This document shows positions 1 to 37,205 of a stretch of DNA of 37,205 bases, piece after piece. The stretch spans positions 1 to 37,205 of the forward strand of contig CALUTK010000016.1 of NCBI GenBank assembly GCA_944323675.1, written 5' to 3'. The stretch is from Candidatus Gastranaerophilales bacterium. GTDB taxonomy: Bacteria > Cyanobacteriota > Vampirovibrionia > Gastranaerophilales > Gastranaerophilaceae. Made by a program: the position numbers and the translations under genes. A model generated the notes under the pieces. The model searched no databases. It was not told the origin of the DNA and worked only from the letters and a program-made list of their open reading frames with translations. The stretch's first letter is position 1; each line of letters starts with the position of its first letter.

Positions 1-27
1 AAACGATTGCGTTTTTCTCTTTCTTTG

Positions 28-74
28 GTTCGTTTCTTTCTCTTTTAATCGCAATAAAAGAGAAAGAAATGAAC
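28..74. repeat. Long hairpin-forming inverted repeat
   Basis: Bases 33-46 (TTTCTTTCTCTTTT) are the perfect reverse complement of 56-69. The stem extends outward with one G-T wobble to 28-32/70-74 and inward by one pair (47/55), giving about 20 base pairs around a 7-base loop. No gene is seen in 1-330. There is no clean U-tract, so a terminator for the gene ending at 331 is possible but not shown. It may be part of the repeat tract that continues to the right. Confidence 0.6.
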
Positions 75-91
75 ATAAAAATAAAATTTAT

Positions 92-295
92 AAAGGGAAC
101 AGACTAGTGCCTTTTGCGCATTAGCCTGTTCCCTTATGTTGAAATAAGCGCTTCACTTATTCCACTGCATTTTTGCTTTCGCGCTTTATTTATTTCAGGA
201 ATTCAACAGAGATTCTGCCCTAGGGGACAGGGCCACAAGCTCCTACCTCGCCTGTTCCCTTTGTCAAACAAGTTCAGAATGACATTTCGGACAGA
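92..295. repeat. Palindromic dispersed-repeat-like intergenic tract
   Basis: This non-coding stretch holds nested inverted repeats. AAGGGAACAG (93-102) pairs with CTGTTCCCTT (126-135). A second copy of CCTGTTCCCTT near 249-259 faces a GGGGACAGG near 223-231. TGTTGAA near 138 faces TTCAACA near 202. The right end carries AAGTTCAGAATGACAT, a word of the same type as in the element at 25236-25413. Short frames across it have no ribosome binding site or recognisable product. I read it as a degraded palindromic repeat cluster rather than a gene; its copy number elsewhere is unknown. Confidence 0.5.
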
Positions 296-330
296 AGTTT
301 TTACAACTCTAAAATACAAGATTGTTTTGG

Positions 331-1464
331 CTATTTATTCAACATATTAAGTAATTTTTTATGTAATTTCACATTATGAACTCTGATAATATCAACATTG
401 CGTTCAACAGCAAGCGTATTCAGGGCTACTGTGAAAACATCTTTCGTAGCATTGTCCGCGTCAGGCATATCTAAAAGACTTTTCCTTGAAACACCTACCA
501 TTAACGGACATCCAAGAACTCTGAATTCCTCCACTCTGTTTAGCAGTTCAAAATTTTGTTCTCTTGTTTTGCCAAAACCTATACCCGGATCTATTATTAT
601 TTTGTTTTTGGCAATCCCTTTTTCATCCGCAAATGCAAGCTGGCGTTTAAAGTCAAAGAATATGTCATCCATTAAATTTTTATACACCGGTGCATCCTGC
701 ATATTTTTAGGAGTGCCTTTTGAATGCTGAAGAATAACAAACACCTTATGTTTTGCCACAACATCCATCATGCACCAATCATATGTCATGCCTGAGACAT
801 CGTTTATTATTGCGGCACCTGCCTGTATTGTCTTATCTGCAACCACAGAACTTCTTGTATCTATGCTTATCGGAACTTTTATATTTTCTTTCTTTATAAG
901 CTCCATAACAGGCAGAATTCTCTCAAGCTGAACCTCTGCAGGAACCGGATCAGAATACGGCTTTGTTGATTCAGCACCGATATCAATTATGTCAGCGCCG
1001 TCTTTTATCATTTCTTTCAAATGTTGGAAAGCCTTTGTTATATCCAAATATTCCCCGCCATCAGAAAATGAATCTTCCGTTATATTCAAAATTCCCATTA
1101 TTCTTGTTTTGGTGCTTTTCGGATATCTGACGGCTAAAGTTTCTCCGAGTTTTTTCAAACTGAACGGCTGGTACTTCAATTTTGCGGCAATCTTTTGAAT
1201 TTGGTCTATACTTCCGCCCAGAATACAATCAGATTTTTCGGCTTTTCCTGTAATTACATCTTTATGAGTTGCGCAATCTGCGCCGACAGTAAGAGCCGTT
1301 TGTTTTAAAACATTAGCCTGTGCCGGTGTCAATCCGTATATTTTCAAGTTTTTATACTCAAACTTGTCGCATGCTTTCTGTGAATAAACTTCATCAAAAC
1401 CGATATAGTCTATCTCGTGTTTAATATTATCCGTGATTATTTCTTTTACCCAAAAGTCCTGCAT
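331..1464 (-). CDS. folP: Dihydropteroate synthase with N-terminal extension
   Basis: Condenses 6-hydroxymethyl-dihydropterin pyrophosphate with p-aminobenzoate in folate synthesis; cytoplasmic. The 377-residue product has a TIM-barrel DHPS core from about residue 120: MGILNITEDSFSDGG (123-137), GADIIDIGAESTKP (156-169), SIDTRSS (200-206), INDVSG (220-225), IIDPGIGFGKT (290-300), VGVSRKS (323-329). Residues 1-115 form an extra domain of the kind seen on long Firmicute-type DHPS proteins (usual short forms are about 270-280 residues). Variants: the common HMRGTP loop is QHSKGTP (246-252) and RVHDV is RVHNV (361-365). No other folate gene is adjacent. The start has no Shine-Dalgarno, and a -10 box lies 6 bases upstream, so the mRNA may be leaderless. 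Family assignment is secure; the extension's role is unknown. Confidence 0.95.
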   Translation of the reverse strand: MQDFWVKEIITDNIKHEIDYIGFDEVYSQKACDKFEYKNLKIYGLTPAQANVLKQTALTVGADCATHKDVITGKAEKSDCILGGSIDQIQKIAAKLKYQPFSLKKLGETLAVRYPKSTKTRIMGILNITEDSFSDGGEYLDITKAFQHLKEMIKDGADIIDIGAESTKPYSDPVPAEVQLERILPVMELIKKENIKVPISIDTRSSVVADKTIQAGAAIINDVSGMTYDWCMMDVVAKHKVFVILQHSKGTPKNMQDAPVYKNLMDDIFFDFKRQLAFADEKGIAKNKIIIDPGIGFGKTREQNFELLNRVEEFRVLGCPLMVGVSRKSLLDMPDADNATKDVFTVALNTLAVERNVDIIRVHNVKLHKKLLNMLNK

Positions 1465-1470
1465 AACATA

Positions 1471-1499
1471 AGTTTATCACGAGTATAAAATTAATACAA
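1471..1499 (-). promoter_or_regulatory. folP promoter abutting the start codon
   Basis: On the minus strand TTGTAT (1494-1499), a 17-base spacer and TAAACT (1471-1476) with an extended TG-A precede the folP ATG by exactly 6 bases. Predicted transcription would begin at the A of ATG. The -10 and -35 are moderate matches (4/6 and 3/6). The geometry matches six other genes in the window. Confidence 0.5.
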
Positions 1500-1531
1500 T
1501 ATGCAAGTGAATATATACAAGTCAATCTTTT

Positions 1532-2041
1532 CTAAGAATCAAATCTGTCGGAAATCTGGTTTACTCTGTGCGCAACCCTTGGAACGTAATGATCCGCAAT
1601 TTTTACGGTATTATGATAAAGTGTTCCGAGTCCGGAAATAAGAATACAGGTTGCAAGCACCCCGCCGACTATCCCGCAGCCAAAACGGGTTAATCTGTTA
1701 TTTATTATAGGTTTTATAAACCTTGAAGTTTTAACGGCATCTAATTTTGTAACAAGTCTTTGAGTCAGAACCCTTGCATTATTTTTTAATCCTGCAAAAA
1801 GTCCGGTCCCGACTTTTGCGGCCTCTGCGGCCCTTGCTGCCGCTGCGGCTTTTCCTGCTTTACAAGCAGTTTCGGTTTCTTTTAGCATATTGAGAGTATT
1901 TTTTTTAACAGCGGTATATCCGGCGCCTGCCGCTCCGCCTGCTACAACTCCGTCACGGATTTCTTCACGCTTCTTTTCTGAAACCTTTGGATGTCTTTCA
2001 GATGAACCTGTAAAACTTACCGGACTAATCCTCATCGTCAT
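1532..2041 (-). CDS. Lineage-specific membrane protein with N-terminal F-x-G motif
   Basis: Unknown function, about 169 residues. I chose the ATG at 2041 because GAGG lies 6 bases upstream; the ATG at 2035 is the alternative. The product then begins MTMRISPVSFTG, matching the short N-terminal motif seen in at least seven other proteins here. A Gly/Ala-rich stretch (GVVAGGAAGAGYTAV) is followed by a basic, Ala-rich middle and one strong transmembrane segment near the C-terminus (IVGGVLATCILISGLG), leaving about 30 residues outside. It overlaps the 3' end of the preceding gene by 17 bases, so the two are likely translationally coupled. No family recognised. Confidence 0.75.
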   Translation of the reverse strand: MTMRISPVSFTGSSERHPKVSEKKREEIRDGVVAGGAAGAGYTAVKKNTLNMLKETETACKAGKAAAAARAAEAAKVGTGLFAGLKNNARVLTQRLVTKLDAVKTSRFIKPIINNRLTRFGCGIVGGVLATCILISGLGTLYHNTVKIADHYVPRVAHRVNQISDRFDS

Positions 2042-2738
2042 AATCCGCCTCATCGTCATAGTTATCAGCTTCATCAACAAAATCTATCTCATTATCCGAA
2101 CCAACTGTAACTTGGTCATTATAGATATTCCCGTTACTATCAATTTTAGACTTTGATTTTTTATTCTCAGAAACCGCACCGGCAACCGTTGTTGAAACAC
2201 CGGTCGAGAATGCAACGATATCCCCTGTAGTATCGGCTATTGCTCCGGATTTAACTTTTTTAAATTTGCCGAAGAAATTTTTGACTGCCATTGCAGGTTT
2301 TGTTTCTGACAAGTTCTTAAATAATTCACAAACAGCCTTGCCAAAAGGGGTTTTAGCAAAGTGTTCATCCCTCAAATTTTTCAGTGAATCAGAAATTTTT
2401 TCTCCGAATCTGTCTAAATTTTTTCTGAATTTAACGACTGTCGGATTATTTACAACTTTTTTAAGGAGCTTTCCGGTCTCATTCCACCCTAATTTAGTTC
2501 CGACACCCATAACAGCACCGGCACCTACAAGACATAGGGCACTGCCTACTTTTTTAAGTTTCGGCGGAACTTTATCTTCATATTTTTTCAGCCCGTCCAT
2601 TGCGTCTGTAATGTCATCACGAAGAAGATTTAATTCCTTATCCTGAGAGGATTCGTCATTACCGGACTCTTCATCATACGCTTTAAAATGAACCTGAGAA
2701 TGCAAACGTTGAGTGAAATTAGGCTGAATCGTTAACAT
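2025..2738 (-). CDS. Lineage-specific protein with F-x-G-type N-terminus and acidic tail
   Basis: 237 residues, function unknown. It begins MLTIQPNFTQ and reaches VHFKAYDEE at about residues 16-24, a looser version of the N-terminal motif shared in this window. One hydrophobic segment (ALCLVGAGAVMGVGTKLG, about 67-84) could span a membrane. The middle is basic and helical, and a second apolar Thr/Ser/Val-rich stretch (DIVAFSTGVSTTVAGAVSE) follows. The last 20 residues are very acidic, with a six-residue repeat (YDDEAD, YDDED). GGAG lies 11 bases upstream of the ATG. The acidic tail DNA also supplies the ribosome binding site and start of the next gene. No function is claimed. Confidence 0.75.
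   Translation of the reverse strand: MLTIQPNFTQRLHSQVHFKAYDEESGNDESSQDKELNLLRDDITDAMDGLKKYEDKVPPKLKKVGSALCLVGAGAVMGVGTKLGWNETGKLLKKVVNNPTVVKFRKNLDRFGEKISDSLKNLRDEHFAKTPFGKAVCELFKNLSETKPAMAVKNFFGKFKKVKSGAIADTTGDIVAFSTGVSTTVAGAVSENKKSKSKIDSNGNIYNDQVTVGSDNEIDFVDEADNYDDEADYDDED
2030..2060 (-). repeat. Tandem 13-bp repeat at a gene overlap
   Basis: CCTCATCGTCATA occurs at 2030-2042 and again at 2048-2060, period 18 bases (six codons). On the minus strand it encodes the acidic tail of one gene and contains the ATGACGATG start region of the next. Confidence 0.8.
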
Positions 2739-2889
2739 ATTTTCTACTACTCCAAATTATTATTTGCCGAATGCTTTAAAAGACATAAATGATTTTTTTT
2801 GCGCTTTGTATATTATATATTAATAAATCTTTACAAAGACCCCTTCCGCAAATAAATTATTACATAATACTTTTGATTTGTAAATATAT

Positions 2890-3810
2890 TTACAAAAATT
2901 TTATACCTTGAAAAGAGTTTCTTTTCATCAGCTCTCTGTCTATCTTGTTAAGGCAATCCATTTTTGCGCCTAACCAGCATGGTGCTATAAGATTTTTCTT
3001 TAATCCGTTGCCGGCAAGCCTGTGGATTGTTGTGGTTTTTGGCAGGTATTCCAAAAAGTCGCACACCGTCTGAATATACTCATCTTCACTCATAAAATCA
3101 ATTTCCCCGCGGGAATACATATCAGCCAATTTTGTATTTTCAAGCGCACAGAGCATGTGAATTTTTACGCCGTCAACTCCTAACTGTGCAAGCTTTTGCG
3201 CGGTCTGCATAATTTCATCGTGACTCTCCCATAACCCGAAAATTACGTGTACACATACATTTATACCGCGTTCCTTTGTTTTTTCGTATGCTTTTAAAAA
3301 ACAGTCAAAATCATGCCCGCGGTTAATCTTTCTTAACGTTTTATCGTGAATTGATTGAAGCCCGTATTCAATCCACGTGTAATAATCATCTTTATATCCT
3401 GCTATCAGGTCTAATTTTTCATCATCAATACAATCAGGACGGGTTCCTATTGAAAGTCCGACAATATCATCACGGCAAAGTGAAGCATTATATATTTTTT
3501 CCAGTTCTTTTACCGGTTTATAGGTATTGGAATATGCCTGAAAATAGGACATGAATTTTTGTGCCTTAAACCTTGCAGAAAGAGTCTTTACACCTTCTTC
3601 TATCTGTTCTTCAATTGATAAAAGATTAGAATGAGCCTGAGAAAAACTGCCTCCCTCATCACAAAAAATACATCCGCCTGTAGAAATTGTTCCATCACGA
3701 TTCGGACACGAAAAACCGGCATCAAGTGTAATTTTATATACCTTGACGCCGAATTTGTTCTTTAAATATGCACTATACTGATTATAGCGTTTATCAGTAC
3801 CGTTAAACAT
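2890..3810 (-). CDS. YhcC-type radical SAM protein (TIGR01212 family)
   Basis: 306 residues. Radical SAM enzyme whose 4Fe-4S cluster is held by Cys35, Cys47 and Cys50 in SCPNRDGTISTGGCIFC. This CPNRDG-x-GGC-x-FC signature with the long first spacing marks the YhcC/TIGR01212 group, as does the C-terminal HRLAGNG...APCWLGAK region. Family substrates are poorly defined; E. coli YhcC has been linked only loosely to envelope or redox contexts, so no reaction is assigned. It starts inside the stop codon of the upstream zinc-ribbon gene (TAATG), which implies translational coupling. A perfect 20-base palindrome (2877-2896) overlaps its stop codon. Length and motifs are complete. Confidence 0.9.
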   Translation of the reverse strand: MFNGTDKRYNQYSAYLKNKFGVKVYKITLDAGFSCPNRDGTISTGGCIFCDEGGSFSQAHSNLLSIEEQIEEGVKTLSARFKAQKFMSYFQAYSNTYKPVKELEKIYNASLCRDDIVGLSIGTRPDCIDDEKLDLIAGYKDDYYTWIEYGLQSIHDKTLRKINRGHDFDCFLKAYEKTKERGINVCVHVIFGLWESHDEIMQTAQKLAQLGVDGVKIHMLCALENTKLADMYSRGEIDFMSEDEYIQTVCDFLEYLPKTTTIHRLAGNGLKKNLIAPCWLGAKMDCLNKIDRELMKRNSFQGIKFL

Positions 3811-3977
3811 TATTTATTTTCGTCTTCATCCGTAATAGGATAAACATAGTGTTCTCCGCAATTCGGACATACTACTTCCTGCTGTTTGCCGTCTTCTACT
3901 TTTGCAACTTCAAATAATGTTTTGCAGCCGGATTGAACACATCTTATTGCCCATGTCGGTCTTATTAATCTTGCCAT
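3810..3977 (-). CDS. Small zinc-ribbon protein coupled to the radical SAM gene
   Basis: 55 residues, starting MARLIRPTWAIRC. Cys13, Cys18, Cys37 and Cys40 (RCVQSGC ... VVCPNCGEHY) form a typical two-knuckle zinc-ribbon arrangement, followed by a short acidic tail ending DEDENK. The ATG at 3977 has GAGGGAACT immediately upstream. Its TAA stop shares one A with the ATG of the radical SAM gene. A promoter (TTGCAC - 17 - TAATAT) lies about 37 bases upstream of the start. It could be a metal-binding accessory or a regulator of the downstream enzyme; the family is not recognised and the function is inference. Confidence 0.8.
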   Translation of the reverse strand: MARLIRPTWAIRCVQSGCKTLFEVAKVEDGKQQEVVCPNCGEHYVYPITDEDENK

Positions 3978-4013
3978 AGTTCCCTCTCTAATTAACTTTT
4001 CCTAGACACTTAC

Positions 4014-4042
4014 ATATTATCATCTCTCCCGATATTGTGCAA
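4014..4042 (-). promoter_or_regulatory. Promoter of the zinc-ribbon/radical SAM operon
   Basis: Minus strand: TTGCAC (4037-4042), 17-base spacer, TAATAT (4014-4019) with extended TG-A. A leader of about 30 bases carries a Shine-Dalgarno, in contrast to the leaderless promoters. Confidence 0.5.
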
Positions 4043-4057
4043 GTGGCAAAACATAAA

Positions 4058-4133
4058 TACAAGGTCATTCCGGAATCATTACTGTCAGATGTAACGGCTA
4101 TGCGATTCCGGGTCAAGCCCGCGATGTCGAAAA
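4058..4133. repeat. Degraded palindromic dispersed repeat
   Basis: The divergent intergenic region holds GTCATTCCGGAATCA at the left, and GATTCCGGGTCAAGCCCGCG at the right. This resembles the TTGACCCGGAATC-type palindromic repeats of many bacterial genomes. The left and right ends are partly inverted copies (ATTCCGGAAT, GATTCCGG). No gene-like frame is present. Confidence 0.45.
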
Positions 4134-4134
4134 C

Positions 4135-4172
4135 CGGACAAAGTATTACTCCTGATATTACTACTTTGTCCG
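4135..4172. repeat. Perfect 11-bp inverted repeat with 16-base loop
   Basis: CGGACAAAGTA (4135-4145) faces TACTTTGTCCG (4162-4172). On the plus strand it is followed by TTTACTTTATTTTT. It sits 49 bases upstream of the plus-strand gene at 4221, so it may be a leader structure, an attenuator-like stop or the end of the neighbouring repeat. Confidence 0.55.
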
Positions 4173-4220
4173 ATTTACTTTATTTTTAATCTTTTAAAAT
4201 AATTACAAAAGGAGATGTTT

Positions 4221-4523
4221 ATGAAAAATTTTCTTATACTTACAGCAATATTAACCGTGCTGTTTGTAGCATTTATTGATACAAAAGCCAGAATAGAAGA
4301 ACTTGATGAAGTTGCTGCGGCAACGCAGGTGCAGGTAGAAATGAAGCCGGAATTAAACAAATCTGACGGAAGCGGAATAAGAGAAAAATACGATACCATA
4401 CAGCCGCCGCAAACTCCGCCGATTACAGCACCCGATACAAAGCCGCTCCAGACTTCTCAAGATAGATTATCCCCCCAGCCGCAAAATAAATACCAGCCCG
4501 TAATGCCTGACTATAAACCGTAA
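4221..4523 (+). CDS. Small membrane-anchored Pro/Gln-rich protein
   Basis: 100 residues, unknown function. The ATG at 4221 is preferred over one at 4215 because AAAAGGAG ends 6 bases before it. Residues 3-20 (NFLILTAILTVLFVAFID) form a single hydrophobic segment with little positive charge, either an uncleaved anchor or a signal peptide. The rest is acidic then Pro/Gln/Thr-rich (QPPQTPPITAPDTKPLQ), low-complexity and probably unfolded outside the membrane. Its last 13 bases overlap the 3' end of the convergent gene. It resembles periplasmic linker proteins but no family is recognised. Confidence 0.7.
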   Translation: MKNFLILTAILTVLFVAFIDTKARIEELDEVAAATQVQVEMKPELNKSDGSGIREKYDTIQPPQTPPITAPDTKPLQTSQDRLSPQPQNKYQPVMPDYKP

Positions 4524-5326
4524 ATCATTTCACCATATTCGTGTTCCAACGGTTCTTCTTCATCTTCAAGTTTTTTCGCGGCAGGATTTGTACTTTCATA
4601 GCGGAAGAAATTTCCTGAAGGTTTGATATCCGTATTCTTATTCAAAACAGGGCTGACTGTTTTCGGGAAAAATCTTAAGATTACATTCTGCGCAATAACA
4701 TTTGAGAGTAAATCCTCAGAATATGACTGTATGTAAGCATATTTAGCATAACTTTCGGATGCTTTTTGCGCAGTAAAACTCCCGTCAGAAGAATTTAAAT
4801 TTTTAGTATAACCGCCACGCCACATTACAAGATCATTTGCTGTATCAAGCAAAACCGCATCCGTCTCCATTGTATACGGATAAGAAATATTTAAGCCGCT
4901 TGATAATTCCAGAATTTCCCATACGCTTCGTTTTACTGTGGAATCTTCAACAGAAACACTGTTTGATATCAGCAAAACTGAATTAGCAGAAAACAAGCGC
5001 GCAAGCTGTTTCATTGCCGGAAAATCTATATTTCCTCGGGAATTAAATTTATCCGCCGCCGCTTTAACTGCTGTTTTTATATTAGGATTTTGACTAAGTG
5101 TTCGCCTGATTTCAGTTACTGTCGGAGATTTTATTTTTCCGGTTGAATTAAAGTAATTAACCAAATCATCCGCAATAATTTCCGACACCTCCGGATAACA
5201 GTAATAATTCTCGCAAACTTTCAAAATATCCGCAGGCAGAACTACTACGTTAAATGTAACGGCTTTTGCCGCAGGGATAAGCATAATGCATATTAAAAAC
5301 AACAAAAATCCGACGAATTTTTTCAT
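4511..5326 (-). CDS. Exported protein of unknown function
   Basis: 271 residues from the ATG at 5326; an in-frame GTG at 5344 is less likely. MKKFVGFLLFLICIMLIPAAKA is a classical signal peptide, probably cut after AKA. The mature part has alternating strands and helices (VVVLPADILKVC...IIADDLVNYFNSTGKI) reminiscent of periplasmic proteins that sense or assemble envelope parts, but no family is recognised. Cys40/Cys44 (CENYYC) could form a disulfide. The C-terminal 25 residues are acidic. No Shine-Dalgarno precedes the ATG; instead an extended -10 box ends 6 bases upstream. Convergent, overlapping stops with the gene at 4221-4523. Confidence 0.8.
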   Translation of the reverse strand: MKKFVGFLLFLICIMLIPAAKAVTFNVVVLPADILKVCENYYCYPEVSEIIADDLVNYFNSTGKIKSPTVTEIRRTLSQNPNIKTAVKAAADKFNSRGNIDFPAMKQLARLFSANSVLLISNSVSVEDSTVKRSVWEILELSSGLNISYPYTMETDAVLLDTANDLVMWRGGYTKNLNSSDGSFTAQKASESYAKYAYIQSYSEDLLSNVIAQNVILRFFPKTVSPVLNKNTDIKPSGNFFRYESTNPAAKKLEDEEEPLEHEYGEMIYGL

Positions 5327-5332
5327 AATTTT

Positions 5333-5341
5333 ATTGTAACA
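5333..5341 (-). promoter_or_regulatory. Extended -10 promoter abutting a start codon
   Basis: Minus strand TG-T-TACAAT, with TACAAT at 5333-5338, ends 6 bases before the ATG at 5326. No convincing -35 is seen, as is common for extended -10 promoters. Confidence 0.45.
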
Positions 5342-5420
5342 CACAATTTTTCATACGGGTAATGGATTACTATTTTTTTTAATTTTATTAAACTGGTAAG
5401 AAACTACAAAGGAGCATTGT

Positions 5421-5804
5421 ATGGAATACAAAGAATTATTGGAAAGAGCAAAAGCCGCAAGTGAAAAAGCTTATGCCCCGTATTCTAAATTTAAAGTCGG
5501 AGCATGTGTTCTCACTGATAATGAAAAAATTTACACAGGCTGCAATTTTGAGAATTCAAGCTTCGGGCTGACGATTTGTGCCGAAAGGAACGCCATTGGA
5601 AGTGCTGTTGCCGACGGTGAAAGAAAAATTAAAGCTGTTGCAATTTATTCTCCTAACACAAAACCCTGCTATCCTTGCGGTGCATGCCGGCAGGTTATGA
5701 GCGAATTCGTTTCAGATAACGGACTTGACGTAATTACTGAAACTGAAAACGGTATTGATATTAAAAACTTTAACGAAATATTTCCGGAAGGTTTCAGACT
5801 CTAA
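5421..5804 (+). CDS. cdd: Cytidine deaminase
   Basis: 127 residues, the length of the small homotetrameric class. Deaminates cytidine and deoxycytidine to uridine and deoxyuridine in pyrimidine salvage. Zinc ligands are Cys53 in TICAERNAIG, with the proton-shuttling Glu55, and Cys86 and Cys89 in PCGACRQ. The N-terminal APYSKFKVGA motif and CNFENSS nucleoside-binding segment are intact. AAAGGAG lies 6 bases before the ATG. The stop TAA is followed directly by the ATG of the next gene (TAAATG), implying coupled translation. The uridine phosphorylase gene at 28992-29762 would act next in the same salvage route. Confidence 0.96.
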   Translation: MEYKELLERAKAASEKAYAPYSKFKVGACVLTDNEKIYTGCNFENSSFGLTICAERNAIGSAVADGERKIKAVAIYSPNTKPCYPCGACRQVMSEFVSDNGLDVITETENGIDIKNFNEIFPEGFRL

Positions 5805-6056
5805 ATGTATCTTTTGGAACTGATTGTCAAATATTTCAAAAAAGACCGCTTCAATGAGGTGCTTGAAGAACACGACGAAAATACAGCTCTTAACCCTCTT
5901 GAAGAAATTCCGGAAGTTGAAACCGATGAAAATTGCGACCATATCTTTATGCCGATAGATTCAACAGAAGAAGTTCTGGCTTGTTCCAAATGCGGACTTG
6001 TTGTTAACAGAAAAGATTTGAAATACAAAAACTTTTTTATGAATAAACACTCGTAA
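5805..6056 (+). CDS. Small Cys-containing (zinc-ribbon-like) protein
   Basis: 83 residues, function unknown. It starts immediately after the cdd stop codon without its own clear Shine-Dalgarno, so it is probably translated by coupling. The N-terminal helix (YLLELIVKYFKKDRFNEVLEEH) is amphipathic, followed by an acidic linker (NPLEEIPEVETDENC). Cys/His at DENCDH and CSKCGLVV (CxxC) about 17 residues apart suggest a one-metal ribbon with Cys, His, Cys, Cys ligands. The final segment is basic. It could bind nucleic acid or be an accessory of the salvage enzyme; nothing in the sequence decides. Confidence 0.7.
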   Translation: MYLLELIVKYFKKDRFNEVLEEHDENTALNPLEEIPEVETDENCDHIFMPIDSTEEVLACSKCGLVVNRKDLKYKNFFMNKHS

Positions 6057-6095
6057 AGAATCCGGATTACGACTGATTTATGCTGATATTCAAAT

Positions 6096-6121
6096 AAAAA
6101 AAAGCGGCTCAGATGAACCGC
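6096..6121 (-). terminator. Rho-independent terminator downstream of the CtpA gene
   Basis: Reading the minus strand, GCGGTTCA-TC-TGAGCCGC (one A-C mismatch) is followed by eight T. It lies about 210 bases beyond the ctpA stop and just after the plus-strand cdd pair, so it mainly serves leftward transcription. Confidence 0.75.
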
Positions 6122-6181
6122 GTAAGTCAAGTATGCAAAACTATCTTTATATTTTTGTATTGTTGAAAAATTTTTGTTTGC

Positions 6182-6201
6182 AAATAGCCATATGGCTATT
6201 T
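6182..6201. repeat. Perfect 20-base palindrome
   Basis: AAATAGCCATATGGCTATTT is its own reverse complement. It lies in the AT-rich 274-base gap between the convergent cdd pair and ctpA. It may act as a weak terminator for rightward transcripts or a protein-binding site. The rest of 6122-6330 shows no gene. Confidence 0.5.
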
Positions 6202-6330
6202 ATAATAATATTATATAAAATACAAAACAAATGTCAATCTGCCGGATGGCACAATACCTAGTGAATTTACAACAAATTACATAATTTAAGAAAATGAAAA
6301 TTCCGGAAACTGAATCTGCCGGTTAATAAT

Positions 6331-7578
6331 TTATTCTCTAGAACAGCATTTACGCTCTGTAAGCATTGCTGACATAACTTTTTTTGCTTCGCTCAACTGA
6401 ACATCATGCCTGTCTCTGATATCCTGTGCCGTGAATTGTACTTCAACATCCGGATTTATACCTTTTTTATTAATATCCACACCTGACGGTGTTAAATATT
6501 TTGCAACAGTAAGGTTAAGACCCGTCTCATTCGGCATAGGTATAATTTTTTGCACCATACCTTTTCCGTAAGTTCTGGTTCCGACAAGTTTCGCTTTATG
6601 GTAATCTTTCAAGGCACCGGAGAGAATTTCGCTTGCAGAAGCAGAGGCTCCGTCTATCAGGACAACAACCGGCTTATCAATTCCGAAATCTGTATTCTGC
6701 GCCTGAATATCATATCTATAACCGTTACGGCCGACAATACTCACAAGTTTTCCATCGGGAATAAAAAGGTTTGCTATAAATATTGCATTCGGCAAAAGTC
6801 CTCCGGTATTGCCGCGTAAATCAATGATAAGCCCTGCAGTGTCTTTTGTTTTTTCAAGCGCCTCCAGAAACTCATTCGGTGTGGTTGAGCCAATAAAACT
6901 GGAAATCTGGATATAACCGATATTTTTATCTACAACACTTTTTACCGATTTAATTTTTATTTCCTTACGCATAACGTTTTTTACAAGTTTATCCTTGTCT
7001 CTTAATACCGTAAGTTTTACAAATGTATTTTCAGGGCCGCGGACAAGATTTGCAACTTCTGCTATAGAAAGCCCCTTGGCATCTTTGCCGTCAATATTCA
7101 GGATAATATCCCCGTTTTGAAGATTAACACTCTGGGCAGGCGTTCCGTCTATAACATTGATAATCTGAATTTTTCCTGAGATATCCGCAATATTCACTCC
7201 TATACCGGTAATTTTTGCATTAATAGAAGTATTTTGATCAGCATATTCGGACTTTGACATATAACGGGAATAAGGATCGTCAAGGCTTGCCAGCATTGTA
7301 TCTACTGCAACTTTTGCATCCTCATCCGTCTTGATTTTTCCGTGATAATGCTCTTTCCAATATCTCCACTGCTGATGGTTCAGGGTCGGGTCGTAATAGT
7401 TATCCCTGATTTCTGTCCAAACATTATCAAACAATTTTTGTGAAGAGACATAATTTTTATTAAGAAGTTCTTCATCAACAGTATACAGGCTGTTATCGTT
7501 TGCAACCATTACAAATTTGTTTATCGCAAACAACGCAAGCACTACCGCAATAAAAATATAAAGTTCTTTTCTCTTCAT
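6331..7578 (-). CDS. ctpA: S41 carboxyl-terminal processing protease (CtpA/Prc type)
   Basis: 415 residues from the ATG at 7578; an in-frame TTG at 7596 is the alternative. A single N-terminal hydrophobic segment (LYIFIAVVLALFAINKFVMV) anchors or exports it to the periplasm. A PDZ domain follows (GIGVNIADISGKIQI ... GDIILNIDGKD), then the S41 core: LIIDLRGNTGG, DGASASASEILSGAL with catalytic Ser314, and GTRTYGKGMVQ with Lys339, the Ser-Lys dyad. Such proteases trim or degrade envelope proteins from their C-termini. The tail ends in ERKCCSRE. No Shine-Dalgarno; a -10 box lies 6 bases before the ATG. Confidence 0.95.
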   Translation of the reverse strand: MKRKELYIFIAVVLALFAINKFVMVANDNSLYTVDEELLNKNYVSSQKLFDNVWTEIRDNYYDPTLNHQQWRYWKEHYHGKIKTDEDAKVAVDTMLASLDDPYSRYMSKSEYADQNTSINAKITGIGVNIADISGKIQIINVIDGTPAQSVNLQNGDIILNIDGKDAKGLSIAEVANLVRGPENTFVKLTVLRDKDKLVKNVMRKEIKIKSVKSVVDKNIGYIQISSFIGSTTPNEFLEALEKTKDTAGLIIDLRGNTGGLLPNAIFIANLFIPDGKLVSIVGRNGYRYDIQAQNTDFGIDKPVVVLIDGASASASEILSGALKDYHKAKLVGTRTYGKGMVQKIIPMPNETGLNLTVAKYLTPSGVDINKKGINPDVEVQFTAQDIRDRHDVQLSEAKKVMSAMLTERKCCSRE

Positions 7579-7584
7579 ACGATT

Positions 7585-7613
7585 ATTTAACAACAACGTG
7601 TTTTTATAATCAA
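7585..7613 (-). promoter_or_regulatory. ctpA promoter abutting the start codon
   Basis: Minus strand TTGATT (7608-7613), 17-base spacer, TTAAAT (7585-7590), then 6 bases to the ATG at 7578. Each box matches the sigma-70 consensus at 4/6. Predicted leaderless transcript. Confidence 0.5.
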
Positions 7614-7659
7614 TATACTTTTTATGTAACCTGATTAATTATTCAGAAACTTCAACAAA

Positions 7660-8346
7660 TTACAAATCCTCAAAACCCGGTGATGTTGACGGAAGGTTCT
7701 TGTAACCTTCATTTGCATGAACTGTTTTTTTAATATATTTGTTTGTATAATTCCCTTTTTCAAAAAGCTTCTTCAGTGTATTTTCGCGTATTACAAGCGG
7801 ATGCAGATTTTCATCGCTTTCCGGATACGAATTTAAAATCTCGCACCACACGGCAGCTTCCATTGTCCAAGCGTACGTTTCTTCCGCAAGCGAATTATAT
7901 TCATCCTGATGCAAAGCTTCATGTGCCAGTAACGCGGCTATTGCTCCAGGAGGAGCATCTTTATGACGCGGGTTTATATAAATATATAAGTTTTTCCCTT
8001 TTTTCCAGCCTAAGGCATCAAATGCCGCATATGCCGGATTTATTAACCCTAAATCTTTAAACTCGATTTTGACAGGTTTTTGAGAAAGGTTATTTCCGAG
8101 AATTGCCTTCCTTGAAAACTCACCGTTTGTACCTTTCAGCATATCCAGTGCAACATAGAATATAAAATCTTTTCCGATTTCCTTATACTCCGGCGTAATC
8201 CGTTCTACATATTCAGCAGTGTATTTTGCAGGAAAGTTTTTAGGAATAATGATTTCCTCTTTTTTAGATAATGAAAATGCAAAAACAGGCGCTGACGCAC
8301 ACATTTGAGTTATCAAAACTACACTTAATAATTTTTTCCAGTTCAT
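7660..8346 (-). CDS. Exported putative zinc metallopeptidase (HEALH)
   Basis: 228 residues. Residues 1-23 are a signal peptide (WKKLLSVVLITQMCASAPVFA). The mature protein has a LAHEALHQDEY segment with HExxH at 142-146, and a downstream SLAEETYAWTMEAA helix offering Glu155 or Glu156 as third zinc ligand, the gluzincin pattern. The fold before it (KNLYIYINPRHKDAPPGAIAALLAHE) also fits a zincin active-site helix behind an edge strand. Substrate is unknown. It lies upstream of ctpA in the same orientation, so both may serve envelope proteolysis, but an 81-base gap with a separate ctpA promoter argues against strict co-transcription. TATAAT-like boxes occur in the AT-rich gap at 8347-8437. No known family is assigned with certainty. 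Confidence 0.85.
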   Translation of the reverse strand: MNWKKLLSVVLITQMCASAPVFAFSLSKKEEIIIPKNFPAKYTAEYVERITPEYKEIGKDFIFYVALDMLKGTNGEFSRKAILGNNLSQKPVKIEFKDLGLINPAYAAFDALGWKKGKNLYIYINPRHKDAPPGAIAALLAHEALHQDEYNSLAEETYAWTMEAAVWCEILNSYPESDENLHPLVIRENTLKKLFEKGNYTNKYIKKTVHANEGYKNLPSTSPGFEDL

Positions 8347-8437
8347 ACTTCTTTAAAGCCCCCTCATCATTTTCCGGCGAATTTTGCCGCATAATTATAT
8401 TATAATAATATATTTTTCCGCGGCAAATATACGAGAA

Positions 8438-10000
8438 TTATTTTCCTCTGTTCAACGCAGCAAGCTCGCTGTACATAATCTTGTATTCAGTTGAGCCGTC
8501 AATACTTTCAGCCTCTTTTATGTATTCAAGAGCTGTTTTTATGTCGTTGTTAAGTTTGTAAAGATTACTCATTTCAGCATAATATTTAGCGTTTGTAAGG
8601 TCGTACATAATTGCGCGCTTCATACATTCGATTGCTTCTTCATAATCCTGCTCTTCTTTTCTCACAAGCGCAAGGTAATAGTACCCTTCCGCACAATTTA
8701 TATCCAGAGAAATTACATCCTGCGCAAATTCTTTTGCTTTTTCAAAGTCACCTTTCAAATATGCGACTTTTGCACCGAGAATATAGCCGTATATATATCT
8801 CTCATTCATCTCTATAACTTTTTCAGCAAGAGAAAGCGCTTCATCAAACTTTTTCTCTTTTATATAAACATCCGCGAGGTCGCTGATATAATTTATATTA
8901 TCAGGATTCTTTTCAATAACCTCTTTCATAACTTTCTCAGCCTTTTCAAAGTTATCAAGCTCCATATAAACTTTTCCCAGTGAAATAAGCGTAAAAGCGT
9001 CACTATTGCCGGCTTGAATATTTTCTTCCAGCATTTTTTCTGAGCCAAGATAATCCTTATCCTGAAGCTTTAGCAGCGCAGAAATTACCCTTGCCTGATA
9101 ATGTTTTTCATTATGAGAAAGAATAAAATCAACTTCTTTACGTGCTTTATCGTAATTCTTCATCTCATAATACAGGTAAGCAAGCGAGTATCTGTAATCA
9201 AGATTTTCCGGCTCAAGGACAATAGCCTTCATATAAGAATTAACAGCCTCCTCCTGCCATCCGTTGAAAAAATAGGCATTTGCAAGGTTATAAAAATAAA
9301 CAGGATTGTTTTTACTTATATTGGAAGCCTGAGAAAAATATTTTATTGCATCAATAAATTTCATATCCTCAATCGCAAAAAGCCCTAAATAATTCAGGAC
9401 ATCCGGATTTTTATCAGTTTTTGGAAATGAATTAAAAATCTCACGAGACTTTTCAAAATTATTTTCATCGAAATAAATTTTCCCGAGAAGAATTTTACAA
9501 TCCTCATTTTCATCATCCAGCGTTGAAATAATTTCTTTTGCTCTGTCCGCTCTTCCGTTTTTGTAACAGGAAAAGGCATATTCATACAAACACTCATTAT
9601 CCATTTTATCCCGGTAAGCTTCTATCTCATCAAGGCGGTTCATTTTCCCGAGAATTTTAATTAGTTCTTTTAAATTCTCAGTGCAAGGTTCCGCCTCGTA
9701 GACTTCTTTTGCTGGGATGAGGGCATCTTCAAGCAAACCGCGGTGATCATATATGGAAGATAAAAGTTTAAGAGACCGTATATGTTCCGGTGCAGCCTGC
9801 AGCACTTTTTCCAGATACTGTTCCGCCCTGTCATAGTTATACAACAGAGAGTAAAGTTCAGCAATTTGATACATTATTTCAATATTGTCATTTTCCGTCT
9901 CAAGCGCCTTATAAAGCATCTCAATTGCCTGCTTGTAACACTCCTGCGACTTTAATTCAAAAGCTCTTTTTATAAAATTTATAACTTCGTTATCCTGCAT
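8438..10000 (-). CDS. TPR-repeat protein
   Basis: 520 residues made almost wholly of tandem tetratricopeptide repeats of about 34 residues. Clear examples are NIEIMYQIAELYSLLYNYDRA, PVYFYNLANAYFFNGWQEEA, AFTLISLGKVYMELDNFEKA and CAEGYYYLALVRKEEQDYEEA. About 14 repeats fit. No signal peptide or membrane segment is visible, so it is probably cytoplasmic or recruited by a partner. It begins in the stop codon of the FtsB-like gene (TAATG), so it is translationally coupled to a division protein and may scaffold an envelope or division complex; that is inference from context. Confidence 0.92.
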   Translation of the reverse strand: MQDNEVINFIKRAFELKSQECYKQAIEMLYKALETENDNIEIMYQIAELYSLLYNYDRAEQYLEKVLQAAPEHIRSLKLLSSIYDHRGLLEDALIPAKEVYEAEPCTENLKELIKILGKMNRLDEIEAYRDKMDNECLYEYAFSCYKNGRADRAKEIISTLDDENEDCKILLGKIYFDENNFEKSREIFNSFPKTDKNPDVLNYLGLFAIEDMKFIDAIKYFSQASNISKNNPVYFYNLANAYFFNGWQEEAVNSYMKAIVLEPENLDYRYSLAYLYYEMKNYDKARKEVDFILSHNEKHYQARVISALLKLQDKDYLGSEKMLEENIQAGNSDAFTLISLGKVYMELDNFEKAEKVMKEVIEKNPDNINYISDLADVYIKEKKFDEALSLAEKVIEMNERYIYGYILGAKVAYLKGDFEKAKEFAQDVISLDINCAEGYYYLALVRKEEQDYEEAIECMKRAIMYDLTNAKYYAEMSNLYKLNNDIKTALEYIKEAESIDGSTEYKIMYSELAALNRGK

Positions 10001-10467
10001 TATTGCTCCGTACCTTTATTTTCCGCAACATCTTTTTTAAGTTTATGTTTCTTCTTTTTAGGATCCTGAATATTTGGATTGTTAATAAGAACCAGAACTT
10101 CATCCTCGCCTGCCATTTTCAGGTTATTCCTTGCAATTTCCTCAAGACTGGATGTTCTTGAGAATTGTTTTATATCACTTTTTAATTCTTTGTTTCTGGC
10201 TTCCGCTTCCGCGCGGACTTTCTCCATCGTATTTATTTTTGCCTTATACGCAACTATTTTTGATATATTTAAAATTGCGCCGAATCCGACCTGAACAAGA
10301 CAGAATAACAGCACAAAAGTCAAGAAAGAATAATATACTCCCACTTTCCTTTTATGGCGGCGAATTCTTTTACGGGATTTTGCAGCCAGAGTATCAAGCT
10401 GTTTTTTGCTCTTCTTTGATTCGACCGTAACTTTTTGCGGGAGATTTTTCCCTCGGTTTAATTCCAC
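10000..10467 (-). CDS. FtsB/DivIC-like septum formation protein
   Basis: 155 residues with a GTG start at 10467, chosen because AAGGAG lies 6 bases upstream. A long basic cytoplasmic N-terminus (SRKRIRRHKRK) leads to one transmembrane segment (about 44-66), an extracytoplasmic coiled coil (about 70-103) and the DivIC/FtsB signature SLEEIARNNLKMAGEDEVLV (107-126). The C-terminus is Lys-rich (DPKKKKHKLKKD). In this family the protein joins FtsL and FtsQ-type proteins in the divisome; the FtsL-like candidate here is at 14590-15057. Well-formed promoter at 10492-10520. Confidence 0.88.
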   Translation of the reverse strand: MELNRGKNLPQKVTVESKKSKKQLDTLAAKSRKRIRRHKRKVGVYYSFLTFVLLFCLVQVGFGAILNISKIVAYKAKINTMEKVRAEAEARNKELKSDIKQFSRTSSLEEIARNNLKMAGEDEVLVLINNPNIQDPKKKKHKLKKDVAENKGTEQ

Positions 10468-10491
10468 GAATGACTCCTTGTGTTTACTAAG

Positions 10492-10520
10492 ATTATAAAG
10501 TAAAACATTGTCGTATTCAA
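10492..10520 (-). promoter_or_regulatory. Promoter of the FtsB-like/TPR operon
   Basis: Minus strand TTGAAT (10515-10520), 17-base spacer, TATAAT (10492-10497). The leader is about 18-20 bases and carries AAGGAG. Confidence 0.65.
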
Positions 10521-10535
10521 TATATTTTAAGAAAT

Positions 10536-11333
10536 TTACAATTGGAATTTTGTATTAAATCTTATTTGCGACCAGGATCGATCATTGTTAATATCATAAG
10601 TTGTTCCGGCGCCGAATTCAAGTTTCATCCTGTCATCTTTCAAAGGATTAACCGAAAGCACAAATTCTCCCTTTCGCCTGTTTCTGGTAATATCAGTCGA
10701 TAACACCGGAGAAAACGAAAACATTTTATTCAGCTTCAATTCAGGCGCGATATAAAAATTATCAGTATTCAACCCGTAAGTTGTAAGATTATTTTTCTTA
10801 AACGCCGAACTTATTGCAAAATGTTCCCGCTCATATCTTGTAAACAGTGTCGTCGAGCGCTCAAGCTGGGAATTATCAATCCCTGTATTATACAAAGTTC
10901 CAAGAGAAAAATTTCCGTGTTTTTCAACGGATTGTACACTCTGAGGCGCAATACTGTATTCTTCATTACTGTACATTGAATAAGTTTTTCGGCTTTTCGG
11001 GTGTATTTTCTTTGTATCAACAATATTTTTAGATTCAAACTTTTGCGGAACAGTGAGGTTCAGCACAAAATTATTTTCTTCATCTTTCAAATAAACAACA
11101 TCCGCTGCATCGACATATTGTTCATAATCTAGAGCGTTTATATCCTCAGGTTCAGGAACCGTGGAGACTTCTTCCTCCTCATTTGAACTTGTAATATCGT
11201 CAGGCGAAACATTTTTCTCTTCCGGAAGCGTCCATATAAAAATATTCGGCAGTTTTACATCCTCTGTTTGCTCCTCAGCAAAAACCGGAATACAAAACCA
11301 TAAAACAAGAATTATCAAAAAAACTCTTCTCAT
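10536..11333 (-). CDS. Probable outer-membrane beta-barrel protein
   Basis: 265 residues from the ATG at 11333. MRRVFLIILVLWFCIPVFAEE is a signal peptide. An acidic linker (about 22-75, rich in Glu/Asp/Pro) follows. From about residue 125 the protein is a series of short amphipathic strands alternating with turns (FSLGTLYNTGI, ISSAFKKNNLTTYG, MKLEFGAGTTYDI) and ends SQIRFNTKFQL, an aromatic/hydrophobic C-terminal strand as used by BAM substrates. About 8-10 strands seem possible. No named family. The start lacks a good Shine-Dalgarno (a close AGGT only), and TATAAT ends 6 bases upstream. Divergent from gltX. Confidence 0.75.
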   Translation of the reverse strand: MRRVFLIILVLWFCIPVFAEEQTEDVKLPNIFIWTLPEEKNVSPDDITSSNEEEEVSTVPEPEDINALDYEQYVDAADVVYLKDEENNFVLNLTVPQKFESKNIVDTKKIHPKSRKTYSMYSNEEYSIAPQSVQSVEKHGNFSLGTLYNTGIDNSQLERSTTLFTRYEREHFAISSAFKKNNLTTYGLNTDNFYIAPELKLNKMFSFSPVLSTDITRNRRKGEFVLSVNPLKDDRMKLEFGAGTTYDINNDRSWSQIRFNTKFQL

Positions 11334-11339
11334 ACCTGA

Positions 11340-11368
11340 ATTATACCACAAAACCGACCCTTTGACCA
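11340..11368 (-). promoter_or_regulatory. Promoter abutting the outer-membrane protein start
   Basis: Minus strand TGGTCA (11363-11368), 17-base spacer, extended TG-G-TATAAT (11340-11345), then 6 bases to ATG. The perfect -10 makes this one of the best leaderless candidates. Confidence 0.65.
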
Positions 11369-11389
11369 CTCACAATAATAAAAAGAACC

Positions 11390-11418
11390 TTGAATTTAAA
11401 ACCTGCGCGTGATACTAT
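11390..11418 (+). promoter_or_regulatory. gltX promoter
   Basis: TTGAAT (11390-11395), 17-base spacer, extended TG-A-TACTAT (11413-11418). The start is expected near 11425, giving a leader of about 30 bases with GAGG before the ATG at 11456. Confidence 0.65.
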
Positions 11419-11455
11419 TACAAGTGCGAAATATAAAAGAAATCGAGGATTTAAA

Positions 11456-12925
11456 ATGAACGAAGTAAGAGTCAGAATAGCACCGTCTCCAAGCGGAAAT
11501 CTACACATAGGAACGGCCAGAACTGCTTTATTTAACTATCTCTTTGCCAAGAAAAATCACGGCAAATTTGTTTTAAGAATTGAAGATACAGACGCTGAAC
11601 GCACAAGCCAGGCTTATATTGATAACATTTTTGACAGCCTGAAAGCGCTCGGGCTTAACTGGGACGAAGGCCCTGATGTAGGCGGCCCTTACGGTCCTTA
11701 TACCCAATCAGAAAGATTTGACATCTATCCAAAATACGCTCAAATCCTTCTGGATAAAGGCTTTGCCTACGAATGCTTCTGTACTCCGGAAGAACTTGAA
11801 GCTGAGAAAGAAGAAGCTTCTAAAAATAAAAAACCTTACGTTTATTCAAAAAAATGCGAAAATTTAACTGATGAAGAAAAAGCTAAATTACGCGCAGAAG
11901 GAAGAAAGCCTGCTATTAGATTTAATATTGCAAAAGCCCAGAAAGCTTTCCACGATTCATCCATACTTAAATTTGACGACCTTGTAAAAGGCGAATTACA
12001 TATGGATACAGACCTTCTCGGCGATTTTGTTATTATGAAATCTAACGGAACTCCAACCTACAACTTCGCGGTTGTAATTGATGATATGCTTATGAAAATC
12101 TCTCACGTAATCCGCGGGGAAGACCACATTTCAAATACATTTAAACAAATTCTTATATTTGAAGCACTGGGTGCAGAAGTTCCGAGATTCGGACACCTTG
12201 GAATGATTCTTGCGCCGGATAGAAGCAAACTTTCAAAACGCCACGGAGCAACTGCTGTTTCGGAATTCGTTGAAAAAGGCTACCTCACAAATGCTCTCAT
12301 TAACTTTGTTGCGCTTCTCGGCTGGTCACCTTCCGACGGAAAAGAAATTAAAACAATTGATGAAATTGCTGCAGATTTCAGAATCAATGAAATCTCATCT
12401 TCAAACTCTATATTTGAATATGACAAATTAAACTGGATGAACAGCCACTATATCAAAATGCTTTCTATACCTGAATTAAAAGAGAGATTAAAACCGTACC
12501 TCACAAAGTACGATTTATCAGAACTCACGGACGCTCAATATACAAGAATGGTTGAGGTAACTTATGAGCCTCTTACACTTCTTTCCGATATCACAGATGC
12601 GGTTCCGTATTTCTTCGGGCAGGATGTCGAAATTGACGAAAAAGCAAGCGAAACTCTTGATACAGAAATCTCGCAGGATGTATTGAATACATTTATGCAG
12701 CAGGCAAAGGATTGGGAATGGACTGAAGAAAACCTTCACGAAAAACTTGAACAATTCAGAGCCGAATATAAAGAAAAAGGTATAAAACCTAAAGTCACAA
12801 TGTGGGCCATCAGAGCCGCTGTTACCGGCAGACTCTGCGGCGCCGATATGACAGCTATCCTTGCGATTATCGGTAAAGAAAAAACCTTCCACCGTGTAAA
12901 AAACGCAATTAAACAAACTGTATAG
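11456..12925 (+). CDS. gltX: Glutamyl-tRNA synthetase
   Basis: 489 residues, class Ia synthetase charging tRNA-Glu; cytoplasmic. The start is MNEVRVRIAPSPSG, with GAGG 7 bases upstream; an in-frame ATG at 11390 would overlap the promoter and is rejected. The HIGH motif is HIGT (17-20) in APSPSGNLHIGTARTALFN, and the KMSKS motif is KLSKR (258-262) in APDRSKLSKRHGA. A Cys-containing insert (YECFCT...KKCEN, 105-134) fits the zinc-site region of many GluRSs. The C-terminal helical anticodon-binding domain is complete. Whether it also charges tRNA-Gln cannot be decided here. Strong terminator after the gene. Confidence 0.97.
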   Translation: MNEVRVRIAPSPSGNLHIGTARTALFNYLFAKKNHGKFVLRIEDTDAERTSQAYIDNIFDSLKALGLNWDEGPDVGGPYGPYTQSERFDIYPKYAQILLDKGFAYECFCTPEELEAEKEEASKNKKPYVYSKKCENLTDEEKAKLRAEGRKPAIRFNIAKAQKAFHDSSILKFDDLVKGELHMDTDLLGDFVIMKSNGTPTYNFAVVIDDMLMKISHVIRGEDHISNTFKQILIFEALGAEVPRFGHLGMILAPDRSKLSKRHGATAVSEFVEKGYLTNALINFVALLGWSPSDGKEIKTIDEIAADFRINEISSSNSIFEYDKLNWMNSHYIKMLSIPELKERLKPYLTKYDLSELTDAQYTRMVEVTYEPLTLLSDITDAVPYFFGQDVEIDEKASETLDTEISQDVLNTFMQQAKDWEWTEENLHEKLEQFRAEYKEKGIKPKVTMWAIRAAVTGRLCGADMTAILAIIGKEKTFHRVKNAIKQTV

Positions 12926-12943
12926 TTTGCTAAAAAAATATTT

Positions 12944-12986
12944 AACGCGGGCGGAACTGCATTAATGCAGTTCCGCCCGCGTTTTT
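12944..12986 (+). terminator. Strong terminator after gltX
   Basis: CGCGGGCGGAACTGCATTA at 12946-12964 is part of a perfect palindrome spanning 12944-12983, GC-rich with a minimal loop, followed by TTTTT on the plus strand. Confidence 0.9.
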
Positions 12987-13133
12987 CTAATCCGCTATAA
13001 AGCCGAATCCAGCCTTTTTAAAAATTTTGTAACAAAAAAGTAACAATAACAGGATTTTCCTAAAGATTTTCTTCTCATGTTCCGTAATCCCAGATACAAA
13101 GCAACAGGTTATGATAAGGAGTAAACAAAACCG

Positions 13134-13385
13134 ATGGGCGAACAAATTGCATTTAACGAAAGAGACTTCCACTTTCTGAAAAATGTCACAATTGAGGATT
13201 TGACAAATGAAACCTACCTGACATCAATGGTTGATTTCATTAACAACCTTGATTCAAAAATCAGCAACGGAAGAATTGTTGTTATGGATCAGAATAAACC
13301 TGAAAATACCAAGATTTATTCTTACGCAAAATTTGTAGAAATATACGACGAACACGGTCTTGAAGGATTTTTATACCACATATAA
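13134..13385 (+). CDS. Small acidic protein, paralogue of the next gene
   Basis: 83 residues, no recognised family. The C-terminus IYSYAKFVEIYDEHGLEGFL aligns with VFTYNKFLEIFDDYGLEGFA of the following gene; the preceding strand-turn (RIVVMDQNKPENTK versus KLIEISDANGNSQ) also matches. The pattern beta-hairpin then helix suggests a tiny alpha/beta domain. AAGGAG lies upstream but 12 bases from the ATG, a long gap. It is the first gene after the gltX terminator and precedes rsmH and the FtsL-like gene, so it occupies the place where mraZ is found in many bacteria, but it has no MraZ features. Confidence 0.7.
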   Translation: MGEQIAFNERDFHFLKNVTIEDLTNETYLTSMVDFINNLDSKISNGRIVVMDQNKPENTKIYSYAKFVEIYDEHGLEGFLYHI

Positions 13386-13401
13386 TAAATGGAGATAACT
13401 T

Positions 13402-13596
13402 ATGGACATTCAATTTATTTCAACTACAGAAAAAGAAGAAACCGAAATTGAAGCATTAGCAAGAGCAATTGAAGAAAACAATGCAAACAAATTAATCGAA
13501 ATTTCGGATGCTAACGGGAATTCACAGGTATTCACATACAATAAATTCCTTGAAATTTTCGATGATTACGGTCTTGAAGGTTTTGCAATGATATAA
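13402..13596 (+). CDS. Small acidic protein, paralogue of the previous gene
   Basis: 64 residues, no recognised family. GGAG lies 7 bases before the ATG. It shares the C-terminal module [FY][ST]Y-x-KF-x-EI-[FY]-D-[DE]-x-GLEGF with its upstream neighbour and probably arose by tandem duplication. It has an acidic N-terminal helix (EKEETEIEALARAIEENNA). The rsmH promoter overlaps the end of this gene, so both small genes can be expressed apart from rsmH. Possible roles are a regulator or adaptor for the division cluster; this is only context. Confidence 0.7.
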   Translation: MDIQFISTTEKEETEIEALARAIEENNANKLIEISDANGNSQVFTYNKFLEIFDDYGLEGFAMI

Positions 13597-13612
13597 TCCT
13601 TTGTGCTAAAAT
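13583..13612 (+). promoter_or_regulatory. rsmH promoter abutting the start codon
   Basis: TTGCAA (13583-13588), 18-base spacer, extended TG-C-TAAAAT (13607-13612), then 6 bases to the ATG at 13619. No Shine-Dalgarno precedes rsmH. The -35 lies within the end of the upstream small gene. Confidence 0.55.
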
Positions 13613-13618
13613 TCTTTT

Positions 13619-14548
13619 ATGGAATTTAAGCACTACACTGTAATGAAAAATGAGGCTGTCGACGCGCTTGAGTGCCGTGACGGTCTTGTTTACGTTGATT
13701 GTACGCTCGGCGGAGGCGGACACAGTGAACTTATACTCCAAAGAATTTCCCCAAACGGGAAACTAATTGCTTTTGATATTGACGACGACGCAATTGCCGC
13801 GGCGTCCGAAAGATTAAAAGATTACAAGAATTTAACAATTGTAAAAGATTCCTATACAAATATTAAAAAAGTTTTACATTCCCTCGGAATTGAAAAAATC
13901 ACCGGCGGAGTGCTGTTTGATTTAGGGGCATCTTTTCACCAGTTTAACAGGGCTGAAAGAGGTTTTTCATTTTCGAAAGAAGCTCCGCTTGATATGAGAT
14001 TCAATCAGGACGCAGACTTTTCAGCGTATGATGTTGTAAACAGTTATCCTGAAAATGAACTGGTAAGGATTTTCTCTGAATACGGAGAGGAAAGATTTTC
14101 CAAAAGAATTGCGCGGGCCATTGCAGAAAAAAGAAGACTTAAAAAGATTGAAACGACGACAGAACTCGCTGATTTAATCATAAATTCAACCCCTCATATA
14201 AAAAGTTCCATCCATCCTGCGACACGGGTTTTTCAAGCAATAAGAATTGAAGTAAACCACGAGTTACAAAATGTTAAAAATACTCTGGATGATGTGTTGG
14301 ATTTACTCGACGTTGGTGCTATAATAAGTATTATAAGTTTTCACTCTTTAGAGGACAGAATAGTGAAACACTTATTCAAGTACCATTCACAACGGTGCCA
14401 TTGCGAAAAAAATCAAATGATTTGCACATGCCCGCCGCCTAAATTGGAACTTGTCAACAAAAAGCCAATAACGGCAACAGAAAAAGAGGTTTCGGAAAAT
14501 CCACCCTCACGGAGTGCAAAATTAAGAATCGCAAGATGTATTAATTAA
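13619..14548 (+). CDS. rsmH: 16S rRNA (cytosine1402-N4)-methyltransferase
   Basis: 309 residues, full length for RsmH/MraW. SAM-dependent N4 methylation of C1402 in the 16S rRNA decoding site; RsmI, at 32294-33106, methylates the 2'-O of the same nucleotide. Motifs: HYTVMKNEAVDAL at the N-terminus, VDCTLGGGGHS (26-36) SAM loop, LFDLGASFHQFNRAERGFSF, PLDMRFNQ, and FHSLEDRIVKHLF near the C-terminus. The usual LGVSSxQ reads LGASFHQ. Followed after 41 bases by the FtsL-like gene, the canonical dcw order. Predicted leaderless. Confidence 0.96.
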   Translation: MEFKHYTVMKNEAVDALECRDGLVYVDCTLGGGGHSELILQRISPNGKLIAFDIDDDAIAAASERLKDYKNLTIVKDSYTNIKKVLHSLGIEKITGGVLFDLGASFHQFNRAERGFSFSKEAPLDMRFNQDADFSAYDVVNSYPENELVRIFSEYGEERFSKRIARAIAEKRRLKKIETTTELADLIINSTPHIKSSIHPATRVFQAIRIEVNHELQNVKNTLDDVLDLLDVGAIISIISFHSLEDRIVKHLFKYHSQRCHCEKNQMICTCPPPKLELVNKKPITATEKEVSENPPSRSAKLRIARCIN

Positions 14549-14589
14549 ATAATTTTGGGAAACTAAAACTACAAAATTGGGGATTAAAA

Positions 14590-15057
14590 TTGAATAGAGC
14601 GAGAGTAAGACAGGATATTAAGTATTCTTATAGTTATGAGCAGCAGAATTATGCGGAAAACCCGATACAACAACAGGCACCCGTTATAACAGGATATTTT
14701 CACAAGGAGAATTTTTACAAAGAAATGGCTATCAGAAAAGTTAATGCAACATTATGCGGAATTTTGGGAGTATTTGTATTAGCAGCTTTTATAAGCTATT
14801 ACTTTGAGATGTGTAACGAAATAACACTGAATACTTTAAGCCGTCAGGTAACAACATTGAACGATGAAAACGCTGAATTACAAAATCAGTTAGACAGATT
14901 AAAATCATTTAATAATGTAGATTACAAGATGGCAAAATACAATCTGCTCCAAAAGGCCGCAAAGGTAATTGAAGTTCCGGCAGTCAGAACGAATATGGAT
15001 ATAGAGCCGCAGAAAAAGCCGTTATCCACTTTTGTTAACTGGGCTATCGGATATTAG
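14590..15057 (+). CDS. FtsL-like cell division protein
   Basis: 155 residues, TTG start at 14590 with GGGGATTAAAA upstream. It has a polar Gln/Tyr-rich cytoplasmic N-terminus, a single transmembrane segment (about 52-72, NATLCGILGVFVLAAFISYYF), then a heptad coiled coil (about 78-108, TLSRQVTTLNDENAELQNQL) and a VDYKMAKYNLLQKAAKVIEV tail like the conserved tail of FtsL/DivIC proteins. Position directly after rsmH supports FtsL, which pairs with FtsB in the divisome. Primary-sequence similarity in FtsL is always weak, so the call rests on topology and context. Confidence 0.75.
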   Translation: MNRARVRQDIKYSYSYEQQNYAENPIQQQAPVITGYFHKENFYKEMAIRKVNATLCGILGVFVLAAFISYYFEMCNEITLNTLSRQVTTLNDENAELQNQLDRLKSFNNVDYKMAKYNLLQKAAKVIEVPAVRTNMDIEPQKKPLSTFVNWAIGY

Positions 15058-15063
15058 AGAAAA

Positions 15064-15225
15064 TTTTTAACTGCAAGTTTAGAATATTTTCAGACGCCAT
15101 TTAGAAAGTGGCTATACTCTGCCTCACTCATATGGGATTTTTGATTGCATATAACACTCGTTTTAAACTCCAGCAAGTTCAATATACGCATCCCATTTCC
15201 AATCTAAGTCGAGGGCAGTTAAAAA
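15064..15225 (+). ncRNA. Candidate structured RNA (6S-like outline)
   Basis: The 228-base gap after the FtsL-like gene holds no gene but folds well by eye. A closing stem joins TTTTTAACTGC (15064-15074) to GCAGTTAAAAA (15215-15225), followed inside by TTTAGA (15078-15083) with TCTAAG (15203-15208). A local hairpin occupies 15096-15112 (GCCATTT/AAGTGGC), and ATGGGAT (15132-15138) pairs with ATCCCAT (15190-15196). A terminator follows at 15238-15276. A closing stem, wide middle and distal stem in about 160 bases recall 6S RNA, but I see no sequence signature that proves it. The strand is inferred from the terminator, which works both ways. Confidence 0.35.
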
Positions 15226-15237
15226 TAAAAACAAATA

Positions 15238-15276
15238 AAAAAATCGGATTAAGAAGATAACGCAATCCGATTTTTT
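15238..15276. terminator. Bidirectional terminator
   Basis: AAAAAATCGGATT (15238-15250) pairs perfectly with AATCCGATTTTTT (15264-15276) around a 13-base loop. It serves the rightward FtsL-like/RNA transcript and the leftward gene ending at 15286. Confidence 0.85.
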
Positions 15277-15285
15277 ATAATATTA

Positions 15286-15924
15286 TTAATGCCTGTGTCC
15301 GTGGTGCGGAGGAGGCGGAGCCGGATGGTAGTGCGGACGTGGTGGAGGCGGCGGACAAACTATCCGCGGAACTGTAATTATCCTCAACAAGTTAAAGAAA
15401 CTGTTAACATTGCGCGCCTGCATATAATCCTGCATAATTTTTTTGTATTCATTAAAGTTTATGGTATTAGGATTTGACCCTTCCTCATTATACATTGCAG
15501 ATACCACATTAAATTTATTAACGGTTCTATTCATCTGGTAAACATTATAAGGATACAGATGAGTAGCATTCCAATTATCGCGGTCTGCCGCAATTGTTTC
15601 ATTAACGCTGATTGCTCCGTTACCGTTACCTTTTGAATCTATATCATTAAAGGTATCCGCGAGAGATTTGTCATAATCAAAATTTCGCACATCGCCATAT
15701 ACAAAACAATCAGGAACACTATATGTTGTTGCCGGATATGGCTGATAATATGTAATCGGCGGCATCGGAGGAGGTGGTATAAAATATTGCGCATCGGCAT
15801 TCTCCATTGGCATTGCCGTAGCAAGAGCTATTGCAGCCGCACCTGCCGTATTCCTCACAGCCTTCTTTGTCTTTTCTCCTGCAAAATGCTGCGGTGTTGT
15901 TACCCCTATACTTGATACTTTCAT
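15286..15924 (-). CDS. Exported EF-hand-like protein with His/Pro-rich tail
   Basis: 212 residues, function unknown. It starts MKVSSIGVTTPQHFAGE, the shared N-terminal motif of this window, directly followed by a signal-peptide-like stretch (KKAVRNTAGAAAIALATAMP, then ENADAQ), so the motif looks like an extension placed before an export signal. A Pro/Tyr-rich spacer follows. Two EF-hand-like loops lie at about 94-109 (DIDSKGNGNGAISVNE, two residues longer than the canonical loop) and 148-159 (EGSNPNTINFNE). The last 23 residues are Pro/His-rich (PHYHPAPPPPHHGHRH), a likely metal-binding tail. AAGGG lies 7 bases before the ATG. Calcium or transition-metal binding is inferred from these motifs. 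Confidence 0.8.
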   Translation of the reverse strand: MKVSSIGVTTPQHFAGEKTKKAVRNTAGAAAIALATAMPMENADAQYFIPPPPMPPITYYQPYPATTYSVPDCFVYGDVRNFDYDKSLADTFNDIDSKGNGNGAISVNETIAADRDNWNATHLYPYNVYQMNRTVNKFNVVSAMYNEEGSNPNTINFNEYKKIMQDYMQARNVNSFFNLLRIITVPRIVCPPPPPRPHYHPAPPPPHHGHRH

Positions 15925-16017
15925 ACACTAACCCTTTTATTTTTGACCACATAATTATAATAGGTTAATAAAGATATTTTTTGTCAGTTCTTTAAGAAAA
16001 ATTTACATTTAAATATA

Positions 16018-16051
16018 AAAAAGGCCGTCTGAAAAATCAGACAGCCTTTTT
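16018..16051 (-). terminator. Terminator of the acetyl-CoA synthetase operon
   Basis: Minus strand: AAAAAGGCTGTCTGA pairs with TCAGACGGCCTTTTT (one wobble), loop TTTT, followed by further T. It lies about 17 bases beyond the stop at 16068. Confidence 0.88.
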
Positions 16052-16067
16052 AGCTTTTCAGTAAATA

Positions 16068-18227
16068 TTATCTGCAAAGAGAACATTCACCGCAAGAACA
16101 TCCGAGAGCTTCTTTAGCTTCGTCAACTCTTACTTTGATACGTCCGTCAACTGCGATACCTTCGCCTGTTGTTTCAGAAATTAACAACGGGTTGATATCT
16201 AATTCGTCAATGAATTTGAAATCACTTACCAGTTGAGATAATCTCAGCAAGGTTTCTTTGATTTGATCCATTTGGGCAGGTTTTGTACCTCTTGCACCTT
16301 CTAACAATTTATATGCTTTAACTGATTTAATCATTTCTTCAGCGTCAACATCAGTCAGAGGAGCAATTCTGAAAGTTACGTCTTTCATAACTTCAACGAA
16401 AACGCCGCCTAACCCGAACATCATCATAGGGCCGTATTGAGGGTCTGTTGCGATACCGCAAACCATTTCGCGGTTACCTTTAACCATTTCCTGAATGATT
16501 ACACCTTCCAAACCTTCGAGCAAGCCTTTTGCTTCAAGTCTTTCAAGCAGGCCTTTGTATTCTTTTCTCAACTGTTCTTCAGATTTGATATTAACAACGA
16601 CACCGCCAACATCGGTTTTGTGGGATGTAGTTTTAGAAGTCATTTTCATAACTACAGGGTAACCGATTGAATTACCGAGTTCAACAACTTCATCCTCATT
16701 AGTTGCAAGACCGTATTTGCAAGCGCGAATTCCGTAAGCTTGAAGAACGTCGATAGATTCAAGAGTTGTAAGCTGTGCTCTGCCTTCTGAGAGAGACTTT
16801 TTGATAATACTTTCAACTTTAGCTCTGTCAACGTCGTAGCAAGGAATTTTTCCTTCCGGTCTTTCCATCCAAAGTCTTTGCTGGTTCAATCTGTTCAAAC
16901 CGTCAGCAGCCTGTTCTGCGTACATAAAGAACGGCATATTAACATTCATATCAGACAGTTTTGAGAAGAACTCGTTAGTTGTCATAAATACACCGACAAC
17001 AGGTTTTTGAGGATTTTTAGCCTTAATTTCCATCAAAGCTTTTGCTACATCAATATCTTTCAAGCCTAAGAACGGAAGATAGATTGTGATAATCATATCA
17101 ACGTTTTCATCGGCAATAACTGTTTCAAGAGTTTGTTTGTAGTGTTCGATAGGGGCTGACGCAATCATATCGATAGGGTTTTTAACAGATGCAGCTGATG
17201 GCAGGAAGCTTCTCAATTTTTCTTTTGTAGCGTCTGAAATTTTAGCCATCTGCATACCGTATTCACAAACAGCGTCGGTTGCCATAATACCAGGGCCGCC
17301 TGAGTTTGTGATGATTGCAACTCTGTCACCTTTCGGGATTGGACAGTTAGCAAAAACTTTTGCAGTTTCAAAGAGGTTCTGCAAAGAAAATTCTCTGATA
17401 ACGCCTGACTGTTTTAATAAAGCTGCAGCAGCTTTATCAGCACCTGCTAAAGAACCTGTGTGAGAAGATGCTGCAGAAGCACCTGCAGCAGAACGTCCTG
17501 CTTTTAATGCCAAGATAGGTTTTTTCTTACTTACACGGGAAGCTAATTTTCTAAAGTTAGCAGGGTTCTGGATTGATTCCATATAAAGCAGAATCTGCTG
17601 AACATCATCATCATTTTCCCAGTATTCAATAGCAGTTTCAGCGTTAACATCAGCCTGATTGCCGATTGAAATAAACTGAGCAAAACCGAGGTTGAGGTCT
17701 TTTAAGATATTCAAAATACCGCCGCCCAGTGCGCCTGATTGAGATACGAAACCGATGTTTCCTCTTTCCGGAAGAGATTCAGCAAAACATCCGTCCATTC
17801 TGATATCAGGGTGAGTGTTTACAACGCCCAAGCAGTTAGGACCAACACATCTCATACCGTATTCTTTAATTTTTTCAACTAACTGTTTTTCAAGTTCTGC
17901 GCCTTCTTTACCGGTTTCTTTGAAGCCTGCAGTGATAATACAAAGGCCTTTGATACCTTTTTCGTGGCACTGGTCAATTGTTGAAAGTACGAATTTTGCG
18001 TTTACAACAATAATTGCTAAATCTATATCACCCGGAACTTCAAGAACTGATGTGTAAGCCTGAAGTCCTTCGATAATTCCGCCTTTAGGATTTACAGGAT
18101 AAATTTTACCGTTGAAATTGTATTCCTGTAATCTTTTCATAATATCAGAACCGATTGTATGTTCTTTTGTAGATGCACCGATAACCGCAATTGATTTCGG
18201 TTTCATAATTTTGTCTAACAAAGTCAT
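16068..18227 (-). CDS. ADP-forming acetate--CoA ligase (acyl-CoA synthetase, fused alpha-beta)
   Basis: 719 residues. Converts acetyl-CoA (or another acyl-CoA), ADP and phosphate to acid, CoA and ATP, a fermentative ATP-yielding step. Order: CoA-binding domain (IAVIGASTKEHTIGSDI, from 13), ligase-CoA domain with VSQSGALGGG (161-170), a SSHTGSLAG segment with the phosphorylatable His256, and a C-terminal ATP-grasp beta subunit (GYPVVMKMTS ... VIIQEMVKGNREMVCG ... LDINPLL). Alpha and beta are fused in alpha-beta order. The tail ends ALGCSCGECSLCR, five residues of Cys/Gly pattern not required by the family. AAAGGA lies 7 bases before ATG. Last gene of a three-gene operon. Confidence 0.94.
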   Translation of the reverse strand: MTLLDKIMKPKSIAVIGASTKEHTIGSDIMKRLQEYNFNGKIYPVNPKGGIIEGLQAYTSVLEVPGDIDLAIIVVNAKFVLSTIDQCHEKGIKGLCIITAGFKETGKEGAELEKQLVEKIKEYGMRCVGPNCLGVVNTHPDIRMDGCFAESLPERGNIGFVSQSGALGGGILNILKDLNLGFAQFISIGNQADVNAETAIEYWENDDDVQQILLYMESIQNPANFRKLASRVSKKKPILALKAGRSAAGASAASSHTGSLAGADKAAAALLKQSGVIREFSLQNLFETAKVFANCPIPKGDRVAIITNSGGPGIMATDAVCEYGMQMAKISDATKEKLRSFLPSAASVKNPIDMIASAPIEHYKQTLETVIADENVDMIITIYLPFLGLKDIDVAKALMEIKAKNPQKPVVGVFMTTNEFFSKLSDMNVNMPFFMYAEQAADGLNRLNQQRLWMERPEGKIPCYDVDRAKVESIIKKSLSEGRAQLTTLESIDVLQAYGIRACKYGLATNEDEVVELGNSIGYPVVMKMTSKTTSHKTDVGGVVVNIKSEEQLRKEYKGLLERLEAKGLLEGLEGVIIQEMVKGNREMVCGIATDPQYGPMMMFGLGGVFVEVMKDVTFRIAPLTDVDAEEMIKSVKAYKLLEGARGTKPAQMDQIKETLLRLSQLVSDFKFIDELDINPLLISETTGEGIAVDGRIKVRVDEAKEALGCSCGECSLCR

Positions 18228-18256
18228 TTTTTCTGTCCTTTCTTTTTTCTTCTTAT

Positions 18257-18643
18257 TTATTCTTCGTCAGTTATTATTTCAAATAGTTTTTTGCCTAAAT
18301 TATTGAAAAAAACTTTACTTTTTTCGGTAAAAGTAGCGGGATAAAGTGTTTCATACTTATTCACAGCCTCGTGAACAGCGTCAGTTATAACAGCAGGTTT
18401 TTGAGAGAGTCTGTGAACAAGAACTGTATATTTCTTTTCTTCTTTCCCGAAATCGTTATGGGCAACAATTGAAAGAAAATCACCTTTTACCGGATTTTCA
18501 ATTGCAAGGCTGAAGGGTTTATTTCCCAAATTTATATCTTTTAAGGAATTTTTAATAGTTTTTTCCAATGCTGGATTCAGGTTGCTGCGAATAAAAACTC
18601 CGCCTTTAAAATTTTGAGTGTTAGAAATGTTTTGTACGCGCAT
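18257..18643 (-). CDS. Small soluble protein with N-terminal F-K-G motif
   Basis: 128 residues, function unknown. It begins MRVQNISNTQNFKGGVF, the clearest copy of the shared N-terminal motif. The rest reads as one soluble alpha/beta domain: ALEKTIKNSLKDI helix, PFSLAIENPVKGDFLSIVAH and KYTVLVHRLS strands, then helices (ITDAVHEAVNKYETLY, KVFFNNLGKKLFEII). No membrane segment or catalytic signature. It lies 22 bases after the radical SAM gene and 29 before the acetyl-CoA synthetase gene, all on one strand, so it is likely co-transcribed. GAAAGGA upstream is about 10 bases from ATG. Confidence 0.75.
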   Translation of the reverse strand: MRVQNISNTQNFKGGVFIRSNLNPALEKTIKNSLKDINLGNKPFSLAIENPVKGDFLSIVAHNDFGKEEKKYTVLVHRLSQKPAVITDAVHEAVNKYETLYPATFTEKSKVFFNNLGKKLFEIITDEE

Positions 18644-18665
18644 AAAAATTATATCCTTTCTGACT

Positions 18666-19307
18666 TTAGTAACCGTTTACAATCCACTCTCTCACTCTGA
18701 ATTTTGCGCCGAGATTCTGCGCAATTTTTTCGCAAGCCACAAGGTCAAGATTTCGACCTTTATAGCCTTCCACAACACTTGCAACAACGGAGATATTTTC
18801 ATCCGCGCAAGCTTTTATGAACTTTTTAACCTCTTCATAAGCTTCATCAAACTTCGGCTTAGAAAGTTCATTGTATTCTTCTTTAGTTGGGGCATTAAGG
18901 CTGACTGAAAATTCATCAATAAGTCCTTTCAATTCCGGCACAAGATTTCTCTTATAAACGAAAATTGCATGCCCGTTCGTATTAACACGAATTTTCACAT
19001 GAGGGTAATTATTTTTAATATACTGAGCGACCGCTTTTAACTCATCAAACTTAAGCATCGGTTCACCGTAGCCGCAAAAAACGGTTTCTGTGAAGGGTGA
19101 AGCGTGACGGGTGAGGGGTTCATTATAAATCTTTTCATACTGTTCAATGACATCCTTAGCCGTAGAATTTTCGTCATCAAGCCAGAGTTCCTGCCCCTTT
19201 ACGTCGCTTTTATCTTTTCTCAGGCAAAAGATACAGTCATTCGTGCATCTGTTTGTCAAATTAATGTAAATTTTTCCGTCTAATGTATAAACTAAAACGT
19301 TTGACAT
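18666..19307 (-). CDS. TatD-associated radical SAM protein (TIGR04038-like)
   Basis: 213 residues. The radical SAM cluster is Cys21, Cys25 and Cys28 in INLTNRCTNDCIFCLRK; FCGYGEPMLKFDEL is the glycine-rich SAM-contact segment and VNTNGHA a further conserved strand. The opening VYTLDGKIYINLTNRC is typical of the short radical SAM proteins annotated as linked to TatD nucleases. No TatD gene lies next to it here. The substrate of this family is not established. AGAGGAAAGG precedes the ATG, and a promoter is at 19327-19355. It heads the operon with the F-K-G protein and the acetyl-CoA synthetase. Confidence 0.88.
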   Translation of the reverse strand: MSNVLVYTLDGKIYINLTNRCTNDCIFCLRKDKSDVKGQELWLDDENSTAKDVIEQYEKIYNEPLTRHASPFTETVFCGYGEPMLKFDELKAVAQYIKNNYPHVKIRVNTNGHAIFVYKRNLVPELKGLIDEFSVSLNAPTKEEYNELSKPKFDEAYEEVKKFIKACADENISVVASVVEGYKGRNLDLVACEKIAQNLGAKFRVREWIVNGY

Positions 19308-19326
19308 GTCTTGCCTTTCCTCTAAA

Positions 19327-19355
19327 ATTATCTCACAGGCAAATTTTTTTTACAA
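19327..19355 (-). promoter_or_regulatory. Promoter of the radical SAM - acetyl-CoA synthetase operon
   Basis: Minus strand TTGTAA (19350-19355), 17-base spacer, GATAAT (19327-19332). The leader is about 14-18 bases and includes AGAGGAAAGG. Confidence 0.55.
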
Positions 19356-19402
19356 GCAGTTATTAAGCTGATAAACCCAAAGGACATTCTGCTGAAACAC
19401 AA

Positions 19403-21010
19403 TTATTTTTTCTTTTCGTTTGAGTAGTCGGCAGTCCCCGGGAAAGCATTGCTGCCCGTCACTTTTCGCGTAATCCAGTATTGGATTTTCGGGATAAATG
19501 TCGATAAGAATGCTGCGGATATTGCAAATCCGATACCCCAGTTGATTGCATTTTTGATATAGTTTTCGCGCCCGACTTTTTTCAACAAATCTTTTGTAAT
19601 TTCGCCGTCTTTTGCTTTCTTAATTATTGTATCTATATAAGACTCAATTTCTTTCTGTTTTTTAACTATTGTGTCTTTTGAAATAAACGACAATTCTTTA
19701 TCAAATACCGATTCACTCATTTTTCCGGTAAACAGGTTCTGGTCAGAAGTTGAACATCTGAATACGTTTTTCAAAAATTCAGGCATATTAATTGCACCGT
19801 CCGTAAAGATATCAAGCACCTGTTTTTCTGATAGTATAGCTTTACCTGCGAGTTTTGGCTGCAATTCAGACATGCCTCTGGCTGTCTTTTCAAACTTCTT
19901 AATATCAGCCTCAGGATATTTTGCCTTAACTTCCGGCAGAAGTTTTATAAAGTCATCCAAATCCATTGCGCCGTTATTTTCTCGCAAAGCTTTTGAAATG
20001 GACGGAATTATGTATGCTTTATTATCAGGATTGCCGAGGACTACAGATTTGAAATCTTCAATCTTCATCGCGCCGCCATTAGCTTTTGCATTCAACACTT
20101 CCGACAGATGATCATTAACCTGTTTTGCTGCAACAGGGTCAAGTCTTGTTGATCTGCCATCCTCAAGTTTATTTAAAAGCATTGCAATGACCGGCATATT
20201 GAACATATAGAAGTAACTCGACGAAATATCACGGAAAAGGACTTCCGTACGTTCGTGAGAATTTCTTGCACAGACACCTCTGCCTATCCATACACCCATA
20301 TCAGTCGATAATAACTGATATTTCGGGTTATTTTCAAAACTATAAGCCAATGACATCAAAGTCTGCGGTGAAATCGCACCAAAAGAAACTTCTTTGGACT
20401 TTTTATCGTTATTCAAAAATTCATCCATTGATTGTTTTTGGGTTGCGTTATTTGCAGCCAGTTTAATTTCATCTTTTTGCGGCTGAACTTTTTCAGGCGC
20501 CGCACTTTGTTTTTTCATTATGTATTTTGTTATGCCCTGATTTACCTTCGGTAAGACAAAACCCACAAGACAGTTTGCCAGAACTATACTTGTTATTACT
20601 TTGCCAAACTTATAGCCTGCAATAATTTTTTCAGCTTTTTCCGGTTTAAATTTCAAATCATTCGCGAATTTTTTCAGGTAATTCTTAACCGGATTACGTA
20701 CAGCATCTTTACCCGTATCAAAATCAGTCTCAGGGAGTTTATAAATCTTTTTCCCGACAAATCTGTCAATCAAACTGTTAAATAAAGGAACTCCGCTGAA
20801 CCAGAAAGCCGCACCTATCATCTCTTCTGTAAGACGCTCCCTTGCTTCGGTAAATCCGCCGCGCTTATATGCCTGATAGGTTCTTCCGCCTTCAACAAAT
20901 GCTTCCAGTAAAATAACCGGCACAATAGAACGGCTCGCCAACCCTTTTACAAATTTTCTTCCGTAACTAAAGTCTTTTAATGTCTGATTCGGTGTTACTT
21001 TTATTTCCAT
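19403..21010 (-). CDS. Large multi-span protein with EF-hand-like repeats
   Basis: 535 residues from the ATG at 21010; a GTG at 21043 is also in frame. Neither has a strong Shine-Dalgarno, and the ATG start gives MEIKVTPNQTLKDFSYG, resembling the shared N-terminal motif. Hydrophobic segments: about 28-42, 64-82, 138-156 and one near the C-terminus (INWGIGFAISAAFLSTFIP). The middle soluble part contains a second motif-like VSFGAISP (about 208-215) and repeated EF-like loops without full ligand sets: NGGAMKIEDFKSVV, NNGAMDLDDFIKLL, TDGAINMPEFLKNV and KDGEITKDLLKKV. No family recognised. The repeats may be structural remnants of EF-hands rather than calcium sites. Confidence 0.75.
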   Translation of the reverse strand: MEIKVTPNQTLKDFSYGRKFVKGLASRSIVPVILLEAFVEGGRTYQAYKRGGFTEARERLTEEMIGAAFWFSGVPLFNSLIDRFVGKKIYKLPETDFDTGKDAVRNPVKNYLKKFANDLKFKPEKAEKIIAGYKFGKVITSIVLANCLVGFVLPKVNQGITKYIMKKQSAAPEKVQPQKDEIKLAANNATQKQSMDEFLNNDKKSKEVSFGAISPQTLMSLAYSFENNPKYQLLSTDMGVWIGRGVCARNSHERTEVLFRDISSSYFYMFNMPVIAMLLNKLEDGRSTRLDPVAAKQVNDHLSEVLNAKANGGAMKIEDFKSVVLGNPDNKAYIIPSISKALRENNGAMDLDDFIKLLPEVKAKYPEADIKKFEKTARGMSELQPKLAGKAILSEKQVLDIFTDGAINMPEFLKNVFRCSTSDQNLFTGKMSESVFDKELSFISKDTIVKKQKEIESYIDTIIKKAKDGEITKDLLKKVGRENYIKNAINWGIGFAISAAFLSTFIPKIQYWITRKVTGSNAFPGTADYSNEKKK

Positions 21011-21043
21011 AAAATTACTTTCGGCTAAACAGGTGCCATACAC

Positions 21044-21325
21044 ACACCACGAACAAATTATTTAATAACGCTGAAAAAAAATTTTTGCCTAATGCGGACT
21101 ATTTTTTAACTTTTTGTTACACACAACAAGTTAAATCATTAATAGACATATAGTTATGGCTCAAGAGTATGTGTGTTTGTTTTCGAAACGATAGCGGGAG
21201 CCTGAGCGAAAGCGTGTTGAGAAAAAAAATACATATACGCTTAACTAACCTTTTGATAACAACTTACTTTTTAAGAATTGTTAAATTTTTACGCCTGTCT
21301 AACAATGTTTTTTCTTCAGTGTTTT
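21044..21325. other. Intergenic region, no gene seen
   Basis: About 280 bases between divergent genes. It is AT-rich except for a GC-richer patch at about 21181-21220 (CGAAACGATAGCGGGAGCCT and following) that looks foreign to the surroundings. A short inverted repeat TTGTT-ACACAC-AACAA lies near 21114-21130. No frame has a ribosome binding site. Confidence 0.4.
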
Positions 21326-21334
21326 TGATACAAT
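21326..21334 (+). promoter_or_regulatory. Extended -10 promoter
   Basis: TG-A-TACAAT (TACAAT at 21329-21334) precedes the gene at 21354. The leader is about 13 bases and includes AAGGTGAG. The -35 region is T-rich and weak. Confidence 0.45.
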
Positions 21335-21353
21335 TGAAGTGAAGGTGAGAAAA

Positions 21354-22148
21354 ATGCCAATTAATATTAACAGTGTAAACAATTACAATCCGTCGTTTCA
21401 GCATAATAATAAAAATACAAACAAACCTGAAAATAAGAATTTAAAAAAAGTTGTTACAGCAGCATCAGCACTCGGAGTCGGGGCGGCCTACGCAATAATT
21501 GCAAAAAAACAAGGGTTTTCAATCAGCCCAGCCAAAATCTTAAAAACTCCGGTTAAAGACTGGGCGCTTATAAAACTTTTTGATAAAAAACATCCGGAAA
21601 GAAAATTGATAAAACTTGAAGAATGGGAAATTCTCGGGCTTGCCGCAGGTTCAATCGCGGGCGGGCTTACTGCAGGCACCATCCTCGATAAAAAATCAAA
21701 CAAAAAGGCTAAAATCAGAGAAGCCGTAAACCAGTTCTTAGGTAACGTTTGTGTTCCTGTTGCATTTGTAAAAACAGCGGCAGTTTTATACGACAAAAAC
21801 AAACACCTTATCTTAAGCCATGTTCCGCAGATTAAAGGCGAGGGAAAATCTGTAAAAGTTATCAATAAAAGCTTAAAATGTATTCCGTCAGCGGTTATGA
21901 CACTGATTGCATTAGGCGCGGGAATTGTTACAGGAAACAAGGTTTCAAACTTCCTGAATGAAAAAGTTTTCCACAAAAAAGTTGAACGCCAAATAAAGAA
22001 AACTGACTTTGCACCGCACGTTGACGATATAGGAATGGCAGTCTCCCTAATGGCTGATAAGACAAAAGTTTCATCAGCAATCACAAATCTTGTCCCGCTG
22101 TTCTTATGCGTTCCTGGGATTCAAACAGGAATGGCTCAGGAAAAATAA
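21354..22148 (+). CDS. Lineage-specific multi-span membrane protein with N-terminal motif
   Basis: 264 residues from the ATG at 21354, chosen because AAGGTGAG sits 4-5 bases upstream; a GTG at 21339 is the alternative. It begins MPININSVNNYNPSFQHN, the shared motif with Gln after Phe. Hydrophobic Ala/Gly-rich segments follow: VVTAASALGVGAAYAIIA, ILGLAAGSIAGGLTAGTIL, GNVCVPVAFVKTAAVLY and AVMTLIALGAGIVTG. These four possible membrane passes are separated by Lys-rich loops. Terminated by a shared two-way hairpin at 22199-22226. Function unknown. Confidence 0.75.
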   Translation: MPININSVNNYNPSFQHNNKNTNKPENKNLKKVVTAASALGVGAAYAIIAKKQGFSISPAKILKTPVKDWALIKLFDKKHPERKLIKLEEWEILGLAAGSIAGGLTAGTILDKKSNKKAKIREAVNQFLGNVCVPVAFVKTAAVLYDKNKHLILSHVPQIKGEGKSVKVINKSLKCIPSAVMTLIALGAGIVTGNKVSNFLNEKVFHKKVERQIKKTDFAPHVDDIGMAVSLMADKTKVSSAITNLVPLFLCVPGIQTGMAQEK

Positions 22149-22198
22149 TTCTAAAGACATTATTTAATACACTCAGGATACCTTTATGCGTATCTAAT

Positions 22199-22226
22199 AA
22201 AAAGACCGCCAATCAGCGGTCTTTTT
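22199..22226. terminator. Bidirectional terminator
   Basis: AAAGACCGC (22201-22209) pairs with GCGGTCTTT (22216-22224), flanked by A and T runs on either side. It separates the rightward gene ending at 22148 and the leftward gene ending at 22256. Confidence 0.88.
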
Positions 22227-22255
22227 TATTTATTATTTTATATTTTACTTTTAAT

Positions 22256-23113
22256 TTAGAAAGTAGCAGCCGGTTTCTTCTGAACAGAAGCACCTGGGAT
22301 TGACTGCCAGTTTGCAGCCATAATTTTCTTGAAAGATTTCAAAGCTGTATCTTCAAGTTCACCGAGCTCTTCAGCTTCCATAATAAGTTCTCTCAAAGGA
22401 AGCAATGCACGCTGGTCGCGTAGAACACCCAATGCAGCCGCAGCACCTGCTCTTACTAATTCATTTTCGTTACGATTTTTCATAACATCAATCAATGCTG
22501 GAACTGCTTTTGTATCGTTCAATTTGCCGAGTGATGTTACTGCGTAAATTCTGACGTTAACCCATTCGTCATAAAGCATATTGATAACTTTATCAACAGC
22601 TTTTTTGTTACCGATTTCGCCGAGCGCTCTTGTTGCATCGCAACGAACATTAACTTTTTCGTGGTCTAAAGATGCAATCAAAGCATCAGTAGCAACATCG
22701 CCGATTTCAATCAAAGCATCTGTTGCCGTGATACAAACCTGAGGATTTTCATCATTGAGGGCTTCAACAAGCGGTTCAACAACAATCTCACCGCCCAAAC
22801 GGCCCAATGCACGTGCTGCACGAACACGAACATCAACGTTACGGTCTTCTCTTAAAGATTCAATCAAGTGAGTTGTAGCTTTTGAATCACCGAGTTCACC
22901 GAGCGCTCTTGCTGCATACAAACGAACCGAGCCGTTTTTATCATGCTTCAACACATCAATCAAAGGCTCAACAGCTTTGGAGTCGCCCATTTCGCCAAGA
23001 ACACGGGCTGCATTATATCTGACTTTTTCAGAATTACTTGTTTTCAAATCCATTAAGAGTTCGTCAAATGATTTTTTAACCTGTTTTTTCTTACTGTTCA
23101 CACTAATTGTCAT
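22256..23113 (-). CDS. HEAT-repeat (PBS-lyase-like) scaffold protein
   Basis: 285 residues from the ATG at 23113. GGAGG lies 8 bases upstream, which rules out a GTG at 23131 that would contain the Shine-Dalgarno. It is built of about seven HEAT repeats of 31-32 residues with the pattern VRxxAARALGELGDxKAVxPLIDxL, e.g. SVRLYAARALGELGDSKATT, DVRVRAARALGRLGGEIVVE and VNVRCDATRALGEIGNKKAV. No catalytic domain, so a protein-binding scaffold is most likely. In cyanobacteria such repeats occur in phycobilin lyases, but no phycobilisome gene is present and this is a generic HEAT protein. Ends SIPGASVQKKPAATF. Confidence 0.93.
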   Translation of the reverse strand: MTISVNSKKKQVKKSFDELLMDLKTSNSEKVRYNAARVLGEMGDSKAVEPLIDVLKHDKNGSVRLYAARALGELGDSKATTHLIESLREDRNVDVRVRAARALGRLGGEIVVEPLVEALNDENPQVCITATDALIEIGDVATDALIASLDHEKVNVRCDATRALGEIGNKKAVDKVINMLYDEWVNVRIYAVTSLGKLNDTKAVPALIDVMKNRNENELVRAGAAAALGVLRDQRALLPLRELIMEAEELGELEDTALKSFKKIMAANWQSIPGASVQKKPAATF

Positions 23114-23131
23114 TAAATTTTCCTCCGACAC

Positions 23132-23475
23132 CAGAAATAATATTCTACACTACATTTTTATAAAAAATTTTTCGAGAATATTATTGCCTTTTTACCTTAT
23201 TTATATTAAATATTTGTAACAAATCTAACCTTTACTGTTTGCTAATTTTGTTGTGATGTCTAGTGACGTCTTGTTTTAAGGGTAACAAGCGTAAATAATC
23301 TGTGATTAATTAAGGGTATTACTTACACTTTATCTTTATATTTTCATCATACCATATTTTTTAGAGTTTTTCTTAATTTAAATGTATTAATTATTAAAAT
23401 TCTATGTTTGTTTAATTAAAATAAAGGTTAATTCAATAATACGAATATAATTTTTGTAACATTACTTAACAAATA
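23132..23475. other. Intergenic region, no gene seen
   Basis: 344 bases between two leftward genes, very AT-rich. It contains a small hairpin CTTGTT-TTAAGGGT-AACAAG near 23269-23288 and GACGTC near 23264. It must hold the promoter of the HEAT gene (TAGAAT at about 23147-23152 on the minus strand is one candidate -10), but I see no convincing -35. Confidence 0.4.
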
Positions 23476-25134
23476 CTACTTACTCAAGATAGTAATAACA
23501 AACTCGCTGCCCTTTCCAACCTCACTGTTTACAATAATTTTCCCGTTATGTTTTTCAATTATTTTGGCAGAAATGGCTAAACCAAGCCCCGTGCCGATTC
23601 CTACTCCTTTTGTTGTATATCCGGCTGTGAAAATTTTATCAATTTCCTCTTCCGGAATTCCTTTTCCGGTGTCTTTTATGCTCACAGTCAAGGTTTCGCC
23701 CTCAAACTTTGTTGTTATTGTTATTGTTCCTTTTCCCTTAATAGCTTGACATGCATTGACCAAAATATTGGTAAATACTTGATTCAGCATATTCGGGTAA
23801 CAGTTTATCAGCGGAAGATTTCCGTAATTTTTTACAATTTCTATTCGGTTTTTGGTTTCGTGGCGGATTAATTCCAGCGTCAGATCAAGCTCTTTATTTA
23901 TATCAGCCTCCTGAAGCTCCGCCTCATCAAGCCTTACAAATTTTTTTAAAGAGACCACAATGTTACTTATCCGCTGAATCGCTTCACTGTCGATATGGTT
24001 GATTTCCTGCATTATATCTGAAATTTCGGCTTCTTTTATCTGCGGAATAAGTTTTGCTAATAAGCCGTTATTTGATTTTATAGAGGCTACCGGAGTATTA
24101 ATCTCATGCGCAACTCCGGCAACTAATTGCCCTAATGATGCCATTTTTTCGGAATTTATAAGCTGCAATTGGGTTTCTTTCAATTCTTTCAGAGCATTTT
24201 TCAGTTCTTTAACGGTTTGTATATTCTTTTGATAAAGCCGTGCTCGTATAATAGCGTTACCGAGCTGGAAGGATATCGCTTCCAGAATTTCAAGTTCTTC
24301 TGATAATTCACGTTTATGATAAGAAAGTAAAACTATGACTCCTATTAGCTTTTGGAGATGATATACAGGAACAACAACCCGCATTACTGACTGTTTAAAA
24401 GGTTTTGCATCAACGTATTCTTTTAGGCAGTGGACTACTGAAATTCTGTTATCGCAGATTGTATCAAAAGTTTCACTGTCAAAGGCTATCGGGATATCCT
24501 GCACGGAATTTTTTCCGCCGTACATTTCTATTATTTTGAAGTTTTTGTTTTCGGCTTCCGCATAATACGCCTTAAAAGCTCCGAACATAAGAGCAAGTTC
24601 CGTAAGCGCTGATTTTAAAATTTTTGAAATATCTACAGATTCTCTGACAATATTAGAAACCTTGTTTATGAGCGCAATTCGGATGGCTTGCGATTGCGCT
24701 TTTTGTTTAATTTTTTGTAAGTCTTCATTTTCTTCTTCTAATTTTTTGTAATCATTTTGAAGCTTTTCATATCGTTTTTGAGATTTTATCAGTTCATTTT
24801 GTGCGCTTACATCAGAGAAAAAGAAAATTGCATAATTACCTTTTTTAATTACATACATATCGTAATAGGAAATATTTTCTCTGTTATGCTGATAAGAAAC
24901 ACAGGCAAAAAAGTCCTCTTTGCAATTAAGCGCATGATAGATGGGAGAATAGTTTTCAAGGTTTTCACTTGAAAGAGGGCAGATATCAAAATTGTAGTTA
25001 TGGGAGAATTTTTTCAGAGTTGAAAAATCCGCAAACCAGCGTTTGAAAGTATAGTTTTGATAAACAACTTCACGCTTGTTATTGACGATTATGACAGCAT
25101 CCCTAAACTGATTAAATATGTCAAACTTCTTCAT
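23476..25134 (-). CDS. Cytoplasmic sensor histidine kinase (PAS-like, GAF, HisKA, HATPase)
   Basis: 552 residues. The N-terminal 1-110 is PAS-like (FRDAVIIVNNKREVVYQN ... YAIFFFSDVSAQNE). A coiled coil (about 112-150) leads to a GAF domain (about 165-300, ISKILKSALTELALMFGA ... VVVPVYHLQKLIGVIVL), a second coiled coil, then HisKA with the phospho-acceptor His343 in GQLVAGVAHEINTPVAS, and a HATPase domain (NILVNACQAIKG, DTGKGIPEEEIDKIF, GIGTGLGLAISAKII). No transmembrane segment, so it senses a cytoplasmic cue. No response regulator is adjacent. The ATG lacks a Shine-Dalgarno and has a -10 box 6 bases upstream. Confidence 0.95.
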   Translation of the reverse strand: MKKFDIFNQFRDAVIIVNNKREVVYQNYTFKRWFADFSTLKKFSHNYNFDICPLSSENLENYSPIYHALNCKEDFFACVSYQHNRENISYYDMYVIKKGNYAIFFFSDVSAQNELIKSQKRYEKLQNDYKKLEEENEDLQKIKQKAQSQAIRIALINKVSNIVRESVDISKILKSALTELALMFGAFKAYYAEAENKNFKIIEMYGGKNSVQDIPIAFDSETFDTICDNRISVVHCLKEYVDAKPFKQSVMRVVVPVYHLQKLIGVIVLLSYHKRELSEELEILEAISFQLGNAIIRARLYQKNIQTVKELKNALKELKETQLQLINSEKMASLGQLVAGVAHEINTPVASIKSNNGLLAKLIPQIKEAEISDIMQEINHIDSEAIQRISNIVVSLKKFVRLDEAELQEADINKELDLTLELIRHETKNRIEIVKNYGNLPLINCYPNMLNQVFTNILVNACQAIKGKGTITITTKFEGETLTVSIKDTGKGIPEEEIDKIFTAGYTTKGVGIGTGLGLAISAKIIEKHNGKIIVNSEVGKGSEFVITILSK

Positions 25135-25140
25135 ACATAT

Positions 25141-25169
25141 ATTATATTCTAACCGTACACCGCAGGCAA
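25141..25169 (-). promoter_or_regulatory. Histidine kinase promoter abutting the start codon
   Basis: Minus strand TTGCCT (25164-25169), 17-base spacer, perfect TATAAT (25141-25146), then 6 bases to the ATG at 25134. Best-formed leaderless promoter in the window. Confidence 0.7.
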
Positions 25170-25235
25170 TCTGTTAAACAGGAATTTTCTACTCCCGCAC
25201 CTGATGCTTGAAAATAATTTCCCTCACAGTTAACA

Positions 25236-25413
25236 AAATTTCGGGACTTATATCGCAGTTTACACTAAAAAACGCAGAAATGTCACCCCCTGAAATAAAT
25301 TCATGGCAGGCTCTGAACTTGTTTCAGGGTCTAAAAGCATAGAGATACTGAAATAAATTCAGCATGACACTTTTGTGCATCTGGTGTAAACTGCCATATA
25401 AATCCCGAAATTT
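25236..25413. mobile_element. MITE-like palindromic element with 30-bp terminal inverted repeats
   Basis: The left end AAATTTCGGGACTTATATCG (25236-25255, arm to 25265) and right arm 25384-25413 are inverted copies matching at 28 of 30 positions. The interior contains three CTGAA-x(4-5)-TTCA[GT] palindromic units: one at about 25290, CTGAACTTGTTTCAG at 25313-25327, and CTGAAATAAATTCAG near 25348. There is no coding frame. The total is 178 bases, nearly a full-length palindrome centred near 25320. It sits downstream of the GH77 gene and upstream of the kinase promoter. Whether it moved as a MITE or is a REP-like structure needs copy comparison. Confidence 0.65.
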
Positions 25414-25437
25414 CAGTCTCAAGTATCCGGTTTAACT

Positions 25438-27471
25438 TTAATCTTCTTTTTCTTTCAGAATATTTGTATACTTCTCAAGACGATTTAAGAGAGGCTGCAT
25501 TTTTGAGTGAAGGCTGCGCTTATATTGAAGGGCATCTTCATTGGCAGACTTCAAAAGTTGATTATATCTTACCGGATCAGTCTTAAAATCTTTTATTGCT
25601 TCTTTTTTGGCATTAAGATATTGAACGTATTCTCTATCCATCTGTGCTTTTACTGCAATTGTCAGAATTTCAGGAAGATTGAGAGCTGTCGGATTGTCAC
25701 TTGAGAGGTTTTTATAATATGCGTCCTCAAAATTCTTGGATAATCTAAGTTTCCAGTTAGTATCGACATTTTTGCCGCCGTAGTTATATACCTGATTAAT
25801 TCCGAAGAAATCCGGGAATGCAATCTGTATTTTTTCGGAATTCATAAACAGTTCTGCGAATTTTGCTTTGACTCTGTCCAGAGGATTCGTTGCAATTTTA
25901 CTGCAGAAGGCATCCCGCTCGCTTGCCCGTGCTTCATCCCAGTGCAGGAAACCTGCCAGATACATAGGATTCCAGGCTTCATGACTTCTTGCCCAGTCCT
26001 GTTCTTTCAAAAGTTTCAATGCAGGCTGGCTGTCATGGGATCCCAGAAGCGCCCAATTCTTTCTGGATGAACCTTCGGATCTGGCAAATTCAAGCTGTGT
26101 TATACCGGGAAGATTATGTTTCCTTTCGTAAACTTCATGGAACCATGTTCCATCATTATTTGATAAATTTTCCCAAACAGCATCATTCGGATCAAGATCA
26201 TGCTCTGCCATTGACGGAAGGATAATCTTTTCCAGAATTTTCTTATAATTACAGTTCTTATCAAAGCCTAAATGAGACAAATTATCGGCTCTGAATTTAT
26301 CAGACAATCTGCCGTTAATAATTTCGACAGTGGTTTCATCATATATATAAGGGTCAATAAGCCCCAGCGCATGGTCAATTCTTACATTATCGCAGTCCTC
26401 AAGCGCTGAATCTATTTTATTTTTCAACAATTTTCCCGCAACTCCGAGAGAGCCGTCCGCATTAAACAGCTTATCCGGATCCAGAACAGGTACATCCCAC
26501 AATTGAGGGCCTCCGTTTGTTCCGCCGTTCGGACATCCCATTTTCCAGTGCGGCAGGAATGCGTCTTTATTTATCCACTCATCACAAGGCGAAAACCCTA
26601 CAAGGAGATCACTGATATATTTAAAATTATGCTCTTTTCTGAACTTTTTGTTATCTTCTATCTGTTTATCAGCGATGAATTGTTCAAAGAAATAAACATT
26701 CAAATCCTTTTTAAATTTTGAAGTTAAATAATTATATCTGTCTATTGCTTCAGGGTTACGGTCCTTTAAATTCTTCAATAAATCTTTGTCAACAGGGTTT
26801 TCCCACAAATTAAACTTTTCTGTTCCGTAAGTTTTACTCAAAACTCTAAACAAACCCTCTTTTATCAGCCTATTTTTATTTTTTGTTTTGAATTCCTGAT
26901 ACTCTCCGTTGAGTTTTATAGCATTAGGATTCTTTTCGAGAAGTTTTTTCTGGAAATTGTCAAACGCTGCATTTAATGCTATATCGTAAGTTTCAAAACC
27001 GTCATAAAAACGGGAATATGCATAATTTTTTCCGTTTGAAGGATATTTAATTTCCAGATTATGCAGCAAACCGTTGGTCATACTGTCACTTAATATATTT
27101 GCGTATTTATCCTGCTTTAAAGCCTTTAAATCTATAAACAGTTCATTATGCGCAAAAACCGTAGACTTATATGGAGACACATCAGCTTTTGAAATCTTAC
27201 CGTTCGGCCCTAACTGATTATTATTGAATCCATGCAGCATTTCAAGCTCTAGAACATCCTCTGCCTCCTGTGAATATGGAGAGCCAACACCAAAATCCTG
27301 AGATTCCACAGGAAAACAAGAGCCGTGCATTATCATCGCAACCTCTTTTACACCGAGATAGTCATATGCCTGCTGGATTGTATCCTGACGGTATTCTTTT
27401 TTCTCATTTTCCCTGAGACGTCTCTGGAAAACAGGCGCATTATATGCGCTTGAAATATTCATGACCTTCAT
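25438..27471 (-). CDS. Divergent GH77 4-alpha-glucanotransferase-like enzyme with N-terminal motif
   Basis: 677 residues. GH77 enzymes (MalQ, amylomaltase) transfer alpha-1,4-glucan segments. Matching segments: SPYSQEAED (64-72), SPYKSTVFAHNELFIDL (99-115, the SPYSS..GNPLLIDL region), VRIDHALG (363-370) with presumed nucleophile Asp366, WENLSNN (433-439) with likely acid/base Glu434 where the family has AEDLG, and LLGSHDSQPAL (475-485) with Asp480 as transition-state stabiliser. It is longer and more divergent than standard MalQ. The N-terminus MKVMNISSAYNAPVFQRR is a copy of the window's shared motif rather than a GH77 feature. AGGAG lies 13 bases upstream. Last gene of the bamA operon, 32 bases after the FlhA-C protein. 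Confidence 0.85.
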   Translation of the reverse strand: MKVMNISSAYNAPVFQRRLRENEKKEYRQDTIQQAYDYLGVKEVAMIMHGSCFPVESQDFGVGSPYSQEAEDVLELEMLHGFNNNQLGPNGKISKADVSPYKSTVFAHNELFIDLKALKQDKYANILSDSMTNGLLHNLEIKYPSNGKNYAYSRFYDGFETYDIALNAAFDNFQKKLLEKNPNAIKLNGEYQEFKTKNKNRLIKEGLFRVLSKTYGTEKFNLWENPVDKDLLKNLKDRNPEAIDRYNYLTSKFKKDLNVYFFEQFIADKQIEDNKKFRKEHNFKYISDLLVGFSPCDEWINKDAFLPHWKMGCPNGGTNGGPQLWDVPVLDPDKLFNADGSLGVAGKLLKNKIDSALEDCDNVRIDHALGLIDPYIYDETTVEIINGRLSDKFRADNLSHLGFDKNCNYKKILEKIILPSMAEHDLDPNDAVWENLSNNDGTWFHEVYERKHNLPGITQLEFARSEGSSRKNWALLGSHDSQPALKLLKEQDWARSHEAWNPMYLAGFLHWDEARASERDAFCSKIATNPLDRVKAKFAELFMNSEKIQIAFPDFFGINQVYNYGGKNVDTNWKLRLSKNFEDAYYKNLSSDNPTALNLPEILTIAVKAQMDREYVQYLNAKKEAIKDFKTDPVRYNQLLKSANEDALQYKRSLHSKMQPLLNRLEKYTNILKEKED

Positions 27472-27503
27472 ACTATTCTTAAAACTCCTAAAAATATTTT
27501 TTG

Positions 27504-28982
27504 CTATACACTGCCGATTAATTCTACCGGATAATTACATCCCACTTCTTCTCTTGATAAAACTGTTATATCATTAATATAATTTGATAGCAAGGTAAAA
27601 AATAAATGCCTCAATTCCAACGGAACAAAAAGTATAACCGGCGAAAGTTCATACTGTTTTGCTTTCTTTTGGATTTTCCCTGCCAGCTTTTCTGCGAAAT
27701 CTCCATCTATTTTTATTATAAAGTCTTCATCTTCTTCAAAACTCGGCATAAATTCGTCAAGAGTCTTTTCCGACACCTCGAGAGCCGGAATTACACCGTC
27801 TTTATTCAAATATTTTTTACAAAATTGTCTCGCTGTTGAAATTCTTAGTTTCTTCAATAATTCCGACTTCGGACTGTCGTCCGCAAAGTCGTTAAGTTTT
27901 TCAAAAATATAAGTTATGTCTTTTACGGAAACTCTCTCCCTTATCAGGCTTGTCAAAATAAATCGTACATCCGATAATGTTAAAAAATCAGGAATTAAAT
28001 TTTCTACAAGATAGGAATTATTTTCCGATACTACATCAATGTATTTATCTATATCCGCGTAATCCAGAAGTTCATCAACATATTTTACTGCGGCAAATTC
28101 CAGAACACGCGTTATGTATTCTGTTCCGGAAAGTCCCTTTTCCCAAAAATCTTCTGTCTGGCTTCTCTCTATCCAGATAATTTTGCGGCCTGTTACTACA
28201 TCTGAATCAAGAATTGAATTCTTAGGCTTTTTATCCAGATGAATTTCATCCTCAAAATACATGACAAAATTCGGATACACAAATGCCCGCACGACTTCCG
28301 AACCGCGTACATTTATTGTAAATTCATAAGGGTTTAAGGTTTCATCATCTTTAAATAAAATTTTCGGAATTACATAACCCAGTTCATCCGTCAATTTCAA
28401 TCTTGAGCGAACTGTTGCCGAAAGCAAGGTTTCTTCTTGAATATCGCTTTCATTATCAACAAATCCCAGAAGTTCCTCACTCAGATTAACTGATAATTTC
28501 TCTTCGTGCAGTCTTGAATACATAATATCCGGGGATGTTGCTTTTGCAAGATCGGATTTTAAAACATCCAGTTCCTTTAAACCGGCGGAAATTTTGTCAT
28601 TAAGTTTTTTTCTTCCGACTGATGCAGGTGCTTCCTTTTCCAGTTCTGCTTTAATTTTATTAATTTTTGCCTGCTGGTTTTTGATTTTTAACTGAATATC
28701 CACACAATCTTCATAAGGGGTTCTGGTAGGTGACAGCATTTTCTCCATCTGGCTTTTAAAGGAGGAAATATTTATTACATCGCCATTACTCTCATCTTTG
28801 TCGGATTTTAATTCAGACATAAAAATACAGTTGTACTTGAACCCCTCATCAGTTTCGACTTCATTCATGCTGTAGAGTTCCCAGCCGTTCATAGACATTT
28901 CGTTCAAAAGGTTCTGAAGTTCCTGAATATTTTCACTAGAACAGCTCCTTATAATATACTGCATTTTATTACTTTTAAACAT
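27504..28982 (-). CDS. Soluble FlhA/FHIPEP C-terminal domain protein with DUF4177-like N-terminus
   Basis: 492 residues, no membrane segment. Residues 7-57 (MQYIIRSCSSENIQELQNLL ... NGWELYSMNE) resemble DUF4177. Residues 92-150 form a coiled coil. From about 160 to the end the protein aligns with the cytoplasmic domain of flagellar FlhA: ELGYVIPKILFKDDETLNP (200-218) against ELGIVVPKIRIRDN, YEFTINVRGSEVVRA, LVENLIPDFLTLSDVRFILT (325-344), LIRERVSVKDITYIFEKLND (346-365), VILFVPLELRH and ITVLSREEV at the C-terminus. The eight-helix membrane half and the AFGLPA segment are missing. In FlhA this domain docks export chaperones and substrates at the type III export gate. AGGGG precedes the ATG. Middle of the bamA operon. 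The homology is clear; the role is unknown. Confidence 0.9.
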   Translation of the reverse strand: MFKSNKMQYIIRSCSSENIQELQNLLNEMSMNGWELYSMNEVETDEGFKYNCIFMSELKSDKDESNGDVINISSFKSQMEKMLSPTRTPYEDCVDIQLKIKNQQAKINKIKAELEKEAPASVGRKKLNDKISAGLKELDVLKSDLAKATSPDIMYSRLHEEKLSVNLSEELLGFVDNESDIQEETLLSATVRSRLKLTDELGYVIPKILFKDDETLNPYEFTINVRGSEVVRAFVYPNFVMYFEDEIHLDKKPKNSILDSDVVTGRKIIWIERSQTEDFWEKGLSGTEYITRVLEFAAVKYVDELLDYADIDKYIDVVSENNSYLVENLIPDFLTLSDVRFILTSLIRERVSVKDITYIFEKLNDFADDSPKSELLKKLRISTARQFCKKYLNKDGVIPALEVSEKTLDEFMPSFEEDEDFIIKIDGDFAEKLAGKIQKKAKQYELSPVILFVPLELRHLFFTLLSNYINDITVLSREEVGCNYPVELIGSV

Positions 28983-28991
28983 CCTAACCCC

Positions 28992-29762
28992 TTATTTTCT
29001 ATTGTTTTCTATAAGAATTTTTAATGCCTCTATAGCAGTTTTTATGGCACTGTCGGTATCATGGACAACCGGATTATCAAATCCCAGTTTTTCTCTTTCC
29101 TGATTGGCAACTGTTAAAAATACAGAGCCTGTTTTCACTCTCAAAAAACTTGATACAACAAATAACGCCGCAGATTCCATTTCTGAAGCGAGACATCCGA
29201 GACGCTTCCACGCTTCCCATTTATTTTGAAGTTCATAATTTACAGGCATCCTTTCAGGATCATGCTGCCCGTAGAAGGAATCCTTACACTGAACAACGCC
29301 GGTATATGAATTATACCCCAGATTTTTTGCAGCCTGCGCGAGAGCATTTACAATATCAATATCAGCAACCGCAGGAAATTCAATCGGGGCATATTCTCTG
29401 CTGGTGCCCTCCATACGGATAGCGCCGGAGGCAATAACTATATCGCCTCCTTTTATATTTAAATCTATACCGCCGCAGGTTCCGACACGGATAAAGGTGT
29501 CTGCCCCGACTTTTACGAGTTCTTCCAGCGCAATAGCAGCAGAAGCGCCGCCAATACCGGTTGAGGTTACGGAAACTTTTTCACCATTCAGATACCCTGT
29601 ATATGTTGTGAATTCTCTTCTATCAGCAACCAACCGAGGTTCGTCAAAATATCCGGCAATCTTTTCGCACCGCTTCGGATCGCCAGGCAAAAGCACGTAT
29701 TTCCCGACATCACCCTCTCTTAATCCGATATGATATTGTTCACCGTTTTCAGAATAATTCAT
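28992..29762 (-). CDS. udp: Uridine phosphorylase
   Basis: 256 residues from the ATG at 29762, chosen because AAAAGGA lies 5 bases upstream; a GTG at 29777, overlapping the previous stop as TAGTG, is the alternative. Phosphorolysis of uridine to uracil and ribose-1-phosphate; cytoplasmic hexameric NP-I family. Motifs: [68 protein letters not shown] and the SEMESAALF substrate loop. Other NP-I phosphorylases share parts, but the efPAVAD and DSFYG features favour Udp. It can act after cytidine deaminase (5421-5804). Its place between skp and the FlhA-C gene is unusual. Confidence 0.9.
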
Positions 29763-29776
29763 TGACGTCCTTTTCA

Positions 29777-30232
29777 CTAATTAGATGATTTCAATTTCTG
29801 GATTACTAAATCAGAAATATCGACACCGCCTACGAACACTACTCTGAAATCTACAATGGCGTCAAGTTTTTGTTCAACGAGAACCTGTTTTGCAGCCGCC
29901 TGAATTTTATTATACACAAGCTCTTCTTTCTGAGATTTTAATTTCAAATAAGCATCCTGCTTTGCAGTAAATTCACGTGCGGTTGCATCTTCAAAATTCT
30001 GTTTTTTCAAAGGCGTATCAAGCGCCTTATACTGTTTTTCTTTATCAACCATATACTGCTGCAGTTCAAGAGCTTTAGCATCAATTTCTTTTACAGCCTG
30101 CTGTGCAAGAGGGTATGCCGCCTGAACTTTCTGGTAATCAATATATCCGACACCGCCTGCAATAGCCTGGCTTCCCATAGTCATAGCAAACCCGCCTAAT
30201 AAAACTAATGTTGCTAACCCTAATTTTTTCAT
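29777..30232 (-). CDS. skp: Skp/OmpH-family periplasmic chaperone
   Basis: 151 residues. Signal peptide about 1-25 ([24 protein letters not shown]). The mature protein opens with [14 protein letters not shown], the OmpH beta-strand and helix start, followed by long charged helices ([40 protein letters not shown]), and ends with the strand pair [20 protein letters not shown] and a short helix. The trimeric family holds unfolded outer-membrane proteins for the BAM complex. GGAGG lies 6 bases before ATG. It follows bamA by 21 bases, the standard bamA-skp order. Confidence 0.93.
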
Positions 30233-30253
30233 ATATTACCTCCGTTATTTTTA

Positions 30254-32206
30254 TTAATAAATCAAGTCGCCTACACCAAACGTAAAGTAACCGTTCGGAT
30301 TCCCGTTTTCGCCCGGATTTGTGAGCGGAATACCGTAATCAACCGATAACGGCCCCATGCCCGGAATATATAATTTTATACCGACACCTGCCGTAACCGC
30401 ATATCCCGGTCTGTCATAAAGAGTATCTGCAAGTGTGTTATTAAATATTTTACCTGCATCCATCCAGGCCGTCAATCTTATGTTATCAAGGAATTTAATT
30501 TTTTTGGAAAGTCTTGTCCTATCAAGGAACGGAATCGGAGTTGCAAATTCTGCTGACCCCATAATGAACGCGTCACCTGTACCAACACCGCTCATTTTAA
30601 AACCTCTTATAGTATAAGGACCGCCTAATCTGTATGCCATTACATCAGGCATATTGTCGCCGTGGATTTTTCCGCCTGCTTTCGCCATAAGAGAGAAGGA
30701 AGATTTCTTACCGACAGGAATATATTGTTTTATCATACCTTGAAGTTTTCCGTGAGTTTTATCAAAGTCTATTAAGCCGATATCTTCCGAGAATCTTATA
30801 CTCGCAATTGTACCTTTTCTTGTAACGGCACCGCCTTCTCTTGTATCATATACAAGCGCAGGACTTAATGACATAAATAAACCGCCCTCTAACTGATTTG
30901 CACGTTCAGATATCGGGATATTGTATCTGTTGTATAAAGCTGCAATTTTATCAAAGTTACCTTCTCTTAAATCTATATGTTCAACCCCGAGAGAGAAAGT
31001 TGATGTCAGGTGTTTATTTCTTTTAAATCTGTGAGCAACTGTTGCTTCACCCCCGATTCTTCTTTCAACAGCAAGCGGAACCTGATAACTTCCGAAATCT
31101 CTGAAGAAAAGTTTTGTCATAAGAGAGGTATCTGCATTAAGGAAATGCGGTTCAAAGAAACTCAATTCAAACTGCATATTCATGCGGCGCTCAATTGAAG
31201 CGTCGTTCAGGATTACACCGGAACCTACCAAACCGCTCAAAGAAACCCTCTGGTTACGACCGAGGAAGTTGTTATCCGCAATCCCCAAAGACCCGAATAC
31301 ACCGGTCACCGAATCCAGACCGCCGCCGACCGAGATACTAGCTGTACGCTGTTCCTGCACGTTTATCGTAATATCATATGTATCAGGATCCTCTGCGCAA
31401 GGTTCTATTTCACGGGTTACATCCTTAAACGCCTGAGTAGCATATAAACGGACTAAATCCTCTTTCACCTGATTCTCATTATAAACCATGCCCGGTTCCA
31501 CAAGAACATTTCGTTCAATTACAAAATCTTTTGTTTTTTCATTACCGGCAATCGCTATTGAATTAATTGTACCTTCTTTAATTTCAATATTGATTGTACC
31601 GTCAGGATCATCCGTTACGGAAGATACCCTCGCCAGAATATAACCTTTTGAGGTGTATATTTCCTGAATTTTTGCTATTGCATTATTCAGCTGCGCAATA
31701 TTCTGAGGTTTTCCTTTCATGTCCAAAAGCGGGGTAAGTATTTCTTCTGTTGAAACGACAGTATTTCCTTCTATTGTAAAATCTGTCACCGGGGCATTTT
31801 CTTCAAGGATAAGTTTTAAGGTTATCGTACCATCTGAATTATTAACCGGAATAGCTCTCATTTTTTCGGTAAAATAGCCGGTTTCATAAATACTTCTAAG
31901 ATCCGCCTGAACAGTATCACGATTATATACATCGCCCGCTTTCAGGTGGATTTTATCTTTCACAACATCTTGAGAAAGCACATTCAGACCGTAAATTTCG
32001 ACATCTTTTATAACTTTTTCATTTTTGACCGCAGAAAGTTCATTTGCAGAGGAAGCTTCCGTATCAGAAGCCGGAGCCGGCGCTTGTACCGGTGCAGGTG
32101 CAGATTCACTGCCCCAGAAATCTTCTGCCGCAAAAGTATGTAAAGGACATACTGCAATTACCACCAGACTAATTATAAGCTTATATATTTTTGTGTACAC
32201 TTTCAA
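30254..32206 (-). CDS. bamA: BamA/Omp85 outer membrane assembly protein
   Basis: 650 residues, TTG start at 32206 with AAGGGA nine bases upstream (a GTG two codons later is possible). Signal peptide about 1-27 (IISLVVIAVCPLHTFA). A Pro/Ala linker leads to three POTRA-like domains (KVIKDVEIYGLNVLSQDVVK ..., APVTDFTIEGNTVVSTEEIL ..., INSIAIAGNEKTKDFVIERN ...), then the 16-strand barrel starting near VGGGLDSVTGVFGSLGIADN. The lid-loop motif is YTIRGFKMSG, and the C-terminus is GNPNGYFTFGVGDLIY. Three POTRAs, as in cyanobacterial Omp85, rather than the five of proteobacteria. It inserts beta-barrel proteins into the outer membrane, proving a diderm envelope. Confidence 0.96.
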   Translation of the reverse strand: MKVYTKIYKLIISLVVIAVCPLHTFAAEDFWGSESAPAPVQAPAPASDTEASSANELSAVKNEKVIKDVEIYGLNVLSQDVVKDKIHLKAGDVYNRDTVQADLRSIYETGYFTEKMRAIPVNNSDGTITLKLILEENAPVTDFTIEGNTVVSTEEILTPLLDMKGKPQNIAQLNNAIAKIQEIYTSKGYILARVSSVTDDPDGTINIEIKEGTINSIAIAGNEKTKDFVIERNVLVEPGMVYNENQVKEDLVRLYATQAFKDVTREIEPCAEDPDTYDITINVQEQRTASISVGGGLDSVTGVFGSLGIADNNFLGRNQRVSLSGLVGSGVILNDASIERRMNMQFELSFFEPHFLNADTSLMTKLFFRDFGSYQVPLAVERRIGGEATVAHRFKRNKHLTSTFSLGVEHIDLREGNFDKIAALYNRYNIPISERANQLEGGLFMSLSPALVYDTREGGAVTRKGTIASIRFSEDIGLIDFDKTHGKLQGMIKQYIPVGKKSSFSLMAKAGGKIHGDNMPDVMAYRLGGPYTIRGFKMSGVGTGDAFIMGSAEFATPIPFLDRTRLSKKIKFLDNIRLTAWMDAGKIFNNTLADTLYDRPGYAVTAGVGIKLYIPGMGPLSVDYGIPLTNPGENGNPNGYFTFGVGDLIY

Positions 32207-32244
32207 CAGATTTGATCCCTTAAAATCTTCCTCATGTATTAAAC

Positions 32245-32253
32245 ATTATATCA
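32245..32253 (-). promoter_or_regulatory. Extended -10 promoter of the bamA operon
   Basis: Minus strand TG-A-TATAAT (TATAAT at 32245-32250). The leader is about 31-38 bases and carries AAGGGA. The -35 is T-rich and unclear. Likely drives bamA through the GH77 gene. Confidence 0.55.
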
Positions 32254-32293
32254 CAAATATATTAAAGTAAAAAACTTAATATTTATATACATA

Positions 32294-33106
32294 TTATTCA
32301 TTTATAATCAGCCTGTAGACGTCATTTTTATTATACCCGTAAAGCGCCGATAGTATTGTTGAAATTTCTTTTGCTTTAAAATTTTTTTCTTTTAAAACAT
32401 TAATTTTTTCAATTATTTCACAGACATTTTGTTCTCTGCACGATTTGTAAACCATTCCGACAATTTCACCTTTCAGGGTGTTTTCGCTGAAATATTCTTT
32501 TACATGCTGAATACTATCTATTACAACTTCTTCAAAAACTTTCGTCAGTTCTCTGGCGATTGCAACCCTTGCTTGAGGTTCATATTCTGAAATTATTTCC
32601 AGAGTATCCATTAACCTGTTAGGGGATTCATAAAATATTACATCACATCCGGCCGACTGCTTTAACACCTCAACTATCTGCGATTTTGTCCGCGGTAAAA
32701 ATCCAACAAAGGCAAAAGGTTCATCTTCACGAGGAACCTGTGACAAAAATGTCACAACCGCATTAGCTCCAGGAAGCGCCGTTATTTTTATATTGTTCTT
32801 TCTCAATTCTTCTACCAGAATAGAACCCGGGTCACAAAAAAGCGGAGTTCCCGCATCTGACACCAGCGCCATTTTTTTGCCGGATTTTAAGATTTCCAAA
32901 AAAGATTGCAGGCGCTCTCTTTCATTAAACTTGTGATACGAAATACATTTTGTTTTTATATCAAAATGATTAAGGAGTTTCTGCGTAACCCGCATATCTT
33001 CGCACGCTATAACATCAACTTCACGCAAAACATCAAGCGCCCGAAATGTAATATCACCAAGGTTCCCGATAGGAGTCGGAACTATATAAAAATCGTATTC
33101 CTTCAT
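32294..33106 (-). CDS. rsmI: 16S rRNA (cytidine1402-2'-O)-methyltransferase
   Basis: 270 residues, tetrapyrrole-methylase fold. Motifs: YIVPTPIGNLGDITFRALD (7-25), DVIACEDMRVTQKLL, SYHKFNERER, VSDAGTPLFCDPG (usual GTPGISDPG), ITALPGANAVVTFL (usual LPGPSA), FYESPNRL, ARELTKVFEE and GEIVGMV. 2'-O methylates C1402 of 16S rRNA; RsmH, encoded at 13619-14548, adds the N4 methyl to the same base. The C-terminal extension (KEKNFKAKEISTILSALYGY) is the small helical domain typical of the family. No Shine-Dalgarno; an extended -10 ends 6 bases before ATG. Confidence 0.95.
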   Translation of the reverse strand: MKEYDFYIVPTPIGNLGDITFRALDVLREVDVIACEDMRVTQKLLNHFDIKTKCISYHKFNERERLQSFLEILKSGKKMALVSDAGTPLFCDPGSILVEELRKNNIKITALPGANAVVTFLSQVPREDEPFAFVGFLPRTKSQIVEVLKQSAGCDVIFYESPNRLMDTLEIISEYEPQARVAIARELTKVFEEVVIDSIQHVKEYFSENTLKGEIVGMVYKSCREQNVCEIIEKINVLKEKNFKAKEISTILSALYGYNKNDVYRLIINE

Positions 33107-33112
33107 AATAAA

Positions 33113-33121
33113 ATTTTAACA
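33113..33121 (-). promoter_or_regulatory. rsmI extended -10 abutting the start codon
   Basis: Minus strand TG-T-TAAAAT (TAAAAT at 33113-33118), then 6 bases to the ATG at 33106. No clear -35. Confidence 0.45.
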
Positions 33122-33203
33122 CAGAAAAGTTTTTACGGAAAACGCATGGATATCGGACAAAAACTCTAATCTAACAACTATAATTAGCCGCATTATTTTT
33201 TTC

Positions 33204-33584
33204 TTAAGTAGAACTAAATCTAAAATCTTCCGCCCAGGTTTTAAATCCGCCTTCCAAAATCATGGAAGGATACCCGTAATCCGCAAGTATTAACGCCGCT
33301 TCCACACTCAAATGACATTGCTGATTATACGAATAAACAACAGTCGTTGCATTTTTGTTGAGTTTATCAAGATTGTCCGCAAGCTCATCTTTCGGTATGG
33401 ATATCGCATTCGGAATATGTGAAATATCATAATCAGCCTTCAGCCTCACATCCAGCAAAGCAACATCACCTTTATCCATAAGATTTTTTAAATCAACAGG
33501 TCCTGTTGTAAAAGCAAGATATTCTTCAAAAAAATTTCTTGCGCGCATACTGTCAAAACGTATTTGTTTAATCTTATCATCCAT
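33204..33584 (-). CDS. Single-domain rhodanese-like protein
   Basis: 126 residues from the ATG at 33584, chosen because AAAGGAT lies about 7 bases upstream; a frame extension to 33680 lacks a site. A short N-terminal helix precedes the rhodanese domain: VALLDVRLKADYDISHIPNA (41-60), IPKDEL, VVYSYNQQCHLSVEAALIL with active-site Cys90, and MILEGGFKTWAED. The loop is CHLSV rather than the CxxGxR of sulfurtransferases, a known variant subgroup, so persulfide transfer is plausible but the specificity is open. Its ribosome binding site lies inside one arm of an inverted repeat (33588-33696). Confidence 0.88.
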   Translation of the reverse strand: MDDKIKQIRFDSMRARNFFEEYLAFTTGPVDLKNLMDKGDVALLDVRLKADYDISHIPNAISIPKDELADNLDKLNKNATTVVYSYNQQCHLSVEAALILADYGYPSMILEGGFKTWAEDFRFSST

Positions 33585-33587
33585 AAA

Positions 33588-33696
33588 ATTTATCCTTTCT
33601 CTTTTATCTGTTCCGGAGGAACCTTCGACTGTAAAAATTTCTTTCGGGGTAAAATGGGGTCGAAATTTTCTCAGTCTCATAAGAGAAAGGATAAAT
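33588..33696. repeat. Element bounded by perfect 16-bp inverted repeats
   Basis: ATTTATCCTTTCTCTT (33588-33603) and AAGAGAAAGGATAAAT (33681-33696) are exact inverted copies. Inside, GACTGTAAAAATTTC and GAAATTTTCTCAGTC form a second imperfect stem around a CGGGGTAAAATGGGG loop. The left arm supplies the Shine-Dalgarno of the rhodanese gene. On the plus strand the right arm likewise presents AAAGGAT before ATGGAAATTGTTATCTGG and a stop, a five- to six-codon stub. It could be a small palindromic insert or an invertible segment. Confidence 0.6.
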
Positions 33697-33789
33697 CAAG
33701 TTATGGAAATTGTTATCTGGTAATATGGAGTATATTACTATCAGTGAATTAGGGGTAAATGAATATCTTTCTATCTAACAACCTGCCAA

Positions 33790-34077
33790 TTAAGCAAGTG
33801 TATCTATGCTTTTTGCCTTATTATTAGGGTTAGCTGACTGAACAGCGATATTATAAGTCTTGACGAATTTACTGATAACAGAAGTAAATAAATTATTTCT
33901 TACGGCATCAGCTTTTTGAGAAAGGTGCATGTTACTTGTAAAGCCTCTTTTTGCATCAGGAGCCTGAAGCGATAAGATAGCCATGCTCGGAGTAACATTA
34001 TTCGGATTAGCGTCGCCGAAAGAGATGTATTTTTTTGTATTTAAGTTTACTGAATTAATTGGATTGATTGTTAACAT
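33790..34077 (-). CDS. Small strongly promoted protein with F-G motif
   Basis: 95 residues from the ATG at 34077; GAGGAGG lies 6-7 bases upstream, the best ribosome binding site in the window. It begins MLTINPINSVNL and reaches the shared motif at YISFGDANP. No signal peptide or membrane segment; the remainder is helical and polar (HLSQKADAVRNNLFTSVISKFVKTYN) and ends KAKSIDTLA. The promoter has a perfect TTGACA. Strong transcription and translation signals predict an abundant protein. Function unknown. Confidence 0.8.
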   Translation of the reverse strand: MLTINPINSVNLNTKKYISFGDANPNNVTPSMAILSLQAPDAKRGFTSNMHLSQKADAVRNNLFTSVISKFVKTYNIAVQSANPNNKAKSIDTLA

Positions 34078-34141
34078 AATTGTCCTCCTCTCGTGAGGTT
34101 TTCTTATTAAGTGTTTATTTAACACTTCATCTAACACTTTT

Positions 34142-34170
34142 AATATAAATCATAAAAAATATTTTGTCAA
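34142..34170 (-). promoter_or_regulatory. Near-consensus sigma-70 promoter
   Basis: Minus strand TTGACA (34165-34170), 17-base spacer, TATATT (34142-34147). Leader about 60 bases containing repeated AAGTGTTA words (near 34100-34140) that can form AAGTGTT-AAAT-AAACACTT. The only perfect -35 I found in the window. Confidence 0.8.
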
Positions 34171-34288
34171 CCCCTATTATAAAGTTTTATTAAGATAGCT
34201 GTAATATAATAGAAATAAGCAATTTAGCATAAAGTGCTAAAAGTACACTTATTATTATCATTCAATGCTTTCCGCTATTCTCAAACTA

Positions 34289-34302
34289 TACCCGATCGGG
34301 TA
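34289..34302. promoter_or_regulatory. Perfect 14-base palindrome, operator-like
   Basis: TACCCGATCGGGTA is its own reverse complement and stands out as GC-rich in AT-rich sequence. It lies in the 34171-34495 gap, where no gene is seen. It could be a repressor site for a rightward transcript that ends at 34461. Confidence 0.4.
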
Positions 34303-34431
34303 ATATATCAAAAATTCACCCTAAATTCTTATCCTTAATAAATTACCCATGCTGGCAATTGTAAAAAATACACTCATTCTGTTTAATATAATTAAATCTT
34401 TTTCATACTTCCAGCTATTCTTAATTCCAAC

Positions 34432-34461
34432 GAGCCCCCTAAAAAGGGCTCTTTTCTTTTT
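34432..34461 (+). terminator. Orphan rightward terminator
   Basis: GAGCCC (34432-34437) pairs with GGGCTC (34446-34451), loop CCTAAAAA, followed by TTTTCTTTTT. The T-tract is only on the plus strand, and no plus-strand gene lies upstream within 12 kb, so a small untranslated transcript from about 34200-34430 is implied. Confidence 0.7.
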
Positions 34462-34495
34462 ATCGAAAATTCAACACTATAAAAGAGGCATGGTA

Positions 34496-35437
34496 TTATC
34501 TACAAGATTCGCACAACAAAACAGTTTCATCAGAAAGAAAACTCGGGCTCGTTTTAATTATCTTAAATTTATACCCTAAGTCCCAGCTTTCTATAAGCGG
34601 TTTTATTTGAAAGAAATCATTTCCGCCATGATAAATTGATATTATCATATTAGGTCTTTGTGTTTCTATTGTATGATATGCACCGCGCAAAAACATTTGC
34701 TCAGCACCTTCAATATCAACCTTTATCAAGGACAATTGCATAGGATTTTCCGAAATCCAGTCATCCAATCTCCGAATCATGATGTCAGAACAATAATCAT
34801 TAGTCCTTTCACGAACTACAGATGCGGCAATATCTGCACCGTATAACTTTTCCACTGCATTTTCTTCCCCCAGGCCTATATTAACAGGTACAACGTTTTC
34901 AGCGTGGTTTAATTCAAGAGTTTGTAAAAGTAAATCATAATTCTTTTGGCAAGGCTCAAATGCAAAAACATTCAGATCTGTAAACTCTCTTAATACAATA
35001 GCACTATCTCCGATAAAGGCACCCACATCTAAAATATTTTTATTTCTATCAATATTATCAAATTCATCTATATGATATTTTTGCTTAAATATACCATACT
35101 CAAAGTAATTGATAGGTAGGATATATTTATTCCAGGCAAAAAGATTATTCCCAAGATATATTATTTGCTCGCAAAAATCATTTACTTTTTGTTTATCATC
35201 TAATTCTTCTTTTGATAAACAAGAGGAATCAAATCCATTTGCTTGAAAATGTCTTATTCTGTTCAAAATTTTACTTACAACCTCAACACTCTTATCGTCA
35301 AGGTTTTTAATCAAGCTTAAATACTCATCTTTAAAGGAATCTTTGTTAAAATAATCATAAAATGATTCATACCAATGAGGAGTAGGAAAAAGATTATAAT
35401 CTGGAACTTCAGTTCCTGCAGAATTAGCATTACACAT
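34496..35437 (-). CDS. FkbM-family methyltransferase
   Basis: 313 residues from the ATG at 35437, chosen because AAGGTGA lies 8 bases upstream; a GTG at 35449 is the alternative. The N-terminal 120 residues are helical and not recognised. The SAM-dependent domain begins NILDVGAFIGDSAIVLREF, then VFAFEPCQKNYDLL, VVPVNIGLGEE, RRLDDWISEN, LIKVDIEGAEQMFLRG and PNMIISIYHGG, the FkbM order. Family members O-methylate sugars or other small acceptors, often in surface glycans; the acceptor is unknown. It overlaps the 3' end of lysC by 8 bases. No terminator is seen in its direction. Confidence 0.9.
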   Translation of the reverse strand: MCNANSAGTEVPDYNLFPTPHWYESFYDYFNKDSFKDEYLSLIKNLDDKSVEVVSKILNRIRHFQANGFDSSCLSKEELDDKQKVNDFCEQIIYLGNNLFAWNKYILPINYFEYGIFKQKYHIDEFDNIDRNKNILDVGAFIGDSAIVLREFTDLNVFAFEPCQKNYDLLLQTLELNHAENVVPVNIGLGEENAVEKLYGADIAASVVRERTNDYCSDIMIRRLDDWISENPMQLSLIKVDIEGAEQMFLRGAYHTIETQRPNMIISIYHGGNDFFQIKPLIESWDLGYKFKIIKTSPSFLSDETVLLCESCR

Positions 35438-36695
35438 CAGGTAAATCACCTTTTACATCAGCCGTAATGCCACAGTTAAGACCAAACACGTCATGCAAAG
35501 CTTTTACAGCCTTTTTAGCGTCCTCTTTTTCTACAAGACAACTGATTTTTATTTCACTTGTTGAAATCATTTTAATATTTATACCTTGTTCCGCAAGAGT
35601 TTCAAACATGGTTGAAGCGATACCCGGTCTATCAATCATGCCGGCACCAACAATGGAAACTTTCGCAATATCTTTATTTAATTGAATTTCGCCGCATTCA
35701 AGCTCTTTTTTCAATGCTTCAAGAGTAGCCATGGTTTTATCGGTATCGGCTGCGTCAATGGTAAAGGCAATATCGTTTGTATGAGAAATCTTTCGGGCAT
35801 ACGACTGGATAATCATATCCACAGAAATATTTTCTTCAGCAAGCTTGCCGAAAATTCTGGCAGCCTGCCCAGGAATATCCGGGACATCGCATACAACAAT
35901 TCTAGCCTGCGACAAATCAGCCGCAACACCTGCTACAGGTTTATAAATTTCCATATTATCAACTCCTAAAATTAAAGTACCTTTATTGTCTGTTTTAAAA
36001 CTGCTTCTGACTCGCAGCGGAACATTAAACTGCTTTGCGGTTTCGACGCTTCTCGGATGGAGAACATTCGCACCGGCGTGCGCAAGTTCAAGCATTTCTT
36101 CATAAGATATCTCATCCAGACGGGAAGCTGTCGGAACAATACGCGGATCTGTCGTATAAACGCCCTCAACATCAGTATAAATATCACAGCGCTCAGCGTT
36201 TAATGCCGCCGCAAGCGCTACTGCCGATGTATCAGAACCGCCGCGTCCGAGAGTTGTAATTTCGCCGTCTTCTGTTACACCTTGAAAACCTGCTACTACA
36301 ATAATTTTACCTTCTGCCAGATTCTTCTTGAGTTTATCTGTTTTTATATCAATGATTCGGGCTTTTGAATGAACATTCTCTGTCATAATCCCGATTTGCA
36401 TGGCATTAAAACTGACAGCATCATATCCTGCAGCCTGAATTGCCATTGCAAGAAGCGCGATAGAAACCCCTTCACCTGTTGAAAGAAGCATGTCCATTTC
36501 TCGTTCAGACGGCACCGGACACAAATCCTTCGCCATTTTGACCAAATAATCCGTTGTGTGCCCCATAGCGGAAACTACAACCACAACGTCATTACCGTTC
36601 TTTTTTTCTTTTATGACAGTTGCTGCTACATTTTTTATTTTATCGGTATCTGCGACAGACGTTCCGCCAAATTTTTGGACTATAATCTTTCTCAA
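35430..36695 (-). CDS. lysC: Aspartate kinase
   Basis: 421 residues, TTG start at 36695. Phosphorylates aspartate, the first step to lysine, threonine, methionine and diaminopimelate for peptidoglycan. Kinase motifs: VQKFGGTSVAD (6-16), VVVVVSAMG, LLSTGEGVSIALLAMA, GFQGVTEDGEITTLGRGGSD and DIYTDVEGVYTTDPRIV. Two ACT domains occupy the C-terminal third (VPDIPGQAARIFGKLAEENI, GAGMIDRPGIASTMFETLAE), indicating feedback control by lysine and/or threonine. The length matches the common monofunctional form. Only a weak AAGAAG precedes the start, 13 bases after the TPR gene, so coupling is likely. Confidence 0.96.
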   Translation of the reverse strand: MRKIIVQKFGGTSVADTDKIKNVAATVIKEKKNGNDVVVVVSAMGHTTDYLVKMAKDLCPVPSEREMDMLLSTGEGVSIALLAMAIQAAGYDAVSFNAMQIGIMTENVHSKARIIDIKTDKLKKNLAEGKIIVVAGFQGVTEDGEITTLGRGGSDTSAVALAAALNAERCDIYTDVEGVYTTDPRIVPTASRLDEISYEEMLELAHAGANVLHPRSVETAKQFNVPLRVRSSFKTDNKGTLILGVDNMEIYKPVAGVAADLSQARIVVCDVPDIPGQAARIFGKLAEENISVDMIIQSYARKISHTNDIAFTIDAADTDKTMATLEALKKELECGEIQLNKDIAKVSIVGAGMIDRPGIASTMFETLAEQGINIKMISTSEIKISCLVEKEDAKKAVKALHDVFGLNCGITADVKGDLPDV

Positions 36696-36708
36696 TTTCT
36701 TCTTCTTT

Positions 36709-37205
36709 CTATAATTTATTCAAAATCTCTGTGAGCTCTGCCTTTTCTTCAGGGTATTTAAAAGTTTCCGGGTCAATTTCATTTATCTTATCCGCAATTG
36801 ACAGAACTTCCTTTACATTATATTCACAAATGCTGTCTTTGACAAGTATGTAACTTACATAAAAAAGAAGGTTCAGAATTTCTGTATTATTTTCTTCTAT
36901 TTTTACAGCTTTTCTAAGTTTCCTCTGCGCCTCTGCGTATTCTTTTTGAGAAATTAAATACTTTGAAAAATCTATGTAAGAACTTATAAATGTCGGGAAA
37001 TCTTTAATTGCATTTTCATAGTATTCTTTTGTCAGAATATCATTCCCGAGATTTTCGTAAGACTTTGCAATGTAGTAGCTGCAGGCGTAATCCGTTTTAT
37101 CCTCCTTAATAATATGCTTAAAACTTTCAATTGCTTTATCAAAATTTCCGGTTTTAAAAGCAATTATGGCACTACCTTTCACCGCAAGATAATTATCCGG
37201 TTCTT
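36709..37205 (-). CDS. TPR-repeat protein, 3' part only
   Basis: The frame is open to the window edge: EPDNYLAVKGSAIIAFKTGN reads continuously through the first in-frame GTG at 37182, so that codon is internal and the gene starts outside. About 165 residues are visible with tetratricopeptide repeats (DYACSYYIAKSYENLGNDIL, FISSYIDFSKYLISQKEYAE). It resembles the TPR protein at 8438-10000 in style but is a separate gene. Same strand as lysC and 13 bases upstream of it. Function cannot be inferred beyond protein binding. Confidence 0.88.
   Translation of the reverse strand, partial: EPDNYLAVKGSAIIAFKTGNFDKAIESFKHIIKEDKTDYACSYYIAKSYENLGNDILTKEYYENAIKDFPTFISSYIDFSKYLISQKEYAEAQRKLRKAVKIEENNTEILNLLFYVSYILVKDSICEYNVKEVLSIADKINEIDPETFKYPEEKAELTEILNKL

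Follow-up and report, generated by a model that had tools for sequence, protein, structure and literature searches.

How might a gene be expressed when, instead of a Shine-Dalgarno (SD) sequence, a promoter-like hexamer lies six bases before its start codon? The question is raised by a histidine kinase gene of a Candidatus Gastranaerophilales bacterium, a gut member of an order in a non-photosynthetic class of the phylum Cyanobacteriota. The window, the whole stretch of 37,205 nucleotides analysed, is an entire contig (C16) of a 1.81 Mb assembly comprising 82 contigs. In the initial annotation, seven of its genes, including the kinase, were proposed to share leaderless promoters in which a -10 box ends six bases before the ATG. 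All seven boxes are present with this spacing (Table 1), and none of the genes has an SD 4-mer (0/7). TANNNT occupies -12 to -7 in six of them (folP, the exported protein at 5326, the outer-membrane protein at 11333, rsmH, the histidine kinase and rsmI), and an extended TG is found at -15/-14 in five of the seven, the exceptions being ctpA and the kinase. The ctpA box shares the six-base spacing but reads TTAAAT, with a T in place of the second-position A of TANNNT. The accompanying claim that ribosome binding sites precede most other first genes in the window barely holds, with an SD 4-mer before 9 of the 17.

Table 1. Promoters, genes and control locus in the window.
Feature	Positions	Strand	Description
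Histidine kinase, putative leaderless promoter	25135..25169	-	-35 TTGCCT 25164-25169, 17-base spacer, -10 TATAAT 25141-25146, 6 bases, ATG 25132-25134
Histidine kinase gene, putatively read from the promoter at 25135..25169	23476..25134	-	histidine kinase family matches
folP, putative leaderless promoter	1465..1479	-	TG at -15/-14, TAAACT 1471-1476, ATG at 1464
Exported protein, putative leaderless promoter	5327..5341	-	TG, TACAAT 5333-5338, ATG at 5326
ctpA, putative promoter	7579..7613	-	TTGATT, 17-base spacer, TTAAAT 7585-7590, 6 bases, ATG at 7578; no TANNNT
Outer-membrane-like protein, putative leaderless promoter	11334..11348	-	TG, TATAAT 11340-11345, ATG at 11333
rsmH, putative leaderless promoter	13604..13618	+	TGC TAAAAT 13607-13612, 6 bases, ATG at 13619
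rsmI, putative leaderless promoter	33107..33121	-	TGT TAAAAT 33113-33118, ATG at 33106
Control: acyl-CoA synthetase-like gene with Shine-Dalgarno	16068..18227	-	

The same arrangement recurs throughout the genome. The window and 40 further stretches of its genome (G000) were sampled, amounting to 0.83 Mb or 46% of the total, and genes were called from codon-pair statistics with a home-made caller that uses no upstream motif, the starts being assigned from sequence alone. This gave 440 operon-leading ATG genes, 209 with an SD 4-mer and 231 without. Among the 231 SD-less genes, 51 have a TANNNT beginning at -12, compared with 3-20 at neighbouring positions and a mean of 9.6 +/- 3.0 at -12 in dinucleotide shuffles of the same genes. 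Elsewhere the hexamer is found at this offset from 2.2% of non-start ATGs and 4.0% of intergenic ATGs. Similarly, in 0.8 Mb from a genome of another genus (G004), it lies at -12 in 58 of 254 SD-less first genes, where shuffles give 13.7. The stricter TANAAT begins at -12 in 32 and 39 genes of G000 and G004, against 0-8 and 0-15, respectively, at nearby positions. The peak at -12 to -7 predicted by the initial annotation is therefore present, and confined to the SD-less group: only 3 of the 209 SD genes have TANNNT at -12. Part of this contrast is mechanical, however, as the hexamer and an SD fall on the same stretch of bases, and the absence of an SD 4-mer from 51 of the 54 G000 genes with TANNNT at -12 is likewise partly forced. 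Approximately 10 of the 51 sites are expected by chance, leaving an excess of around 40 genes per sample; by extrapolation, the genome would contain roughly 90 such genes, or about 9-10% of those leading operons.

The context of these hexamers is that of a promoter. When aligned, the 51 G000 sites read T-R-T-G-N-TATAAT, with TT at -35/-34. TG is found at -15 in 24 of the 51, but in only 7 of the 180 other SD-less genes (P 9e-13; 27/58 against 9/196 in G004), and T occupies -1 in 46 of the 51 and 80 of the 180 (P 1e-9; 50/58 against 107/196 in G004). Likeness to TTGACA peaks at spacers of 16-18 bp upstream of the hexamer; TG and -35 strength show no anticorrelation (means 3.5 and 3.6). Of 52 leaderless genes, 51 begin with ATG, compared with 180 of 208 among the other genes without an SD. 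At TGNTANAAT sites lying well ahead of SD genes in both genomes, T is the most frequent sixth base after the hexamer (53-61%), and the seventh is a purine in 62-69% of the 34-36 sites per genome. This points, modestly, to a pyrimidine-purine start signal at SD-led promoters with the same offset as the T-ATG of the leaderless genes.

The arrangement is also retained among relatives of the genes in the window. The rsmH gene is 79-90% identical to its counterparts in Candidatus Scatousia, which NCBI leaves unplaced, and in numerous genomes labelled 'Candidatus Gastranaerophilales', which puts the organism among the gut Gastranaerophilales. Across 80 relatives, the upstream DNA has widely diverged and many have one additional N-terminal codon; nevertheless, TANNNT is at -12 in 76, the spacing is seven bases in three more, and an SD 4-mer is found in none. 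For folP, the kinase and rsmI, orthologs were collected from 30 genomes representing 29 genera of the window's family: TANNNT is at -12 in 19, 15 and 14 of the 30, respectively, with a further five, six and two in which it lies one base further upstream (a seven-base spacing, or -13). Likewise, it is at -12 in 15 of the 23 recognisable relatives of the outer-membrane protein (plus two with seven-base spacing) and 12 of the 23 of the exported protein (plus three). Each of these five sets peaks at -12, the failures being mostly distant relatives. By contrast, among 29 relatives of the control acyl-CoA synthetase-like gene, TANNNT is never at -12 and an SD 4-mer is present in 23. In many relatives of the outer-membrane protein, a TTGA -35 is present and the TG of the window copy is missing, yet the six-base spacing is unchanged; to judge from these sequences, the type of promoter has turned over while its geometry has stayed. 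Between G000 and G004, 11 of 18 leaderless orthologs remain leaderless (with six- or seven-base spacing), while 3 of 119 SD genes have turned leaderless (P 2e-9). On these comparisons, it is the geometry that is conserved and not the sequence.

Two of these loci have further features of note. The rsmH gene begins 22 bases downstream of a small ORF of 64 aa with its own SD (region 13402-13618, +), and the putative leaderless promoter thus lies directly behind an apparent operon partner; no Pfam match was found for the small ORF. At the exported protein gene (4511-5344, -), the longest ORF opens with a GTG at 5344 and the motif-free caller picked the ATG at 5284. Starting at the ATG at 5326 gives a signal-peptide-like N-terminus (MKKFVGFLLFLICIMLIP), and the conservation of the leaderless geometry in relatives supports this start over that at 5284.

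At ctpA, the assignment to a common class has to be amended, as this appears to be a differently built, -35-dependent promoter. About 19 orthologs preserve the DNA of the region AGTATATTGATTA ... TTGaTGTTAAATAnTCGT-ATG, with an unusual -35 (TTGATT) 17 bases before an unusual -10 (TTAAAT); the six-base spacing is mostly kept, and TANNNT is absent. The level of DNA conservation across about 19 genera (window 7579-7623, -) is above that of every other promoter examined. A search for a regulon sharing the motif found a single copy only in the 0.83 Mb sampled, and where a ctpA paralog was seen, it mostly had an SD. The ctpA promoter may be under regulation or depend on a different sigma factor.

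The peak, the aligned promoter features, the purine-rich putative start position and the geometry of the orthologs all support the interpretation of the initial annotation, and these sites are very probably ordinary sigma70-type promoters placed to make leaderless mRNAs. Such a promoter, often with an extended -10 (TRTGNTATAAT) or a -35 16-18 bases upstream, would by its placement give transcripts whose first base is the A of the ATG. Such mRNAs would therefore have no 5' leader, and ribosomes would have to recognise the 5'-terminal AUG rather than an SD. For any single gene, a leadered mRNA could also arise from a promoter further upstream.

Three other explanations can be weighed against this one. 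The promoters might be real but start transcription 1-3 bases upstream, producing ultra-short leaders. The orthologs with seven bases between hexamer and ATG are in keeping with this, but most orthologs have exactly six, and bacterial RNA polymerase disfavours starting at the T at -1, making such leaders improbable. Slightly less probable still is that the TATAAT-like hexamer acts in translation, as an A/T-rich, unstructured, S1-type site on leadered mRNAs lacking an SD, a role that has been suggested in Bacteroidetes and Cyanobacteria. A published survey reports that neither SD nor leaderless signals are in use in many photosynthetic cyanobacteria (PMC3160421), and S1 domains are present in G000, including two S1-like proteins with four domains each. 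These two proteins (G000:C27:11833-12804 and G000:C28:11090-12070, in open frames of 368 and 364 aa) may be of interest for SD-less initiation in their own right; a search of the window's assembly for the 16S tail found no 16S. However, the one-base sharpness at -12, the extended TG, the -35 at 16-18 bp and the T at -1 are marks of a promoter, the latter three being ones that a translation signal would not need, and those outer-membrane protein orthologs that have a TTGA -35 in place of TG show the six-base spacing nonetheless; the reading of the hexamer as a translation enhancer was rejected on these promoter features. That the hexamers are chance occurrences in an A/T-rich genome, or that start codons have been mis-called, can be virtually dismissed, as TANNNT does occur often (some 10 per position across the 231 genes) but shuffles never gave more than 19 at -12 against the 51 observed, no motif was used in calling starts, and orthologs keep the geometry.

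Within the phylum, the signal that leaderless promoters would leave is unevenly distributed. Each of the 107 members sampled from the window's family has 10-56 copies of TGNTANAATN5TATG in its genome, while the reversed pattern mostly numbers 0-6; the lower counts of 10-21 are found in one genus of the family (g58). A simpler pattern agrees with this distribution across the class. One genome from another family of the order is weakly positive (14 versus 3 reversed), as is the sister family f6 (6-13 versus 0-4 reversed), and in the larger genomes of oxygenic cyanobacteria the motif stays close to background. A 0.4 Mb stretch from f6 (G018, L327-L346) has a broader TANNNT excess at -13/-12, with 21 at -12 against 6.2, and few SD genes (45/209), which suggests that this family is in an intermediate state. 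On these counts, only one family of the phylum carries the signal densely.

The genes involved are mostly conserved housekeeping genes, encoding TlyA-like, TsaD, QueF, MnmE, SmpB, RF-1 family, RNase PH and HisRS proteins, as well as UvrB, RecJ, a RarA-like protein, chorismate synthase, homoserine dehydrogenase, riboflavin and folate enzymes and two-component proteins. When Pfam matches of the leaderless set were compared with those of 40 random SD first genes, RNA modification accounted for 7 of 52 leaderless genes and none of the 40 SD genes (P 0.02), only a lead given that the category was chosen post hoc. Proteins with a hydrophobic N-terminus, taken as exported, are not enriched in the leaderless genes (16% versus 16%). 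It is conceivable, though rather unlikely, that leaderless initiation expanded in one gut family and was kept for particular housekeeping genes, among them the RNA-modification enzymes rsmH, rsmI, TlyA-like, TsaD, QueF and MnmE, forming a physiological class. If so, any regulatory purpose might be, for example, to favour these messages when the supply of ribosomes or initiation factors changes.

The mechanism itself is known. Leaderless genes adjacent to a -10 motif are established in Actinobacteria and Deinococcus-Thermus (PMC3160421; PMC12340547), and the 'TA-led' genes of Zheng et al. 2011 extend to some Firmicutes and others (PMC3160421). As described there, a -10-like hexamer some 10 bp ahead of the start takes the place of the SD, with a TG peak before the box in several low-GC genomes, both as found here; unlike the window's family, many Cyanobacteria in the survey use neither kind of signal, and the family is not named in it as far as examined. 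In Deinococcus-Thermus, TANNNT similarly lies 6-7 bp upstream of the ORF, with a separate GGAG group, and the promoter function of the ORF-adjacent -10 motif has been tested in Deinococcus (PMC12340547). Nearly one third of genes are of this type there, TACACT being the commonest box (PMC12340547), compared here with about a tenth of first genes, whose boxes are TATAAT or TAAAAT, roughly half of them with TG, and which have T at -1. For Cyanobacteria, the possibility of leaderless signals has been discussed (PMC5397173). In photosynthetic members leaderless transcripts, such as the 19 starts in Synechococcus elongatus UTEX 2973 (PMC6091082), exist but are rare, unlike in the window's family. 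In the literature searched, no paper pairs 'leaderless' with Melainabacteria, and within it this mechanism appears unreported for the Gastranaerophilales lineage.

In practical terms, gene callers expecting an SD may misplace leaderless starts, as the motif-free caller missed that of the exported protein, and the motif would mark promoters and start sites in uncultured genomes. An abundant gut lineage would join the bacteria with many leaderless genes, in a phylum recorded as mostly lacking them. As its sister families show little or no such signal, this contrast would make the gain of leaderless initiation both datable and testable.
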